Assembly (NCBI GenBank): GCA_009841255.1
Contig: VXMD01000015.1
Location: 1-64,000, forward strand
Reading direction: 5' to 3'
Origin: Candidatus Poribacteria bacterium
GTDB lineage: Bacteria; Poribacteria; WGA-4E; WGA-3G
Length of the DNA stretch: 64,000 nt
Part shown: one piece after another, positions 1-64,000 of the stretch
Position numbering within the stretch: the stretch's first letter is position 1
Layout of the letters: every line of letters starts with the position of its first letter
Made by a program: the position numbers and the translations under genes
The notes under the pieces: model-generated
What the model was told of the DNA's origin: nothing
The model's input: only the letters and a program-made list of their open reading frames with translations
Databases searched by the model: none

Positions 1-1117
1 TCCGCTGTATCTCTGTTTCCAACCTATTTTGAAAAATATCCATCGTATACTCTGTCTGGGCAACGCATCGAGCATTTTTCGACATTTCCTCTCGAAGTTC
101 CTTGGACTCAATGAGCACCTTACAAGAAGTTAAAAGGCTGTACCTATCAATCTGAACACCCCATTTCGTGAGGAAGGTCTTTATTTTAAAACCTGTTTGC
201 TGATGCCGAATAGTATCTTGCAGCCCACCCCAGTCTGTACCAATGACTGGAGTGCCGCAACTCATAGCCTCAACTTGTGTGTACCCAAATTGTTCATCGT
301 GATGCAGAGTGAGATTTATGTAAATGTCAGAGAGGTTATAGAAAAATGGCAACACCTCTTTGTGGAAACTGCCGACCCATTTGATACGCTCCTTTAACAA
401 CGGATGACTTGAACGCAAATCGTCAAAATAAGCAATGAAGTCAGGATCCTTGTATTGAAAATCTCCGAAAGGAATATCCAAAATAGGACCTACAATTAAC
501 AGGTGAAGATTTTTGTATTCTTTAACCAGTTCTTTAAAAATTCTGACGATTGCATGCACGTTTTTCTCAACGGTAACCCGTCCGATGTATGTTAAGACAA
601 TGTCATCCTCAGTGAAACCGAAAAGATCACGGTATTGATTCCTTTCATCTGTGGAGCAAGGCTTAAAAAATTCAGTGTCTATCCCAAACGGGAAGTAAAC
701 CTGACGTGCAGCACTCTTTCTCATAAGAGTCTTGTGAATTTTGGGGTCAGCATGACTCGTGAATACAATCGTGTCGGTGGGACGAAGGTAAGGAAATATC
801 TTTCTAAGCGCAACAGCTCCTCGGGGCAATCCACCCAGATTGAGGTAAAGCATCGGAACCTGAGAACCAATCTCTTCACGTAAAGCAAATAGATTCAGCC
901 CGTATCCAGGGAGAATTAAAGTACAGCGTCTCAGAAACTCGGCACCTACCTCCTTCTTTTTTTGTCGAGAAAGGGAGCGATAATAAGCAGGAAGTAGCTC
1001 AACTTCAAATGAGCGAGAGATTGCTGCTTCCCAATCTGAAAAGATGTCCCCGACACTCGTGCCCGGTGCCTCTGTCATTCGGTGTCTCACAAGTCCTATA
1101 ACGGGTTTAAGTTGCAT
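1..1117 (-). CDS. GT4-family glycosyltransferase, 3' end beyond the window
   Basis: An open frame runs from ATG at 1117 to the left edge without a stop (372 codons seen), so the C-terminus is missing. The C-terminal half reads as a GT-B fold, GT4-like domain: IGRVTVEKN opens the nucleotide-sugar-binding domain, LLIVGPI follows, then an E-x7-E motif (EQFGYTQVE) and the SCGTPVIGTDWGG loop. The start has GAGG 7 nt upstream and overlaps the stop of the PqqD-like gene by 11 bp, so the two are probably co-translated. Being last in a lasso-peptide-type operon, it may glycosylate the product or make a cell-surface glycan; this is inference. Family call is firm, substrate unknown. Confidence 0.85.
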   Translation of the reverse strand, partial: MQLKPVIGLVRHRMTEAPGTSVGDIFSDWEAAISRSFEVELLPAYYRSLSRQKKKEVGAEFLRRCTLILPGYGLNLFALREEIGSQVPMLYLNLGGLPRGAVALRKIFPYLRPTDTIVFTSHADPKIHKTLMRKSAARQVYFPFGIDTEFFKPCSTDERNQYRDLFGFTEDDIVLTYIGRVTVEKNVHAIVRIFKELVKEYKNLHLLIVGPILDIPFGDFQYKDPDFIAYFDDLRSSHPLLKERIKWVGSFHKEVLPFFYNLSDIYINLTLHHDEQFGYTQVEAMSCGTPVIGTDWGGLQDTIRHQQTGFKIKTFLTKWGVQIDRYSLLTSCKVLIESKELREEMSKNARCVAQTEYTMDIFQNRLETEIQR

Positions 1118-1385
1118 TTTTTTCCTCTACCTTTTGTATAAACTTGTGACACTCAAGATGATCTAAAAATTCACAGACATCTTTAGACACTTTCTGCGTG
1201 TCAATTTGATATCGCTCAGCTAGAGTGTCAATGATGTTTTCAGCTGTTTCACCTTTTACAAGTGCTACCCAAATTTGTTTCCCACTACCACCCACAGTGA
1301 AATATAATCCCGTTTCCATATTGGCGAGAACAATTTCACCGTGGACATCCGTATGGGAGACTAACTCGTTAATTTCATATTTCAT
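1107..1385 (-). CDS. PqqD-like RiPP recognition element (lasso B1 type)
   Basis: A 92-aa protein with the PqqD fold: an N-terminal beta region (GEIVLANMETGLYFTVGGSG), the signature around KQIWVALVKGETAENIIDTLAERY, and a final helix (VCEFLDHLECHKFI). In lasso and other RiPP pathways this domain binds the precursor leader and delivers it to the processing enzymes; in lasso systems it is the separate B1 protein. AAGG lies 9 nt upstream of the ATG. It follows the ABC-transporter remnant and overlaps the glycosyltransferase. Together with the B2 peptidase and cyclase upstream it completes the B1/B2/C enzyme set. The order B2-C-(D)-B1 is not the common one. Confidence 0.85.
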   Translation of the reverse strand: MKYEINELVSHTDVHGEIVLANMETGLYFTVGGSGKQIWVALVKGETAENIIDTLAERYQIDTQKVSKDVCEFLDHLECHKFIQKVEEKNAT

Positions 1386-1472
1386 ATAATCAACCTTCAG
1401 TGAACTTATGAATTTATATTCATCACAGTGAATTGTTTGTAGAGTAAGTCGCTTTACGTGCCTCGCGTTGAA

Positions 1473-1709
1473 TTATTCAGAATGCGTTCCTGCCTTCACA
1501 AGTCTACCATCATTGAGAACCAGAATCTTATCCGCGTGCAACGAGAAGAGCAGCATACCTAACGATGTTGCAAGAAACAGTCCACATGTTAATTTCTCAA
1601 TCTGCCTCCAAAGTAACCAAGTGAAACTAAAATAGATAGCAATTGGAAGTGCCAGTACGGACGAATATATACTAATAGCCGAAATACATCTTCCATGTTT
1701 CCCTGTCAC
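1473..1709 (-). pseudogene. ABC exporter remnant with a large internal deletion
   Basis: A 78-codon frame joins two ends of an ABC exporter. Residues about 12-55 form two hydrophobic segments like the first membrane helices. The last 20 or so (ADKILVLNDGRLVKAGTHSE) are the typical end of an ATP-binding domain just after the H-loop. Everything between, including Walker A, signature and Walker B, is missing; a complete half-exporter is about 580 aa. The GTG start overlaps the cyclase stop (GTGA), as expected for the exporter gene (D) of a lasso operon. Export would need another transporter. An assembly error is possible but would have to keep the frame. Confidence 0.75.
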
Positions 1710-3598
1710 TCTCCATATGCCTCATGGAACTGAGGCAAACATGTACGCAACCAAACCTCAACAGACAATGGAGAATCCATAAAAGGAGAGGGATACAGCA
1801 TACTTGAGTCGTCAACGCTTCCTAATTTATATCGCGTCAGTGCTTCTTCCCATTGTTTGAGAGCAACAAATCCCATCTGAGCAATGATGGGATTCCTTCT
1901 CATTTCAGCAAAAGCATCTGCTTCCTTTGTTAAACCTCTTCGACGAAAATGTGAAAAAATAGAACCACCTGTTCTTAATCTAACAGTATCTGGTAAAATT
2001 CCTTCCATCGCTTGCCTCAGGATATACTTTGACCGTTTAGGCTGTTGCTTAAGATGATGCGGGAGTTGAAGGGCAAAATTTATCAATCTTCTGTCCATAA
2101 ATGGATGGTAGGTATGAATCCCAAGGGGCTCGGTAATGTACTTGCCGTATGTAAAAGGACGATCCAAACTATAGCGAATTGCAATTGTGTTAAACTGTGT
2201 AGACAATGGGAAGCCTTGTAAATCACGGTGCTGATCTTTAAAACGGGCTTCAAGATTCGTTCGCAGTAGAAAATCATTGTTTAACCATTGAGGTATTTGA
2301 GGTTCCCACAAATGGTGTCTGTGTTTGATAGGCAGCAAGATATTATCAGAAATAATTTTCCATAACGGTCGCGAATTCAAAGTACTACGTGTTGTAACCT
2401 CCCTCCACGCTCTCATAAATTTACCAGAGCAGACATAATCATAAATATATAGTGGTAGATCAACTAATATATTATCTCCACCGCACCCAGTTAAAGAAAT
2501 AGCAAATCCTCTCTCTGAGGCGAATTTTACGGGATCCCTTGCTATATTCAACCATAATAGCATAGGATTTGGATAGTCAAAATAGGTGTTTTGGTCCCGA
2601 ATACCCTGAAGGTACCAACTCCCTCCCAAAGAAAAATTATGCCAATTTAATCCATAACGTTTCACAACAGATTCTTGATATTCTGTGTCATCAAAACGAG
2701 GTTCACTCGGATCTTGAAAAGAAATAACATCTTTCAGGTGAACGGAGGTATCTCCCTTCTCTGCCAAATGACAGGCAAGTGAAACAATCGATGAGGAATC
2801 AAGCCCACCACTCAAATCGGCAATTACGCGGGAATCAATGTCAAGACACCCCTTCACGCTCGCTGTTAACAAATCGCGGAACTTTTCAATCAAATCGTCA
2901 TCCTTCCGCGTTTCCTTACCATTGTCTTTCCCCCATTCCCACCATTGTGAGAGCTGTAGTGGCTCACCGAGATTTAACCGGAGACTGTACCCGGGGGGTA
3001 CAGATTGCACACCTTTTATAGGTGAATCGTTGGTATGAGCCAGACACCCGTTCCAAGACCATGTAAGTGCCTCTGCCATCCATTCTTCATTGAGAGTCGG
3101 TTTTATGCCACCCAGACAACAGACTTGACGAATTTCAGTTCCCCAACAAAACACATTGGATTTGTAAAAATAGTAAAGGCGTTCTGCCCCTATTGCATCT
3201 CGCGACAGAAATAGACTTTGAGTAACCTCATCCCAAACAGCAAAAGCATAATACCCGATAAGATAGGTAGAGACATCTTCTCCGACAAGATTATAGAGGT
3301 GAAGGGCGAGTTGAGCATCACACGTATCCGTATCCGTAAAGATTCTCCATTGACTCAAAAATCGGACGATTTCGTCCCTATTATGGATGGTTCCAACCCA
3401 GACGATACGTCGTTCCGCTTTTGAACCTCCATCAAGTTGCGTGACAATGGCATGTTGACTTCTACCATCTGCGTGAAAGTAGGCATTCAGGGTAGGACTG
3501 ACTTTCCTGAAGGCACTCCCTAATTTCGTTTTTAAAGCTGTGAAAGCTTGTAATTGTGATGTTGACTCTCGAAAGAGGATACCGGAAATCCTATTCAT
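1706..3598 (-). CDS. Lasso cyclase (asparagine synthase-related)
   Basis: A 630-aa AsnB homologue. Residues 1-200 correspond to the class II glutamine amidotransferase domain but lack the N-terminal catalytic cysteine (it starts MNRIS), so no glutaminase activity is expected. The synthetase domain carries the PPi-loop SGGLDSSSIVSLA and the GCGGDN motif. Lasso cyclases use ATP to activate a side-chain carboxylate and close the macrolactam, and normally lack the N-terminal Cys. I chose ATG 3598, which overlaps the B2 stop (ATGAATAG), over a farther in-frame start that would overlap most of B2. An asparagine synthetase of another pathway is the alternative; the neighbours argue against it. Confidence 0.85.
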   Translation of the reverse strand: MNRISGILFRESTSQLQAFTALKTKLGSAFRKVSPTLNAYFHADGRSQHAIVTQLDGGSKAERRIVWVGTIHNRDEIVRFLSQWRIFTDTDTCDAQLALHLYNLVGEDVSTYLIGYYAFAVWDEVTQSLFLSRDAIGAERLYYFYKSNVFCWGTEIRQVCCLGGIKPTLNEEWMAEALTWSWNGCLAHTNDSPIKGVQSVPPGYSLRLNLGEPLQLSQWWEWGKDNGKETRKDDDLIEKFRDLLTASVKGCLDIDSRVIADLSGGLDSSSIVSLACHLAEKGDTSVHLKDVISFQDPSEPRFDDTEYQESVVKRYGLNWHNFSLGGSWYLQGIRDQNTYFDYPNPMLLWLNIARDPVKFASERGFAISLTGCGGDNILVDLPLYIYDYVCSGKFMRAWREVTTRSTLNSRPLWKIISDNILLPIKHRHHLWEPQIPQWLNNDFLLRTNLEARFKDQHRDLQGFPLSTQFNTIAIRYSLDRPFTYGKYITEPLGIHTYHPFMDRRLINFALQLPHHLKQQPKRSKYILRQAMEGILPDTVRLRTGGSIFSHFRRRGLTKEADAFAEMRRNPIIAQMGFVALKQWEEALTRYKLGSVDDSSMLYPSPFMDSPLSVEVWLRTCLPQFHEAYGE

Positions 3599-3851
3599 AA
3601 TCGTAAGCACTTTTAAGTGAGTAAAGTCCCCTAGCGATTTCTTCATCACCACTGACGACCACCCCGTTGATTTCAACCCAAGCGTGTGTCCTGAATGGAA
3701 AATTGGAAACTCTGATACACACAACAGCCGGGATAGATCTACGACGCAGTAACATTGCAAACGCTAGAGAATCATAGACACAACCAGAATTATAAATCAT
3801 AAACCTTACGGCAAGGTCCACGGGCATTTTTATTTCCTTGATCGTCTTCAC
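3591..3851 (-). CDS. Lasso peptide leader peptidase (B2, transglutaminase-like), short
   Basis: An 86-aa protein with the core of the B2 cysteine protease: GCVYDSLAFAMLLRRRSIPA (catalytic Cys followed by the LLRRR-x-IPA helix) and FRTHAWVEINGVVV (catalytic His). B2 removes the leader from the lasso precursor before cyclisation. Family members are usually about 130-150 aa, so the N-terminal helices are short or lost. The start is GTG at 3851. The same frame continues 18 codons upstream to a single TGA (3908-3906) and beyond that for 41 more codons, so a nonsense mutation in a longer gene is possible. Its stop overlaps the cyclase start. Confidence 0.75.
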   Translation of the reverse strand: MKTIKEIKMPVDLAVRFMIYNSGCVYDSLAFAMLLRRRSIPAVVCIRVSNFPFRTHAWVEINGVVVSGDEEIARGLYSLKSAYDYE

Positions 3852-4042
3852 ATGACTGCCGGGATATGAGGAAAAAGAAGGTGTATCAAAGTACTTCGTA
3901 TCATTTCAAATCTCTCTGAACTTCAGAACAAAAACAGTATGAGAATTCTGATAGAAACTTCTATTATCTTTATATTTCTCCAAACTGATTGGATTGCTTT
4001 CGGATGGCAAACAAGGCGACGTTCTCTTCACGCAATTAGGTA

Positions 4043-4058
4043 AGCAATTCTCGTGCCA
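4043..4058 (-). promoter_or_regulatory. Sigma-54 (RpoN) promoter for the lasso-type operon
   Basis: The minus strand reads TGGCACGAGAATTGCT. This matches the sigma-54 consensus TGGCACG-N4-TTGCW at every conserved base, with 10 nt between the -24 GG (4057-4056) and the -12 GC (4045-4044). Transcription would start near 4032 and run into B2 and the cyclase. The gene just upstream encodes a sigma-54 activator. The match alone could be chance; its place and orientation make it persuasive. Confidence 0.8.
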
Positions 4059-4119
4059 GTGTGAAAAACGACCCTGTTAGCGAATATACTCCTTCTGCAA
4101 TGCGGCAAAATTTTCTCAT

Positions 4120-4159
4120 TCGGCAATTTTTGCCTAACGGATTAGGAAAAATTTGCCGA
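4120..4159. promoter_or_regulatory. Imperfect 18-bp inverted repeat: terminator of the activator gene or activator-binding site
   Basis: The arms begin TCGGCAA and end TTTGCCGA around a CGG centre, with one-base bulges. The TTGCCG core occurs again on the minus strand at about 4106-4101. The hairpin lies 15-55 bp after the activator stop and 60-100 bp upstream of the -24 element. It could therefore end activator transcription or serve as the upstream activating sequence that bacterial enhancer-binding proteins need. There is no clean T-run after it on the minus strand. Confidence 0.5.
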
Positions 4160-4174
4160 GTGTCCAAACCTGAG

Positions 4175-5458
4175 TTACCTCTTAAAGCGATAGTCTCGTA
4201 ATTTGTTCCGTAAGGTGCGCGCACTGATACCTAAAATTTCCGCAGTTTTTGATTGATGCCCGTTCTGCCCCGCTAAAGTCATTAGGATGACCTTCCGCTC
4301 TATCTGCTTCAACGTCAACCCGACGGGGAAGGACATTATCGGGTGCTCTTGGCATTCAGAATCGTCTTCGGGGACGGGCAGGTGCGCGTGGGTTCCATGA
4401 AGTTCTGGCGGCAAGTGTTCCGGTAAAATTATGTCACCTTGGGCCATGAGGATTGCGCGAGTTATGATACTTTTCAACTGTCGGATATTCCCGGGCCAGT
4501 CGTAGCCGTGCAATAACGCAAGGGCCCGTGTAGATATACCGCCCATCTTTTGACCTTGGTATTGGCTTTCCATCTTCAAAAAGTGTTTTGTCAACGCGAG
4601 GATGTCTACCCACCGTTCGCGCAACGCCGGCACAGAGATCTCAAGTGTCTTGAGTCGTTGATAGACATCCTGGCGAAACTTGCCATCTTTAACGTCTTGC
4701 GCGAGGTCACGGTTCGTAGCTGCTACAACGCGGACATCCACCGGAATTCGTGCTGTTCCCCCAACGCGTCTAATTTCGCCTTCCTGAAGCACCCGTAACA
4801 ACTTCGGTTGAAGAGATATGGCGAGTTCCCCAATTTCATCAAGGAACAGTGTGCTTCCGTTTGCCATTTCAAACAGTCCCTTATGTTGCCGGTCCGCGCC
4901 CGTAAATGCTCCTCTTTCATGTCCAAACAGTTCACTTTCCATCAGTTGCTCTGAAATCTCTGCACAGTTGAGGATGATCATCTCTTGCTTTGAACGGCTA
5001 CTGTTTTCGTGCAATGAATGTGCTACCAACTCTTTACCAGTTCCCGTTTCCCCAGAAATAAGGACCGTTGTTGGAGAGTTTGCAAACATTTCAATACTGT
5101 GCAGAACATCAATAGTCTCTACACTCTCCCCAATAATGTTGTTGTAATCGCCCTTCAACATCTCTCTTGCCTGATCCTTTTCTGGTAGTGGTATCTCTCC
5201 TGTTAGGGGATGTAGATTTTCTGTAACCCTAGGGCCTCCGCTGATTTGCTGCTTGGGTACCTGAGGGTCCAATACTATCACATTCGGCACCTCGTCCAGA
5301 ATCTGGCGAAACACATCACTTCCTTTAGAAGCAGTAGAGACTTCATAATTGTGTTGTTCAAGAATATCTCGTAAATTCGCGACTACCTTGAAGTCCTCGC
5401 CAACAATAAGAACGTGGGCATGGTCATTGAAATTATCTGTGTCTGTCTGGATATTCAT
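4175..5458 (-). CDS. NtrC-family sigma-54-dependent response regulator
   Basis: A 427-aa activator. Residues 15-75 form a receiver-like domain (HVLIVGEDF, phospho-acceptor-like Asp in VIVLDPQVP). The AAA+ domain follows with Walker A GETGTGKE, the sigma-54-contacting loop GAFTGAD and Walker B TLFLDEIGEL. The C-terminus is a Fis-type helix-turn-helix (QSKTAEILGISARTLRNKLRDY). It would remodel sigma-54 RNA polymerase at a -24/-12 promoter. The start at 5458 has AAGG 5 nt upstream; the frame is open farther but without a good site. It lies directly upstream of the lasso-type cluster and its sigma-54 promoter, so control of that cluster is the simplest inference. No sensor kinase is in view. Confidence 0.9.
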   Translation of the reverse strand: MNIQTDTDNFNDHAHVLIVGEDFKVVANLRDILEQHNYEVSTASKGSDVFRQILDEVPNVIVLDPQVPKQQISGGPRVTENLHPLTGEIPLPEKDQAREMLKGDYNNIIGESVETIDVLHSIEMFANSPTTVLISGETGTGKELVAHSLHENSSRSKQEMIILNCAEISEQLMESELFGHERGAFTGADRQHKGLFEMANGSTLFLDEIGELAISLQPKLLRVLQEGEIRRVGGTARIPVDVRVVAATNRDLAQDVKDGKFRQDVYQRLKTLEISVPALRERWVDILALTKHFLKMESQYQGQKMGGISTRALALLHGYDWPGNIRQLKSIITRAILMAQGDIILPEHLPPELHGTHAHLPVPEDDSECQEHPIMSFPVGLTLKQIERKVILMTLAGQNGHQSKTAEILGISARTLRNKLRDYRFKR

Positions 5459-6009
5459 CGTTTCCTTTCTTGAGGTATCGGAGGGAACCACCCGTATTTG
5501 ACCAACATGCCGGTGTTTCCGTGTGCCCACAGCGTATCCTTTCAGACACATAGCACCTTTTTCGGCGGTCTGTGGTATTTTTCTCAGAGTTCACCGAGCG
5601 TGTGGAACCCTGAAAAAACATATTCCTTTGAAAGCTCAACTTGTACGCGATACGAATTGTCTAAAACTGAATACATAATTATTAAAGACTCGTTTTTTGA
5701 GCACAATTCGTGCATAAAATGAAAAAATGTAAAATTCGCGTTTCACAAGGAAAAATTTGTTTTCCATATTTCAACTGAATCACAATAAATGGAAAATCAA
5801 AATCGCTGTGCTGTTTTGAGTTTCTATTAACCATTAAGTGTAAAATTAGGTAAAAGGTAAGAAAAAATGCAGTGGTGTGTAACAGAAAACCAAGGACAGA
5901 TGCGCTTCTATCCTCCCAATACCCTTGAAAACGACTGTAAAAACCTTGACACTCACACCGCGTGTCAACTATAATTGTCAAAAATCGTTAGAAAGATTAG
6001 GAATACATC
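5459..6009. other. AT-rich intergenic region between divergent genes
   Basis: These 551 bp separate the divergent activator and PfkB kinase genes. The right end carries the kinase promoter. The rest is AT-rich; I see no gene, RNA or long repeat in it, and I could not identify the activator promoter. Confidence 0.5.
5945..5974 (+). promoter_or_regulatory. Housekeeping promoter with overlapping inverted repeat, upstream of the PfkB kinase
   Basis: TTGACA (5945-5950) and TATAAT (5969-5974) are separated by 18 bp. A perfect inverted repeat TTGACAC (5945-5951) / GTGTCAA (5961-5967) covers the -35 box and spacer, the classic place for a repressor operator. Both are read directly; the operator role is inferred. 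Confidence 0.75.
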
Positions 6010-6945
6010 GTGGTAAACCAAGCAGCACCGAAAGTCACCGTTGTCGGCAGTCTGAACGTCGATCTGGTATGCCGTGCATCGCGGCGACCCGATACAGGCG
6101 AAACGCTCATCGGTGAGGCTTTTGATATTTTCACAGGTGGAAAAGGATTCAATCAGGCAACTGCCGCTGCACGATTGGGTGCCAACGTCACACTGATCGG
6201 AAGTCTCGGTGCCGACCTTTTCGGGGATATGCTACTCACAGCAACAGAGAACGAACGTATTAACAACAGGTTTGTCACAAAACGTACAGAGGTCGGCACG
6301 GGTGTCGCAACGATCGTCATTGAGCCGGACGGCGACAATAGCATCATCGTCGTCCCGCGCGCAAATATGGCACTCACAACAACAGACATAGACGCTGCTG
6401 CCGACGATATCGCAAACGCCGAAGTCTTACTGCTACAATTAGAAACACCCATTGCAGCATCCGAACACGCTGCTGCGATTGCGAAGGCACATGGGACGAC
6501 TGTGATATTAAATCCCGCACCTGCGCAACCGTTACCGGATAGTTTGTTAGCGTCTGTTGACATTCTCACCCCGAACCAATCCGAAACCGAGTTGTTGTCG
6601 GGAGTAAAAGTTGATAATCACGAAGACGCACGTCGCGCAGCAGGCGTATTACGCGACCGTATGGCGGATGCTCCAAGCACTGCTGTTGTCTTAACACTTG
6701 GAGCGCAAGGCGCATTGATGTTGACAGCAACCGAATCCGAACATGTTTCGGCATTGACTGTTGATGCCGTAGATACGACGGGTGCAGGGGATGCGTTTTG
6801 TGGAGCACTCGCAACGGCGCTGGCAAGTGGTGAAACTTTACCGACAGCCGTCGAGTTTGCAAATACGGCGGGTGCAGCAGCAGTGACTGTCGTTGGCGCG
6901 ACCCCTTCTATGCCGACACGCGCAAAAATTGCTCGTTTAACGTGA
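6010..6945 (+). CDS. rbsK: Ribokinase-like PfkB-family sugar kinase
   Basis: A 311-aa PfkB kinase that would phosphorylate ribose or a similar sugar with ATP in the cytoplasm. The N-terminal signature VTVVGSLNVDLV is followed by FTGGKGFNQATAAARLGA (PfkB motif 1). The C-terminal motif DTTGAGDAFCGALATAL holds the catalytic Asp and anion hole. Length is typical of ribokinase. The start is GTG with AGGA about 8 nt upstream. It stands alone, with no ribose transporter or repressor nearby, under a promoter with a built-in palindrome. Another sugar or nucleoside could be the substrate. Confidence 0.85.
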   Translation: MVNQAAPKVTVVGSLNVDLVCRASRRPDTGETLIGEAFDIFTGGKGFNQATAAARLGANVTLIGSLGADLFGDMLLTATENERINNRFVTKRTEVGTGVATIVIEPDGDNSIIVVPRANMALTTTDIDAAADDIANAEVLLLQLETPIAASEHAAAIAKAHGTTVILNPAPAQPLPDSLLASVDILTPNQSETELLSGVKVDNHEDARRAAGVLRDRMADAPSTAVVLTLGAQGALMLTATESEHVSALTVDAVDTTGAGDAFCGALATALASGETLPTAVEFANTAGAAAVTVVGATPSMPTRAKIARLT

Positions 6946-6970
6946 GTCTGATAGGATCTCAATGCTAAAT

Positions 6971-7000
6971 CTACTTAACCGAACCGCAGGAAATAATGAG
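6971..7000 (+). repeat. Partial tail copy of the dispersed leader element
   Basis: The stretch contains AACCGAACCGCAGGAAATAA, closely resembling the tail of the full copy that follows about 110 bp later. It looks like the end of an older, truncated copy and precedes no gene of its own. Confidence 0.6.
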
Positions 7001-7015
7001 AAATTCTTTGTAGCA

Positions 7016-7133
7016 CCGAAACCCAAGCCCGTAATGTAATGGAGGGGTTTTTGCTTGGGTGTTTCTTCAACTCTACGGAAAGGCACTTCATTCATCAAAC
7101 CGGCTTGACCGAACCGCAAGGTAAAATTAAAAA
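7016..7133 (+). repeat. Dispersed leader element, copy A (upstream of the TPR gene)
   Basis: A full copy. ACCCAAGC (7021-7028) pairs with GCTTGGGT (7053-7060), and CCGTA (7029-7033) with TACGG (7074-7078). The core GGAGGGGTTTTTGCTTGGGT and the tail GAACCGCAAGGTAAAATT match copies elsewhere in the window. The tail ends at the ATG of the TPR gene, with AAGG 12 nt before it as the only plausible ribosome-binding site. Confidence 0.8.
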
Positions 7134-10064
7134 ATGAAAAAAATAATGCTAAATCCTATATTTATAATGCTCATCGTATGCTTAGGATTCAATACGTCTT
7201 TCTTACAGGTTTCTTTCGCAGCAGAAAAGTGGGAATCGAACATAAGAAAAGACTTCACAAAGGTATTGCAAGAAAAAAAGAAACCCGCGGAGAAACATCG
7301 TGAACTCATCCTCAAATGGCAAAAGCAGGGACGACTTTCCGAACTTCTCACGCTTTACACTGCCAGGGAGAACAACCGCCAAGCACAACAACCCACCACG
7401 CCCACAATCAAAGCAGCGTTCTATTACGGCTTAGGTTACATACATGCCCTTCAAGCACCGAAAACCGGCGAAGTGTCGGATACTGCCATTAACTACTTAC
7501 AATACGCCGTTGAGATCGATCCAGATCTATTTTGGGCACGCTTTAACCTCGGTGGTATCTATCAGGACCAAGGTAAAGACGAATTGGCACTCGCTGAATT
7601 CGAAGCATGCATCCGTTTAAATTCCAAGTACTATCCAGTTCTCTACCGTATGGGTGAGATTCACTTAAAGCAACAGAATTACATAGAAGCACTCCAAGCC
7701 TTTGACGCAGCACGAAAGGCAAACAGAAAGTGGGAATATCCGCAATACGGCATCGGTTTGGTTTATTTTGCACAGGGTGAGATAGATCGCGCCCGTGAGA
7801 CTTTCGAGAACCTTACGCATCAAAAAAAGAGGTTCGCGCCTGCCTACTTCAAACTCGGACAAATCCTTGCGACTGAGGGATTCTTCGATGAAGCGTTGGA
7901 AGAATACGCGAAAGGATCGAAATATCAGGATTACTCAGCACAAGTCCTTTACGAACTGGCGGTTATCTTCGATGAGAAAGGTAATACGGACGGCGCAATT
8001 CGGCTATATCAACGCGCAATTGAGGCTGAACCGACACACGCGAAGGCACATTTCGCCCTTGGAGAACGCCTCTATACGAGTGGCGATACCACGACAGCGG
8101 TCCAACATTATCAACAGGCAGTATCTCTCACACCGAACATTAAGGACGCTTTCTATGAACCGCTTGAACCTTACTTCGCAGGGTTAATGACCCTGAACGA
8201 GGCGAGGGCATCCCTTGAGAAAGCGATGATAGTCCTTCCTGACGATCCACGCGCCCATTTTTATACCGGTATGGTTGAAGCCGAGGCTGGTAACATCCAG
8301 AAAGCCATCGAAGCCTACGAAAAGACTGTTGAGATTATAGAGGTTTCCGATCCAAGTCTTATGGAGACAGAACTCTTTTTAGGTGATTTCAATGACGTTT
8401 ACTTGAAACTCGGAGAACTTCATCACCAACAGGGAGATGCAGACACTGCTGTTATTTACTTTAAACGCGCATTGGCGTTAAATCCAGAGTTAGCGACTCA
8501 ATTTATCACGCAAGGACAAGGCGCCTTCGATACGGGGGACTATCAAGAGGCCATTGAATCTTTGAACACGCACCTGCTACTGTTCCCAGAAGACGTTGAT
8601 GCTGCTTATCTACTGGGACAGAGTTATGAGGTTAATGGCGATACAGACAACGCACTCATCCTTTACCAACGCACTTTGACGTTAGATTCACAGCGAACAG
8701 ATGTACGCTTCAAGATGGTTCACATCTATCGAAACCGAGAAGCACATCAGCAGGCAATTGATACGCTACAGAAGATTATTGAGATCGCACCTGACACGAC
8801 CGAGGCGCACTATCTCATGGCACTGTCGTATCTCACACTGGAGCAACCCGATCCCGCCTTGCGCGCGTTTCTCGCAACGACTCGGTTAAACCCAGAGGAC
8901 ATCTCAGCGCATTATCATGCGGCAATCCTGTTTGAACGAAAGGGTGAGATAGACGACGCCATTGTCCATTACGAGAAAACCATCGGTCTGGATACCGCGT
9001 CAATTGAAAGCCCTTTTTTCGAAGTAACAGAAGTAACACCCTTTTTCCAACTCGGTGAAATCTATCGCGAGCGCAACGATGAAGATAACATCGTTCGGGT
9101 CTATCAACCCGCATTGGAAATTGAACCCGCGCACCCGGAACTCCAACATCTTCTTGCTGTCATCTTTGAGAAACGCGATCAACGCGAGAATGCCATTCGA
9201 CATTACGGATTGGCGAATCAATACAACCCTAATAAGTTTGATTGGCATTATAGTTATGCCCGTCTCCTCGACCGACATGCCGAAACACTTGGAGAGGACT
9301 ACCATAAACATGCCGAGATGGCTGTTAAGGAGTACACCAAAACGATTGCGCTGAATTCAGACTATGTAGACCCCTACTTCTACCGCGGGATGCTCACGCT
9401 TCGTTACAGGCACATTGGCAAAACGCTTTACCGCTATAGCCAAATTTTAGAGGATTTCAAACAGGTAGTTAAGTACCAACCCAAAAACCTTGAGGCAAAC
9501 TATCAGCTTGGCGTCACTTATCTCGAAATAGATCGGCATCGTCTCGCCAAAGAGGCTTTTGAAAATATGCTCTCCTACGCGCCAAAATATAGAGGGATTC
9601 ACTTACATCTGGGGCAGATTGCGGAATGGGAACAGGCGTGGAAGCAGGCAATCCAACACTATGAAGCGGAAGTTGCACTTATTCAACAACTCCCTGAAGA
9701 AGACGACGCTATTGCCATCAAAACATATCAGCGTCTCGGTGATCTTTACTATGCGCACGCCTTGGATTATAACGCAGCGAAAGAGACACTGGAACAGGCA
9801 CTCGCTTTAGACGACACACATGTTCCAACGCTACTCAACTATGCCAACACCCTCTTCAGTATGGACTTACTCGGCGCAGCAACGGAACAATTTGAGCGGG
9901 TTATACAACTCGAACCCCGCGACTTGACTGCGAATTACAACCTCGCCTTAATGTATGAATACAGGGAAAAGCGTGAAGAGGCGCGCGCACAGTGGCAACG
10001 CTTCCTCGAACTCAATCCACCCCAACAGTGGCGGATCGAAGCGGAGAGACACCTAAATCAGTAG
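7134..10064 (+). CDS. Large TPR-repeat protein, probably exported
   Basis: A 976-aa protein starting with a hydrophobic export signal (MLIVCLGFNTSFLQVSFAAEKW). From about residue 90 to the end it is built of tetratricopeptide repeats, roughly twenty, recognisable by recurring A-x-F-x-L-G and F-x-x-A-L-x-x-P patterns (for example AHYLMALSYLTLEQPDPALRAF). TPR arrays are protein-binding scaffolds, so function cannot be named. The signal sequence and position in the periplasm or at the outer membrane are predicted. The start is set by the dispersed element ending at its ATG. The biotin ligase gene follows 5 bp after the stop. Confidence 0.85.
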   Translation: MKKIMLNPIFIMLIVCLGFNTSFLQVSFAAEKWESNIRKDFTKVLQEKKKPAEKHRELILKWQKQGRLSELLTLYTARENNRQAQQPTTPTIKAAFYYGLGYIHALQAPKTGEVSDTAINYLQYAVEIDPDLFWARFNLGGIYQDQGKDELALAEFEACIRLNSKYYPVLYRMGEIHLKQQNYIEALQAFDAARKANRKWEYPQYGIGLVYFAQGEIDRARETFENLTHQKKRFAPAYFKLGQILATEGFFDEALEEYAKGSKYQDYSAQVLYELAVIFDEKGNTDGAIRLYQRAIEAEPTHAKAHFALGERLYTSGDTTTAVQHYQQAVSLTPNIKDAFYEPLEPYFAGLMTLNEARASLEKAMIVLPDDPRAHFYTGMVEAEAGNIQKAIEAYEKTVEIIEVSDPSLMETELFLGDFNDVYLKLGELHHQQGDADTAVIYFKRALALNPELATQFITQGQGAFDTGDYQEAIESLNTHLLLFPEDVDAAYLLGQSYEVNGDTDNALILYQRTLTLDSQRTDVRFKMVHIYRNREAHQQAIDTLQKIIEIAPDTTEAHYLMALSYLTLEQPDPALRAFLATTRLNPEDISAHYHAAILFERKGEIDDAIVHYEKTIGLDTASIESPFFEVTEVTPFFQLGEIYRERNDEDNIVRVYQPALEIEPAHPELQHLLAVIFEKRDQRENAIRHYGLANQYNPNKFDWHYSYARLLDRHAETLGEDYHKHAEMAVKEYTKTIALNSDYVDPYFYRGMLTLRYRHIGKTLYRYSQILEDFKQVVKYQPKNLEANYQLGVTYLEIDRHRLAKEAFENMLSYAPKYRGIHLHLGQIAEWEQAWKQAIQHYEAEVALIQQLPEEDDAIAIKTYQRLGDLYYAHALDYNAAKETLEQALALDDTHVPTLLNYANTLFSMDLLGAATEQFERVIQLEPRDLTANYNLALMYEYREKREEARAQWQRFLELNPPQQWRIEAERHLNQ

Positions 10065-10069
10065 TTCTC

Positions 10070-10738
10070 ATGAATATTAGGGAGTTGCGGGGAACGCTTC
10101 AGACGAAACTTATCGGCTGCCAAATTGAGCACTATTCACAGGTCGATTCTACCAACGACCTCGCTATCGCACGCGGCAAGATAGGGACAGCAGAAGGAAC
10201 ACTCATCATTGCGGAGTACCAAACCGCCGGACGTGGCAGATACGGTAGAAGTTGGAGCGCACCGCCGGGAAAATGTCTCCTTGTCTCCGTTGTTTTCAGA
10301 CACCGACTCCTGCGCGATCAGATTGCCCTCCCCAATCTCGTCGGTGCCATTGCAATAGCAAAGGCGATTCGAACGACACATGGACTTGACGCACGGATTA
10401 AGGTCCCTAACGATGTCCATATTGAGAAAAAGAAGGTCGCAGGCGTCCTAACAGAGCTTGCATACGACGAGGCGGGTCAACCGTTTTTCGTATTGGGTTT
10501 TGGTGTAAACGTCAATGTTATTTTAGACGATTTCCCACCCGAATTGCGTGAGACTGCAACTTCTGTGCGTATGGCATCTGCGCCCTCGAAGGATCAAAAC
10601 CCCGAAATCTGTCGTATCTCGCTGTTATGTGAGATCCTCCGTCATCTTGAGGATACCTACCTACAGCTGAAAGCAGGTGAGACGGATTTAATTATGAACC
10701 AGTTTGAGGCTTTGCGAGAAGATGAAAGTCGTCATTAG
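10070..10738 (+). CDS. birA: Biotin--[acetyl-CoA-carboxylase] ligase
   Basis: A 222-aa biotin protein ligase without the N-terminal DNA-binding domain of bifunctional BirA. It activates biotin with ATP and attaches it to a lysine of biotin carrier proteins. Visible motifs: STNDLA, the adenylate-binding loop AGRGRYGRSWSAPPG, and the lysine-containing IKVPNDVHIEKKKVAGVLTE; in most homologues the second reads KWPND. I chose ATG 10070, just after the TPR stop, because the longer frame would run into that gene. It overlaps the DUF523 gene by 17 bp. Confidence 0.9.
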   Translation: MNIRELRGTLQTKLIGCQIEHYSQVDSTNDLAIARGKIGTAEGTLIIAEYQTAGRGRYGRSWSAPPGKCLLVSVVFRHRLLRDQIALPNLVGAIAIAKAIRTTHGLDARIKVPNDVHIEKKKVAGVLTELAYDEAGQPFFVLGFGVNVNVILDDFPPELRETATSVRMASAPSKDQNPEICRISLLCEILRHLEDTYLQLKAGETDLIMNQFEALREDESRH

Positions 10739-11159
10739 TGCCTGTCTCCTTGGCGTCCGCTGCCGGTACGACGGTGGTGACAGCCGAAACGAAACAGCGA
10801 TAAAACAAGGGAAGAAGTACGAACTGATTCCTGTCTGCCCAGAAGAATCGGGTGGATTGCCAACGCCGCGTCCACCCGCAGAGATTGTTGGCGGCGACGG
10901 GAATGATGTCTTAGATGGGAAGGCAAAGGTTATGACTGCTGATGGGAAGGATGTAACCGAAGCCTATCTGAAAGGTGCGCACCACGCTTTACAGGTCGCT
11001 CAATCCAACGAAGCGACACACGTGGTTCTGAAAGCGAGAAGTCCATCGTGTGGTTGTGGTAACATCTACGATGGCACTTTTTCTCGAACGCTCACGTCAG
11101 GAGACGGTGTAACCACCGCGCTTCTGAAACGGCACGGCATTACTGTTACTTCCCTGTAA
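10722..11159 (+). CDS. DUF523 family protein
   Basis: A 145-aa cytoplasmic protein of the DUF523 family (YbbK-like), recognised by VISACLLGVRCRYDGG at the start, VCPEESGGLPTPRPPAEI in the middle and VLKARSPSCGCGNIYDGTF towards the end, with the conserved cysteines. The biochemical role is not established. It overlaps birA by 17 bp and has the internal start ATG 10722, which places the family motif at the N-terminus. The two are probably translated from one message. Confidence 0.85.
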   Translation: MKVVISACLLGVRCRYDGGDSRNETAIKQGKKYELIPVCPEESGGLPTPRPPAEIVGGDGNDVLDGKAKVMTADGKDVTEAYLKGAHHALQVAQSNEATHVVLKARSPSCGCGNIYDGTFSRTLTSGDGVTTALLKRHGITVTSL

Positions 11160-11234
11160 TTCCCACAGACAATATTTACAGAAGAACGATCAGCAATCAG
11201 CGGGCAACGGAGTTATTGAAAACCGATTGCCACT

Positions 11235-12029
11235 TTAATAGTTTAAAAGACTGCGAACCTGTTTGCCAATATCAGGACTCCGCATCAACGACTCACCGAC
11301 AAGCATCGCCTGCACACCCACCTCCTGCAGCCGCACAACGTCTTCACGCGAATAGATACCACTCTCGCTCACCACAATCTTATTTGCTGGAATCGCTTCA
11401 CGCAATCGAAATGTTGTAGCAATATCCGTGTGAAATGTCCGCAAATCCCGGTTGTTAATACCGATAATCTGGGCATCCACATCCAACGCGACAGCCAACT
11501 CTTCTCGTGTATGCACCTCCACCAAACACGCAAGGGACAAAGACGCTGCAACATCCATGAACGTCCGTAACTCCGCTGCTGTCAACGCCGCCACGATTAG
11601 TAAAATGGCATCCGCCCCCGCGACGCGGGCTTGATAGATATGATACGGATCAATTGTGAAATCTTTCCGGAGGAGCGGCACATCAATAGTGTCCCGAATT
11701 GCGCGTAGATAGTCGAGTTCACCCGCGAAAAAATGTTTGTCCGTCAATACGGAAATCGCAGCCGCACCGTTTTTGACGTAAGTTTTGGCAATTGACACGG
11801 GGTCGAAATCCTCGCGAATAATGCCTTTACTGGGCGATTTTTTCTTCACCTCTGCGATCAGTTCAACAGTCTTATCGCCTGTGATGGCATCGTGAAAATC
11901 TCGCGTTGGTGGAAGACTCGCGACTTTAGTTTCCAATTTAGCAATCGGCATCTGCTTCTGTTCCGCTGCGAGTTCCTTCTGTTTATGGGCAATGATAGTA
12001 TCGAGTATCAATCCGTGAGCCCCTTCCAT
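11235..12029 (-). CDS. trpC: Indole-3-glycerol phosphate synthase
   Basis: A 264-aa TIM-barrel enzyme of tryptophan synthesis that closes the indole ring of carboxyphenylaminodeoxyribulose phosphate. Landmarks: VELIAEVKKKSPSKG (catalytic Lys and phosphate site), LLRKDFTIDPYHIYQARVAGADAILLI, GINNRDLRTFHTD and VSESGIYSREDV. The ATG at 12029 has no clear ribosome-binding site; an in-frame TTG seven codons in, after GGGG, could be the real start. It lies 80 bp after trpD on the same strand, separated by a small hairpin and a copy of the trpD end. Confidence 0.92.
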   Translation of the reverse strand: MEGAHGLILDTIIAHKQKELAAEQKQMPIAKLETKVASLPPTRDFHDAITGDKTVELIAEVKKKSPSKGIIREDFDPVSIAKTYVKNGAAAISVLTDKHFFAGELDYLRAIRDTIDVPLLRKDFTIDPYHIYQARVAGADAILLIVAALTAAELRTFMDVAASLSLACLVEVHTREELAVALDVDAQIIGINNRDLRTFHTDIATTFRLREAIPANKIVVSESGIYSREDVVRLQEVGVQAMLVGESLMRSPDIGKQVRSLLNY

Positions 12030-12034
12030 GAAAG

Positions 12035-12120
12035 ATTAATCGTTTGAGGCTTCTGTAGGAGCGAGCTGTGCTCGCGATGCCTCCAACTGTGAACTACTTC
12101 TGTGAAAGGTTAATTGTTTG
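12035..12120. repeat. trpD-trpC spacer: short duplication and hairpin
   Basis: GCGAGC-TGT-GCTCGC (12061-12075) forms a six-pair hairpin. The sequence TGAAAGATTAATCGTTTGAG (upstream of trpC) resembles TGAAAGGTTAATTGTTTGAA at the 3' end of trpD, a duplication of about 22 bp flanking the hairpin. Without a T-run it is not a clear terminator; it may trim or stabilise the message. Confidence 0.5.
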
Positions 12121-13150
12121 AAACCGCTTTTAACCTTTCCAACTTCGCGAGTGCCGCACCTGAGTCAATAGATTCTGCGGCAAGTCCGATACCAGCCTCA
12201 AGACTCTCCACTTTCCCGCTCGCAGTAATCGCTGCACCAGCATTTAGTACGACAATATCACGTTTGGGCCCCTTCTCGCCGTTCAGGAGATTGACGATGA
12301 TTTCAGCGTTCTCCTCAGGCGTGCCACCTAAGAGTGCTTCGGGTTCCGCTCTCGGAATGCCGAGTGTTGTGGGATCAAGCGTATAGGTTTTAACAGTGCC
12401 GTTTCGGAGTTCGGAGACGCGTGAGGTCGTCGTCGTTGTGATATCGTCCAGACCGTCATCTCCATGCACGATAAATGCGTGCTGACATCCGAGGTTGTTC
12501 AGGGCATTCGCATGCGCCTCAGTCAGTTCGGGTGCGTAGACACCAATCACCTGTGCCTGCGGTCCCGCTGGATTGGTCAGCGGTGCTATAGCATTGAAAA
12601 TCGTCCGAATCCCGATTTCTCGCCGCGGTCCGATAGCGTATTTCATCGCACCGTGTAGGGTCGGTGCGAATAGAAAACCGATGCCGACCTCATCAATGCA
12701 GCGTCCGACATGTTCCGGACCAATTTCAATATTCACACCCAATGCCATGAGTACGTTCGCGCTGCCGCTCTGTCGCGTTACACCCCGATTGCCGTGCTTT
12801 GCGACTGGTACACCTGCTCCGGCGGTAACAATGGCAGAAGTCGTTGAAATGTTGAAATGGTTTAAACCCGTACCCCCTGTACTACAGGTATCAACAAGTC
12901 GCGGGACCTTCGGCGTAGCCTGCAAGTCAGGCGTGTGACGTGTCGGAACAGGCGTGGCTTTGGCGCGCATGGCACGTGTTGCCCCCGTAAGTTCTTCTAT
13001 CGTCTCACCTTTTAGCCGCAGTGCAGTAAGAAAACAGGCAATTTGAGCGTCTGTCGTCTCACCTTCCATGATCTCGTTCATGGTATCAACCATCTCTGAT
13101 TCGGTTAGGGCGTTACCTGCCATAACCTTCTGAATTGCTTCACGAATCAC
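12110..13150 (-). CDS. trpD: Anthranilate phosphoribosyltransferase
   Basis: A 346-aa enzyme that joins anthranilate to PRPP, the second step of tryptophan synthesis. It shows the PRPP loop DTCSTGGTG, KHGNRGVTRQSGSANVLMALGVNI and the NPAGPQAQVIGVY region, in the usual order and length. The start is GTG, with AGGAGG 8 nt before it. It is not fused to a glutamine amidotransferase. trpC follows on the same strand; trpE, trpG, trpF, trpA and trpB are not in the window, so the pathway is split. Confidence 0.93.
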   Translation of the reverse strand: MIREAIQKVMAGNALTESEMVDTMNEIMEGETTDAQIACFLTALRLKGETIEELTGATRAMRAKATPVPTRHTPDLQATPKVPRLVDTCSTGGTGLNHFNISTTSAIVTAGAGVPVAKHGNRGVTRQSGSANVLMALGVNIEIGPEHVGRCIDEVGIGFLFAPTLHGAMKYAIGPRREIGIRTIFNAIAPLTNPAGPQAQVIGVYAPELTEAHANALNNLGCQHAFIVHGDDGLDDITTTTTSRVSELRNGTVKTYTLDPTTLGIPRAEPEALLGGTPEENAEIIVNLLNGEKGPKRDIVVLNAGAAITASGKVESLEAGIGLAAESIDSGAALAKLERLKAVSNN

Positions 13151-13182
13151 GCAGTGTTCCTCCTAAGAATATTCTATGCGCC

Positions 13183-13211
13183 ATTATAACAGACACAGAT
13201 ATATTTTTCAA
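13183..13211 (-). promoter_or_regulatory. Housekeeping promoter of trpDC
   Basis: On the minus strand TTGAAA (13211-13206), a 17-bp spacer and TATAAT (13188-13183) lie 33 bp before the trpD start. There is no room for a long attenuator leader between promoter and gene. Confidence 0.75.
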
Positions 13212-13280
13212 GATTGGGCTTCTGTATCTCGGAGCTATTCAACTCCCTTAGGCAAAAATTTGTATTTTTTTTCGATAGGG

Positions 13281-13286
13281 TATAAT
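13281..13286 (+). promoter_or_regulatory. Possible -10 box for the GNAT gene
   Basis: TATAAT at 13281-13286 is perfect, but the -35 region is weak (TTGTAT only 15 bp upstream). It would give a leader of about 125 nt before the acetyltransferase. Confidence 0.4.
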
Positions 13287-13416
13287 ATATCCTTGCCCGA
13301 TAAACAATGGTTTGAGTTAAAAAACAGGCGTATCCTGTAGGAACGACCGGTGCTATAGTCCGTATTCCTATAGGCAGACGCACTTTATAAACAAATCTAC
13401 AAAAAGAGATAAAGAG

Positions 13417-13896
13417 ATGATCCGAAACTATAAACCGAGCGACTTGCAAACGCTTCGGCAGATCACTGCTATCTGTTTTGAAAAAGTGTCCATAGATAAA
13501 AATATTGAAGACCGGTTTGGGTATATCGGCGACCTGGGCTGGGAAGAACGGAAAATGTCCCATATCGATGACGATGCAGCAACTAACCCGGATGGGGTTT
13601 TTGTGGCGGAAGTTGAAGGGGAGATCGCTGGTTACATTACAACCCGACTTAACCGTCCAACACGCATCGGTGGTATTCCGAACCTAGCTGTGTTACCGAA
13701 GTTTCAACGTCGTGGCATCGGTAGGCAACTTATCGAAAAAGCGTTGGCGTATTTGCAGGCAGAAGGGATGCTTTACGCGCGCATTGAAACCTTAGAGCAG
13801 AACCCTATAGGTACGAGCTTTTATCCGGCTATGGGTTTTACTGAAATTGCAAGACAGATTCACTATATTCAACCGCTATCGAAATCGGAGAAATAA
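13417..13896 (+). CDS. GNAT-family N-acetyltransferase
   Basis: A 159-aa GNAT protein that would transfer an acetyl group from acetyl-CoA to an amine. The acceptor region opens with MIRNYKPSDLQTLRQIT; the acetyl-CoA loop is seen as LAVLPKFQRRGIGRQLIEKAL (Q/R-x-x-G-x-G/A), followed by the final motif FYPAMGFTEIAR. An AGAGAT-rich stretch precedes the ATG. It is convergent with the DUF6785 gene 13 bp downstream. Substrate cannot be told. Confidence 0.85.
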   Translation: MIRNYKPSDLQTLRQITAICFEKVSIDKNIEDRFGYIGDLGWEERKMSHIDDDAATNPDGVFVAEVEGEIAGYITTRLNRPTRIGGIPNLAVLPKFQRRGIGRQLIEKALAYLQAEGMLYARIETLEQNPIGTSFYPAMGFTEIARQIHYIQPLSKSEK

Positions 13897-13909
13897 TGAA
13901 GAGATACGT

Positions 13910-15883
13910 CTAAAATAGGAACCGATACATCGGTTGATTTGTCGTGATTCCTATGAGACTCCATACACTACCGACAATGAACTCACCTAAAATCAGACCC
14001 AAGAAAAGCGGAATCAATTTTCGGTGCGCACTCACACCCCCATGCCGAAGAATAATCCATTTGAGGACCGAGCTCACCAAAATCGAAAACCAGAACACGT
14101 TCATCGACCAACTGCTCGAGATAGCGAATCCAGCGGGATGAAAGGGCCACCAGAAGAGCCGCATCCGCATCACCATCAAGAAGCCGGTAATGAGGAAACC
14201 GATACACATCGCGATAATTGCTGGCACATCTGGGGCTCTCGGTGAAGTTAGCCAACTCTGGAGTCGATTGAAGGGGCGCCCTGCGAACCAGTCTCGCGCC
14301 CCTTCGATATACGAAATATGATAGAATGCCCAAAATGAGGCAAACGTCCCGATAACAATTGCAATGCACATCGCAATAAGCAGCCGTCGATTGGAAATTC
14401 CGGTCCGTTCCGCTAATTTAAATCCCTCTAAGATGTGCGGCATTGGATGCCCACGGTAGGCACGGTTGAAGAAGAATAAGTATGCCATTATGGTTAAATT
14501 GTGCGGACCGAGCAGGCGCGTCCCGAAAATGCGAGGCATCATCTCGTCAGGTCCAATGAAGTGCAAATCGTGCACAGGCGAACCGAGTTCCGCACGCATT
14601 CGGGTCACCGCCGTAGAAATGGCATAATAGATCCCAAAAAATACGAGGATCACCCAGATAGACATCCCCGCCGTTTTACAGAAGCCAACGATAAAGACAA
14701 GACTTGCGATGAGACCTAACACCGCCACCCGATAGGACATCGGTTCGTCTGAGTCATCAACACGCCGATCATTTCTAAATACCTTCCGTCCGACTTGTGC
14801 GAGGTGTTTCCGCGTTGCCACAATCGCAATGACGAACAAACCGAGATATGCCCCAAAAGATTGTTCATCGGTGAAAGGGAAGTTCGGCATACCGCGAACC
14901 CCTAAGGCATCCCCGAAAACCCGTTCCGCTTTCCAGAAGAGATAGAAAAACCAGCACGAGAACGACAGATCCAGTGGAATAAAGAAAGCGATACCTACCG
15001 CAAACGGAAACACAGCGATCGGACTCCATCCCACAGCGCTCCACGGTTTCTGTGTAAAGAACGGACGTAAATCGTAGAGCCTGCCGCCCAAACTCGGCAC
15101 AGTCGGGTAAAGGTAGTGGAGTCCATTGAGAATGTCAATCGCACCAGCGATACCGAAACCGAGCCACATCATCTTATTTGTCAGCAAGTTCGTTCTACCG
15201 CCACTCGTTAATTCAAGCGGTAGTTGGATGATGGGATAACTCAGCTTCTCATGTTCTGTCCACTGTTTCCGCACGAGACTGTTAATACACACCATCAGGA
15301 AGACCATCGCACAGAGGAAGCCGCCCCAAACAAAAGTTGTTGTCAGCCATCCTTGGATCGTTTCCCATTGGTAAAGCGTTGTTTCACCGCGATAATACTC
15401 CGTTAAGAAAGATCTTTCCTTGACAGCCATCCAATCAGGGATATACCGATGAAACAGATCTGCCCAGTCATTTTCTGGCGTCGCATACCAAAATGCGTAG
15501 GGAATCATCGGAATCAAAACGCGAAGAACATCGTGTCCGGCGAGTGAGGAAGCAATGGCCAACATGACATAAATCGTCAGCAATTCGCCCTGCTGCAGTG
15601 CAATCCGCGGTGCTATCCGGACTAAAAAGAGATTAACGCCTATGATAACGAAAACGCAGAAAATGACGTTAAAGTAGAGGGAGATAGTCGTCGGATATCC
15701 TTGACCGGCAGAATCCAGAATCCAGTACATGTTCGGAATGATAAGAACTGTACCGAGTAGAATCGCTCGCCATGATGCTCCAAATTTTGCACTATTGAAA
15801 CGCAACGTCTGGTTTTGCTGGACACTTCGACTGTTGTGTTCGGATGGTTCTCTATGAGGTTCTGAAGTCAATTTGCCTTTCAA
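13910..15883 (-). CDS. DUF6785 multi-pass membrane protein
   Basis: A 657-aa inner-membrane protein with roughly 12-14 hydrophobic segments, from WRAILLGTVLIIPNMYWIL near residue 40 to the end. I recognise the DUF6785 family by EKLSYPIIQLPLELT, FFIPLDLSFSCWFFYLFWKAE and RMRAELGSPVHDLHFIGPDEM. It resembles oligopeptide-transporter-like proteins of planctomycetes and relatives; transport is an inference and no substrate is known. The start is plausible but not certain, because the hydrophilic first 35 residues carry no landmark. Confidence 0.75.
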   Translation of the reverse strand: MKGKLTSEPHREPSEHNSRSVQQNQTLRFNSAKFGASWRAILLGTVLIIPNMYWILDSAGQGYPTTISLYFNVIFCVFVIIGVNLFLVRIAPRIALQQGELLTIYVMLAIASSLAGHDVLRVLIPMIPYAFWYATPENDWADLFHRYIPDWMAVKERSFLTEYYRGETTLYQWETIQGWLTTTFVWGGFLCAMVFLMVCINSLVRKQWTEHEKLSYPIIQLPLELTSGGRTNLLTNKMMWLGFGIAGAIDILNGLHYLYPTVPSLGGRLYDLRPFFTQKPWSAVGWSPIAVFPFAVGIAFFIPLDLSFSCWFFYLFWKAERVFGDALGVRGMPNFPFTDEQSFGAYLGLFVIAIVATRKHLAQVGRKVFRNDRRVDDSDEPMSYRVAVLGLIASLVFIVGFCKTAGMSIWVILVFFGIYYAISTAVTRMRAELGSPVHDLHFIGPDEMMPRIFGTRLLGPHNLTIMAYLFFFNRAYRGHPMPHILEGFKLAERTGISNRRLLIAMCIAIVIGTFASFWAFYHISYIEGARDWFAGRPFNRLQSWLTSPRAPDVPAIIAMCIGFLITGFLMVMRMRLFWWPFHPAGFAISSSWSMNVFWFSILVSSVLKWIILRHGGVSAHRKLIPLFLGLILGEFIVGSVWSLIGITTNQPMYRFLF

Positions 15884-15943
15884 ATTGCGCGATGCTTTCT
15901 CTCTACCATATGTCTGTATACACTTGAGAAAAATAAAATTGCT

Positions 15944-15973
15944 TTGATTTTTTTTCGGTGTGTCCTGTATAAT
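15944..15973 (+). promoter_or_regulatory. Housekeeping promoter of the first PhyH gene
   Basis: TTGATT (15944-15949), an 18-bp spacer and TATAAT (15968-15973) lie 47 bp upstream of the ATG at 16020. Confidence 0.65.
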
Positions 15974-16019
15974 GCATAATATGTTTTAAATCCCGATCAG
16001 CACGCCAAAGGATAAAACT

Positions 16020-16856
16020 ATGGATACGACAACAGATCTCAATCAAGCCGCAATCTTTACGCCGGAGCATCAGGAATTCGTCGAGAACAACGGGTATCTG
16101 CTGATTAAAAATGCCTTACCCCCTGATGTCGTCTCGGAAATCGACGCCGCCGTTGACGAAGTTTACGCCAAAGAGGAAGCCGCAGACAGACTTGAAGCTG
16201 GTGGTAAATTAAACCTCCGTAACTGCATCACGCACCATGAGGCATTTCTCCAACTTCTTGATTGGCAAAAAACAGTGCCGCTCGCCTACGGGGTTCTCAA
16301 TTGGAACGTCCAGATGATTACGTCTCACCTCATCGTACTCCCCTCAAAAGAGGAACCACCTCCTGAGGTGAAGAACCGGATCGGCTTACACCGCGACGGT
16401 GGCACGTCACATGCCGAAATGCAAGAACCCCATCCGCGCATCATGCTCAAGATTGCTTACGCCATTAGCGACCAGTCCGACCCCGCTTCCGGTGCGACCG
16501 TACTGGTGCCGGGGAGTAACCGATTGACAGGCAGACCGCCACTCGATCCAGATACAGGCTGGGCGCGCGGTGCCATTTCTATGAACGTCAACGCCGGAGA
16601 CGCTTTCCTCTTTGAACAGCGCACGTGGCACGGCATTGGACATAACTGGTCCGGTATGCCACGCAAAACCATTTTTATGGGATACGCTTACCGCTGGGTC
16701 AAGCCGATGGATTATATCACAATGCCGGATGAACTGGTTGCTAAGTGTAACCCAATCCAGAAGCAATTGATTGGCGTCGTCAGTGATCCCCTCAGTTACT
16801 ATCTACCGAAGGAACAAGACGTCCCGCTGCGGACATTACTTAATGGACCGGGTTAG
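16020..16856 (+). CDS. Phytanoyl-CoA dioxygenase family protein
   Basis: A 278-aa Fe(II)/2-oxoglutarate oxygenase. The family opening FVENNGYLLIKNALP is followed by the iron ligands HRD (LHRDGGTSH) near residue 122 and the distal His in RTWHGIGHNWSG near 205, then the 2-oxoglutarate-binding Arg region. Members hydroxylate varied small molecules, so phytanoyl-CoA is not implied as substrate. The 53-kb gene in this window is a paralogue sharing the same plan and the C-terminal DVPLR motif. It is transcribed alone from a visible promoter. Confidence 0.85.
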   Translation: MDTTTDLNQAAIFTPEHQEFVENNGYLLIKNALPPDVVSEIDAAVDEVYAKEEAADRLEAGGKLNLRNCITHHEAFLQLLDWQKTVPLAYGVLNWNVQMITSHLIVLPSKEEPPPEVKNRIGLHRDGGTSHAEMQEPHPRIMLKIAYAISDQSDPASGATVLVPGSNRLTGRPPLDPDTGWARGAISMNVNAGDAFLFEQRTWHGIGHNWSGMPRKTIFMGYAYRWVKPMDYITMPDELVAKCNPIQKQLIGVVSDPLSYYLPKEQDVPLRTLLNGPG

Positions 16857-16899
16857 TTGGTGAACCGATATCATCGCGAAATGAAGAGACACCGACTCC

Positions 16900-17805
16900 C
16901 TATTCAAGTTCATTTCTGAGCGAAAGGCTATAGTCGAGCAGTGCGTTTGCATACGGTATGTTGTGAAGTCCATATCCACTGTCGCCTTTAACCATATCGT
17001 AGTTCAACTTTGCATCCAGATAGGCTTGCGAGGTCTTGTTAGGCGCAGCATCAAGCATCGTTTTGACGGCTTGCATCTTTGCCTCTACCTCGGCACGGTA
17101 TTGCGGTAACTTCGTTTCCATATCGTTATCAGCACTGTCGTGACACCCTGCGGCACTGCATGTCGAGAAATCCGCTTTGAATGTATGTCCCCCGTGTTGC
17201 ACAACTGTCTCTGGATCCTCTTTTGCCATGTGGCAGTGCACGCATCGTTTCTTTATCGCGCGCACGTGAGGTGAGGGCATCCGTTTCACACCGGCACCTT
17301 CACGTCCTAAGAACATCTCCGATTGCGATTGGTGGACGATACCCGCACCCGCACAACCGCAGTCCATTTTATGGCAGCTGACGCATAATTTTTTTGCGGG
17401 CTTTACCAATAAGTGTTCCGATCTGCTATTGTGTGAATGACAGGAAGAGCAGGCAACGGCATTTACTGCTGTCTTTATGTTATAGGTATGTCCTGGGTAA
17501 ACCCGATCACTGAAGACTTCATAGCCAGAAGAGTGACAACTTAGACATGAAGTTTGCAACTCATACGGACCCTCAATCAAGTTGACAAGGGCATGGGAGT
17601 GCCCCGCGCTCTGCCATTCTTGATAGGCAGGTTCGGTGCCGTGACACTTGATGCATCCTTCAGCAAAGGGAGTTGTTGTGTTAGGCGTAGCAGCTTCTAC
17701 AGGTGCCGCGTGCGATATCGCAGTTGTATCGTAGCCATAAAGCGCGAAAAGCGCAACCGTTCCCATCAGTAGGGACACCCCTAAAAATAAGAAAACCTGT
17801 TTCAT
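16900..17805 (-). CDS. Exported multihaem cytochrome c
   Basis: A 301-aa protein with an N-terminal signal anchor (MKQVFLFLGVSLLMGTVALFAL). Five canonical haem-binding motifs are present (CIKCH, CLSCH, CSSCH, CVSCH, CVHCH) plus one CX4CH (CSAAGCH), so five or six haems. The C-terminal helices (YANALLDYSLSLRNEL) recall the cytochrome c552/c554 and NrfA families. It would shuttle electrons in the periplasm. Its haems would need the Ccm system encoded 6-15 kb away. Not NrfA itself: it is too short and I see no CxxCK site. Confidence 0.8.
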   Translation of the reverse strand: MKQVFLFLGVSLLMGTVALFALYGYDTTAISHAAPVEAATPNTTTPFAEGCIKCHGTEPAYQEWQSAGHSHALVNLIEGPYELQTSCLSCHSSGYEVFSDRVYPGHTYNIKTAVNAVACSSCHSHNSRSEHLLVKPAKKLCVSCHKMDCGCAGAGIVHQSQSEMFLGREGAGVKRMPSPHVRAIKKRCVHCHMAKEDPETVVQHGGHTFKADFSTCSAAGCHDSADNDMETKLPQYRAEVEAKMQAVKTMLDAAPNKTSQAYLDAKLNYDMVKGDSGYGLHNIPYANALLDYSLSLRNELE

Positions 17806-18292
17806 TTTTTAATTTATTGCTCCTGGGCACCGCTTCATTTCATTTCGCGGTGGTTTTCGGTGATCCTACACCTATTTTGGATCTTAGAGATTTTTTAATT
17901 TCGTTACCTGTTAACAACGAGATGGAATGGATATTTGGTATACGCTTTCCACAGGTCTCCCCGACCTCAGCGCGGGGTAGTTGGTAAAAGCAGATGTTCT
18001 ATAAGAACTCGACTGCTTTAACTGTCGGAGCATAGCAGTATACCGTATCTTAATTAAATATCATACCTGATTTTCTGAAATATGTCAACATTTTATTCGG
18101 GCTATTCAGTGCTCCATTTCGTAGCATAAACTGTTAGTTTGTGCCTGCGTGTGTTATAATGCACTACAATGGATCCCGTGGGGTTTTCCGCCCCATAGAC
18201 GGATCTCCTAACGCTCAACTTTGGGTTTCTAAAGCCCGGAGAAAATCGATGACTGACAACCGATAACCGATACTAATATAGGAGGGACTTTG
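17806..18292. other. Intergenic region with a structured leader for the DUF1080 gene
   Basis: 487 bp between divergent genes. The left two thirds hold nothing I recognise. TATAAT at 18155-18160 is a likely -10 box for the gene on the right, though the -35 is poor. The transcript would contain two hairpins, GUGGGG/CCCCAU near 18180-18196 and GGGUUU-CUA-AAGCCC near 18224-18238, before AGGAGGG. A cis-acting RNA is possible but matches no class I know. Confidence 0.45.
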
Positions 18293-18970
18293 ATGTCTCA
18301 ATCTGAAAACGGAATTAACCTTTTTAATGGCAAAAACATGGACGGTTGGTTTGCTCGTGGTGGCGCGCCACAACACGAATGGGATGCCGCTGGCAGCGTC
18401 ACCCTTAATTCCGACGATTCCAAACTACTCACAACAACGACAGGCGAAGGAATCTTTTACAACGGTGCCACTGGAAGGACCGTCGATATCTACACTGAGG
18501 CTGAGTTCGGTGATTGTGAACTCCACGTAGAATTTATGGTGCCACAAGGCTCTAACTCTGGTGTTTATCTCATGGGGAGATACGAGATTCAGATATTGGA
18601 CAGTTGGGGTGAAACGGAACTTCGCTATGGAACTTGTGGGGGTGTATATTGCCGCTGGATCGACAATCAACCCGTGGACGGTGTGCCACCCCGCGTCAAT
18701 GCCAGTAAACCACCCGGCGAATGGCAGACATACGACATCACCTTCCGTGCCCCGAAATTCGATGCTAACGGTAATAAAATTGCAAACGCGACCTTTGTCA
18801 AAGTCGTGTGGAATGGACAGGTCATCCATGAAGATGTTGAAGTGGTGGGTTGTACGCGCGGCACAATGATTGAAGAGGAAGCCGCTACGGGTCCATTGAT
18901 GTTACAAGGCGACCACGGACCTGTTGCCTTTCGCAATGTTTTAATTTTACCTTGCGGAGAAACAGTGTGA
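18293..18970 (+). CDS. DUF1080 (3-keto-disaccharide hydrolase-like) domain protein
   Basis: A 225-aa single-domain protein of the DUF1080 family, a jelly-roll fold related to concanavalin-like glycoside-binding domains. It reads INLFNGKNMDGWFARGG at the start, then FGDCELHVEFMVPQGSNSGVYLMGRYEIQILDSWG and the closing GPLMLQGDHGPVAFRNVLI. Members act on sugars, some as 3-keto-glycoside hydrolases. I see no export signal. ATG 18293 is chosen over an upstream in-frame TTG because AGGAGGG stands 8 nt before it. A Gfo/Idh oxidoreductase, the enzyme type that makes 3-keto sugars, follows on the same strand. Confidence 0.85.
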   Translation: MSQSENGINLFNGKNMDGWFARGGAPQHEWDAAGSVTLNSDDSKLLTTTTGEGIFYNGATGRTVDIYTEAEFGDCELHVEFMVPQGSNSGVYLMGRYEIQILDSWGETELRYGTCGGVYCRWIDNQPVDGVPPRVNASKPPGEWQTYDITFRAPKFDANGNKIANATFVKVVWNGQVIHEDVEVVGCTRGTMIEEEAATGPLMLQGDHGPVAFRNVLILPCGETV

Positions 18971-19065
18971 GTTTGAATCGTGGACCTGTCTTCCTCAAAT
19001 CCGCCTGCGTGTTTTTGCGAACGCTGAAATCCAATGCGAAGAAAGTCTTTGCTTGGGGTGTTTTT

Positions 19066-19107
19066 GCTTGGGTATTTCTGCGTATTGCTTGGGTATTTCT
19101 GCGTATT
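19066..19107 (+). repeat. Perfect 21-bp tandem duplication related to the dispersed element core
   Basis: The unit GCTTGGGTATTTCTGCGTAT plus T occurs twice without change (19066-19086, 19087-19107). Its GCTTGGGT is the core of the dispersed leader element, a full copy of which begins about 80 bp later. This suggests repeated local copying of that core. Confidence 0.75.
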
Positions 19108-19185
19108 TCCGCGTATTGTTGCAGGCTACGGGTTACGGAATGGAAGAAAGGCAGAAAAGAAGGATGGGGTACCCAATCTTTCGTT

Positions 19186-19303
19186 CAAACCCGTAGTCCG
19201 TAATGAAATGGAGGGGTTTTTTGCTTGGGTGTTTCCCCTAGGTATACGGAAAGCAACATTATTAATCATTTATCCTGACCGAACCGCAAGGAAAATTAAA
19301 AAA
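19186..19303 (+). repeat. Dispersed leader element, copy B (upstream of Gfo/Idh 1)
   Basis: TCCGTA (19197-19202) pairs with TACGGA (19245-19250) around the core GGAGGGG-TTTTTTGCTTGGG. The tail CCGAACCGCAAGGAAAATTA ends a few bases before the ATG at 19304 and supplies AAGG as the only plausible ribosome-binding site. Confidence 0.8.
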
Positions 19304-20392
19304 ATGCAAAAACTGAAACTTGGTGTTATCGGTGCAGGCGGTATCGTCTGCCGCATGCACTTGCCTGACCTCGCACAAGGCAGCGATTTCGAAATTAGTG
19401 TCATCGGTGGCAGACGCGAACACCGTCTCAAGCATCAATGTCAAGAATTCGACATACCCCACTGGACACAGGATTACGACGCAATCATCGCTGACGATAC
19501 GCTTGATGCTATACTTGTCGGGACTCCACACCCCTTACACGTTTCGTGGGGGGTCAAGGCATTAGAAGCCGACAAACATGTGCTCATGCAAAAACCGCTC
19601 TGTGGAGATATGGACGAAGCGAATCAATTTGTCGCGGCAACTGAAGCGAGCGGCAAAACGGTCATGTGTCTCCCACATTTCAACGCCGCTATCTATAAAA
19701 TTCGCCAATTGATCGCTGAGAATGCGATTGGACGTGTGTCCGGTGCAAGGATGCGAAGTAGCCATGGCGGTCCCGAAATCTACTACGCGGAAATTCGTGA
19801 TATTTTCGGTGAATCTGGTGATGATTTGTGGTTTTTCGATGCGAAACAGGCGAGCGTCGGCGCACTTTTCGACATGGGCGTTTATGCCGTCTCGGGTCTC
19901 GTCGCGATGCTCGGCACCTTCAAACGGGTGACCGGTTTCGTTTCTACTTTCGACAAACCGACGCAATTAGAAGATGTCGCAACGCTCGTGCTTGAGATGC
20001 AATCGGGTGGAATTGTCACTGCGGAGACGAGTTGGTGCGATCCTGCGCGCACGGGTGAAGCGAGTATTCACGGCACGGCGGGCAAATTCACAATGCCCGG
20101 TAAAGATGACGCGACGCTCAGTCAATGGACACCCACCTCCTATACGCGCGAACACGCTCCGGTCGATGTCAAAGCGATCGACTGTTCTGATGTAGCACCG
20201 AGCGGAATGCACGAGCATTTTGCGGAGTGTATCCGTGAAGGAACGCAACCACCGCTCTCAAACGCGTATACGGCGCGGCATGTCACGGAGATTCTGCTTG
20301 CGGGACTCAAATCCTCTGAAATGGGTCGGGCAATAGAACTGACAACAGAAGCCGAGAATTGTGGAAATTGTTCATCATCGGACTGTTGTTGA
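19304..20392 (+). CDS. Gfo/Idh/MocA family oxidoreductase 1
   Basis: A 362-aa NAD(P)-dependent sugar dehydrogenase type. The Rossmann motif GVIGAGGIVCRMHLP sits at the N-terminus and the KP motif (MQKPLCGDMDEAN) near residue 98; the C-terminal half is the alpha/beta substrate-binding domain. Such enzymes oxidise or reduce sugars, inositols or amino sugars. A cysteine-rich end (NCGNCSSSDCC) is unusual for the family and might bind metal. ATG 19304 is chosen because it fits the Rossmann start and the dispersed element ends there. It follows the DUF1080 gene. Confidence 0.85.
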   Translation: MQKLKLGVIGAGGIVCRMHLPDLAQGSDFEISVIGGRREHRLKHQCQEFDIPHWTQDYDAIIADDTLDAILVGTPHPLHVSWGVKALEADKHVLMQKPLCGDMDEANQFVAATEASGKTVMCLPHFNAAIYKIRQLIAENAIGRVSGARMRSSHGGPEIYYAEIRDIFGESGDDLWFFDAKQASVGALFDMGVYAVSGLVAMLGTFKRVTGFVSTFDKPTQLEDVATLVLEMQSGGIVTAETSWCDPARTGEASIHGTAGKFTMPGKDDATLSQWTPTSYTREHAPVDVKAIDCSDVAPSGMHEHFAECIREGTQPPLSNAYTARHVTEILLAGLKSSEMGRAIELTTEAENCGNCSSSDCC

Positions 20393-20448
20393 GGGGTTAT
20401 CAAACGAACGGCAACAGGACAGATAATTAGGAAGGAAAAGGAGATGTG

Positions 20449-20485
20449 TTCGTGTAGGCGCGTCTTTCCGTCGCGCCTACACGAA
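20449..20485. terminator. Perfect 14-bp hairpin between convergent genes
   Basis: Arms TTCGTGTAGGCGCG and CGCGCCTACACGAA flank a 9-nt loop. It sits between the converging Gfo/Idh 1 and DUF5069 genes, so it may terminate both. There is no T-run on either side, so it may instead be a dispersed palindromic repeat serving this role. Confidence 0.6.
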
Positions 20486-20498
20486 ACGCTCCGAAGGT

Positions 20499-20930
20499 CT
20501 ACCCTAAACTGGCGTGCAATTCATACCAGTCATCAAGGTTGTTGAGATTAACAGCATCTAAGATGGAGCCGTCGTCATCAATGCCACTTGCACCCAGGAT
20601 GCCGCCACGGGTATCGTCGTCGTGATTATAGCCTGAAATTGCAGCGTTCAGTTCGGCGACTGCCGCATCGTCAAAACTTCCGTTCTCCGAAACCCAGGAT
20701 TCAAACTGCGGATAGGTCGGGGAATTGTCACTGATATATGCCAACGTAGCATCTTTATCCAGACCGAGCCCATCTAACACCATTTGATCGAAGCCTGCAC
20801 CGCATGCTGGATAATCTTCATGCAGCTGACCCTTGGCATCCATTAGTACTTTTGACCAGAATCGGGGGAGGTGTAACACGCCGAGCGGTCCTGCAACCCC
20901 GGAACTAATTGTTGGAATCATTCCTGCCAT
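20499..20930 (-). CDS. DUF5069 family protein
   Basis: A 143-aa acidic, soluble protein of the DUF5069 family, recognised by GVLHLPRFWSKVLMDAKGQLHEDYPACGAGFDQMVLDGL and the FESWVSENG segment. No function is established. ATG 20930 is preferred to a start 96 bp upstream because AAGGAG lies about 9 nt before it and the family sequence begins here. A possible promoter lies about 135 bp upstream. Confidence 0.8.
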   Translation of the reverse strand: MAGMIPTISSGVAGPLGVLHLPRFWSKVLMDAKGQLHEDYPACGAGFDQMVLDGLGLDKDATLAYISDNSPTYPQFESWVSENGSFDDAAVAELNAAISGYNHDDDTRGGILGASGIDDDGSILDAVNLNNLDDWYELHASLG

Positions 20931-21234
20931 TCTCTTTTCTCCTTTTTTCCGAAAGAGATTTGTAAAAATCGAGGATTTCACATCTTCTCCTCCCTTGGAA
21001 TGTTGACTTAGGAACATCATCGACACAACAGGTGCCGTTGACTACCTTGCGAAATTTCACGCTATTATAGCAAAACGTGGAAAAAAAGCAAAGAAAAAAT
21101 TTAGGAGATGGCAGTCGGCAGTCAGTAAAGAGTTCTCCTTAAACCCAAAGCAATAGCTTGCAACAACGGCGCAAGCGGGTCTACGGAGAGGCACTTCAGT
21201 TATCAAACCCACCGGATCGAACCGCAAGGAAAAA
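20931..21234. other. Spacer between the DUF5069 and ftsB genes
   Basis: The 304-bp spacer holds a possible minus-strand promoter for the DUF5069 gene, a short repetitive GGCAGTCGGCAGTCAGT stretch and copy C of the dispersed element. No gene is visible. Confidence 0.5.
21064..21092 (-). promoter_or_regulatory. Possible promoter of the DUF5069 gene
   Basis: The minus strand has TTTGCT, 17 bp, TATAAT (21069-21064). The -10 is perfect and the -35 weak. Confidence 0.45.
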
Positions 21235-21240
21235 TTAAAG
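21140..21240 (+). repeat. Dispersed leader element, copy C (diverged, at the 3' end of ftsB)
   Basis: It keeps TACGGA-GAGGCACTTCA and the tail GATCGAACCGCAAGGAAAAA, but its 5' half is replaced by another hairpin (GCTTGC/GCAAGC). No gene starts at its end on the plus strand. Instead the tail's ATTAAA overlaps the stop codon of ftsB on the other strand. The element is therefore not limited to gene starts. Confidence 0.7.
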
Positions 21241-21516
21241 ATCGGGTTTAATAACTTTAAACCTGAGTTCACCGGGCTTGATATAGCCAAGCCGTTTTCT
21301 CGCAAGGCGTTCCTTTGTGAGCGTGTCATTTTGTAGCATTTCGACGCGTTGTTGAAGTCGATCGCGTTCCGCCTCTAAGTCCCGTATCTCAGCACGGTAG
21401 GCTTCTTCCGCAAGCTGCGCGTGTTGCCAGTCACTATAACCGTTCATAAATTGCCTGACGCTCACAAGGAGTAAAGCAAGCGCGATTAGGAATAAGATCG
21501 GGCGAAAAATACGCAT
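21235..21516 (-). CDS. ftsB: FtsB/DivIC-like septum formation initiator protein
   Basis: A 93-aa bitopic membrane protein: a short cytoplasmic start, one membrane helix (PILFLIALALLLVSVRQFM) and a coiled coil (EAYRAEIRDLEAERDRLQQRVEMLQND) followed by KERLARKRLGYIKPGELRFKVI, the typical FtsB end. It would join FtsL and FtsQ in the divisome. It sits 66 bp downstream of enolase, the same neighbourhood as in many bacteria. The stop codon falls within copy C of the dispersed element. Confidence 0.85.
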   Translation of the reverse strand: MRIFRPILFLIALALLLVSVRQFMNGYSDWQHAQLAEEAYRAEIRDLEAERDRLQQRVEMLQNDTLTKERLARKRLGYIKPGELRFKVIKPDL

Positions 21517-21582
21517 GGGGCATACCTTTGAAAGAGATATTTCAAGACAACGTGAAGGCTGCTCGTATACAAATACAAGCGT

Positions 21583-22899
<1,317 letters not shown>

Positions 22900-22906
22900 T
22901 TAACAG

Positions 22907-23599
22907 CTATTCCTCAATAACGGCATCCGCAAGTAGATACGCAGATGCTAAAAAGATTAAACTATACCCGGCGAGCAACTTCAGCCAGAATCCGCCCTCC
23001 AATCCACCGGTTACCAGAAGTGAAACAGTGCATTTCGCGCCACCCATAATGATAGGTATGACAAACGGCAGTAGAATGACGGAAAGAAGACTTTCACCGC
23101 CATTTGCGCTTGTGGACATACCTGCTAACAGTACACCAACAGCGCAAAAACCGAGCGTGCCAATACTCAGCACGCCGAACAGTTTCAACAATATGCCTAC
23201 CGTCACCACATCAAGCAAATCTAAGAACTGAAGTGCGATGGGCGTGATGACAATTTCTAATAGAAATAGAAATACAACATTGCTAACGACTTTAGAGAGA
23301 TAGAGGTTACTCGCGTCAACACCGGTGAGCCGAATACCGTCCAGTGCACCATGCGAGCGTTCTAATGCAAATGAACGGTTCAAACTAATAATTCCTGCGA
23401 AAACGAACGCCGCCCAGAGGACGCTAGCAGTTAATTTACCACGTTCTACCCTTTCAGGAAAAATCGGACCGAATGCAAAAGCGAAGATAAGGACAACCAG
23501 TACGCTGAAAACGAAGATTAATACCAACGTCTCCTTTGAACGGAATTGAAGTCCAAGATCCTTACGAATCAACGCGCCAATTTGACGGAGTGCCTTCAT
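22907..23599 (-). CDS. ccmB: Haem exporter membrane subunit CcmB
   Basis: A 230-aa inner-membrane protein with six hydrophobic segments. Family landmarks are the N-terminal IRKDLGLQFRSKETL, WAAFVFAGIISLNRSFALERSHGALDGIRL and the LLPFVIPIIMGG segment. CcmB is the permease of the CcmAB ATPase that releases haem-loaded CcmE in System I cytochrome c maturation. It follows ccmA by 26 bp. The other Ccm genes lie 4-10 kb away in a separate operon; ccmC and ccmG are not in view. Confidence 0.88.
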   Translation of the reverse strand: MKALRQIGALIRKDLGLQFRSKETLVLIFVFSVLVVLIFAFAFGPIFPERVERGKLTASVLWAAFVFAGIISLNRSFALERSHGALDGIRLTGVDASNLYLSKVVSNVVFLFLLEIVITPIALQFLDLLDVVTVGILLKLFGVLSIGTLGFCAVGVLLAGMSTSANGGESLLSVILLPFVIPIIMGGAKCTVSLLVTGGLEGGFWLKLLAGYSLIFLASAYLLADAVIEE

Positions 23600-23625
23600 G
23601 TTTGTCTCGATCTAAAAGCGTCTAT

Positions 23626-24345
23626 CTACAGCCCTCGCGGAGCATTGTTTGTCAATCTCTCCTCATACGTCCGTCGTAACGTCTCCGCCTCGATTTCATC
23701 TTTCTGTGCAACCTCGTCCAATTCTCCATTTAGCATGAACAGAAACCTCGTCCCCACGAGATAGCCCAACTCTGTGTTGTGCGTTGTAATGACGATACCT
23801 GTGCCTTTTTGCTGTTCCCGTGCAATACGCTCTAAAACAACCTGCTGGGCAGGAACATCTAATCCAGAGAAAGGTTCATCGAGTAACAACACTGAGGGGT
23901 GATGGAGAAGGGCTCTGGCAATCATGAAACGCTGCATCATGCCGCGTGAGAAGATACGAAGGGGTTCATGCAAAAAACGCTGTAGTCCAACTTCAGCAAG
24001 AAGCGTTGTGGCACGGTGTTCCAACTGTTTAACGCCGTACATCTGTCCGAAAAACGTGAGGTTCTCATAAGGACTGAACGAAGGGTAGGCAAGATTTTCA
24101 TGAATCACGACCCCCACCGCGCCACGCACGTTCGAGGCATCCGCGATTGCATCCGTACCTTCAATCTCAAGTTTTCCAGATGTTGGTTTCAGGAGGGTTG
24201 CGAGGATTTTGATGAGCGTTGTCTTACCGGCACCGTTGGGACCGAAAATCGTGACCACTTCTCCGGGATGAATTGAAAATGTGGCGTTTTTGACAATCGT
24301 GCGATGTCTGAAGTCTTTTGTGAGTTGAGAGGCACAAAGGCGCAT
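23626..24345 (-). CDS. ccmA: ABC transporter ATP-binding protein (CcmA-like)
   Basis: A 239-aa ATPase with Walker A GPNGAGKTT, Q-loop region, signature FSRGMMQRFMIARAL and Walker B VLLLDEPFSGLD. Its partner is the adjacent ccmB, so it is taken as CcmA; on sequence alone it could be a general ABC-2 type ATPase. ATG 24345 fits the family start (MRLCASQLTKDF); a longer frame reaches into the repeat-rich spacer. No strong ribosome-binding site is seen. Confidence 0.8.
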   Translation of the reverse strand: MRLCASQLTKDFRHRTIVKNATFSIHPGEVVTIFGPNGAGKTTLIKILATLLKPTSGKLEIEGTDAIADASNVRGAVGVVIHENLAYPSFSPYENLTFFGQMYGVKQLEHRATTLLAEVGLQRFLHEPLRIFSRGMMQRFMIARALLHHPSVLLLDEPFSGLDVPAQQVVLERIAREQQKGTGIVITTHNTELGYLVGTRFLFMLNGELDEVAQKDEIEAETLRRTYEERLTNNAPRGL

Positions 24346-24377
24346 GATGTCAACGATCCCATACTGACCAGAAAAGT

Positions 24378-24470
24378 GGAAGGTCTTCCAGCCCTCCATC
24401 TTTCCGACCGTCTATCCATTTGGAAGACTGGAAGGTTGGAAGATTTTGGGTGTCCTTCCATCCTTCCATC
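24378..24470. repeat. GGAAG-rich inverted repeats between korB and ccmA
   Basis: TGGAAG-GT-CTTCCA (24378-24391) is one small palindrome. Further right GGAAGGTTGGAAGA (from 24431) faces TCCTTCCATCCTTCC (24453-24467) with two mismatches. The second could act as a terminator for korBA, or the whole may be a low-complexity repeat. No gene is present. Confidence 0.5.
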
Positions 24471-24482
24471 TTTCTTTCCTCT

Positions 24483-25388
24483 TTACATCATACGCTGGAT
24501 AATCGCATCGCCCTGTTCTTGGGTAATGCCAAGGGGTTGATGTGCTATAGGCCCATTTCCTAACACGGGTTCCATTTCATCCAATGACTGGCGGCTCGTA
24601 TCATGGTAGAACAATCCAAGCTGCGTTTCATGACCTGTCTTGACTGCTTGCGCAAGTGCAGCGGCCTTGTCACTTGTGTCATGATTTTCAAGAGATTGGA
24701 CTCGCTCCTTCCAATAGTCAAAAATCTTCATTTTCTCCTTCTTCCAAGTCACACAAGGACTGATAACGTCAATGAACGCAAATCCTTTGTGTTGCATCCC
24801 GTTATACATCAATTCCGCGAGTTGTCTTCCTTCAGAACTAAATGCTCTTGCGACATAAGTCGCGCCAGAGACAATCGCCATTGCGACCGGATTCAGAGGG
24901 GTCTCTAAATTACCGAACGGCGTGCTTTTCGTCTGTTCTCCTACTATAGTGGTCGGTGAGGCTTGCCCAACAGTCAAACCATACGTCTCGTTATTCATAA
25001 CAATGTAGAGGAGATCAATATTTTTTCGCATCGTATGAATGAAATGATTTCCGCCGATACCGTAACCATCACCATCACCACCGGTGACGACAACATTCAA
25101 CTCGTGATTGGCAAATTTAGCACCCGTTGCGACTGCTAAAGCGCGACCGTGTAGCGTATGCATCCCGTACGTTTTGATATAACCAGGGAGGTTAGAGGAA
25201 CACCCGATTCCACTTACAGTCAGGTGATCATGATTGCCACGACCGAGTTTCGCATAAGCATTTTGTAGAGAATTAAGGACACTAAAATCACCACAACCGG
25301 CACACCAATCGGGATTAACATCCCCTTTAAAATCTCGCGCTGTAGGTGCTCCTTGAATAGGTCTTTCGCGTCTTGCTCGTCTCGCCAT
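24483..25388 (-). CDS. korB: 2-oxoacid:ferredoxin oxidoreductase beta subunit
   Basis: A 301-aa thiamine-diphosphate-binding subunit. The GDVNPDWCAGCGDFSVLN opening and the TPP motif TGGDGDGYGIGGNHFIHT followed by MNNETYGLTVGQASPTT are typical of KorB/PorB-type beta chains without a ferredoxin domain. With the adjacent alpha/gamma chain it would decarboxylate 2-oxoglutarate or pyruvate to the acyl-CoA while reducing ferredoxin. I prefer ATG 25388 to 25397, because AGGAGG ends right at the first ATG but stands 8 nt from the second. Confidence 0.88.
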   Translation of the reverse strand: MARRARRERPIQGAPTARDFKGDVNPDWCAGCGDFSVLNSLQNAYAKLGRGNHDHLTVSGIGCSSNLPGYIKTYGMHTLHGRALAVATGAKFANHELNVVVTGGDGDGYGIGGNHFIHTMRKNIDLLYIVMNNETYGLTVGQASPTTIVGEQTKSTPFGNLETPLNPVAMAIVSGATYVARAFSSEGRQLAELMYNGMQHKGFAFIDVISPCVTWKKEKMKIFDYWKERVQSLENHDTSDKAAALAQAVKTGHETQLGLFYHDTSRQSLDEMEPVLGNGPIAHQPLGITQEQGDAIIQRMM

Positions 25389-25406
25389 CTGATTCATCCT
25401 CCTTTG

Positions 25407-27191
25407 TTAGACAACAATCTCTTGATAGGGGACATAAAGATCTGTTTTACTGTTCAAAAGTTCACGCGCTCCATCAACAACGTGGTGTGGCATAAACGGC
25501 TCACCGTCGTATTTGCGGATGTGCCCATCTGCCTTAAAGCCGGTTTCACCGCGCAGGAACCGAGCGAACTGACCGGTGTAGTTGCATTCAACGATAATGG
25601 CGTGTGCGGCTTTTGAAAGTACTTCGTTGACGGCATCTTCATCCATCGGATAGAGCCACTTGAAGTGGATATGGTTGGTGGCAATGCCTGCTTCGGTTAA
25701 CAATTGTGCTGCTTCACCGATGACACCGTGCGTGGATCCCCACCCAATCAGTGTAACTTCGGCATCTTCAGGACCTTCCAGAGTCGGAGGTGGGAGCAGT
25801 TCAACGATGCCTTCCATCTTGCGTTGCCGTTTCTCCATAATATCACGACGTTTGTGAGGGTTCGTGAATTCATCACTAATCAGACCCCCAGCTTCATCAT
25901 GATCGTCGGTAGCAACAACATGCATGTGTTCAGGGGTGCCAGGGATAGCACGGGGCGAAATCCCGCTGTCTGTGATTTGGTAACGCAGATATTCACCATC
26001 TGTCTGTCCTGGTTCGGTGATTAATTCCCCACGGTCAATTTTCGGCTGCCAGTTAATAGAATCCGGCACGAATGTCGTGTGCCCTTCCGCCAGCGACAAA
26101 TCCGTGAGCACCATGCCGGGGCACTGAAACTTGTCAACGAGGTTAAAGAGTTCAGGTATTGTATTAAATCCGTCCATAATACTGGTAGGTGAAACAACAA
26201 TTTTCGGAAAATCACCTTGGCTCGCGCCGAGAACTTGCCATAAATCTCCCTGCTCGGTTTTGGTAGGTAAACCTGTGGAGGGACCTCCGCGTTGAACATT
26301 AACAACAACAATTGGAATTTCCATCATACCGGCACTGCCGATCGCTTCGGACATGAGTGCGAAACCGCCACCCGATGTGGCACACATCGCGCGTGCACCA
26401 GTGTGTGCAGCACCGATTACCATATTGACAACACTGATTTCATCTTCACATTGCCGGACGATAATACCGAGATCGCGAGCGTTTGGGGCCATCCAGTGAA
26501 GAATACCCGTTGATGGACTCATCGGATACGCAGCATAAAATTTGACCCCTGCAGCAGCACCGCCCATCGCCATCAACATATTACCGCTACCGAACGCTAA
26601 TGGTGGATCCTGTCTCTCAAATTGGACATCAAACGGCGTAAAGTGTTCAGCAGCGTAATCGTAACTTGCACGTGCAGCAGCAATATTCGCATCCACTACC
26701 GCTTGACCTGTGCGTTTAAGAAGTGCCAGAACGATGATGTCCTCAAGCACTGCTAAATCTATCCCTACCAATTGCAAAGCCACACTGGACAGACAAACAT
26801 TCAGCATACGGGCTTTTCTATCTGGATCGTTGGTGAGCTCTTTATAGGAAATAGGACATAATTGGATGTCATCTCGTGTTGGAGGCTCTTTCACATGCTC
26901 GCTATTATAGATTAAAGCACCACCGGGGGCTACATGTGGTAGGTGCTTCTCTACGCTATTGGCATCCAGAGCAATAATCAGATCTATCTTGTCCCCGTGG
27001 TTCGCAACAGGTTCAGAACTGATTCGGATCGTCAGGAAGGAGTGACCGCCGCGGATGAGGGATTGATAGGCGGTGTAAGTAAAAACGTTCAGCCCATACC
27101 GGGCACAGATTTGACTGATGCTTTTGCCAGCAGTTTCAATACCTTGCCCGGGTGCCCCTCCTACAGCGATTGCAAAATCGTACTTTGCCAT
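25407..27191 (-). CDS. korA: 2-oxoacid:ferredoxin oxidoreductase, fused gamma-alpha subunit
   Basis: A 594-aa fusion. Residues 1-180 form the gamma domain (IAVGGAPGQGIETAGKSISQICARYGLNVFTY). Residues 205-594 form the alpha domain (GNMLMAMGGAAAGVKFYAAYPMSPSTGILH, RGGPSTGLPTKTEQGDL). This fused layout is the usual KorA of many non-proteobacterial lineages. The enzyme takes part in the oxidative or reductive TCA cycle; substrate choice between 2-oxoglutarate and other 2-oxoacids cannot be read with certainty. GGGAG precedes the ATG. korB follows after 18 bp. Confidence 0.9.
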   Translation of the reverse strand: MAKYDFAIAVGGAPGQGIETAGKSISQICARYGLNVFTYTAYQSLIRGGHSFLTIRISSEPVANHGDKIDLIIALDANSVEKHLPHVAPGGALIYNSEHVKEPPTRDDIQLCPISYKELTNDPDRKARMLNVCLSSVALQLVGIDLAVLEDIIVLALLKRTGQAVVDANIAAARASYDYAAEHFTPFDVQFERQDPPLAFGSGNMLMAMGGAAAGVKFYAAYPMSPSTGILHWMAPNARDLGIIVRQCEDEISVVNMVIGAAHTGARAMCATSGGGFALMSEAIGSAGMMEIPIVVVNVQRGGPSTGLPTKTEQGDLWQVLGASQGDFPKIVVSPTSIMDGFNTIPELFNLVDKFQCPGMVLTDLSLAEGHTTFVPDSINWQPKIDRGELITEPGQTDGEYLRYQITDSGISPRAIPGTPEHMHVVATDDHDEAGGLISDEFTNPHKRRDIMEKRQRKMEGIVELLPPPTLEGPEDAEVTLIGWGSTHGVIGEAAQLLTEAGIATNHIHFKWLYPMDEDAVNEVLSKAAHAIIVECNYTGQFARFLRGETGFKADGHIRKYDGEPFMPHHVVDGARELLNSKTDLYVPYQEIVV

Positions 27192-27582
27192 CTTGGCTCC
27201 CTTCTAATTCTTTGTATTCCATTCTGATGCTGCACAATTCACTGAAGATGCGCCACAGTTTGGTTTAATAAATGTATCAACATCAGATGGACAGACAAAT
27301 AAGCAAATTGATTCGTTTGTTAATTACATTGCGAGATTCGCGACTTTTTAATCTTCATGAAGACATATAACATTCTACTTTTTTAAATTATACTACATTT
27401 TGTTCATCTTTTCAAGTTTTTTTAAGGCTTCGGAAATTTAAGCACAAGGTTTTTTGGAACATAGATTTTTACAAATCCAGGACACTGGAAGGGGTTTTGG
27501 GAATGCTGTAGCTATGGACTGACCTCAAGATATGCTCGTCTCAACTTCCGGACAATTTTGGGCAGGAAATCCAATTTCCGTA
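27192..27582. other. Intergenic region with the korAB promoter
   Basis: 391 bp between two minus-strand operons. It contains the korAB promoter and GGAAATC/ATTTCC near 27569. The rest is AT-rich and shows no gene. Confidence 0.5.
27387..27415 (-). promoter_or_regulatory. Housekeeping promoter of korAB
   Basis: TTGAAA (27415-27410), a 17-bp spacer and TATAAT (27392-27387) on the minus strand, about 195 bp upstream of korA. Confidence 0.7.
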
Positions 27583-28197
27583 CTACGTTTGTCTGAACGC
27601 CTCGAGTGCCTGGTTCGCTTCCGGGGTTCCAATCATACGCAATGCAAAAGCCGCATGATTTTGGACTTCTTCGGATTCATCATCAAGTGCCTTGACAAGA
27701 GCAGGCACCGCATCCGCTGCTGCGGCTTCCATTTTGGCAAGCGTGTACGCAGCATAAGACCGAACCTCATCTGACGGATCGTTCAAAGTATCAATAAGCG
27801 CAGGCATCGCACCAATTGCCGCAACCCCCATCAGATTGAGAGCGCGAGCTGCATATTCGCGGAACTCTTCATTGAGTTTGTCAGATAACGCTTCCACCAA
27901 AACTGGTATTGCGGGCTCCCCTATACGACTGAGTGTATCACTAAGAGCCAGTCCGTGGTGTCTCTCAGCTATCGCCATCTGATCAATGAGTGCCGGTATT
28001 GCAGGTTCGCCGATGGCAGCCAAGACCTCAGTGGTTTGATCGACCACATCTCCAAGATTATCGGCGAGTGCCTCAACGAGTTGTGGAATAGCGGGTTCGC
28101 CGATAGCGATCAATTCCTCTCTTGCGGCATCGCGGACATCGTCCTCCATATCCGACAAATCATCGATCAAGTCGGCTACGATGTGTTCGTTGTCCAT
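27583..28197 (-). CDS. HEAT-repeat protein 1
   Basis: A 204-aa soluble protein made of five or six HEAT/PBS-lyase-type repeats, each about 30 residues with the pattern IGEPAIPALIDQM / MGVAAIGAMPALIDTLNDPSDEVRSYAAYTLAKM. Such solenoids bind other proteins. There is no signal peptide. It begins on the base after the stop of HEAT protein 2 (TAG-ATG), so the two are translationally coupled. It is the last gene of the Ccm operon; any role in cytochrome maturation is a guess from position. Confidence 0.8.
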   Translation of the reverse strand: MDNEHIVADLIDDLSDMEDDVRDAAREELIAIGEPAIPQLVEALADNLGDVVDQTTEVLAAIGEPAIPALIDQMAIAERHHGLALSDTLSRIGEPAIPVLVEALSDKLNEEFREYAARALNLMGVAAIGAMPALIDTLNDPSDEVRSYAAYTLAKMEAAAADAVPALVKALDDESEEVQNHAAFALRMIGTPEANQALEAFRQT

Positions 28198-28593
28198 CTA
28201 TTCGCCTTTCTTAACATACGCCAACATCGTAATAAGACGGTCAGTTTGCTCGGGTCGCAAGTACTTATAAAACCATTCGGAAAACTCACGTTCGGCTCTG
28301 GTGAGTTCCGCCGTGAGGGCAGGGACGGTAGATTCACCGATTTTTGCCAATACCTCCGCAGCATGATTCGCCATCTGCTCCATATAAACAGGAATAGCGG
28401 ATTCTTCAACGTGCGTGTAAAACTCGGCACCGTACCCAGAGATATGCCAACATTCCTGCGTCAGGACATCAATTAACTGCGGAATAGCCGGTTTGCCTAT
28501 GGCAATCAATTCTGCTTTCGCGGTATCTCGAACGTTTTCGTCTATATGACCCAACATGACTATCAGATCAGCGATGTGGTGTTTGCTATGCAT
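28198..28593 (-). CDS. HEAT-repeat protein 2
   Basis: A 131-aa protein with about three HEAT-type repeats (HIDENVRDTAKAELIAIGKPAIPQLIDVL opens the first). The two HEAT proteins share this opening almost residue for residue, so they are likely tandem duplicates. ATG 28593 has AAGGAG 6 nt upstream and overlaps the end of the carboxypeptidase-regulatory-like gene by 8 bp. The longer frame runs into that gene and is rejected. Its C-terminus (LRPEQTDRLITMLAYVKKG) echoes the LRREQTERLTTLL of that neighbour, hinting at shared ancestry of the tail. Confidence 0.75.
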   Translation of the reverse strand: MHSKHHIADLIVMLGHIDENVRDTAKAELIAIGKPAIPQLIDVLTQECWHISGYGAEFYTHVEESAIPVYMEQMANHAAEVLAKIGESTVPALTAELTRAEREFSEWFYKYLRPEQTDRLITMLAYVKKGE

Positions 28594-29905
28594 CGGTTCT
28601 CCTTTTTTGTTCTTCGAGGAGTGTAGTGAGGCGTTCCGTTTGTTCTCGGCGCAATCGTTTATAGACGCGCTCCGAGATCTCTTGCTTCTCGTACTTATCA
28701 TCGAGATGCGTGATAAATTCAAGCCGTACGACGCGGACATGTTCATGATCTTCTGGCTTCAATTTGCGAAGCCAGCCTGCGTCTGCAGGCGGTGCGGTGT
28801 CAGCGGTATCAGACGTGGTATCCTCATTTGCTGTGCGGAGCTTAAAAAGAGCAGCGACGAAGAATCCACCGGCTAATGCCGCCGCGACAGCAATAAGCAC
28901 CAACTGCCCCATGTTAGAAGTTTGCCCAGGTAAAGCACCACGGACAGGACCCATGTCTACATTAAGTGCTAAGTCAACCGTCGTGCCAGCAGCAAACGCT
29001 TTCGGCGCAGTGCTTTGATATATAAGATAAATATTATTGTGAATCTGTTCGCGCTTTGGGGCACCGAAAAACTTCGCACGCGGCGCAAAGTCGACACCCT
29101 CTGGGACAAAGAATAGGAATTCTGCTGTCGCAAAATTTAAGCGACGCGATAAATCCAATCTGTCTTTTTCGACGTGGAAAATGTAAGTATAGCCTAAATG
29201 AGTTTCCCCGGGCGGTAACGGCGTTGTGAGAATGGCTTGATTGGTAGCAGGGTCCATCGTGAGTTCCGTTGACCTATGTGGCTGAAAACCCTCAGTTCTT
29301 TCCGGGAGCGTTAAATGCAATCCAACCGTTTGGGCACCGTACGTCGTTCTAAAGGGTAAGTCGCTCCGGTTTTCAATCCCAATCGCTTCAATAACTGTGA
29401 CGGCACCATCTGGTGCATGGTCCGGAGGTGGAGCTGCAATGACGAAACTATGCGATTTGACACGGATTTGCGTTTTGTCCTCTGTAAATCCCCCGATTTC
29501 AAAATCAATTTTGATACTCGAAGCCCAAGTGGATAAAACCACGTCCTTCTCGGTATAGTTCGTTCCTTCATGAACCGTAGAAACCGTATAGTGGACACTC
29601 GGATCAAGGGGTAAATTCCCGAAACGATAGTTCCCATTTTCATCCGTCACCGTTTCTTGGGACTCAGTAGCGTCCGCCTTATGGATAGTGAGCGTTACGG
29701 GGTGCGCGCCGAGAGGTTTGTCATTCTTTTTATCAATAACCGCGCCTTGAATATCGCCCGATTCCGTCGTTTGCGCGTAGGGAGAAAGAAGTGGAAAAAG
29801 AAGGAACAGCGCAACCACCAACAGGCTATACATCCACCACACGGTGATATCGTGAATTTGCGAATTGCCCTGTGGATTGCTATATGAGGATATATGCGTG
29901 TACAT
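28586..29905 (-). CDS. Membrane protein with a carboxypeptidase-regulatory-like domain
   Basis: A 439-aa protein. After a hydrophobic segment (WWMYSLLVVALFLLFPLL) comes an exported beta-sandwich (GDIQGAVIDKKNDKPLGAHPVTLTI...DENGNYRFGNLP). A middle domain follows, then a second membrane helix (LVLIAVAAALAGGFFVAALF) and a charged cytoplasmic tail. Both membrane segments and the tail recall an accessory factor of the Ccm operon it belongs to, but I know no named function. ATG 29905 is chosen because it lies one base after the stop of the CcmI-like gene. Confidence 0.7.
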   Translation of the reverse strand: MYTHISSYSNPQGNSQIHDITVWWMYSLLVVALFLLFPLLSPYAQTTESGDIQGAVIDKKNDKPLGAHPVTLTIHKADATESQETVTDENGNYRFGNLPLDPSVHYTVSTVHEGTNYTEKDVVLSTWASSIKIDFEIGGFTEDKTQIRVKSHSFVIAAPPPDHAPDGAVTVIEAIGIENRSDLPFRTTYGAQTVGLHLTLPERTEGFQPHRSTELTMDPATNQAILTTPLPPGETHLGYTYIFHVEKDRLDLSRRLNFATAEFLFFVPEGVDFAPRAKFFGAPKREQIHNNIYLIYQSTAPKAFAAGTTVDLALNVDMGPVRGALPGQTSNMGQLVLIAVAAALAGGFFVAALFKLRTANEDTTSDTADTAPPADAGWLRKLKPEDHEHVRVVRLEFITHLDDKYEKQEISERVYKRLRREQTERLTTLLEEQKRRTDA

Positions 29906-29906
29906 G

Positions 29907-30254
29907 TTATGTTCCACGTTGTTGCTGTTTGAATCTTTCAATTTCTGCTTCTACATCCGACAGAGACTCATTTTCGAGTTGTGTGATGACCTGTGCAGTC
30001 TCTTGTAGGAGTTCCTCACGTAATGCTTGGTAGTCAGCATTTGAGAGTTTTCCGGTTTCGTAATCTTCGTCGAGATCTGCCAGTGCAGCGTAGCTGTTTT
30101 CACGTTCCTGAACGAGGGCGCGCCGCCGTTCTTCGATTATATCTTCAGACGTTGCAGCAAATTGTGAACCTGTTTTCGAAAAAATTGGAAGTCCCAGATA
30201 CACAAGCAGTGCGATTCCGAGAATTATCATCCATAAAATCACGAGAAAAGACAT
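29907..30254 (-). CDS. CcmI-like short membrane protein
   Basis: A 115-aa protein with one N-terminal membrane helix (FLVILWMIILGIALLVYLGLPIF) and a cytoplasmic coiled-coil region with the SYAALADLDEDYETGKLSNADYQALREELL motif. This motif is typical of the first part of CcmI and related zinc-ribbon-less proteins next to ccmH. It would assist apocytochrome handling; the TPR part of full CcmI is absent. It sits between ccmH and the carboxypeptidase-regulatory-like gene. Confidence 0.65.
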   Translation of the reverse strand: MSFLVILWMIILGIALLVYLGLPIFSKTGSQFAATSEDIIEERRRALVQERENSYAALADLDEDYETGKLSNADYQALREELLQETAQVITQLENESLSDVEAEIERFKQQQRGT

Positions 30255-30311
30255 GAAACATCCATTCTGAAGCGCACGCGAGGCATCTATACTGCCAAAA
30301 AATCGCCGTGC

Positions 30312-30881
30312 TTAGTTTTGCCGTTTGTACCTTTCCAATTCGGCTTCAACCTGTTTCACGGTTGCATCGGAGACCTGTTGGCTTGAATCTTGAGACACAT
30401 GACTTGCCACCGGCTTCTGCTTTGACTTTCGGAGCACGGCAAAGGCAACACCACCGATGAGGACAAGAATGACAGCGGGCATGATATAGGCAATTAGATT
30501 AATACCTTCTGCGGGCATGACAGCGTAATATTGCGGTCCGAATGTGTCAAGGTAGTTGGTGCGAATCTGATCGACCGTTTGACCCGCGAGCAACCGATTA
30601 CGGAAATCCTTTTCAATCATTACCGCCGTGTCGCACACACACACTTCGATCGTCTCCCGCTCGCAACCACAATAACAGTAGACTGTGGTCAGCAACTCCT
30701 CCAATTTAGATGCAATCGCGTCATCGTTGACATCTTTCGATTCTACAGTGCGAGGTGTCTCTGTCTGCGCGTACGTAATAACAGTAAAACTGCAAGCGAT
30801 GGAAAGCACAACAATCCACACAAAATTAGGAATCGTAGCGTTGTTGGACATTGCAATGTGTTCACATCTTCCAGTTTTCAT
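30312..30881 (-). CDS. ccmH: CcmH-like thiol-redox protein with an altered cysteine motif
   Basis: A 189-aa protein. After an export segment (FVWIVVLSIACSFTVITYAQ) comes the redox domain, ending in a membrane helix (LIAYIMPAVILVLIGGVAFAVL). Standard CcmH has LRCxxCQ; here the site reads VYCYCGCERETIEVCVC, with five cysteines. The following helix (VMIEKDFRNRLLAGQTVDQIRTNYLDTFGPQYY) is the normal CcmH continuation. CcmH keeps apocytochrome cysteines reduced for haem ligation. ccmF lies 18 bp upstream. Confidence 0.75.
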   Translation of the reverse strand: MKTGRCEHIAMSNNATIPNFVWIVVLSIACSFTVITYAQTETPRTVESKDVNDDAIASKLEELLTTVYCYCGCERETIEVCVCDTAVMIEKDFRNRLLAGQTVDQIRTNYLDTFGPQYYAVMPAEGINLIAYIMPAVILVLIGGVAFAVLRKSKQKPVASHVSQDSSQQVSDATVKQVEAELERYKRQN

Positions 30882-30899
30882 GGCCTTATCCCTAACGCA

Positions 30900-32918
30900 T
30901 CAAGCCTCTCCATTACGTTCAGATTTCTCAGCGATCGCAACGATTCCGCCCAACACCATTACAGCAACGCCGATCCAGACAACGCTAATGAGAGGATTGT
31001 AATATGCTTGCACGTTTACAACGCCGCCTGTTTTAACATCCGGTGGGATGGTGCCGAGGGCGATATAAAAGTCGTTGACACCGAAGTGACGGATGGCAGA
31101 TTCTATCGTATCCTGTTCCCCCTGTCCCGTCTTGTAATAGAAATGGCGTGCGGGTTCCATCGTCCCTATCTGTTTTCCGTTCTTTGCGACATGAAAAATA
31201 ACACCCGTTCGGCGATAGTTGGCGAATTCTTTCTCAAACGAATCTTTCATTGTGAGCTGAAACTGCCCAACGTCCATCGATTCCCCCATTCTCAAGCCTT
31301 TAGATTCCAATAAAAAATAGCCCTTTGATCCCATAATACCTATATAAAGAATCACAATGCCGATGTGGATGATGTAACCCCCATATCGTCTTTTATTTCG
31401 TTGAATAAGGAGGTTCAAGCCGTTGAGGAAGGAGGTCTCCTGTCGTTTGGCACGGAGTTTCGCACCCCGATAAAATTCAGCAAAGATTGCCACAATCACG
31501 AAGGCACTTGCGAAAACACAGAGCACCGAATAGAGAGGAGAAGTCGTCCCTCTTAATACCAGAAATCCCCACGTCAACGCACCTCCGATCAAACCGATAA
31601 CAAGCGGCAACAGAAACATCCGCTGAAAGTTATTAGCGGTAATCTTTTTCCATGAGACAATCGGTCCCGCTCCTGTGAGAAAAAGGAGCAATAATCCCGG
31701 AATAATAACAACTTGGTTAAAGAATGCTTCAGGAACGGAGGATTTTTCGCCGTTAATCGCCTCGGAGATAATCGGCCACAACGTGCCCCAAAGAATAATT
31801 AGTGTTAACCCGACAAGGAGCCAATTATTCAGAACAAACGCACTCTCACGAGAGAGAAGTGATTCCAAGCGGTTGGCACTCTTCAGCCGTTTCCAACGAT
31901 AGATGATGAGTCCAATCACGCCTGCAGTCGAAGTCAAGATGAAGCCTAAGAAATACCCGCCAATGTCAGATTGTGCAAAAGCATGGACCGATGAAATGAT
32001 TCCACTTCGCGTGATGAAAGTCCCCAACAGTGTGAATTGGAACGCAAGCGTAATCAGGAGGATATTCCACAGTTTGAGCATATTCCGCTTCTCTTGAATC
32101 ATCACCGAATGCAGATATGCGGTGCCGAGGAGCCACGGCATAAAAGAGGCGTTTTCAACCGGGTCCCATGCCCAATAACCGCCCCATCCCAACTCACGAT
32201 ACGCCCAATTGCCACCAAGGGTGATGCCGATGGTCAAAACGATCCATGAGAACAACGTCCATCTACGCGAGCGGAGTATCCAAGCACTGCCGACTCTACC
32301 GGATGCAAGCGCACCCACAGCAAAAGCGAACGGCACTGTTAGACCAATCCAACCCACATATAACGTCGGTGGATGGAATGCCATACTTGGCGTCTGGAGG
32401 AGCGGGTTCATACCCGCACCATCAGGTGCCATTTGGCCATTGGGGAAGCGGGCGAGTGGGTTGTAAACCCCTTCGATTAAGCCAGTGACGAGTATAATGA
32501 AAAACAGTTGTACGACTGCAATAGGAATCAGGGCGTAATCCGAGAGGGTATCATTTGTTTCTCTATTGTATCGGTGATTTTGCCAGACAACAATCGCGCT
32601 GGCGAGCGTCAGCAACCAGAGCCAGAAGAGAAGTGATCCCGACATTCGTCCCCAAAGGGCGGTGATTTTATAGAGGAGGGGTTGCGCGGCACTTGATACC
32701 TCAACGACATAGCGCATCGAGAAATCGTCGGTTACAAAACCGTAGATTAAGGCACCGGTCGCGATACTAATGAGAATGAAGGTGGCAATAACGGCGTTTC
32801 TGCCGCTCCGGATGGCGTTCTGATTTCGCGTGCGTAGCCCGAAGCAGAGAAAGCCAATCGACCACAAGCCAGAGAGCACAGAGAGAAATATAGCGGCTTG
32901 TCCAATTTCCGCAGTCAT
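30900..32918 (-). CDS. ccmF: Cytochrome c haem lyase CcmF
   Basis: A 672-aa membrane protein with about 13-15 hydrophobic segments. The tryptophan-rich WWD-type haem-handling motif is visible (ELGWGGYWAWDPVENASFMPWLLGTAYLH), as is the earlier PSMAFHPPTLYVGW region with a conserved His. It would join haem from CcmE to CxxCH cysteines at the outer face of the inner membrane. Length is typical. It follows ccmE by about 60 bp. Confidence 0.93.
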   Translation of the reverse strand: MTAEIGQAAIFLSVLSGLWSIGFLCFGLRTRNQNAIRSGRNAVIATFILISIATGALIYGFVTDDFSMRYVVEVSSAAQPLLYKITALWGRMSGSLLFWLWLLTLASAIVVWQNHRYNRETNDTLSDYALIPIAVVQLFFIILVTGLIEGVYNPLARFPNGQMAPDGAGMNPLLQTPSMAFHPPTLYVGWIGLTVPFAFAVGALASGRVGSAWILRSRRWTLFSWIVLTIGITLGGNWAYRELGWGGYWAWDPVENASFMPWLLGTAYLHSVMIQEKRNMLKLWNILLITLAFQFTLLGTFITRSGIISSVHAFAQSDIGGYFLGFILTSTAGVIGLIIYRWKRLKSANRLESLLSRESAFVLNNWLLVGLTLIILWGTLWPIISEAINGEKSSVPEAFFNQVVIIPGLLLLFLTGAGPIVSWKKITANNFQRMFLLPLVIGLIGGALTWGFLVLRGTTSPLYSVLCVFASAFVIVAIFAEFYRGAKLRAKRQETSFLNGLNLLIQRNKRRYGGYIIHIGIVILYIGIMGSKGYFLLESKGLRMGESMDVGQFQLTMKDSFEKEFANYRRTGVIFHVAKNGKQIGTMEPARHFYYKTGQGEQDTIESAIRHFGVNDFYIALGTIPPDVKTGGVVNVQAYYNPLISVVWIGVAVMVLGGIVAIAEKSERNGEA

Positions 32919-32979
32919 TCGTTGCTGTGCCTCCTTAAAAAAGTGTTGTTGAACATATTGTTAAGGTGTTGTTTATCCT

Positions 32980-33426
32980 TCACTCCGAGATATAAGAGGT
33001 CTCATTCGTGGGAGTGGCACTTTCTGCTCCCTCGTATTTCGAGGCACACTTCGTCATGAGTTTAGATGCGACAATAAGGTTCTGCGTTGCATCGTATTTG
33101 CCTTCTACGAAAACGCTGCCCCCATCCGTAAAATTGTCCGGTTTAAGCCGATCCTTGTAAATCACGTTGACTCTTGCCGCAGTTTCACGGTCCCGCACAG
33201 CAAAGGTGAGCTTAAAATTAGCAGCATCCCATTCGGAACTGCCTTCTGCAATGAGCCCATCAACCTGGACCTGTTGATCGTTCATTTTGTTCCCGTCTGC
33301 CGCAAGCGCAGCGGGTGTGAAGTGCCGAACACTTGTCCTTTTAATGCCAACCATCATTAAAAGTGCTATACCACATAACAAAACGACGCTCGCCGCAATC
33401 ACTTTAAGCCTTCTCTGTTTTTGCAC
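32980..33426 (-). CDS. ccmE: CcmE haem chaperone, Cys (CXXXY) variant
   Basis: A 148-aa protein with one N-terminal membrane helix (VIAASVVLLCGIALLMM) and an OB-fold periplasmic domain (VQVDGLIAEGSS, FAVRDRETAARVNVIYKDRLKPDNFTDGGSVFVEGKYD). Classical CcmE attaches haem through His in an HxxxY motif near the C-terminus; here the aligned motif is CASKY, so the ligand is Cys. This variant is known from some archaea and sulfate reducers. Start chosen: GTG 33426, with AGGAGG 5 nt before it; ATG 33441 is in frame but lacks a site. Confidence 0.85.
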   Translation of the reverse strand: MQKQRRLKVIAASVVLLCGIALLMMVGIKRTSVRHFTPAALAADGNKMNDQQVQVDGLIAEGSSEWDAANFKLTFAVRDRETAARVNVIYKDRLKPDNFTDGGSVFVEGKYDATQNLIVASKLMTKCASKYEGAESATPTNETSYISE

Positions 33427-33538
33427 TTGGACCTCCTCCATCAACGAAAACCAGTAGACGTGATTTGGCGCAACTTGAAAGCCAAATCTTGCTGTTATAA
33501 AGTTTACCGTACTGACGAAATGAATTCCTCTCTTTAAA

Positions 33539-33569
33539 ATAATACTTGATTTTACATGCAAAATCAAGT
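33539..33569 (-). promoter_or_regulatory. Promoter of the ccmE operon with a 10-bp palindrome
   Basis: The minus strand has TTGATT (33567-33562), a 17-bp spacer and TATTAT (33544-33539). A perfect inverted repeat ACTTGATTTT / AAAATCAAGT (33544-33569, 6-bp centre) covers the -35 box and spacer. The arrangement suggests repression by a dimeric regulator, not identified here. Confidence 0.65.
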
Positions 33570-33670
33570 TAAAATAGAATTTAATGTATTTGAAACTTTT
33601 AGTTTGCGCCCTCACAAGCACAATTTAACAGATTATACTACGAAAATAGCAACTTGCGTTAAAAAAGGAA

Positions 33671-33718
33671 GGTCAAATCCCAAACCCATTCGCTTTAACC
33701 GCAAGGAAACTTAAAAAT
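33671..33718 (+). repeat. Dispersed leader element, tail-only copy D
   Basis: The segment has AAACCCATTCGCTTTAACCG and the tail CCGCAAGGAAACTTAAAAAT, ending at the ATG of the DapA-like gene. The paired-stem half is absent. Confidence 0.7.
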
Positions 33719-34660
33719 ATGAACTGGCAACATCATCCATGGACAGGTGTATTTCCGGCGACACTCTGCCCTTTTCATGAAAATGAATCCATTGACGAAG
33801 TCGGATTGCGTCAGTATATGCAGGAACTCGCAAGCGTCCCGGGGATAAAAGGGGTTGTCTGTAATGGACACACCGGCGAAATTATGTCTCTCCGCTTGCA
33901 TGAAAGACAGCGCGTTACGCAAATTACCGCTGACGCCGTTGGTGATCGCGTCAAAGTCGTTTCAGGTGTGAGCGCAGAAGGGAGTCTCCCAGCGATTGAT
34001 GACGCACTCGCGGCGAAGGAAGCCGGGGCGGATGCCATCCTGTTAATGCCAGCGCACCACTGGTTGCGTTTTGGACGGACACCTGAAACCGCAGTCGGTT
34101 ACTTTCAAGATGTCGCCGAAGGCGCAGATATACCGATCATTGTTCATCAATACCCCGCATGGACAAAGGCAGGATACAGCCTTGAAGAGATGTTAGAAAT
34201 GGTGAAGATCCCACAGGTTATCTGCATTAAAATGGGCACCCGTGACATGGCGCGCTGGCGGTGGGACTATGAACAGTTGAAAGAAGCCGCACCCGACGTA
34301 CCCATCTTGACCTGTCACGATGAATACCTGCTCGCCTCCTTACTCGAAGGAAGTGATGGTGCACTCATCGGATTCGCAGGGTTTGTCCCGGAGTTGATGG
34401 TGGATGTCGTCCACGCCGCACTCAACAACGATCTCATCGGTGCACGGAAGGCGCGTAGCCAAGTAGACGCGCTGGCACGCATCGTCTATAACTTCGGCGA
34501 ACCGAGCAGTGACGCGCATCAGCGAATGAAATGTGCTCGCTGGTTGATGGGCAGATTCCCCTCAATGACAATGCGCCGCCCCCTGCGTCAATTGTCCACC
34601 GCCGAAGTCGATAAAATCCGAACACGTCTTGAAGAGACCGGTTATCAGTGCATCAATTAA
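33719..34660 (+). CDS. Dihydrodipicolinate synthase (DapA) family aldolase
   Basis: A 313-aa TIM-barrel class I aldolase. Visible are the N-terminal GVFPATLCPFHENESIDEVGLRQYM, the substrate-loop GVVCNGHTGE, the catalytic Tyr in IIVHQYPAW and the Schiff-base Lys in QVICIKMGTRD. Family members cleave or form 2-oxo acids from varied sugars and amino acids; true DapA is not implied, because no lysine genes are near. It precedes three Gfo/Idh genes and follows a dispersed-element tail that provides AAGG about 12 nt before the ATG. Confidence 0.85.
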   Translation: MNWQHHPWTGVFPATLCPFHENESIDEVGLRQYMQELASVPGIKGVVCNGHTGEIMSLRLHERQRVTQITADAVGDRVKVVSGVSAEGSLPAIDDALAAKEAGADAILLMPAHHWLRFGRTPETAVGYFQDVAEGADIPIIVHQYPAWTKAGYSLEEMLEMVKIPQVICIKMGTRDMARWRWDYEQLKEAAPDVPILTCHDEYLLASLLEGSDGALIGFAGFVPELMVDVVHAALNNDLIGARKARSQVDALARIVYNFGEPSSDAHQRMKCARWLMGRFPSMTMRRPLRQLSTAEVDKIRTRLEETGYQCIN

Positions 34661-34747
34661 ATTTCTTAGAAACCCGCCCATTGACAGGTATTGGGGCTTG
34701 ATGCAAGTTGCGACCTCGCGAGGCGTACCAAGGCCCTTAAGCTCAAA

Positions 34748-34840
34748 AAAACCAAGCCCGTAATGTAATAGAGGGCGATTTCTAAGAAAAGCGTGTTAAA
34801 GTTCAATATCACGTTGTTTAACCGCAAGGTAAAATTATAG
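34748..34840 (+). repeat. Dispersed leader element, copy E (partial)
   Basis: ACCAAGCCCGTAATGTAATA and the tail TTTAACCGCAAGGTAAAATT are retained, but the core between them is replaced. No gene starts at its end; copy F follows. Confidence 0.6.
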
Positions 34841-34878
34841 TAAAGTCAATAATTAAAGAGACATTTCAGTGATTGTGG

Positions 34879-34997
34879 AAACCAACCTTCGTAGGGGGTT
34901 TTTGCTTGGGTGTTTCTTCGTAGGTTCCCTCGCCCGCTGTGGAGTGTCTCATTAATTCTGAGATCCACTATAAAAAACCGCAAGGAATGTTTAAAAA
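34879..34997 (+). repeat. Dispersed leader element, copy F (upstream of Gfo/Idh 2)
   Basis: The core GGGGGTTTTTGCTTGGGTGT is intact, and the tail AACCGCAAGGAATGTTTAAA ends at the ATG 34998 with AAGG as ribosome-binding site. The CCGTA/TACGG pair is not preserved. Confidence 0.7.
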
Positions 34998-36212
34998 ATG
35001 GGACGTCTCAGATACGCCTTAATTGGCCACGGTAGACGCGGCGCATCGCACCTATCGACAGCCGCCACCCTAAAGGACACTTTCGAAATAGTTGCTGTGT
35101 GTGATGCACATGCGGAATCCGCAGAAACAGGCGCGGCGCGGTTCGGCGTTAAAGCCTACACCGATGTCCGGAAAATGATCGATGAGATATCGCCGGATGT
35201 CTGCGATGTCGTTGTTCCCGTGCCGCTCCATCACGTCGTTTCCTGTTACCTCTCCCGATGTGGCATTCCGCATAACGTAGAGACAGGGCTTGCACCAACA
35301 CTCGGTTTGATGGATATGATGATAGCCGACGCTGCCGAGAATGGCGTCAAACTCCAAACATCGGAAAATTTCCCTTTCGTCCCTGTGGAACAGTTCGTCT
35401 GTAAACTCATTAAGGAAGGCGTCATTGGAAAAGTTCACAAGTGCTACCGGCTCTTTTCTACAACCGGCTACCACGGTCTCGCCGCGATACGGTGTCGCAT
35501 GGATGCCGCACCAATAACAGTCAGCAGCATGGCACATACAATGCCTGTTGCACCTTACATTGACAGGGCGAAACGAGATCACAATCGGGAAGGTCTTGAG
35601 TTTTACGCCATAGATTTTGAGAACGGCGGAATCGGCATTGCCATGGTAGGCAATAAGAACGGCTGCCTCGGACGGAATAAACTTGTCGGTTTCGAGACGT
35701 GCGGGGAGCGCGGCACGATTATCACCAACGGGAATCAAGGTGCTACCGGTGGTGAAACCGTCAATGTTTGCACAGACGAAGACCTTACATTAAACAGCGG
35801 AAGAGCACAGACATACGAATTTCAGAGAGAATATAGTGAAAATGGCACTTTGCAACGTATCTTCGTGGCGCTTCCCGAATCTTTGGGCGGCACTGTAGAG
35901 TGGGTGAATCCTTACCGGCGGACAGATATTTCAGAGACAGGTATCTCACTGGCGACGATGCTTGATGGCATTGCACGCGCTGTCCGAGAAGATACACAAC
36001 CGCTGTGGACAGGCGAAATGGGCAGAGCGGATCAGGAGATGGTGATTGCCGCACATCGGTCAATCGAAATGAATCGACAACCTATCGAACTCCCGCTTGA
36101 ACCTGACGCTGCTGAAGAAGAGGCGTTCGACCGCGATTTCGAAGTCCAGTTTGGTGTTCATCCCCGCACGGATATCGAAAAAGCGTTACAGGCTAATTTC
36201 AAAGCACGTTAG
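34998..36212 (+). CDS. Gfo/Idh/MocA family oxidoreductase 2 (divergent)
   Basis: A 404-aa protein with a Rossmann start (YALIGHGRRGASHLSTA) whose glycine pattern is less regular than usual. The EKP motif is replaced by ETGLAPTLG, so the catalytic lysine that normally contacts the coenzyme is missing. The C-terminal substrate domain seems complete (WTGEMGRADQEMVIAAHRSIEMN). It may be a binding-only or altered enzyme. It follows the aldolase and is followed by two orthodox members. Confidence 0.8.
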   Translation: MGRLRYALIGHGRRGASHLSTAATLKDTFEIVAVCDAHAESAETGAARFGVKAYTDVRKMIDEISPDVCDVVVPVPLHHVVSCYLSRCGIPHNVETGLAPTLGLMDMMIADAAENGVKLQTSENFPFVPVEQFVCKLIKEGVIGKVHKCYRLFSTTGYHGLAAIRCRMDAAPITVSSMAHTMPVAPYIDRAKRDHNREGLEFYAIDFENGGIGIAMVGNKNGCLGRNKLVGFETCGERGTIITNGNQGATGGETVNVCTDEDLTLNSGRAQTYEFQREYSENGTLQRIFVALPESLGGTVEWVNPYRRTDISETGISLATMLDGIARAVREDTQPLWTGEMGRADQEMVIAAHRSIEMNRQPIELPLEPDAAEEEAFDRDFEVQFGVHPRTDIEKALQANFKAR

Positions 36213-36235
36213 CTGGAATGCCTCCAACCAAGGTA

Positions 36236-36256
36236 GGTGCGGTTTCTAACCGCACC
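36236..36256. terminator. Hairpin after Gfo/Idh 2
   Basis: GGTGCGGTT-TCT-AACCGCACC is a perfect nine-pair stem with a 3-nt loop, 24 bp after the stop. It may end transcription, but no T-run follows. Confidence 0.55.
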
Positions 36257-36365
36257 GAGTCTGAAACAAGAGTCCTTTGTCGGCGCGGGCACCTATACCC
36301 GAATCCGATAATTTTATTTATAAGATGGCTTGTAACAATATCTTAAGTGTTTGCAGAGGTAAGAG

Positions 36366-37346
36366 ATGAAAGAAATTAAAATCGGATTTATCGGATGTGG
36401 CGGCAATGCGAATGGGCACATGAACCAATTAGCCGAGATCGACGGCGCGCGGGTTGTAGCAGTGTGCGACATTCAAGCAGAACGAGCGCAAAGCGCCGCC
36501 GAGAGCCATAACGCAGATTCCTACACCGCACATCAAGCCCTCCTCGAACGGGATGATTTGGATGCCGTCTATCTGAGCCTCCCAGTTTTTGCACATCGAC
36601 AGCCAGAACTTGACGTCATTGAGCGAGGCTTACCCTTTTTCGTTGAGAAGCCTGTCGCTATTAATATGGAGATCGCCCGTGAGGTCGAAGCCGCCGTGGC
36701 GAATGCTGGACTCATCACATGTGTCGGCTATCAACTCCGTTACCTCGGTTCGACACAAATAACACAGCAGATCCTACAGGGCAGAACGATTAACATGGTC
36801 GTCGGCAAGTACTGGTGCAGCACCGGGCACGGCGACCCGAACGCATGGCTCCGGCAGATGGGCAGGTCCGGCGGTCAACTCGTCGAACAAGCCACACATA
36901 CCATCGATATGATGCGTTACATGGGCGGCGAAGTGGAAACCGTCTATGCCATGCAGGCAAACCGGTTTCTCAAAGAGACGGATTGTCCCGACGCCAATAG
37001 CGTCGCTCTCCAGTTTTCGAGTGGTGCCGTCGGTTCGTTGACGGCTACTTGGGCGTATGCAGGCGACTGGGCGAACGCGAATGTCTTGGATCTATTGTAT
37101 GAGGAAGAGTTGTTGAATTGGAATCCATCAAGGGTCTTGGTTCAGGAAGATGGCGAATGGGTGGATAAGACAGAACCGAGCCCCACAATTGATGAGGTCT
37201 TCGTGGACGCAGTGCGAAGTGGGGATGCTTCTTCAATCTTGAGTCCGTATAGCGATGCAGTCAAGACACTCGCAATATCGCTGGCAGCAAACCAATCCGC
37301 GCAAGAAAACCGACCCATAGCCATCTCAGAGATTCTTGACCAGTGA
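36366..37346 (+). CDS. Gfo/Idh/MocA family oxidoreductase 3
   Basis: A 326-aa dehydrogenase with Rossmann motif GFIGCGGNANGHMN and the coenzyme-site EKP (FVEKPVAINMEIAREV) near residue 95. A His in EQATHTIDMMRYMGG fits the catalytic position in the family. It uses NAD(P) on an unknown polyol or sugar. AGAGGTAAGAG before the ATG includes a weak site. It lies between the other two Gfo/Idh genes on the same strand. Confidence 0.87.
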   Translation: MKEIKIGFIGCGGNANGHMNQLAEIDGARVVAVCDIQAERAQSAAESHNADSYTAHQALLERDDLDAVYLSLPVFAHRQPELDVIERGLPFFVEKPVAINMEIAREVEAAVANAGLITCVGYQLRYLGSTQITQQILQGRTINMVVGKYWCSTGHGDPNAWLRQMGRSGGQLVEQATHTIDMMRYMGGEVETVYAMQANRFLKETDCPDANSVALQFSSGAVGSLTATWAYAGDWANANVLDLLYEEELLNWNPSRVLVQEDGEWVDKTEPSPTIDEVFVDAVRSGDASSILSPYSDAVKTLAISLAANQSAQENRPIAISEILDQ

Positions 37347-37434
37347 TTTTTGTGACTCATGTGATTTTCCATGATTAGGGTTAGTGGTTCCCATGAGGCA
37401 TTGTCCATTCAATCAGAGTCAATCACTAAATCAG

Positions 37435-37527
37435 TTAAATCACAGTTCAGACCTGTTCCTTAATTTTTGTGATTTACTGTGATGATGAAATCGCCGATAA
37501 TCATATAAATCATAGTTCAGACCTATT
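37435..37527 (+). repeat. Two 23-bp direct repeats upstream of Gfo/Idh 4
   Basis: TAAATCACAGTTCAGACCTG and TAAATCATAGTTCAGACCTA (37435-37457, 37505-37527) differ at a few bases and stand 70 bp apart. They could be regulator sites for the gene at 37544 or a small dispersed repeat. Confidence 0.6.
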
Positions 37528-37543
37528 TTAAAAGGAATTAATT

Positions 37544-38536
37544 ATGTCGCAAACTTCGTCGAAATATCGTGTCGCAATTGTCGGATGTGGCGGTATCTCT
37601 AACGCACACGGCAACGCCTGGCGAAATTTACCAGAAATTGAAATTGTAGGGGCATGCGATGCGCAATTTGAACCGCTCAAACGCTTTGCCACCGAATATA
37701 ACATTCAGAATACCTACAACGACCTCCGACAGATGCTGGAGAAACAGCAACCCGATGTCTTAGTGATTGCAACGTGGCCCTCAAGCCACCTTAAAAATCT
37801 CTTGGAGGCAGTCCGGTGTGGCGTCAAAGGAATTCTCGTTGAAAAACCGATTGCGGTGAACGCCACGCAATTGGAGCAGATGATTCAGGTTACAGAACGC
37901 GCCGATATCCGATTAATGGAAGCCTTCATGTATCGGCACCATCCGTTGACGCTCGCCGTGAAACAGAAGGTTGAGGAAGGCGCAATCGGAGAGGTCCGCT
38001 ACGCCCGTTCCACTTTCTCAACAGGACTCACAGACCGGCAAAATTGGCGATTAAGAGGCGATCTTGGCGGTGGTGCCGTTATGGATTTAGGCTGTTATTG
38101 CATCAACATCATGCGTTATCTCATTGGACAAGAACCGCAATCCGTATGGGCAACCGGCAAATTTGAATCAGTTAACAACGTCTGGGAAACGCTGATTGGA
38201 ACTTTGGACTTCGGCGATGGCATTACGGCGCAATTGGATTGTAGTTTCGGTTGGACGTGGCGCGAATCTTATGAAGTCGCCGGAACGGAGGGAACACTCT
38301 TTGTTCACAGTGCGTGGGGCAACTCGGAGGGCGAATCCCATTTTATCGTAAACGGCGAAACGATTCGTGTTGCTAAGGGGGTCAACCCCTACGCCGCTGA
38401 GATTTTGGATCTCTGTCAAGCCGTCGAGACCGGCGCACCAACCCGCTTACCCATATCGGACGCCCTTGGAAATATGCGCGTCATCGACGCATTACACGAA
38501 TCTGCAGGCACAGGTCAGTGTATTAAGATCCCTTAA
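37544..38536 (+). CDS. Gfo/Idh/MocA family oxidoreductase 4
   Basis: A 330-aa dehydrogenase: Rossmann motif AIVGCGGISNAHGNAW, EKP motif (LVEKPIAVNATQ) near residue 98 and the DLGCYCINIMRYLIGQEP segment with the catalytic-region residues. Sequence opening resembles sugar dehydrogenases and the glucose-fructose oxidoreductase group. AAAGGA stands 8 nt before the ATG. Substrate unknown; a shared catabolic pathway with the preceding genes is plausible. Confidence 0.87.
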   Translation: MSQTSSKYRVAIVGCGGISNAHGNAWRNLPEIEIVGACDAQFEPLKRFATEYNIQNTYNDLRQMLEKQQPDVLVIATWPSSHLKNLLEAVRCGVKGILVEKPIAVNATQLEQMIQVTERADIRLMEAFMYRHHPLTLAVKQKVEEGAIGEVRYARSTFSTGLTDRQNWRLRGDLGGGAVMDLGCYCINIMRYLIGQEPQSVWATGKFESVNNVWETLIGTLDFGDGITAQLDCSFGWTWRESYEVAGTEGTLFVHSAWGNSEGESHFIVNGETIRVAKGVNPYAAEILDLCQAVETGAPTRLPISDALGNMRVIDALHESAGTGQCIKIP

Positions 38537-38657
38537 ATTACCCTTGTTGCAATCGCTGTTTGAATGATCATTATCGATTAGGATGTAAGGAGAGAGGCTT
38601 TTAGGACCGGACGGAGGGCGTAATTATCCCCAGGAATCGCTTAGTTTCACCAGAAAC

Positions 38658-38682
38658 CCGATTGACCTGTAAGGTCAATCGG
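38658..38682. promoter_or_regulatory. 10-bp hairpin just upstream of the VWA gene
   Basis: CCGATTGACC-TGTAA-GGTCAATCGG is a perfect palindromic stem ending 23 bp before the ATG of the VWA gene. A smaller GTTTC-ACCA-GAAAC stem precedes it. Its place suggests a regulatory leader hairpin or an operator and not a terminator, but neither is shown. Confidence 0.5.
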
Positions 38683-38705
38683 TCCAGAGGCCCAATACTT
38701 AAAAG

Positions 38706-41123
38706 ATGTTTGAGAAGATGATGAAGTACCCCATCGACGTTTTCCGAGAGGGAAATTTCTCGTTCGGGGTACCATTACCAGGGCTTCTTATAGCCGTTCT
38801 ACTCGTCGCACTTTTTGTGGCTACAATATGGGCATATCGGAGCACCCAAGGACGTACCCCACGCGCCTTCCGGGGTTTCCTCATTTTTCTCCGCACGATT
38901 GTCCTCTGTCTGCTTGCCTTCTGCCTCCTGAAACCCTTTCTCACAATTTATCAAACAAACCCCGATGATTCCTATCTGTTGGTGATGGTCGATCGCTCTA
39001 AAAGCATGCAGATTACCGATGCTACTGATGCAGCGACACGGTTGCACCGCGTCAACGACCTCCTCTTTTCGGAAGAGGAGGGACTCCTTGAAAAACTGAA
39101 TGCTAAATTCAAAGTCAGATTCTTTGCGTTTGACACGACGGCAAAACGGGTTCCGAATGAAACATTGACCCAAGCAGAAGGGGAAAGTACAGACATACCA
39201 CAGGCGTTCAACGAAGCACTCGATGACTTGCAAGGGATCCCACTCTCCGGAGCCGTCCTGTTGACCGACGGTGTGGACAGAAGTGGCGTTGATGTCGTAA
39301 AGTTCGCAATGCAAATCCGAGAGCGGAAACTCCCTATCCATACCGTTGGCATTGGCGCAGAAGAGGGCAATCCAGATCTGGAACTGGTCAAGGTCGATGT
39401 ACCCCGGACCGCAGAAGAGGATTTCCCTGTCAATGTATGGGTAACGCTGCAACGGAAGGGGTTCAAGGGAAAGAAGGTGAACGTCCAATTGACACACAAC
39501 GGACGCGTCCTGAAAACCGAGTCCGTTGACATGGACGAAGGTGCCTCTTGGATGTCGCAGCTCAGCGGAACAGATTCGGCGTCTGATACCAAAACGGAAC
39601 GCGTCTTGCTTAAATTTATCCCGCGCGAAGCCGGCACCCAAAAATTTGAAGTCCATGCAGAGTTAGGAGAAATGGAAGCAGTCCCACAAAACAACACGAA
39701 AACGTTTTTACTCAAGGTCGCACCTACCAAACGTGTGAAAATCCTCTTTGTTGATGGTAGACCCCGCGCCGAATTCGCCGCTATCAAACGCGCCTTGACA
39801 AATGATCCGAACATCCAATTAACCGATCGGGTTTTGACGAATGTTACCGATGGCAAACAATACTATTTCGGTACACGGACCGGGACTATAGATGAATTTG
39901 ATTTTTATCCAGATGATAAGGAGATACTTTTTGACTTTGACGCTATCATTTTAGGCAACGTGGATGCATCCCAATTCACACCTTCGCAGCTGGAGCATAC
40001 AGTTGAATTTGTACGCACTCGAGGCGGTGGCCTGCTTATGTTGGGCGGTTCCAGTTCTTTAGGGAACCACGAACTCTCTGGATCCTACATCAATACGCCC
40101 ATTGCACAATGTCTCCCTGTAGAATTGGAACTTGGAGCCCCACCACCGCCATTAGCACCGAGGCGACTCAGTCGATCGACCGTGGGTTCGCGGTCTATCG
40201 GAGACAAGGGTTATAAATTGCAACTCACACCGGAGGGGAAAGTCGAAACTTTAATGGCTTTGGCGGATACGCCTGTCGAGAATTTGGAACGTTGGCAGAT
40301 TTTACCAACGTTGAAGGGATATAGTAAAGTGAAGCGCGCCAAAGCAGGCACACTTGTTTTGGCAGAGCATCCAACCGATCGAAACGAATTCGGCAAGCGG
40401 ATTCTTATCGCAACCCATAATTACAATGCTGGGCGCGTCATGGTGTTCACACCGCACAGTTCTTGGCGCTGGCAGCGGCTCCCTTCTCATGAAGAAGGGG
40501 ATCAACGATTCTGGCACCAAGGCGATAGTCCGGAACGGTTCTGGCGACAGGTTGCGCGGTGGTTGACAACTGCACCGAAAGAGCATCTTAAACTTGATAT
40601 TGCAAAAACGGCTTACACTTTGAAAGAACCCGTCGTCATTGAGGTTACTGCTACCGACCAACAGTTCGAATTGACGAACAACGCGAAAATCCGAGCCGTA
40701 ATCCTTGATGAGTCGGGGAAACGCAGGGAGTTAAAACTTGAGCAGGTCCTCGGTGAAGAAGGACGCTACACGGCACGTTTTATCCCGAACCGTTACGGTG
40801 AATACACCGTTACCGCAACCGGGACCCTTAATGGTGAAAACTTAGGCGAACAACAGACCCTTTTTGAGGTAAAAACATCTTACGCCGAATTTAGTAACGC
40901 TGAACTGAACGTCGCACTTCTCAAAACGCTTGCTGAAGGAAGCGGCGGAAAGTACTACACCACCGAAGAGGCTCCCCAACTTGTAAATCAGATTCCGCTT
41001 GTCGAAAGTGCAACGTCAAAGATTACGGATGTTGACATCTGGGATATGCCCCTAATTTTTGGGCTGGTCATCGCGCTACTTGGGTTTGAGTGGTTCTTAA
41101 GAAAACGCGGCGGTTTGGTCTAA
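38706..41123 (+). CDS. VWA-domain inner-membrane protein with a glutamine-amidotransferase-like domain
   Basis: An 805-aa protein. Two membrane helices open it (LPGLLIAVLLVALFVATIWAY; FLIFLRTIVLCLLAFCLLK). Then comes a VWA domain with MIDAS-type motif DRSKS in LLVMVDRSKSMQI. Around residue 420 is a GATase1-like region (DAIILGNVDASQF..., RTRGGGLLMLGGSSS). A last membrane helix (MPLIFGLVIALLGFEWFL) closes it. Such proteins occur with MoxR AAA+ ATPases in Bat-type clusters; a MoxR gene lies 1.5 kb downstream. The function is unknown, and maturation or stress roles in the envelope are guesses. Confidence 0.85.
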   Translation: MFEKMMKYPIDVFREGNFSFGVPLPGLLIAVLLVALFVATIWAYRSTQGRTPRAFRGFLIFLRTIVLCLLAFCLLKPFLTIYQTNPDDSYLLVMVDRSKSMQITDATDAATRLHRVNDLLFSEEEGLLEKLNAKFKVRFFAFDTTAKRVPNETLTQAEGESTDIPQAFNEALDDLQGIPLSGAVLLTDGVDRSGVDVVKFAMQIRERKLPIHTVGIGAEEGNPDLELVKVDVPRTAEEDFPVNVWVTLQRKGFKGKKVNVQLTHNGRVLKTESVDMDEGASWMSQLSGTDSASDTKTERVLLKFIPREAGTQKFEVHAELGEMEAVPQNNTKTFLLKVAPTKRVKILFVDGRPRAEFAAIKRALTNDPNIQLTDRVLTNVTDGKQYYFGTRTGTIDEFDFYPDDKEILFDFDAIILGNVDASQFTPSQLEHTVEFVRTRGGGLLMLGGSSSLGNHELSGSYINTPIAQCLPVELELGAPPPPLAPRRLSRSTVGSRSIGDKGYKLQLTPEGKVETLMALADTPVENLERWQILPTLKGYSKVKRAKAGTLVLAEHPTDRNEFGKRILIATHNYNAGRVMVFTPHSSWRWQRLPSHEEGDQRFWHQGDSPERFWRQVARWLTTAPKEHLKLDIAKTAYTLKEPVVIEVTATDQQFELTNNAKIRAVILDESGKRRELKLEQVLGEEGRYTARFIPNRYGEYTVTATGTLNGENLGEQQTLFEVKTSYAEFSNAELNVALLKTLAEGSGGKYYTTEEAPQLVNQIPLVESATSKITDVDIWDMPLIFGLVIALLGFEWFLRKRGGLV

Positions 41124-41156
41124 AAGAAAAAAGAAAAATATTTATTTAGGAGACCT

Positions 41157-42515
41157 ATGAACAATTCCTATAAAAACGTTATGTTCGTCATCGCCGACGA
41201 TTGGAGTCGCATCGCGAAGTGCTACGGAAATGAGATTATCCGAACCCCGCACATCGATGCATTTGCCGAACGCGGCGTTGTGTTTGACTACGCATTCTGT
41301 ACAAGTCCCTCCTGTGCCGTGAGCCGAGCGTGTATCCTCACGGGACAGCATAGCCATACACATGGGCAATATGGACACTGCCACGGTATTCACGGATTCC
41401 GCACACACGAATACATGCAATCGGTGCCGAAAATTCTGAAAGCGCATGGATTCGCTACGGCGTGCATCGGAAAGAAACACGTTGAACCCGTAAGCGTTTA
41501 TCCCTTCGATTTTGAACCGAAAGTTGATCCCCGAAGCCCTGTGGACATAGCAGCAAAGGTTACCCAATTTCTCGATGAGAATGTAGACACACCCTTTTAT
41601 CTTCACATCGGCAGCAGTTATCCGCATAGGGCGGGTAAAGGCTTCGGAAATGATCGAACGCATGCCGGCATTGAACCCTCCCCTTACACACCTGACGAAA
41701 TCATTGTCCCGAATTTCCTACCGGACGTGCCCGCTGTCCGTGAAGATCTCGCAGACTATTACGAGAGTGTTTCGCGGTGGGACGCCGTCGTAGGTGCGGT
41801 TTTGGATGCCCTTGACGCTTCCGGACGCGCAGATGAAACCCTCGTCTTTGTTACAACTGACCACGCAATGCCATTTCCGGGCGCCAAGGCCTCCAGTTTT
41901 GATAGCGGACACCACTGCCCACTCCTCATCTCCAGTCCGACGCAACAGAAACGCGGTTTCCACAATCAAGCACTCGTCAACTGGGTAGACTTTTGTCCAA
42001 CAATGTTAGAGTGGTGCGGTGTCGCGCATCCCGATGGTACGGAATCACTCCCCGGGAGATCGCTGCTCACCGTCTTAGAGGACGACAGTCCACATCCAGC
42101 TAACGGCGACTGGGAGGAAACGTATTTTTCTCACTGTTTCCATGAGGTAACGAACTACTATCCCTATCGCGTGTTACGCGGCAGACGATATAAGTACGTC
42201 CGCAATCTCGCATACCAATTGGAGACACCACTCCCAAGCGATCTGTTCCGTTCAATCTCATGGACAGCCGTGCGGAACGACAACGTCCAGCACCTCGGTG
42301 ACCGACAACGGACCGAATTCCTACAGCAGAGTCGTGAGGCTTTGTTTGACATGCAGAACGATCCAGCGGAGTCACAAAATCTCATTGACGTCCCTGAGTT
42401 ACAAGACATAGCCAACGAGATGCGCCAAAAGGTTATCGAATTCCGTCAGAACACCGAGGATCCGTGGCTCGAGCAGTCCTTCCAGGAAGGCGAGACCGGT
42501 CCGTTTTTCACGTAG
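41157..42515 (+). CDS. Sulfatase with a CxVSR-type active-site motif
   Basis: A 452-aa type I sulfatase. It opens with NVMFVIADDWSR (metal Asp pair). The formylglycine site reads SCAVSRACILTGQ, where the usual Pro of CxPSR is Val. Later metal-binding parts are THGQYGH and VTTDHAMPFPG. No clear signal peptide is seen, so it may be cytoplasmic. It would hydrolyse sulfate esters on a sugar or polymer. AGGAG stands 4 nt before the ATG. It separates the VWA and MoxR genes; an FGE-like gene lies 9 kb away. Confidence 0.87.
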   Translation: MNNSYKNVMFVIADDWSRIAKCYGNEIIRTPHIDAFAERGVVFDYAFCTSPSCAVSRACILTGQHSHTHGQYGHCHGIHGFRTHEYMQSVPKILKAHGFATACIGKKHVEPVSVYPFDFEPKVDPRSPVDIAAKVTQFLDENVDTPFYLHIGSSYPHRAGKGFGNDRTHAGIEPSPYTPDEIIVPNFLPDVPAVREDLADYYESVSRWDAVVGAVLDALDASGRADETLVFVTTDHAMPFPGAKASSFDSGHHCPLLISSPTQQKRGFHNQALVNWVDFCPTMLEWCGVAHPDGTESLPGRSLLTVLEDDSPHPANGDWEETYFSHCFHEVTNYYPYRVLRGRRYKYVRNLAYQLETPLPSDLFRSISWTAVRNDNVQHLGDRQRTEFLQQSREALFDMQNDPAESQNLIDVPELQDIANEMRQKVIEFRQNTEDPWLEQSFQEGETGPFFT

Positions 42516-42599
42516 CGCGTTGCCTTCACAGTAGGAGCAATCTCCGAATCGCGACTCCCCTGGTAATCCGATTAGACCGAAGAAGCCTGATTCAGACGT

Positions 42600-43595
42600 A
42601 TGCAAAAAAATTACGATTTAGAAGCGATGAACGCCCGCATCCAAGCCGACAGTGGGCTTATACAGCAGATCCTCACGGAGACGGGGAAAGTTATTGTCGG
42701 GCAGAAAGCGTTATTAGAGGGGTTGGTGATAGGCTTACTCTGCAACGGACATATCCTGCTCGAAGGAGTACCCGGACTCGCAAAAACGACCGCCGTGAGT
42801 GCGCTTGCCCAGACGATTGACGCTTCTTTCAACCGCCTGCAGTTCACGCCGGATCTACTCCCAGCCGATCTTGTCGGCACACTCATCTACGATCAACAGA
42901 AGGGGGATTTCTACACGAAAAAAGGACCCATTTTTGCCAACGTTATCCTCGCAGATGAGATAAATCGCGCACCCGCCAAAGTGCAAAGTGCTTTACTCGA
43001 AGCGATGCAGGAACGACAGGTAACCATCGGTGGCACGACCTATCCACTTGACGATCCGTTTCTCGTTCTGGCGACCCAAAATCCGATTGAGCATGAAGGC
43101 ACCTATCCGCTCCCCGAAGCGCAAGTGGATAGATTTATGCTCAAGATTAAGGTGGACTATCCGTCGCATGCAGAGGAATTGCAAATTCTTCGCCGAATGA
43201 CGACTGAAGCGATCTCCACGATCCAACCCGTGATTTCTCCGGAAGATATTATCCGATTCCGAGAGGTCGTCCGAAACATCTACATGGCAGAGCAGTTGGA
43301 GAATTATATCGTCGACTTGGTGTGTGCGACGCGGGCACCGGAAGCGTATCAGTTGGATGAACTTAGCACGCTGATTGAATACGGAGCCTCGCCGCGTGCG
43401 ACCATTTTTTTGGCATTTGCGGCGCGGGCGCGGGCGTTCCTTTCACAGCGCGGTTACGTTACGCCTGAAGACATCCACGCAGTCGGCATGGACGTGCTAA
43501 GACATAGGATCATCATCAGTTATGAAGCAGAGGCGGACGGACGCGACGTTGAGAGTATTATTGATCAGGTGTTTGCAAAGATCGAGGTGCCTTAA
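42600..43595 (+). CDS. MoxR-family AAA+ ATPase
   Basis: A 331-aa ATPase with Walker A GVPGLAKTT, Walker B ILADEINRAPAKVQSALLEAMQERQ, and sensor ATQNPIEHEGTYPLPEAQVDRFMLK, all typical of MoxR. These act as chaperones for VWA-domain partners; the VWA gene upstream is the likely one, with a sulfatase gene inserted between. No DUF58 gene, the other usual companion, is present. The convergent HicB gene overlaps its end by 4 bp. Confidence 0.92.
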   Translation: MQKNYDLEAMNARIQADSGLIQQILTETGKVIVGQKALLEGLVIGLLCNGHILLEGVPGLAKTTAVSALAQTIDASFNRLQFTPDLLPADLVGTLIYDQQKGDFYTKKGPIFANVILADEINRAPAKVQSALLEAMQERQVTIGGTTYPLDDPFLVLATQNPIEHEGTYPLPEAQVDRFMLKIKVDYPSHAEELQILRRMTTEAISTIQPVISPEDIIRFREVVRNIYMAEQLENYIVDLVCATRAPEAYQLDELSTLIEYGASPRATIFLAFAARARAFLSQRGYVTPEDIHAVGMDVLRHRIIISYEAEADGRDVESIIDQVFAKIEVP

Positions 43596-43816
43596 AGTCT
43601 ATCGAATTCATCGGCACCAATGGATACTTCAAATTTGCGAAGCTTTGGCATTACGGTTGGACAAGGAGGCTCAAAATAGAGTTCTAACGCCTCTTTGAGA
43701 TTTTCGATCGCTTCCTCTTCACTTTTACCTTGACTCGCAATATCTATCTCTAAACATCGGGCAATAAACAACTCCTCTTCCTGCAAGATACTCGCCGTGA
43801 ATGTTTGCGTTTTCAC
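43592..43816 (-). CDS. Orphan HicB-like antitoxin
   Basis: A 74-aa protein with the HicB partial RNase H fold (FTASILQEEELFIARCLEIDIASQGKSEEEAIENLKEALELYF). HicB normally neutralises HicA, an mRNA-cleaving toxin encoded next to it. Only 63 bp lie between it and argG, and no HicA-like frame is found, so it appears solitary. A DNA-binding C-terminal domain is not visible. Function as a degenerate or free regulator is inference. Confidence 0.75.
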   Translation of the reverse strand: MKTQTFTASILQEEELFIARCLEIDIASQGKSEEEAIENLKEALELYFEPPCPTVMPKLRKFEVSIGADEFDRL

Positions 43817-43879
43817 AATCCAATCTCCTCGAAAATAAGTCCGTACCCTTTTAAGATAGGGTTTTGTTAAGGATACCTA

Positions 43880-45130
43880 TTACTCCTGGGTCTGTCCAGC
43901 AACAGCCGATGCCCGCGCCCCTACACCGAGTACCGCTAAGAACCCTTCCGAATCCGCATGATCGAAATCACCGATCGCTTCCATAGACGCTGTCTCCTCG
44001 GAATAGAGTGAATGCGGGACACCCCCCGCGGCGTGGAATGCCACATTCCCTTTGTAGAGTGCCACTGTGAGGGTTCCACTCGCCAAATCGGTCAGTGGTT
44101 GGATAGAAGATAGCAATGCTTGCGTCGCCGCATCGAACCAGTAACCCTGATATATTTGTTCCGCAATCGTGGCGGCTACATCGTCAAAGTGTCGACGCGC
44201 CCGTCTATCTAAAATCAGTTGGAGCAGAAACTCGTAACACTTCCCGAGTAATTCCATCCCTGGAGATTCATAAACGCCACGACTCTTAATCCCGACAAAC
44301 CGGTTTTCAACGGTATGGATGCCGATCCCGATCCCATTGCGTCCACCGATACGATTCGCTTCTAAGAGACCTTGGAGCGGTGTGACAGGACTCCCGTTAA
44401 CCTCAACAGGTGTTCCGCGGGCAAAGGTAACCGTAAAGTGTTCTACGTCGTCAGGGGCATCTTTCGGATGCACACCCATACCGGGACTGATGAACCCAGC
44501 AGGCGTTTTCAGCGATTCGAGTCGTCCAGCTTCATGTGTGAGTCCCAACAGGTTTGCATCGGTTGAGTAGGGTTTCTCGTGTGTGGCGGTAATCGGTAGA
44601 TTGTGCGCTTGGCAGAAGTCTATCATCTCTTTCCTACCACCGAAGATCTTGAGGAAGTCCGGATCCCGCCACGGTGCGTAGACAGCGAAGTGTGGATTGA
44701 GCATATTGGTAGCAAGTTGAAACCGCACCTGATCGTTGCCTCTACCTGTTGCGCCGTGTGTTAAGATAGTGATGTCGCGTCTTTCCATTTCCGGCAGGAG
44801 TGCTTTCACGGTGACATGTCTCGCGATACCAGTCGTATTCCAATACCCGCCTTCATACATCGCTTGGCACTGAACGAGACGGATACCCGCTTCCCCAAGC
44901 GCGTCCTTCGCGTCGACAATAATCGCATCTTCGGCACCGCATGCCAACATCCGTTCCCGGATTTCAGAAACGTCCCGTTCATCGGGTTGACCGAGATCTG
45001 CCGTAAAACAGACGACCTTGACCCCGTTATCGACCAACCACTTCGTGATAGTGCAACTATCCAAGCCACCCGACACAGCCGCACCCACCGTTTTTCCTTT
45101 TAATGTATCAATATTCAAAGCAATCTCCAA
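43880..45130 (-). CDS. argG: Argininosuccinate synthase
   Basis: A 416-aa arginine-pathway enzyme that joins citrulline and aspartate with ATP. It shows the PP-loop AAVSGGLDSCTITKWL at the start, LTHGATGRGNDQVRF (citrulline/aspartate site) and GIGIHTVENRFVGIKSRGVYESPG. Length is standard. No other arginine gene is in the window. A clear promoter lies 27 bp upstream of the start. Confidence 0.95.
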   Translation of the reverse strand: MEIALNIDTLKGKTVGAAVSGGLDSCTITKWLVDNGVKVVCFTADLGQPDERDVSEIRERMLACGAEDAIIVDAKDALGEAGIRLVQCQAMYEGGYWNTTGIARHVTVKALLPEMERRDITILTHGATGRGNDQVRFQLATNMLNPHFAVYAPWRDPDFLKIFGGRKEMIDFCQAHNLPITATHEKPYSTDANLLGLTHEAGRLESLKTPAGFISPGMGVHPKDAPDDVEHFTVTFARGTPVEVNGSPVTPLQGLLEANRIGGRNGIGIGIHTVENRFVGIKSRGVYESPGMELLGKCYEFLLQLILDRRARRHFDDVAATIAEQIYQGYWFDAATQALLSSIQPLTDLASGTLTVALYKGNVAFHAAGGVPHSLYSEETASMEAIGDFDHADSEGFLAVLGVGARASAVAGQTQE

Positions 45131-45156
45131 GATGTTGTGTATTAAGCTATGACGGA

Positions 45157-45185
45157 ATTATACCACTTTTTGGTGCCGTTTGCAA
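45157..45185 (-). promoter_or_regulatory. Housekeeping promoter of argG
   Basis: TTGCAA (45185-45180), 17 bp, TATAAT (45162-45157) on the minus strand, 27 bp before argG. The remaining sequence to 45358 has no visible gene. Confidence 0.65.
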
Positions 45186-45358
45186 ACCAATTGTCTATAG
45201 CCTTAATTCCATAGTTTTCATAGTAAAACTGGGAAACGATGGATTTCAGAAAGGGCTTTAGATCCAAGCCGTGACTGGGTTTTGGACGGTTTTCATTGAT
45301 GCGTCTCGGAAGTTTGCTATGAAATTTTATGACAGCACAAGGCGTGTATCTACCGCTT

Positions 45359-47986
45359 TTAATACGGATCAGCGATGGTTTCGTTCACCGTCTCATACCA
45401 TGAATCCTCAAATAACATACGGAAAGACATCGTTTTGTTATTAGGCGTCGTGATACGCATTGTGCCGTGTTGTGTGGCATTTCGGTAGGCTGTTTCTAAC
45501 GTCTCAATAAGCTGCTGTTTGTAGGTAGTATCACTGTTACCCTCAAGGTGTTGTCCCTTAGTTTCAAAGAGGCAGAGCCGTTGGGGTCCCGTTTCACTCC
45601 TTTGGAGACACGCAATAAAATCGGGGAAGACGCGGTCGCGTCGCCACCCCTGCAAGAAATATCCCTGCTTCACGGCGATACGGTGCCACCATTGAATCGC
45701 ATTCTGTTTGTCCAAGTAGAGCGCGAAATCCGTTTCCAAGTTGTTAAATTCCGCTTCAAACACCTGTTCAAACAGATTAAGTTGTACCGGACCCCCGTGC
45801 GGATGCAGCATCGGTCTTGCTTCAGGTGTGAGACTGATCTCGATCGTTCTTTCCAGTTGGTAGTTTAATGCTCCATCTGCTTGCAGGTTAAACTGGATGT
45901 CTCCGGCTTCTAACTTTTCTCGAAAAACGGCTTCCGCAAACTTATCAATGTGATCGCGCAAACAGCGTTTCAGGTACTCGGAGAGATACAACCGATGTGC
46001 ATACAAAGTCCCTTCGTCAACGCCTTCTTCACGATAGGCAGCGAACGTCATTTTCACGATGCGTGCAGCATGCCACGGATTTGGCAGCACATCACCTAAC
46101 CGCCGGACGAAAAATGCGACCTCCAAGGTGTGTGCCGCACTCTCTTGCAATTTTTTATTAATTACCGCCTCGTCTTGGAGATGAATGGTGGCACGGATCT
46201 CTTGCAGTTGTGCCGCCTCGCCCAAGTTGATAGGGGCTACCCCACCGAGTTGATGCCAGTCAATTGCACGCAGGATGTCCCGCTCATAATTGAGTTCCCG
46301 CCAACCCCGTCCCTGCTTATGCAGAACACGCGGTAGAAAGATGTCCATATCACGGTATTCCTGTTTACGTTCAATGGTTCGCCGCACACGCTCTGCACCC
46401 GTCCCTTCAACAGAGTCGCCTAATCCTGTCAACCCTTCCGCTTCTAATCCTTTCTTGACGTTCGCAACTGCCGTCTCAACTTTCTGATTGTAGCAAAAGA
46501 TATAACAACTATCCAGTTCTGGGAGACTTGTAGCACGGGCATAGGGTTGGCGCATCACTCTGCCGATAAGCTGCGTCATGGCTGTCGCCGCGGTGGTGTT
46601 GTCGAGAAGGGCAAGCAGATAAGCAAACGGACAGTCCCACCCCTCTTTCAAGGCATCTTTCGTGATGATATAGCGGACAGGGCAGAACGGACTCATGAGA
46701 TCTACTCCCGCGAGTTCATCCTGTTCTGAGGATTTCACCTTAATCTGTTCCGCGGGAACACCCAATGCATTAATAAGTTCCTCGCGGGCATCCTCGGCGT
46801 GTACCTTCACACCGTCGCGCTGGTTTTTGCCGGTGCGATCTACGCGAATCACAGCAATCGGTCGGATATAGCGGTCCTCTGTTTGCTGATACCGTTTCGC
46901 TACCTCCTCAAGTCTATCGCGTTCCTCTTTTGTTTGCGCAAGGGTATACCTCCAATCGGAATTCGGGAAATTTCGGAGTTGAATCGGAAGTTTTACCATC
47001 TCCTCCTCTTTCAGGGCGAGACCGGAGACATTGACGAGAATATTGCTAATACCGAGTTTAGGGGTGGCAGAGAGTTCCAATACGAAGCGCGGATTGAGTC
47101 GATTTACCGCTTCCACAAAGCCCTTATTGCGGACCATGTCTGGACTCCCGTAAGCCTTATGCGCTTCATCTAAAACCACTGTTGGACGCAGCAGCTTCAG
47201 GACGTTGAAAAGACTCTGTTTCATGAGCGCGTCTTTGGGGTTTCTGGAGAGTCGAGGTTGTGCGGTTCGATCCTCTTCCGCTGTTTCAAGGTCGGGATGT
47301 TTTTCTGAAAGTGCCTGATGTTCCCGTATGTCATCTTCGACGGGAAAGAACGAGGCATAGCCGCTGCTATCGCGGAAAATCTTGAGGAATTCCTTGTTTC
47401 GGTTCCGGTTCGCAGCGGGGAGCATGAGGAGCATCACACAGAGATGATTCTCAATATCCTGTTTTGTAAATCTGTCGTCTTTTTGGAGCAGCTTAACGCG
47501 GCCACCAGAAGCACGTTCCAGAATCTGTCGATACGGATGCTCTTTGTTCCGTAAAGCATCCCACGTTTGTGTGTAGATCGCTTTAGTAGGAACAAGCCAG
47601 AGCACAAACCCCGTACCGAGTTTCAAGTGACGCACCGCCTCTACACCCAACAGAGTTTTGCCGCCACCCGTTGGCACCTTCAGACAAACATGCGGAATCG
47701 GTTCACCGGCAGCACTCTCACGCGAAATGTGTTCCGGAATCAGATCCTGACCTTGCGCATTTCGAATGCCCGGCAGGACAAATGCTTCTCGTAAATTTTC
47801 CCACGCAATGTGCGGATAATTTTCCGCTTGTCTTACAGCGTCTCTTGTAGATTCTCTTACAACCGCTGGCAGTGTGTTTAGGTCAAGGGTAGTCAACTCG
47901 ACTGCTTGTTGGCGCGCCTCCTTGAGAGCATCCAGATAGCGGTCCAATGTATTTAATGCCTGTTGTTGATAGTCTTTGAGTTCCAT
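45359..47986 (-). CDS. Type III-like restriction enzyme, helicase/nuclease subunit (Res)
   Basis: An 875-aa superfamily 2 helicase with a nuclease tail. Walker A reads LKVPTGGGKTLLGVEAVRHL near residue 105; motif II is VVLDEAHKAYGSPD near 271, and motif VI MTQLIGRVMRQPYA near 470. The C-terminus holds a PD-(D/E)xK-like site (FPDFIACLQRSETG...LFETKGQHLEGN). The methyltransferase gene ends 7 bp upstream, making a Mod-Res operon. It would cut unmodified foreign DNA with ATP-driven movement. An anti-phage helicase of related type is the alternative. Confidence 0.85.
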   Translation of the reverse strand: MELKDYQQQALNTLDRYLDALKEARQQAVELTTLDLNTLPAVVRESTRDAVRQAENYPHIAWENLREAFVLPGIRNAQGQDLIPEHISRESAAGEPIPHVCLKVPTGGGKTLLGVEAVRHLKLGTGFVLWLVPTKAIYTQTWDALRNKEHPYRQILERASGGRVKLLQKDDRFTKQDIENHLCVMLLMLPAANRNRNKEFLKIFRDSSGYASFFPVEDDIREHQALSEKHPDLETAEEDRTAQPRLSRNPKDALMKQSLFNVLKLLRPTVVLDEAHKAYGSPDMVRNKGFVEAVNRLNPRFVLELSATPKLGISNILVNVSGLALKEEEMVKLPIQLRNFPNSDWRYTLAQTKEERDRLEEVAKRYQQTEDRYIRPIAVIRVDRTGKNQRDGVKVHAEDAREELINALGVPAEQIKVKSSEQDELAGVDLMSPFCPVRYIITKDALKEGWDCPFAYLLALLDNTTAATAMTQLIGRVMRQPYARATSLPELDSCYIFCYNQKVETAVANVKKGLEAEGLTGLGDSVEGTGAERVRRTIERKQEYRDMDIFLPRVLHKQGRGWRELNYERDILRAIDWHQLGGVAPINLGEAAQLQEIRATIHLQDEAVINKKLQESAAHTLEVAFFVRRLGDVLPNPWHAARIVKMTFAAYREEGVDEGTLYAHRLYLSEYLKRCLRDHIDKFAEAVFREKLEAGDIQFNLQADGALNYQLERTIEISLTPEARPMLHPHGGPVQLNLFEQVFEAEFNNLETDFALYLDKQNAIQWWHRIAVKQGYFLQGWRRDRVFPDFIACLQRSETGPQRLCLFETKGQHLEGNSDTTYKQQLIETLETAYRNATQHGTMRITTPNNKTMSFRMLFEDSWYETVNETIADPY

Positions 47987-47993
47987 TATGCAA

Positions 47994-49616
47994 TTACTCC
48001 ATGATACGATAAATGTTATAGGGCAACTGACAGAAAGTGATACCCTTGTCCGTTAACTCTTTCTGACTGATGAATTTCTGTGGCGCATAGACATAAGCCT
48101 TTTTACCGGTCTCTTTGCACGTTTTGGCAATCTTATCCGCGCGGTCTCCATCTAACGCAGACTGATTGCTCTCCAAAAATTCTAACGTCGGTTCATAGAT
48201 GAGATAGAAACGAAGGTCGTTGGTTTCACCAAAGCAATAATCCTCCTGTTCCGAGATTGCGGTTAACGCATTTCCCGTGGCAGTATAAGCGATGTAGTCG
48301 GCTAAGGCCTCGTAAGTAGGGAGATTTTCGCCGGTGAGCATACCTTCTTCGTCAATCGGTTCGCCGAGGGTGCAGTAGGTAAAGGAGCCGCCAAGCCCGC
48401 TTCGGAGGGTTTCGTCTGTGGCATTTTCAACGCCGTTGATGACGCGTCGGACGCGTTCAGCGGTAATGGTATCGGCATAATCTTCGCATTCAACAAGGAT
48501 AAACTTTCGATTACCGCCATCCGCTTTGTTAAGCGCGAGGACAGCGTGAGCGGTGGTACCACTACCGGCAAAAGAGTCAAGGATGATAGAATCGGGATCG
48601 GCACCGATTTGTAAGATGCGCTTTAATAATGTAGGAGGCTTAGGGTTTGAAAATGCAACACCAATTTTATTGAGTCCCTGCGTTGCACTTTGGGTGTGTC
48701 CAACATCTTCGTGCAGCCATACAGTCAGGGGCGTGATGCCTTGTTTTACTTCCGACAGAAACCGTTTCACGCGCGGAACATTATTACCATCTTCACCAAA
48801 CCATATTCGATTGTCATTTACCAATTCACCAAATTTCTCTCTACTACACCGCCAACATCTACTTCGCGGTGGATTCACGACTCGCCCCGATGGAGTGGTA
48901 ATCGGATAGTCATACTCTGCTTGGTAGGTCTTCACATCTAATCCGCTTGAACTCCAAGGTCCCCGTGGATCATTGTCCGGATTAGAATATCGTTCGTTGT
49001 GTTTTTCAGTCCGCGGTAGGAGAATCGGTCTCCATATCTCTTTATCCTTTGCATAACACAGCACAAAATCATGATTATCGGAAAAATACTTCGCATCATT
49101 TTGTGGACTAAATTTTTTCTGCCAGATAATGTTAGTTACAAAATTCTTAGCCCCAAAAATCTCGTCTGTTAGCATTCGAAGACGATGCTGCTCATCATCG
49201 TCAATTGAGATAAAAATAACACCATCATCGGACAGCAATTCATGCAATAAATGTAACCGAGGCCACATCATACACAACCACTTATCGTGACGTTCCAAGT
49301 CTTCATTATCAACAGGACTGTGTTTCGCCAGCCATGCTTGCATCAGCGGGCTATTGACGTTGTCGTTGTAGACCCAGTTTTCGTTGCCGGTATTGTACGG
49401 AGGATCGATGTAGATGCACTTGATTTTGCCAGCGTATTTTGGGAAGAGTGCCTTCAGGGCGTGCAGATTGTCGCTGTGGATAATGAGATTATCATTTAGG
49501 GATGGATCGTTATCGCCAGTAGAAGATTTATCTGCGTCTATCTCTATAGTGCTGATCGGAACGGTGAGGTGGTGTCCGTAAATGAACTGTTTACCTTTGA
49601 AATCGAGTGAGGGCAT
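47994..49616 (-). CDS. Site-specific DNA methyltransferase (Mod), beta-class N4/N6 amino type
   Basis: A 540-aa methyltransferase. The catalytic motif DPPYNTGNENWVYND stands at about residue 73 and the AdoMet motif FAGSGTTAHAVLALN at about 361, the order of the beta class found in Type III Mod proteins. Between them is the target-recognition region. It would methylate adenine in one strand of an unknown site and guide the Res subunit. GAGGAA precedes the ATG. The upstream region carries AT-rich palindromes that may control dosage of the pair. Confidence 0.88.
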   Translation of the reverse strand: MPSLDFKGKQFIYGHHLTVPISTIEIDADKSSTGDNDPSLNDNLIIHSDNLHALKALFPKYAGKIKCIYIDPPYNTGNENWVYNDNVNSPLMQAWLAKHSPVDNEDLERHDKWLCMMWPRLHLLHELLSDDGVIFISIDDDEQHRLRMLTDEIFGAKNFVTNIIWQKKFSPQNDAKYFSDNHDFVLCYAKDKEIWRPILLPRTEKHNERYSNPDNDPRGPWSSSGLDVKTYQAEYDYPITTPSGRVVNPPRSRCWRCSREKFGELVNDNRIWFGEDGNNVPRVKRFLSEVKQGITPLTVWLHEDVGHTQSATQGLNKIGVAFSNPKPPTLLKRILQIGADPDSIILDSFAGSGTTAHAVLALNKADGGNRKFILVECEDYADTITAERVRRVINGVENATDETLRSGLGGSFTYCTLGEPIDEEGMLTGENLPTYEALADYIAYTATGNALTAISEQEDYCFGETNDLRFYLIYEPTLEFLESNQSALDGDRADKIAKTCKETGKKAYVYAPQKFISQKELTDKGITFCQLPYNIYRIME

Positions 49617-49669
49617 AGGGATTCCTCAAAAATTCTTATTCATAACATGTCAAAAATATGGGATAACAC

Positions 49670-49760
49670 ACCAAAATTATGCATAATTAAGCATAAAACC
49701 TTATAAATATAGCATTAAAACGCAATTAATGCTATAAAAATGTGTTTTATAGCATTAATG
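49670..49760. promoter_or_regulatory. Palindromic operator-like array upstream of mod
   Basis: TATAGCATTAA (49708-49718) and TTAATGCTATA (49726-49736) form a perfect 11-bp inverted repeat with a 7-bp centre. A third half-site, TATAGCATTAAT, begins at 49748. To the left TTATGC-N8-GCATAA is a related smaller palindrome (about 49674-49695). Several copies of one half-site close to a restriction-modification promoter suggest a controller or repressor, but no controller gene lies beside it. Confidence 0.65.
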
Positions 49761-49885
49761 TATCAATCTCACTTATCCCCATTTTTTATCGGATAGGACT
49801 TACGCAAACAGATACATCTCGGAAATACGTGTATTTTTCAAAAGCAGTCTGGTTTGTAGTAGCGCAATTCATTTATTAAATTTGG

Positions 49886-49915
49886 TTGAAATTCTCTCAA
49901 CAGATGCGTTATAAT
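49886..49915 (+). promoter_or_regulatory. Housekeeping promoter of the DUF433 gene
   Basis: TTGAAA (49886-49891), 18 bp, TATAAT (49910-49915), 24 bp before the ATG. Confidence 0.7.
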
Positions 49916-49939
49916 TACGGCAAAAAGGAGATACACGCC

Positions 49940-50152
49940 ATGAACAGAATAACTTTTAATCCGGAGCAATGCGGTGGACGTCCCTGTATCCGAGGGATGC
50001 GGATTCGGGTAACAGATGTCTTAGATTTGCTGGCCGCTGGACTTTCTTTTCAAGAAATCCTTGATGAAATGCCGGCCTTAGAATACGAAGATATTGTCGC
50101 TTCTCTCCAATTCGCCTCACAAAAAATTAACCATCCTGTAATTGCCGCATGA
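49940..50152 (+). CDS. DUF433 family antitoxin
   Basis: A 70-aa winged-helix protein: RITFNPEQCGGRPCIRGMRIRVTDVLDLLAAGLSFQEILDEMP is the DUF433 signature. In many bacteria it pairs with a DUF5615 PIN-like toxin, exactly the gene that overlaps its stop (ATGA, 50149-50152). AGGAG lies 10 nt upstream of ATG 49940. The longer in-frame start falls within the -35 box and is rejected. Confidence 0.85.
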   Translation: MNRITFNPEQCGGRPCIRGMRIRVTDVLDLLAAGLSFQEILDEMPALEYEDIVASLQFASQKINHPVIAA

Positions 50153-50391
50153 AGTTTTGGATCGATGCACAGCTGTCTTCAGCACTCGCCCCTTGGCTCA
50201 ATGACACTTTTGGGGTGCAAGCTTTCTCGCTTGAATGGCTCGGGCTCCAAAAGGCTGCGGTTTTCACTAAATCCTTATTTGGACAATCCAAAAAATCCTT
50301 GACACCCTTCCCGAAACTGCATACAATAAACCCCAATTACAATGTATCATATGCGGAGGTTTCTCATGCCGACAATCGAAACAGTTTTTAA
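50149..50391 (+). pseudogene. DUF5615 PIN-like toxin, broken by an internal deletion
   Basis: The first 36 residues (KFWIDAQLSSALAPWLNDTF, then LGLQKA) match the DUF5615 N-terminus, including the first catalytic Asp. About 20 residues that normally follow are missing; AVFTKS resembles the later VVxTKD strand but has lost its Asp. The frame then runs into unrelated sequence and past the start of the next gene. A complete protein is about 110-120 aa. The toxin is probably inactive while the antitoxin is intact. Confidence 0.75.
50299..50327 (+). promoter_or_regulatory. Housekeeping promoter of the beta-propeller gene
   Basis: TTGACA (50299-50304), 17 bp, TACAAT (50322-50327), 38 bp before the ATG. 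It lies inside the degenerate tail of the toxin frame, supporting the view that this tail no longer codes. Confidence 0.7.
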
Positions 50392-50998
50392 TTCCCCAGG
50401 ACCCCAACCCAACGGAATGCAAGCCACTGAAGACGGACTCTGGATTCTCGACCAGCAAACCAACGAGGTACATCTCGTCTCCTATGACGGTGATGTCAAA
50501 AAGACACTCGCCACCGGTTCCGATAGAGGTAGCGGTATCACGGATACAGGCGGCACACTCTGGCTCGCGTCCACCTACAGTTGCGAAATCCTTGCAACAG
50601 ATCCAGAAAGCGGCAACACGCTCGCTTCCTACGAGACACCCGGCGCAGAGCAAACCGGCGCACACGGATTGGAATGGCGCGATAATAAACTCTGGATAGC
50701 AGTACCCCCCTCAGCCACCATCTATCAGGTCGATGTCGAAGACGGTTTCAAAGTCATTCACACGCTCCCCGCGCCCGGTGTTCGACCGCACGGTATCGCA
50801 TGGATAGGCGACGATCTCTGGTGCGTTGAGACGAACCATCGCGCAATCTTCCATCTCAATCCAGAAGATGGCAGCCATCTCAACAAAATCGAAATACCAG
50901 AACCGCATCCCGAACCCCACGGAATGACCTACTGGGACGGGTATTTCTGGTATTGCGATGCACACACAACTGAGGTATGCCGCGTGGCAGCATCCTGA
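50366..50998 (+). CDS. Cytoplasmic beta-propeller protein (YncE/SMP-30-like)
   Basis: A 210-aa protein with four to five beta-propeller blades, seen as recurring GLWILDQQTNEVHLVS, TLWLASTYSCEILATDPESG, KLWIAVPPSATIYQVD, DLWCVETNHRAIFHLNPEDG and YFWYCDAHTTEVCRV. No signal peptide. GGAGG stands 6 nt before ATG 50366, settling the start. Propellers of this type bind ligands or act as lactonases; no catalytic residues can be named. Its stop overlaps the next gene's start (TGATG). Confidence 0.75.
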   Translation: MPTIETVFNSPGPQPNGMQATEDGLWILDQQTNEVHLVSYDGDVKKTLATGSDRGSGITDTGGTLWLASTYSCEILATDPESGNTLASYETPGAEQTGAHGLEWRDNKLWIAVPPSATIYQVDVEDGFKVIHTLPAPGVRPHGIAWIGDDLWCVETNHRAIFHLNPEDGSHLNKIEIPEPHPEPHGMTYWDGYFWYCDAHTTEVCRVAAS

Positions 50999-51780
50999 TG
51001 GAAACCGTCGGACGCCTCTTAAATATGGGGGCAAACCCCGCGGCAATGAATATGGGGATTGACGAGGCAATTCTGCTCGCGCAGCAGGAGCAGCCGAACC
51101 CGACACTGCGGTTTTATGAATGGTCGTCCCCAGCTTTCAGTTTCGGCTACTTCCAAGATATCGACTCGGAAGTTGACGTGGCGGCGTGCCGCGCAGACGG
51201 CATCGAACTGGTGAAACGGATGACTGGCGGCGGGACTGTCGTGCATGGCTGGGAATTGACCTACACGCTAATTCTCCCACGAACCGCCGCAGAGATGGGT
51301 ATTTCCGAGGCGTATCGATGCATTGGGGACTCTCTCGTTAAGGCGTTTCAGAAACTCGGTGTCCCCGCGCAGTGCTATGCCACTTGCCCCGATTCTTCCG
51401 AAATCGCTCCCAATATCTGCCTGACGAATCCTGCTGAACATGACGTCATGTCTGACGACAAGAAGTTAGCAGGCGTTTCTGTGAGACGTAACCGGGGCGG
51501 GATACTGTTTCAAGGGTATATCTCATTAGATATGCCGCCCCCCTTTATCCTCAAGCGCGTTTCAAAGAATCCGGAAGTTCAACAGAGTGTCCACGAAAAA
51601 TCGACTGCAATCAACAGAGACGGACATTCTATAACCAGAGACGCGCTCATCCAAGCCGTCTCTGAAACATTTGACATCGGAATTGCGTTTAATTCAGGAG
51701 AACTATCGCTAACAGAACGAACACAGGCGGAAACCTTGGTTGAGACCAAGTATGCCACAGCAGCGTGGAATTTTGGATGA
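50998..51780 (+). CDS. Lipoate-protein ligase A-like protein
   Basis: A 260-aa member of the biotin/lipoate ligase family. Features: ANPAAMNMGIDEAILLAQQ, the RRMTGGG-type loop (VKRMTGGGTVVHGWELTY) and the catalytic Lys in DDKKLAGVSVRRNRGGILFQG. It would attach lipoate or octanoate to a carrier domain; whether it is a ligase or a transferase (LipM-like) cannot be told. ATG 50998 overlaps the stop of the propeller gene (TGATG), so the two are coupled. Confidence 0.8.
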   Translation: METVGRLLNMGANPAAMNMGIDEAILLAQQEQPNPTLRFYEWSSPAFSFGYFQDIDSEVDVAACRADGIELVKRMTGGGTVVHGWELTYTLILPRTAAEMGISEAYRCIGDSLVKAFQKLGVPAQCYATCPDSSEIAPNICLTNPAEHDVMSDDKKLAGVSVRRNRGGILFQGYISLDMPPPFILKRVSKNPEVQQSVHEKSTAINRDGHSITRDALIQAVSETFDIGIAFNSGELSLTERTQAETLVETKYATAAWNFG

Positions 51781-51800
51781 AAGAAATTAGAAGATAGCAA

Positions 51801-51916
51801 CAAAACCGTAGTCCGTAATGAAATGGAGGGGTTTTTGCTTGGGTGTTTCTTCAGATATACGGAAAGGCACGGCAATGACTAAACCCGCCTTACCGAACCG
51901 CAAGGGAAACTTAAAA
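51801..51916 (+). repeat. Dispersed leader element, copy G (runs into the SUMF1 reading frame)
   Basis: TCCGTA (51812-51817) pairs with TACGGA (51858-51863) around the intact core GGAGGGGTTTTTGCTTGGGT. The tail CCGAACCGCAAGGGAAACTT joins the SUMF1 coding sequence with no new ATG. The only usable ATG (51875) lies inside the element. Confidence 0.8.
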
Positions 51917-52942
51917 CTTATTCCACAGGGCGCGTTCATCATGGGCACCGATATTGAAGCGTTCTACGGTACTGCCTTAGCCAATTCGGAGCATGCCAAA
52001 CTTGATGAAGCCCCGATGCACGTCCGCTTTCTGGAGGCATACCTCATTGAACAGTATCCTGTAACGAACGCCGAATACGCTGCCTTCGTCCAAGAGACGA
52101 ATCATCCGCCACCCCCACATTGGAACAACGGCAACTTCGCGCCTGAAGCGGCGAACCTCCCCGTTGTCCACGTCAGTTGGCATGATAGTAACGCGTACGC
52201 ACACTGGGCAGGCAAGCGGCTACCGACAGAAGCTGAATGGGAGAAAGCCTGCCGAGGTCCCGATGGACGGATTTATCCGTGGGGGAATGTCTTCGTTGCC
52301 GATGAAACTGAATCTACAGAAACCCCAACCGAGACTGTTCAGATTCTGACAGCACATCTCACACCTGTGGGCGTTCGTCCTGCCACAGTCAGCCCTTACG
52401 GTGTCGGCGACGCCGCAGGAAATGTCTGGGAATGGACTGCCGATTGGTATCAACCCTACTCTGATCCGAAACCGTCTAAACAGCAGATAGATGATAAACA
52501 TAAAGCCTTGCGTGGCGGGTCATGGTTAGAAGTGCGTGATGGCACGGCAGAACGTTATTTTCGGTGTGCCAATCGCTTGCATGCACCCCCAGACTATGCC
52601 GCTGGGAATATCGGTTTTCGGTGTGTGCAAGACGTGCTACCCGGACAAGCCGAGTCGGTGCATGTTCCAATAGAACCGCTTGTTGACTATGTAAAACAAC
52701 GGAAACTCGCGAACCTGCATCTACTTCAAAAACGGACAGAGAAAAACAGCCTTAAAGATACACTCATTGCTGCCTTTCTCATCAGTGGAGCCGTCTACGG
52801 TATTGCAATGAAACCTGAATTGGTATTAGTCGGGATAACTGCTGGCATCATCGGCGTCGGATTTCTTTTTAGTGCAGGCGTCAATTTCTGGCGGCGATGG
52901 CGCGCAGTCCAGCGCGCAAAGCAGGTGGAGTCCGATTTTTAA
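51875..52942 (+). CDS. SUMF1/formylglycine-generating-enzyme-like protein with C-terminal membrane helices
   Basis: A 355-aa protein. Its SUMF1 domain runs from LIPQGAFIMGTDIEAF through YPVTNAEYAAFVQ, VSWHDSNAYAHWAGKRLPTEAEWEKACRG, YPWGN, DAAGNVWEWTADWY and LRGGSW to NIGFRCV. Two hydrophobic segments follow (LIAAFLISGAVYGIAM; LVLVGITAGIIGVGFLFSAG). True FGE uses two active-site cysteines near the end; I see only the Cys of FRCAN and FRCV, so sulfatase activation is possible but not proved. The first 14 residues (MTKPALPNRKGNLK) are encoded by the dispersed element. Confidence 0.8.
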   Translation: MTKPALPNRKGNLKLIPQGAFIMGTDIEAFYGTALANSEHAKLDEAPMHVRFLEAYLIEQYPVTNAEYAAFVQETNHPPPPHWNNGNFAPEAANLPVVHVSWHDSNAYAHWAGKRLPTEAEWEKACRGPDGRIYPWGNVFVADETESTETPTETVQILTAHLTPVGVRPATVSPYGVGDAAGNVWEWTADWYQPYSDPKPSKQQIDDKHKALRGGSWLEVRDGTAERYFRCANRLHAPPDYAAGNIGFRCVQDVLPGQAESVHVPIEPLVDYVKQRKLANLHLLQKRTEKNSLKDTLIAAFLISGAVYGIAMKPELVLVGITAGIIGVGFLFSAGVNFWRRWRAVQRAKQVESDF

Positions 52943-52967
52943 TTTTAACTTAAATTAAAAATTCGTG

Positions 52968-52996
52968 TTGACCAAAATTTAGATTCAGTGTAAACT
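52968..52996 (+). promoter_or_regulatory. Housekeeping promoter of the second PhyH gene
   Basis: TTGACC (52968-52973), 17 bp, TAAACT (52991-52996), about 50 bp before the ATG. Confidence 0.6.
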
Positions 52997-53048
52997 TTTA
53001 CAAACTCAAGCATCGCGACCGAAGGTCGCTTCTATAAGGGGAGAACCC

Positions 53049-53897
53049 ATGAACCCGCTATGTTTGGAACACTGTTTGACCGAAACAGAAAAACAGCAAT
53101 TTGAAGACAACGGTTTCTTCGCGGTTGAGAATGCCATCCCGCAGGAAATGGTCGATAGGTTGGTCGCCGCTGTCGATCGAGTCGGGGCAGAGCATCTGGG
53201 CAAAGACGGACTGCCGCCCGATGCGAAATTCAACCTCCTCGATTTTGTCGGCAGAGATGATAGCTTCATCGAATTGCTTGACTGGCACACAACATTTCCG
53301 AAAGTCTGGGGAATTTTAGGGTGGAACATCAAACTCTACCATTCACATCTGATTGTGCTACCGCCACTGCCGCCGGAAGAGCGCGATGAATCCAAACGCC
53401 TCGGGTGGCACCAAGATAGTGGAAGACTCAATTTTGAATTGGAGGGCGAGCCACGACCGCGCATATCGTTGAAGGTGGCATTCTTCCTCACCGATACATC
53501 CGTGCCGGGACGCGGTAACTTCTCCGTAGTCCCCGGTAGCCAAAAATCGAATACATTGGAAATGCCCGATGATCCTACAGCCGATCCCGAAGGGGCGATC
53601 TCTGTATTTGCTAAACCAGGCACAGCCGTCTTTTTCGATCGTAGGCTCTGGCATGCCGCAGGGCGCAACAGCTCCGACACCGTCCGCAAGGTCCTCTTCT
53701 ACGGCTACAGTTACCGCTGGTTGCAACCGCGCGACGACATGACCGTGGAACATTACATGGAAGGCTCCGACCCGATTCGTCAACAGATTTTGGGTAAAAG
53801 CACAGGTGGACACGGCTTCACATCCCCCAGTGAAAAGGACGTCCCACTTCGCGCCTGGATTCAGGAAAACCTCGGTTCTGACGCAGTCGCGCGCTAA
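53049..53897 (+). CDS. Phytanoyl-CoA dioxygenase family protein 2
   Basis: A 282-aa Fe(II)/2-oxoglutarate oxygenase, paralogous to the gene at 16 kb. It shows FEDNGFFAVENAIPQEMVDRLVAAVD, the iron motif HQD (GWHQDSGRLNFE) near residue 120, the distal His in RRLWHAAGRNSS near 205 and the final DVPLRAWIQENL. The substrate is unknown. AGGGGAG lies 6 nt before the ATG. It forms a single-gene unit, with a promoter upstream and a hairpin downstream. Confidence 0.87.
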   Translation: MNPLCLEHCLTETEKQQFEDNGFFAVENAIPQEMVDRLVAAVDRVGAEHLGKDGLPPDAKFNLLDFVGRDDSFIELLDWHTTFPKVWGILGWNIKLYHSHLIVLPPLPPEERDESKRLGWHQDSGRLNFELEGEPRPRISLKVAFFLTDTSVPGRGNFSVVPGSQKSNTLEMPDDPTADPEGAISVFAKPGTAVFFDRRLWHAAGRNSSDTVRKVLFYGYSYRWLQPRDDMTVEHYMEGSDPIRQQILGKSTGGHGFTSPSEKDVPLRAWIQENLGSDAVAR

Positions 53898-53911
53898 CAT
53901 AAAGACACAAC

Positions 53912-53933
53912 GGGCGGGCAACGCTGCTCGCCC
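53912..53933 (+). terminator. Terminator-like hairpin after PhyH 2
   Basis: GGGCGGGCA-ACGC-TGCTCGCCC pairs with one G-T, 15 bp after the stop, followed by TTCATTCTG. It lacks a long T-run. Confidence 0.55.
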
Positions 53934-54175
53934 TTCATTCTGCCTTAGATGCTCATCCCCTTAAAAAACTAAAATCCCACATTTTTTTGGCAATTCTAAA
54001 AAAGAAAATTGTATACTTTTATAATTCAAGTTGCTATCTAATACTAAAGTTTGGACGATTTGTGTCGGTTCGCCATTGCGTTTTTCAGTATCGTTCGTAT
54101 TTTTCTACGAGTTTGGTGTTTCGCCGTAACGTGAAAAAAATCTATTTACGTTCGACTCGCGTTCGTATAAACATA

Positions 54176-54467
54176 GCACTCCGCTGGAGTGCGTTTCCCT
54201 CTGTATCCTTTTTCTATAGACATATCACCCCTACGGGGTGTGGCTTTCGATATTCAGTGGGTCTCGACAATACAGATGGTGCTTCTCTTTTTATCGTAAA
54301 GGTTCGGTCAATACTATCGCCTGCAGGTCTCGACAATACAGATGGTGCTTCTCTTTGCTCCAGCGGAGCAATATGTCTATAGCAACTTCGCACCCCGTAG
54401 GAGTGCTATTGCCTCGCAGTGAGAGTAGAAAACCGGACATTCAAGAAGCTGCACCCCGTAGGGGTGC
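54176..54467. repeat. Five triloop mini-hairpins (REP-like cluster)
   Basis: GCACTCC-GCT-GGAGTGC (54176-54192), CACCCC-TAC-GGGGTG (54226-54240), TTGCTCC-AGC-GGAGCAA (54355-54371), GCACCCC-GTA-GGAGTGC (54390-54406) and GCACCCC-GTA-GGGGTGC (54451-54467). All have 6-7 bp stems and 3-nt loops, and the last two are nearly identical. They occur in front of a TonB-dependent receptor gene. Confidence 0.75.
54260..54356 (+). repeat. Perfect 31-bp direct repeat
   Basis: A 31-bp sequence starting GGTCTCGACAATACAGATGG occurs at 54260-54290 and again at 54326-54356, 66 bp apart, with no mismatch. It lies among the mini-hairpins. Only two copies are present, so it is not a CRISPR array. Confidence 0.8.
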
Positions 54468-54632
54468 TATGTAAATGAACGCGAGTTCCATATAAAAACC
54501 TCAAAGAATATCTAAGTACGTCGCAAGTCGTAGACGCTGTTCACATCCGCGCATGCAGTAAACTCTTAAAGCGGACGCACGTTGCATATATTGCATACAA
54601 TTTTCTAATATGGATAGGAGTTGCCAGTTTTC

Positions 54633-56882
54633 ATGAAGCCGTTTTTTTGCCTACTAACAGTCCTTTGGATCCCCGCATTTGCCTTTTCCCAGACAGGCAC
54701 AATTCAGGGCACTGTTTATAGCAACAGTACAAAAGAACCATTAGCAGAGGTAGAAGTTTTTATCGTTGAAATCGACACACGTCAGAAAACCGATGAAAAT
54801 GGAAAGTTCGTTTTCAGTACGATTCCCCCAGGAACCTATACTTTAATTACCACAGTGCCCGATACCGAGTTGTCGCAACGCACCTCCGTCGTTGTTACAG
54901 CAGAAGAGACACTAACACCTGAAATCTATGTCAAAACAACACAGTATCGTCTTGAAGAGGTCGAGGTAACCGGCGAAAGTGCCCCAAAGACTGTTAGTAA
55001 AAAAAGCCTCCAGTCACAGGAAATTACACGCCTCCCCGGAACAGCCGGTGATGCCCTTCGCGCGCTTCCAGCGATCCCCGGCATCGGTGTCGCAAACGAT
55101 TTTAGCGGTGCCCTCTATATCCGCGGCGGCTCCGATGAAGATAACCTCTACTATTTCGACCGGGTGCCCGTCGGTTACCCCTACCACTTTGGTGGGCTCG
55201 TCTCCTCCTTGAGTTCCGAGATCATCGATCGGATTGATGTCTACGCCGGCGGCTACGGTGCCGAGTACGGGGTCGATTCCCAAGCCGTAATTGACATCTA
55301 TTCGCAAGACAGCAGTCCCGCAGATTTACGTGGAAAATTTAATCTCAACCTCCTTTTTTCAGAGGGGTTGCTTCAAGGCAAGGTCGGCGAAAAAGGCTAC
55401 TGGTATGCCGCCGGACGCAGGAGTTACATCGACCTTTTCATCGGATCCCTCTCATTTGAAACGGGTGCCATCACCGCTTTTCCGCGTTTTTGGGACTATC
55501 AACTAAAGGCAGGCTACGATTTCAACGAAAAGCATCAACTCTTCTTTAATCTCTTTGCTTCCGGGGATCGGTTCGCCCTGAAGTTGGATGGCGAAGATGT
55601 AGACACAGATTTTCAAGGAAACGTGAGTTTTGAAAGCGGTTTTGAGGGAGGCGGGCTCCATCTTCGCTCCTTCCTGACGGAACGGCTTACCTCCTATCTA
55701 TCACTGACCCGTTCAAAATTCCTATTTGACGTCAATTTCGGTCCAACACTCTCACTTGAAATTGATGCACCAGACTATATTCTTCGCGAAGATATCATCT
55801 ATGAGCTAAACCCGAAGCACCGACTCGAATCTGGGTTAATCCTCGGATTTGAACCCGGGCAGGTTACAGGAACCTTCGCTCGAATCCCTGATGAAGGTGA
55901 AGCCGACTATGACATCCGGATCGAGGAAAGAGTCGACCTTGACGAGTCGGTACGTGGACAACGCCTTGAAGCCTATTTGCAAGACAGATACGCCCTACTA
56001 CCGTTTTTATCCGTTGTGTTCGGACTACGGTTTGACTATTTCAACCGCATCGATCAACTGTCTGTCCAGCCGCGCGGCAGTGTACTCGTGGAACTCCCCA
56101 ACAGTTCCCAACTCCAATTCGCTTACGGGGTTTACAATCAGACCCCGCTCCCCCCACAACTCTCGCCCAGTATTGGTAACCCCGCCTTGAAGTCGAGTCG
56201 AGCAAGTCATTACATCCTTGAACTTAAACGGCAACTCTCCCAAGATACAGAAATCAAAATGGCAGCCTATTACAAAAACCTTGCCGGCTTGGTGACCGTT
56301 GACGAAGAAGCGGCTTATCTCAACCAAGGGGTCGGTTATGCGCAAGGCACCGAGATTTTCCTGCGACACCGCCGTGGGGATCAATTTTTTGGGTGGATCT
56401 CTTACGCGTACGCCCTCTCAAAACGCCGCGACCGCCCTGGCGAACCCTATCGTCCCTATTCCTTTGATCAAACCCATGTCGCCACGCTCGCCGCGAGTTA
56501 CAACCTGACCCCTACATGGGAGATTGGCGCGAAATGGCAATACCGCACCGGCAACCCCTATACGCCTGTTAAAGACGCTACGAAAGCACTCGACCCAAGA
56601 GGGAACGGACGCCCTATTTATATCCCTATCTATGCGGAAACCTACTCCGACCGATTGCCGCCTTATCACAGGTTGGACCTGCGTGTCAGTAAAACCTTCC
56701 AGTTTACAGGATGGAAGTTAGGGGTCTTCTTGGAACTCCTAAATGCCTATAACCGGGAGAATTTGCTTGATTACAGATACACATATACCGACGACTTTGA
56801 ATCAGGAGGCGTTAACATCGAGCGGGAAGATGCGAACCAGTTGCCTATCCTTCCTTATCTGGGGATTACAGCGGAATTTTAA
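54633..56882 (+). CDS. TonB-dependent outer-membrane receptor 1
   Basis: A 749-aa receptor. A signal peptide (MKPFFCLLTVLWIPAFAFSQ) leads to a carboxypeptidase-regulatory-like domain (GTIQGTVYSNSTKEPLAEVEVFI), then the plug (ITRLPGTAGDALRALPAIPGIGVANDFSGALYIRGG) and a beta-barrel to the C-terminal Phe (ITAEF). It would import an unidentified substrate across the outer membrane with TonB energy. ATG 54633 fits the signal peptide; AGGAG stands 12 nt upstream, and the in-frame TTG 54621 touches it. The second receptor begins 25 bp after its stop. Confidence 0.88.
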   Translation: MKPFFCLLTVLWIPAFAFSQTGTIQGTVYSNSTKEPLAEVEVFIVEIDTRQKTDENGKFVFSTIPPGTYTLITTVPDTELSQRTSVVVTAEETLTPEIYVKTTQYRLEEVEVTGESAPKTVSKKSLQSQEITRLPGTAGDALRALPAIPGIGVANDFSGALYIRGGSDEDNLYYFDRVPVGYPYHFGGLVSSLSSEIIDRIDVYAGGYGAEYGVDSQAVIDIYSQDSSPADLRGKFNLNLLFSEGLLQGKVGEKGYWYAAGRRSYIDLFIGSLSFETGAITAFPRFWDYQLKAGYDFNEKHQLFFNLFASGDRFALKLDGEDVDTDFQGNVSFESGFEGGGLHLRSFLTERLTSYLSLTRSKFLFDVNFGPTLSLEIDAPDYILREDIIYELNPKHRLESGLILGFEPGQVTGTFARIPDEGEADYDIRIEERVDLDESVRGQRLEAYLQDRYALLPFLSVVFGLRFDYFNRIDQLSVQPRGSVLVELPNSSQLQFAYGVYNQTPLPPQLSPSIGNPALKSSRASHYILELKRQLSQDTEIKMAAYYKNLAGLVTVDEEAAYLNQGVGYAQGTEIFLRHRRGDQFFGWISYAYALSKRRDRPGEPYRPYSFDQTHVATLAASYNLTPTWEIGAKWQYRTGNPYTPVKDATKALDPRGNGRPIYIPIYAETYSDRLPPYHRLDLRVSKTFQFTGWKLGVFLELLNAYNRENLLDYRYTYTDDFESGGVNIEREDANQLPILPYLGITAEF

Positions 56883-56907
56883 ACGTTTTTCCCGAGGAGA
56901 CAAAAAC

Positions 56908-59121
56908 CTGAACCAAATATTAATCCTCCTTATTCTCATACTACCATTCAGTGCCTTCGGACAGACCGATGATGGTGATAGCAGTGAGTCAGATCCAACA
57001 CAAGATACAGATTCGCGTCCCGCTGCTACGTTAGAGGCAATAATAGTCGAGGCAGAGCGATTCGAAAAAAGACCGCAACGGACATTGAGCGGAGACCAAC
57101 TCAGACGCGCAACAGGCAGTGCCGGTGATGCGATTCGCGGGATAACCCGACTTCCAAGCGTCGGGACGGTTAACGACTTTATGGGTGCCCTTTCCATAAG
57201 AGGGGGTGCACCAGCGGATAATCTGTTCTACTTCGATCGATTGCCGTTAGGATACCCGTATCACCTCCTCGGAATTGTGTCAGTGGTGAGCTCCGAAGTC
57301 ATTGGAAAGGTTGATGTGTATCCGGGTGGATTTGGTGCTGAGTTCGGTGCGGACTCACAGGCCGTTATTGACATACATTCCCGTCCACAAAAACTGGAGT
57401 CTTTAGGCTGGTTGGATGGAACCCTAAAGCCGAGTTTTATCTATTCCGAGGCTTTCCTGAGCGGCGCTTTTTCTTGGCAAGAGGAACCTGCGAACGACGG
57501 TCCAACAGACTCACCTGATAGCACAACTGGCGAAAAACCGGCGAGTACCGACCAAGAATTCTTAGAAAATAGGGCGTTACCCGGGCAAGGCTATTGGTAC
57601 GCTTTCGGCAGACGCAGCTATCTGGAGCCATTTTTCGAGTTGGCTTCAACATTAGTAGACCTTGAGGATGTGGTCCGAAAAGTGCCACGTTTTTGGAGCT
57701 ATCAACTAAAGGGCGTTTATAAGCTCAATGATGCCCATGGAATCGTGCTTAACGCCGTCACGGCGTATGACGCATCCGATTTGCAATTGGGATCAGACGA
57801 AGTCCATGACAGTGATCTTCGCGGTCCTTTAAGTTCAGAAAACCCGTTTGATGTCCAAGGGATTCACTTTTATTCCCGCTTATTGCCGCAATTCCGCTCT
57901 ATTCTGTCATTCACCCGCTCGTTCACAGAAAAGGAACTCGCTTTCGGTGAAGGATACTACTACCGGACAGCCGCCTCCGTCTACGCACTCCGAAATGATT
58001 TCACCTATACCACATCCCCGGAGAACACGGATGACGCTGTAGAATTCGGCTATCTACTTTCAAGTACCCCTTCAACAGTTATCAGTCATGGTGCCTATCG
58101 CCCTGAAGAGGGAGATCCTGATCGCGAATTCCGAATTTGGCACAAACTGAAAAGAGTCAACGCCACTGAGACCCGAAACCTTCATCGTTTAGACGGATAT
58201 CTCCAAGCTCGTCAGAACCTGTTCACTCCTAAGGTTTCAGGCACTCTCGGAATGCGAGCGAGTTACTTTAATCTCACGGACAATCTATCCCTTCAGCCGC
58301 GCGCACAACTCGGTTTTAGCCTTCCACGGGGCGCATTTCTATCCTTCAATTATGGTCGTTATGTGCAGAATCCGAGATTAGATCAGTTTGTCTTGGGTGT
58401 CACACCAAACGCGTCTCTTGAACAGAGTTTCGCAACGCATTATGTGCTTGAGTTGAAACAGACGCTACCCTTGGGTGCGAAAGTGAATATCGCAGGCTAT
58501 TACAAGACCCTCCGCGACCTCATTATCTATAATAAAGATGAGAAGCAATATCAGAACGGCCAGGAAGGATTTGTCCGTGGATTTGAAGTTTCCTTAGGGC
58601 ATGAAACCGAAACTTTTGAGGGGTGGGTGGCGTACGCTTACACCGTTTCCAAACGCCGCGATTTTCCTGAAAAATTCCATCGGTTTTATACCTACAACAG
58701 TCCGCATGTGCTAACGGTTGCGACGAGTTACAGTACCCCCCAAGAACTCCTCTTTTCTGTGCCACTTATCGACACACTTGATATAAGCGCAAAGTGGCAA
58801 TACCAGAGCGGCATTCTTTATGCCTCTTTAGTCGGCCGTACGCCTTTTACAAACTTCCGCACGAAGGAAAAGAAGTGGCGACCCCTTCACGGAGAATGGA
58901 AGCGCACTCCACCGTATCATCGGTTAGACTTGAGTCTCCGCTTGCAACTGCTCGGTGATGTAGAGGATCAAGGGTGGGAATTAGGGTTGGCACTTGAGGT
59001 ATGGAACGTTTACAATCGCAACAATATACTTGAAGTTCGCTACAGTCGGAATTTTACAGAAGAGAAACCCGTTTCGCAATTGCCGATTATTCCATTTGTG
59101 GCACTAACTTTGGAATTCTGA
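56908..59121 (+). CDS. TonB-dependent outer-membrane receptor 2, apparent CTG start
   Basis: A 737-aa receptor like the preceding one but without the N-terminal regulatory-like domain: signal peptide (NQILILLILILPFSAFGQ), plug (LRRATGSAGDAIRGITRLPSVGTVNDFMGALSIRGG) and a barrel ending LTLEF. No ATG, GTG or TTG lies in frame between the first receptor's stop and the signal peptide. CTG 56908 does, with GAGGAG 8 nt upstream, and the peptide fits it exactly. An upstream ATG start inside the first receptor is possible but would remove the signal. The plug is clearly related to receptor 1, so the two are tandem paralogues. Confidence 0.8.
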   Translation: MNQILILLILILPFSAFGQTDDGDSSESDPTQDTDSRPAATLEAIIVEAERFEKRPQRTLSGDQLRRATGSAGDAIRGITRLPSVGTVNDFMGALSIRGGAPADNLFYFDRLPLGYPYHLLGIVSVVSSEVIGKVDVYPGGFGAEFGADSQAVIDIHSRPQKLESLGWLDGTLKPSFIYSEAFLSGAFSWQEEPANDGPTDSPDSTTGEKPASTDQEFLENRALPGQGYWYAFGRRSYLEPFFELASTLVDLEDVVRKVPRFWSYQLKGVYKLNDAHGIVLNAVTAYDASDLQLGSDEVHDSDLRGPLSSENPFDVQGIHFYSRLLPQFRSILSFTRSFTEKELAFGEGYYYRTAASVYALRNDFTYTTSPENTDDAVEFGYLLSSTPSTVISHGAYRPEEGDPDREFRIWHKLKRVNATETRNLHRLDGYLQARQNLFTPKVSGTLGMRASYFNLTDNLSLQPRAQLGFSLPRGAFLSFNYGRYVQNPRLDQFVLGVTPNASLEQSFATHYVLELKQTLPLGAKVNIAGYYKTLRDLIIYNKDEKQYQNGQEGFVRGFEVSLGHETETFEGWVAYAYTVSKRRDFPEKFHRFYTYNSPHVLTVATSYSTPQELLFSVPLIDTLDISAKWQYQSGILYASLVGRTPFTNFRTKEKKWRPLHGEWKRTPPYHRLDLSLRLQLLGDVEDQGWELGLALEVWNVYNRNNILEVRYSRNFTEEKPVSQLPIIPFVALTLEF

Positions 59122-59280
59122 TAAACCCGCCATCCCGCTGGCCAGGTTTCCTCACCTCGCCAATTTGCTACCGTATCGGTAATTGTATATTTTACCACAA
59201 TTGAAATTTATATAGTCCAATTTTCGCCCTTTCTCGTCTTTATAAAGTACATCTCTTTCCTTAATAAGGAGGCGACTTTC

Positions 59281-61563
59281 TTGGACGACCATCTATTTTC
59301 TTCACCAAAGTTCCAAAGTACCACCATCCCCCTATTCCTCATCGCGCTGTTGCATACCCTTATCACTGTGGGAGGGATTTGTAACCCCGATAATGCACAC
59401 GCCGAATCGCACGATTACCAGATTAAGGCACATCGCACTTACGAGAGTGTCGAGATTGACGGTGATTTAACCGAAGAGGATTGGCAACACGCCGAACCGA
59501 TTGATAAGTTTGTGCAGATTGAACCCTATGAAGGTGAGATCGGCTCCGAAGCAATGGAGGTTCGGATCCTCTATGATAACGAGAACATCTATTTCGGTTT
59601 TACCTGTTTCGATACGGAGATATCGAAACTTGTCGCCAATGAGATGCGCCGCGATTCCCGTGACCTGCACGATAACGACACCGTGTTCCTGATATTAGAT
59701 ACCTACGACGACAAACGGAGCGGCTTTTTCTTTCGGATGAACGCCCTGGGGGCAATACAGGACAGAGCCGTAACCAACAGTGGTGACACACTCAACAGGG
59801 ATTGGGACGCTGTTGTAGAATGTAAGTCTAAAATTAACGATACCTATTGGACCTCCGAACTGAGCATCCCGTTCAGCCAACTGCGTTTCAAGCAGAGCGA
59901 CCAGATCGTGTGGGGTATAAACACCGGTCGCGAACTCGCCCGAAATCAAGAGGAGATGATATGGGTCCCGGTTCCAGCCTCCTACGGCGGCATGGCAAAG
60001 TACCGAACGGCTAACATGGGAAGACTCGTCGGACTTTCAGGCATTGCCCCCTCTCGGAACTTAGAGGTGCTCCCCTACATCCTTCCCGGCGTGACCCAAA
60101 TTAACGGAAATGACGCAGGACTCGAAACGGAAGGAAAATTCAAGATGGGTCTCGATGTCAAGTACGGCATCACGTCAAACCTCACCGCTGATGTCACCTA
60201 TAACACCGACTTCGCCCAAGTTGAAGCCGATGAAGAACAGGTGAACCTGACCCGATTTAGTCTCTTTTTCCCTGAGAAGCGTCCCTTCTTTTTGGAAGGT
60301 GCTGGACTTTTCGATTTTGGGATCCCGCGGACCAGTTTTCGCCGACCGCCACCGATGCTCCTTTTCTACAGCCGCCGCATTGGACTTGCTGAAAGCAACG
60401 CCATCCCCATTATCTTCGGTGGAAAGGCGAGCGGTAAGGTGGGTTCCTACGGCGTAGGGTTTCTCAACGTCCTAACAGATAAATTTTATGATGCCGATAC
60501 GGAAGACGATCCGCTTGACATTCCCCGCACCAATTATTCTGTAATGCGAATCACAAAGGACATTGCATCGGGGTCGCGCATCGGCATGATCGCCGTCAAT
60601 AAAGATGAAATTGGCGACTACAATCGCGCAGGCGGTTTTGACTTTGAATACCGGCCCAATGACAGTATGGATGTCCGAGGTCTATGGTCTCGCACGTTTG
60701 AACCGGGGGCATCCGGACAGAATAATGCATGGTATCTCGGTTCCAACTGGCGGAGCAATCGTTTTCGTCTGGAAGGTTCGTATACCGACATTGATGAAGA
60801 TTTCAATCCCGCAGTCGGATATGTCAGACGTACCGGCATCCGACACTTTCGCGGTGAGGCGCGTTGGGTCCCTATGCCTCAAAGATTCGGAATTCGGCAA
60901 ATCTGGACCGGTCCAGAGGCGAACTATATCCTCAATCACAACAACGAATTAGAAGAGTGGAATATTTCCTATACCAACTGGTTTGAATTTGACTCTGGAG
61001 ATTATATCCTTTTTAACGGCAGACGTACCTTTGAACGTCTGAACGATGTCTTCGATTTCAGAGAGGGTGTGGAGATTCCGATAGACGACTACTCGTCTAA
61101 CTCGTATCATGTACGTCTCTCCAGTAGTGATAGCCGACCGATCAGTACAACACTCGGCGGTGGCCTTGAAGATTTCTACGGAGGCGAAGTGCGCAGAGCG
61201 TATATACAAACCACGGTTAAACCGAACGGTCATATTAGTGTAAGTGCCCAATACCAATTTAACCAGGTAGTTAACCTGCCCACAGCATATTTCACCGATG
61301 GAAACCCGCGCCCTGTTTACGTCAACCTTTTCAGAGGTAGATTTGACTATTCCTTCACTACCGGACTCTTCGCCAAACTGTTTGCCCAATGGAATGCCGA
61401 TACGAACGTTGTGTCCACCAACTTCCTTATCAACTATATCTATCGTCCAGGCAGCGATTTCTACTTCGTTTTCAACCAAACGTATGATACCAACGGTACA
61501 ACTCGATCGCGTCTATTGGACTCAACAGTCGTTGCAAAGATGACCTATTGGTGGAACCCATAA
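59281..61563 (+). CDS. DUF5916 outer-membrane barrel protein with an N-terminal CBM9-like domain
   Basis: A 760-aa protein starting at TTG (AAGGAGG 8 nt upstream). After a signal segment (TIPLFLIALLHTLITVGGICN) comes a CBM9-like domain (YESVEIDGDLTEEDWQHAEPIDKFVQIEPYEGE, EVRILYDNENIYFGFTCFD). A DUF5916 barrel follows (FFPEKRPFFLEGAGLFDFGIP, LFYSRRIGL), to the end WWNP. It would bind a sugar or polymer at the outer membrane. Exact function is not established. It lies between the receptors and TonB. Confidence 0.85.
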   Translation: MDDHLFSSPKFQSTTIPLFLIALLHTLITVGGICNPDNAHAESHDYQIKAHRTYESVEIDGDLTEEDWQHAEPIDKFVQIEPYEGEIGSEAMEVRILYDNENIYFGFTCFDTEISKLVANEMRRDSRDLHDNDTVFLILDTYDDKRSGFFFRMNALGAIQDRAVTNSGDTLNRDWDAVVECKSKINDTYWTSELSIPFSQLRFKQSDQIVWGINTGRELARNQEEMIWVPVPASYGGMAKYRTANMGRLVGLSGIAPSRNLEVLPYILPGVTQINGNDAGLETEGKFKMGLDVKYGITSNLTADVTYNTDFAQVEADEEQVNLTRFSLFFPEKRPFFLEGAGLFDFGIPRTSFRRPPPMLLFYSRRIGLAESNAIPIIFGGKASGKVGSYGVGFLNVLTDKFYDADTEDDPLDIPRTNYSVMRITKDIASGSRIGMIAVNKDEIGDYNRAGGFDFEYRPNDSMDVRGLWSRTFEPGASGQNNAWYLGSNWRSNRFRLEGSYTDIDEDFNPAVGYVRRTGIRHFRGEARWVPMPQRFGIRQIWTGPEANYILNHNNELEEWNISYTNWFEFDSGDYILFNGRRTFERLNDVFDFREGVEIPIDDYSSNSYHVRLSSSDSRPISTTLGGGLEDFYGGEVRRAYIQTTVKPNGHISVSAQYQFNQVVNLPTAYFTDGNPRPVYVNLFRGRFDYSFTTGLFAKLFAQWNADTNVVSTNFLINYIYRPGSDFYFVFNQTYDTNGTTRSRLLDSTVVAKMTYWWNP

Positions 61564-61592
61564 CCGAGATACGAGACTGCTTGATACAAAAA

Positions 61593-61621
61593 TTGACATA
61601 CAACTGAAAATGTGTTACAAT
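61593..61621 (+). promoter_or_regulatory. Housekeeping promoter of tonB
   Basis: TTGACA (61593-61598), 17 bp, TACAAT (61616-61621). It leaves about 150 nt of leader before the ATG at 61782. Confidence 0.75.
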
Positions 61622-61781
61622 TAAAGCATGTTTATGCTAAAATAGGACGCACGAATTGTGAGCAATTATTGAGCATCTTTTTTAATCTCACCTTAGCCGA
61701 TCTTATTCATATAGGAAACATGAGCGAGCAGTATGCTGAGACCAAGACTATCCCTCTTTTCTTTCGTAGGAGGAAAAACAG

Positions 61782-62732
61782 ATGAATAGCAGAACTTCCG
61801 GTATGCTCAGTCAGATGCAGCAGCGCCGAGCAGAGCGTAAAAAACCCAAACGTTTTGTCCCATTGAAAAAGGTTTCACTCGATGCCAGTCAGCAGCATGG
61901 TATCTCCACGGCACAAACGAACATACCGAAGCACCCTATCACACAAGTACACGTCGGACGGAGTTCCGCTGCACTTGTCGTCGCAATGGTGTTTCATGTC
62001 CTTATAGGGATTATCATTAGTGCTTTTTATATCAAAGATCGAATTGAATCTGAACAGGAGATATTTGATATCAGTTTTGTCAGAGAAGACACAAAAACCA
62101 AACGCCGGTTCCAACGCAGGGAAACACCGAAGTTCAACCAGGTAAAACAGGAACAGCAGCAAGTCCTTGTCCAACGCCCCGTGACTGTCCTTGACCAACC
62201 TCTATCGAATGACACATTTGTAATTCCCCAAGGTCCCGAGACTACGGGTGACCTCACAACATCCGGCACCGATGAGGGACCAAGACTTATAGATGTCAAT
62301 CGCGATTTTGTAAAGCCCACAACGACAGTAGAACCCGACACAAAGGCACCCGCATTCGAGATACAACGAGAAGCACCCACACTGATTGACAAACTCGATA
62401 CGCCCGCTCCCGATCAAGCACCGGGGTTGGATGGTATTAGTTTTGAGAGCGAACCCGGGGTCGTTAATCCGCAATACAAATTCAAGGTGGAACCCAAGTA
62501 TCCAGAGGCTGCCTCAAAGGCAGGTAAGGAAGGGCAGGTTATCTTGCAGGCAACTATTGATGAGAAAGGCATCCCCCGGGACATTAAAGCAATTACAAAT
62601 GTTGGGTTTGGGTTTGAGGCTGCCGCGATCGCGGCACTGAAGAAAACCACCTTTCGTCCTGCCACAAAAGGCGGTAACCCAATCAGCCTTCAGGTTGAGA
62701 TTCCATATGCTTTTACGCTTAAAGACAAGTAG
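61782..62732 (+). CDS. tonB: Energy transducer TonB
   Basis: A 316-aa protein with an unusually long cytoplasmic N-terminus (about 65 residues, Arg/Lys-rich: QQRRAERKKPKRFVPLKK), one membrane helix (SAALVVAMVFHVLIGIIISAFYI), a periplasmic linker and the TonB C-terminal domain (PKYPEAASKAGKEGQVILQATIDEKGIP...FRPATKGGNPISLQVEIPYAF). It passes proton-motive energy to receptors such as the two upstream. ExbB and ExbD are not in the window. AGGAGG lies about 9 nt before the ATG. Confidence 0.87.
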   Translation: MNSRTSGMLSQMQQRRAERKKPKRFVPLKKVSLDASQQHGISTAQTNIPKHPITQVHVGRSSAALVVAMVFHVLIGIIISAFYIKDRIESEQEIFDISFVREDTKTKRRFQRRETPKFNQVKQEQQQVLVQRPVTVLDQPLSNDTFVIPQGPETTGDLTTSGTDEGPRLIDVNRDFVKPTTTVEPDTKAPAFEIQREAPTLIDKLDTPAPDQAPGLDGISFESEPGVVNPQYKFKVEPKYPEAASKAGKEGQVILQATIDEKGIPRDIKAITNVGFGFEAAAIAALKKTTFRPATKGGNPISLQVEIPYAFTLKDK

Positions 62733-62772
62733 TCGTGTATCAAGATTGAGTTCTAGAGTTAATTCCCCGTAG

Positions 62773-62791
62773 GGGCGAGGTCGCCTCGCCC
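62773..62791. terminator. Hairpin between convergent tonB and FliG-like genes
   Basis: GGGCGAGG-TCG-CCTCGCCC is a perfect eight-pair stem with a 3-nt loop, with extra G-C pairing nearby. It is placed to end both transcripts, though without a T-run it could be a dispersed palindrome. Confidence 0.55.
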
Positions 62792-62849
62792 GTATAGCCC
62801 ATAAGTTCAAAGTTGAAGTAATAGTAGTGAACCGCCCACGTGCCCTCAA

Positions 62850-63659
62850 TTAAAAACTAATCTTTAGTAGGTCCTTTGCTGCAAAGTTACGAACCAAGTT
62901 CACAACCGAATGGCGTGCTGTGTCGACTATTTGCGTCTGTTCAAATGTCAGCTGAGCCGTTTCCGCTTCAATGGCCTCCGCCTGTGATGCCGACATATTT
63001 TCAAAGAAGCGGGCATGTATAGCAGTCGGTGCATTGTGTAGCGCAAGGGCTAAGGTCGGTGTATCCAGCACCTGTAAAATAGTCTTGATTGCTTCATCCC
63101 CCAAATTTCCCAAATCTTCAAACGTAAACAACTGTTCAGAGACGCTACTCACCACCTCAGGTTGCTTTTCACCTAATGCTTCCAGTAACGCGTCCTGCTC
63201 TGTTATATCCAGATATGATAGCAGTTTTGCAAGGTTCGCCGTGCCGTCACCCAAAAAGGTGGTTTTTTCGATTGCTTCCTTAATCCGAGTGATCTGTTGA
63301 TTCCAAATTTGTGTCGCGTGTTCGGAGTCAATCGTCTCTGCTGTCGTTACCCTCTCAGCGATGCTCACCTGTTTTTCAAAAGGGAGTTGGGCGAAAAGTT
63401 TTCCAGCATGCGTGGCGAGAGCATTTCCCACGGATTCACTTTTTAGGTGTGTGCACATAACCAAAAAGACTGCCGCATCGCTATCGTCGATACTTTGGAA
63501 TGCCGCCAACGCCACTTGTAGGGGGGTCTCGTCAAGCAGGTCCGCCAACTCTTGCAGAGCCGCTTCATCGAAAAAAGTGGGTGTGGTCTGCTGCGGAGGC
63601 ACGCCATCACGATGATCGTGATCGCGTGACCTTCGAGAATCTGTGTCAGGACGGGACAC
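62850..63659 (-). CDS. Free-standing FliG-like protein
   Basis: A 269-aa protein whose last 200 residues follow the FliG middle and C-terminal domains: FEDLGNLGDEAIKTILQVLDTPTLALALHNAP, ARFFENMSASQAEAIEAETAQL and a closing helix. The first 40 residues are charged and low-complexity. FliG is the rotor switch protein of flagella, yet no flagellar gene is in view. GTG 63659 has AGGGGG 6 nt upstream and overlaps purM by 14 bp; an upstream start would overlap purM by over 100 bp. Confidence 0.7.
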   Translation of the reverse strand: MSRPDTDSRRSRDHDHRDGVPPQQTTPTFFDEAALQELADLLDETPLQVALAAFQSIDDSDAAVFLVMCTHLKSESVGNALATHAGKLFAQLPFEKQVSIAERVTTAETIDSEHATQIWNQQITRIKEAIEKTTFLGDGTANLAKLLSYLDITEQDALLEALGEKQPEVVSSVSEQLFTFEDLGNLGDEAIKTILQVLDTPTLALALHNAPTAIHARFFENMSASQAEAIEAETAQLTFEQTQIVDTARHSVVNLVRNFAAKDLLKISF

Positions 63660-64000
63660 CTTCGACCCCCTTTTCTCCCGCGATGATTTCGCCAATGCGG
63701 TAAGTGGATTCCCCAGATCCGTTGAGAGACACCAGAGCCGCATCAACGGCATCAGGTGGAACGACCACTACCATCCCAATTCCCATATTGAAAACACTGT
63801 ACATTTCTGCCGCTTCAACGTTCCCTTTCGTCTGCAAAAACGAGAAAATCGGCAGAATTTCCCATGTGTCGTTCCGAATATACGCCGTACAGCCCTCTGG
63901 CAAAATCCGCGCCACATTTGCGGGCAACCCGCCCCCGGTGATATGGGCAAGCCCTTTAATGTCGCATACCTTACGTAGGGCCAGAATAGAATTCACGTAA
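63646..64000 (-). CDS. purM: Phosphoribosylformylglycinamidine cyclo-ligase, C-terminal part
   Basis: The last 118 codons of AIR synthase, running off the right edge. The sequence YVNSILALRKVCDIKGLAHITGGGLPANVARILPEG is the well-known PurM segment, followed by GIGMVVVVPPDAVDAAL. It makes aminoimidazole ribotide in purine synthesis. Its stop overlaps the start of the FliG-like gene. The N-terminal half and the true start are outside the window. Confidence 0.92.
   Translation of the reverse strand, partial: YVNSILALRKVCDIKGLAHITGGGLPANVARILPEGCTAYIRNDTWEILPIFSFLQTKGNVEAAEMYSVFNMGIGMVVVVPPDAVDAALVSLNGSGESTYRIGEIIAGEKGVEGVPS

Follow-up and report, generated by a model that had tools for sequence, protein, structure and literature searches.

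The closest described relatives of the locus considered here are the two-protein (B1/B2) lasso-peptide clusters with a YxxPxL leader (PMC6784204, PMC10368454), with which it shares the PqqD/RRE protein B1, B2, C and the transporter D. From what is known for the family, B1 of an intact cluster would bind the YxxPxL stretch of the precursor's leader, B2 would remove the leader by cleavage two residues past a conserved Thr, C would activate the ring Asp or Glu with ATP and close the ring onto residue 1, and D would export the peptide.

The window, which is the whole 64,000-nucleotide stretch of contig C15 that was analysed, is highly likely to contain the remains of an ordinary cluster of this kind, locally decayed, in a Candidatus Poribacteria-type genome. 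The features of the locus are as follows; C86 is another contig of the same genome, and G017 and G034 are related genomes of the same genus.

2-1126, minus strand: group-1 (family-4-type) glycosyltransferase, 375 codons open, continuing past the contig end (PF00534, 1e-22)
1110-1385, minus strand: B1, PqqD-like leader-recognition protein, 92 aa, open
1473-1696, minus strand: remnant of D, an ABC transporter, ~97 bp of the 5' end joined to 75 bp of the 3' part
1709-3598, minus strand: C, lasso cyclase (asparagine-synthetase-like), 630 aa, open
3594-3851, minus strand: what is still open of B2, the transglutaminase-like leader peptidase; 86 codons, beginning at a GTG
3852-3973, minus strand: broken 5' third of B2, from DNA alignment with the intact B2 genes of C86, G017 and G034
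3906-4031, minus strand: GTG frame of 41 codons that is no gene; the B2 N-terminus (VLKFREI) makes up its 3' end, and it stops at a premature TGA
3986-4177, no strand: spacer without a precursor, single-copy in the genome
4117-4162, no strand: hairpin with a 21-bp stem and a 4-nt loop, directly 3' of the stop of a sigma-54 regulator gene

The original prediction had observed that no lasso precursor is recognisable in 3852-4174, and this holds for both strands. The frames that it named, a 41-codon GTG frame (4031-3906, minus) and an 18-codon ATG frame (start 3904, minus), are present and neither is lasso-like. The longest closed frame of the interval has 43 codons, a length equalled or exceeded in 43% of shuffles, and the frames in general are no longer than those in shuffled sequence. 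A search with a lasso precursor model had been named as a check; the NCBIfam lasso leader model NF033521 has zero matches on contig C15, 3852-4174 included, and two matches above cut-off in this genome on contigs other than C15. The pattern Y..P.[LIVM]...G...T.G is absent from the entire 64 kb window, and no adjacent precursor with a YxxPxL leader, Thr(-2) and Asp or Glu at core positions 7-9 was found within it.

The interval is not, however, the intact slot upstream of B2 for which it had been taken. Its segment 3852-3973 belongs to B2, of which it is the degenerate 5' end, and 4117-4162 is the hairpin, which is probably the terminator of the sigma-54 regulator gene. Part of the seemingly empty precursor slot is therefore the broken end of B2 itself. 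Homology to B2 continues through 3852-3973 into the ribosome-binding region and ends at about 3984-3985, the point at which the homology of the whole lasso block to C86 and G017 also ends. The start codon has become ATA (3973-3971) where C86, G017 and G034 all have ATG, one nucleotide is deleted at about 3929/3930 relative to the same three intact genes, and a TGA lies in frame at 3908-3906. The deletion taken alone could be a sequencing error, as the genome is known only from a single draft assembly. The open part, 3594-3851, keeps in the alignment the Cys, His and Asp that are conserved across the B2 family. It matches NF033537 with an E-value of 6.1e-15 (55.7 bits, cut-off 33), over profile positions 53-122 of 132 only, and PF13471 over positions 38-106 of 117. 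A family match is therefore present, but the 5' third of the gene is unreadable. Judged by the alignment, the 41-codon GTG frame is an accident, its final residues VLKFREI belonging to B2. A search by sequence for a solved B2 structure, for comparison with the truncated form, found none.

A precursor of a new type had been proposed as one explanation of the empty interval. Short frames do exist in 3852-4174, but they are of chance length and have no family match, and the largest of the named frames is partly B2. Nor does the spacer clearly resemble any precursor region or the DNA upstream of related loci: in local alignments of 3976-4177 to six precursor or upstream regions, conducted in search of a precursor remnant, the scores were at or near shuffle level, and the best of them, to the upstream region of G034, was just at the 95% mark of shuffles. 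This genome and a relative of the same genus both have conventional YxxPxL precursors. A new-type precursor encoded in this interval is extremely improbable, and none is needed to account for the locus. The spacer was also considered as a mobile or repeated element, which was rejected because it is single-copy.

The two conventional YxxPxL...T(-2) precursors of this genome are on contigs C86 and C69. The precursor at C86:5293-5403 is METYEKPTLVELGSILALTEGLGMKDDDGCYEGHNNF, with the core GLGMKDDDGCYEGHNNF, and that at C69:30-149 is METYEKPTLVEVGSILQLTAGAFDSGDSEENYTKYIPNNG, with the core GAFDSGDSEENYTKYIPNNG. They score 21-22 bits on NF033521 (cut-off 19), and both have Tyr(-17), Pro(-14), Leu(-12), Thr(-2), Gly1 and acidic residues at core positions 7-9. 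A precursor arrangement like theirs has been described for the lasso family (PMC6784204, PMC10368454), and the spacing from Y(-17) to Thr(-2) in PMC10368454 equals that of both. The first 53 bases of the two contigs, which lie within the precursor leader, are identical, and the assembly therefore broke inside a shared leader. Both contigs begin inside the precursor frame, and the start codon of neither can be fixed. Contig C86 (5.4 kb) contains A, intact B2 and C genes, and a D that is open as far as the contig reaches, but no B1. Between its precursor and B2 (L003:3762-5289) there is about 1.5-1.6 kb of gene debris, which on visual inspection looks transposase-like; three frames of it had no Pfam match and it is single-copy in the genome. 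The assembly is a draft of 87 contigs with an estimated contamination of 3.3%, and a contig as short as C86 could be mis-binned, although the argument for decay also rests on the comparison with B2 of G017 and G034. A second genomic copy of the C86 upstream stretch, sought in order to tie the contig to the genome, was not found.

Three genes of the window locus are open. Its cyclase C is 62% identical to that of C86, contains the motifs SGGLDSSS and GGDN and matches PF00733 (4.3e-30); the best NCBIfam match, NF033535 (1.7e-60), is below the cut-off of that model. B1 matches PF05402, of the PqqD/RRE type, above cut-off (2.4e-13), NF033536 under its cut-off (6.3e-15), and TbiB1 of the PDB (1.2e-10). 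No other PqqD in a lasso context was found in this genome. A PqqD-like gene on contig C42 was set aside, there being no B2 or C match in its 18-kb neighbourhood. The glycosyltransferase is 44% identical (tblastn) to one beside B1 in the related genome G019 and would probably attach a sugar to the peptide. C and the leftover B2 codons each have a pairwise dN/dS of about 0.2, and on that measure the decay therefore looks recent. The G+C content of 41.8% over 1-3990, compared to 48.7% in the rest of the window, suits an acquired block, and the cluster was probably acquired.

The exporter gene D, often present in such clusters, is broken like B2. Just two gene ends are left at 1473-1696, between C and B1, and about 1.5 kb is missing compared to the intact D on contig C7; the NCBIfam MsbA C-terminal model matches the remnant at 0.0009. 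The D on C7 is open from an ATG at L050:7795 to 9555. This orphan transporter is 69% identical to D of C86, and no other lasso gene is present on the 11 kb of C7 that were covered.

In the window locus, B2 is thus without its start codon, an unbroken reading frame and part of the N-terminus, and D consists of two stubs. Since both genes are broken, the locus alone is probably unable to produce and export a lasso peptide, as far as its sequence tells. The original prediction had listed a decayed pathway beside the new precursor type; the damage to B2 and to the transporter gene supports the former, and the latter found no support.

Eighty-three genomes of the class were searched for a C of the window type. 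It was found twice in the window genome, as a remnant in G017 and in a distant form in G019; G034 has a shorter C remnant beside its contig end. In G017 (L043:9376-10204) an intact B2 is followed by a C cut to about 151-154 codons, and in G034 (L044:9136-9745) an intact B2 is followed by a C cut to about 78 codons. Homology to the window begins just before B2 in both genomes, and the DNA upstream differs in each. A search with the leader model gave no precursor match in G017 and a chance-level one only in G034. A scan with the C alignment for named relatives found none, and 80 loci were kept from a scan with the B2 alignment, mostly from Acidobacteria, Streptomyces and Bifidobacterium, with two Poribacteria only.

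The same-clade remnants without precursors in G017 and G034 support decay of the window locus. Its missing precursor fits such decay, and we infer that a precursor formerly adjoined it. The open C, B1 and glycosyltransferase count against decay, however, and part of the gene set may still be in use.

The G019 locus is an open series of glycosyltransferase, B1, B2 and C, with four precursors on the glycosyltransferase side. These stand in tandem (L042:12352-12522, 12981-13142, 13199-13354 and 13605-13751) and have leaders of the KTYEAPRLV type. By the spacing of PMC10368454, all four carry Val or Ile at -2 instead of Thr; Ile or Val at this position is rare and is found in phosphorylated lasso peptides of other groups (PMC10368454). 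Downstream of C (L042:4968-7684) are a second glycosyltransferase, of family 28 type, a weakly redoxin-like protein and a protein similar to arginine methyltransferases (PRMT_C), all of them possible additional tailoring enzymes.

Two other accounts of the locus have to be weighed. A conventional precursor may follow the glycosyltransferase, past the left edge of the contig, as the original prediction had allowed, with C69 (or C86) as a possible continuation. Such a precursor is conceivable but unlikely, and it would be compatible with the decay of B2 and D. The left edge of the window is indeed the end of contig C15, the G019 precursors are on the glycosyltransferase side, and C69 and C86, which start at an assembly break in their common 53-bp leader, could be oriented to continue C15. 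The G019 precursors are, however, 5' of the glycosyltransferase, whereas here the precursor would be 3' of it. A join of C15 to another contig through its end sequence was also sought, but no overlap was found; the sequence is shared with no other contig, so that no join is indicated.

Alternatively, the window locus might be one half of a split pathway, reduced but in use, its B1 and glycosyltransferase (perhaps also C) serving the C86 and C69 precursors in trans, with B2 and the transporter coming from elsewhere. B1 is open and is the sole lasso-context PqqD match in the genome, C86 has A, B2, C and D yet no B1 on its 5.4 kb, an intact orphan D is present on C7, and the dN/dS of about 0.2 for C and the leftover B2 codons is in keeping with use. 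But C86 ends inside D and its own B1 may simply be unassembled, and dN/dS is a pairwise average, blind to a recent loss of constraint. We regard this sharing of machinery as doubtful. It is quite improbable that the scattered partial clusters of the window, C86, C69 and C7 together form one split lasso pathway, in which a single B1 and a single glycosyltransferase would serve divergent cores that have a leader in common.

On the reading preferred here, local decay of an ordinary cluster, the locus no longer counts as an apparent example of a new kind of precursor. It also serves as a warning: where a precursor slot seems empty, the damaged 5' end of an adjacent gene may be what fills it. Better targets are the conventional precursors of this genome and of its relative, and the results point to repeated loss of lasso clusters within the genus.

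The C86 and C69 precursors share their leader motif and spacing with the B1/B2 YxxPxL clusters (PMC6784204, PMC10368454). Unlike those clusters, the window locus has a broken B2 and D, no adjoining precursor and a glycosyltransferase beside B1, and its C falls below the NCBIfam lasso cyclase cut-off. The highly modified lasso clusters with group transferases from sponge microbiomes (PMC9426513) likewise have a glycosyl-transferring enzyme beside lasso genes, and the phylum is common in sponges; gene cluster families are given there in bulk only, and the window locus could be matched to none of them. The G019 locus (Candidatus Poribacteria isolate jk18x27bins.53, L042/L075) resembles the window in its glycosyltransferase, B1, B2 and C and in the 44% identity of the glycosyltransferase. 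It differs in being open throughout, in its B2 (about 43% identical) and C (about 25% identical), and in its four tandem precursors with Val or Ile for Thr at -2.
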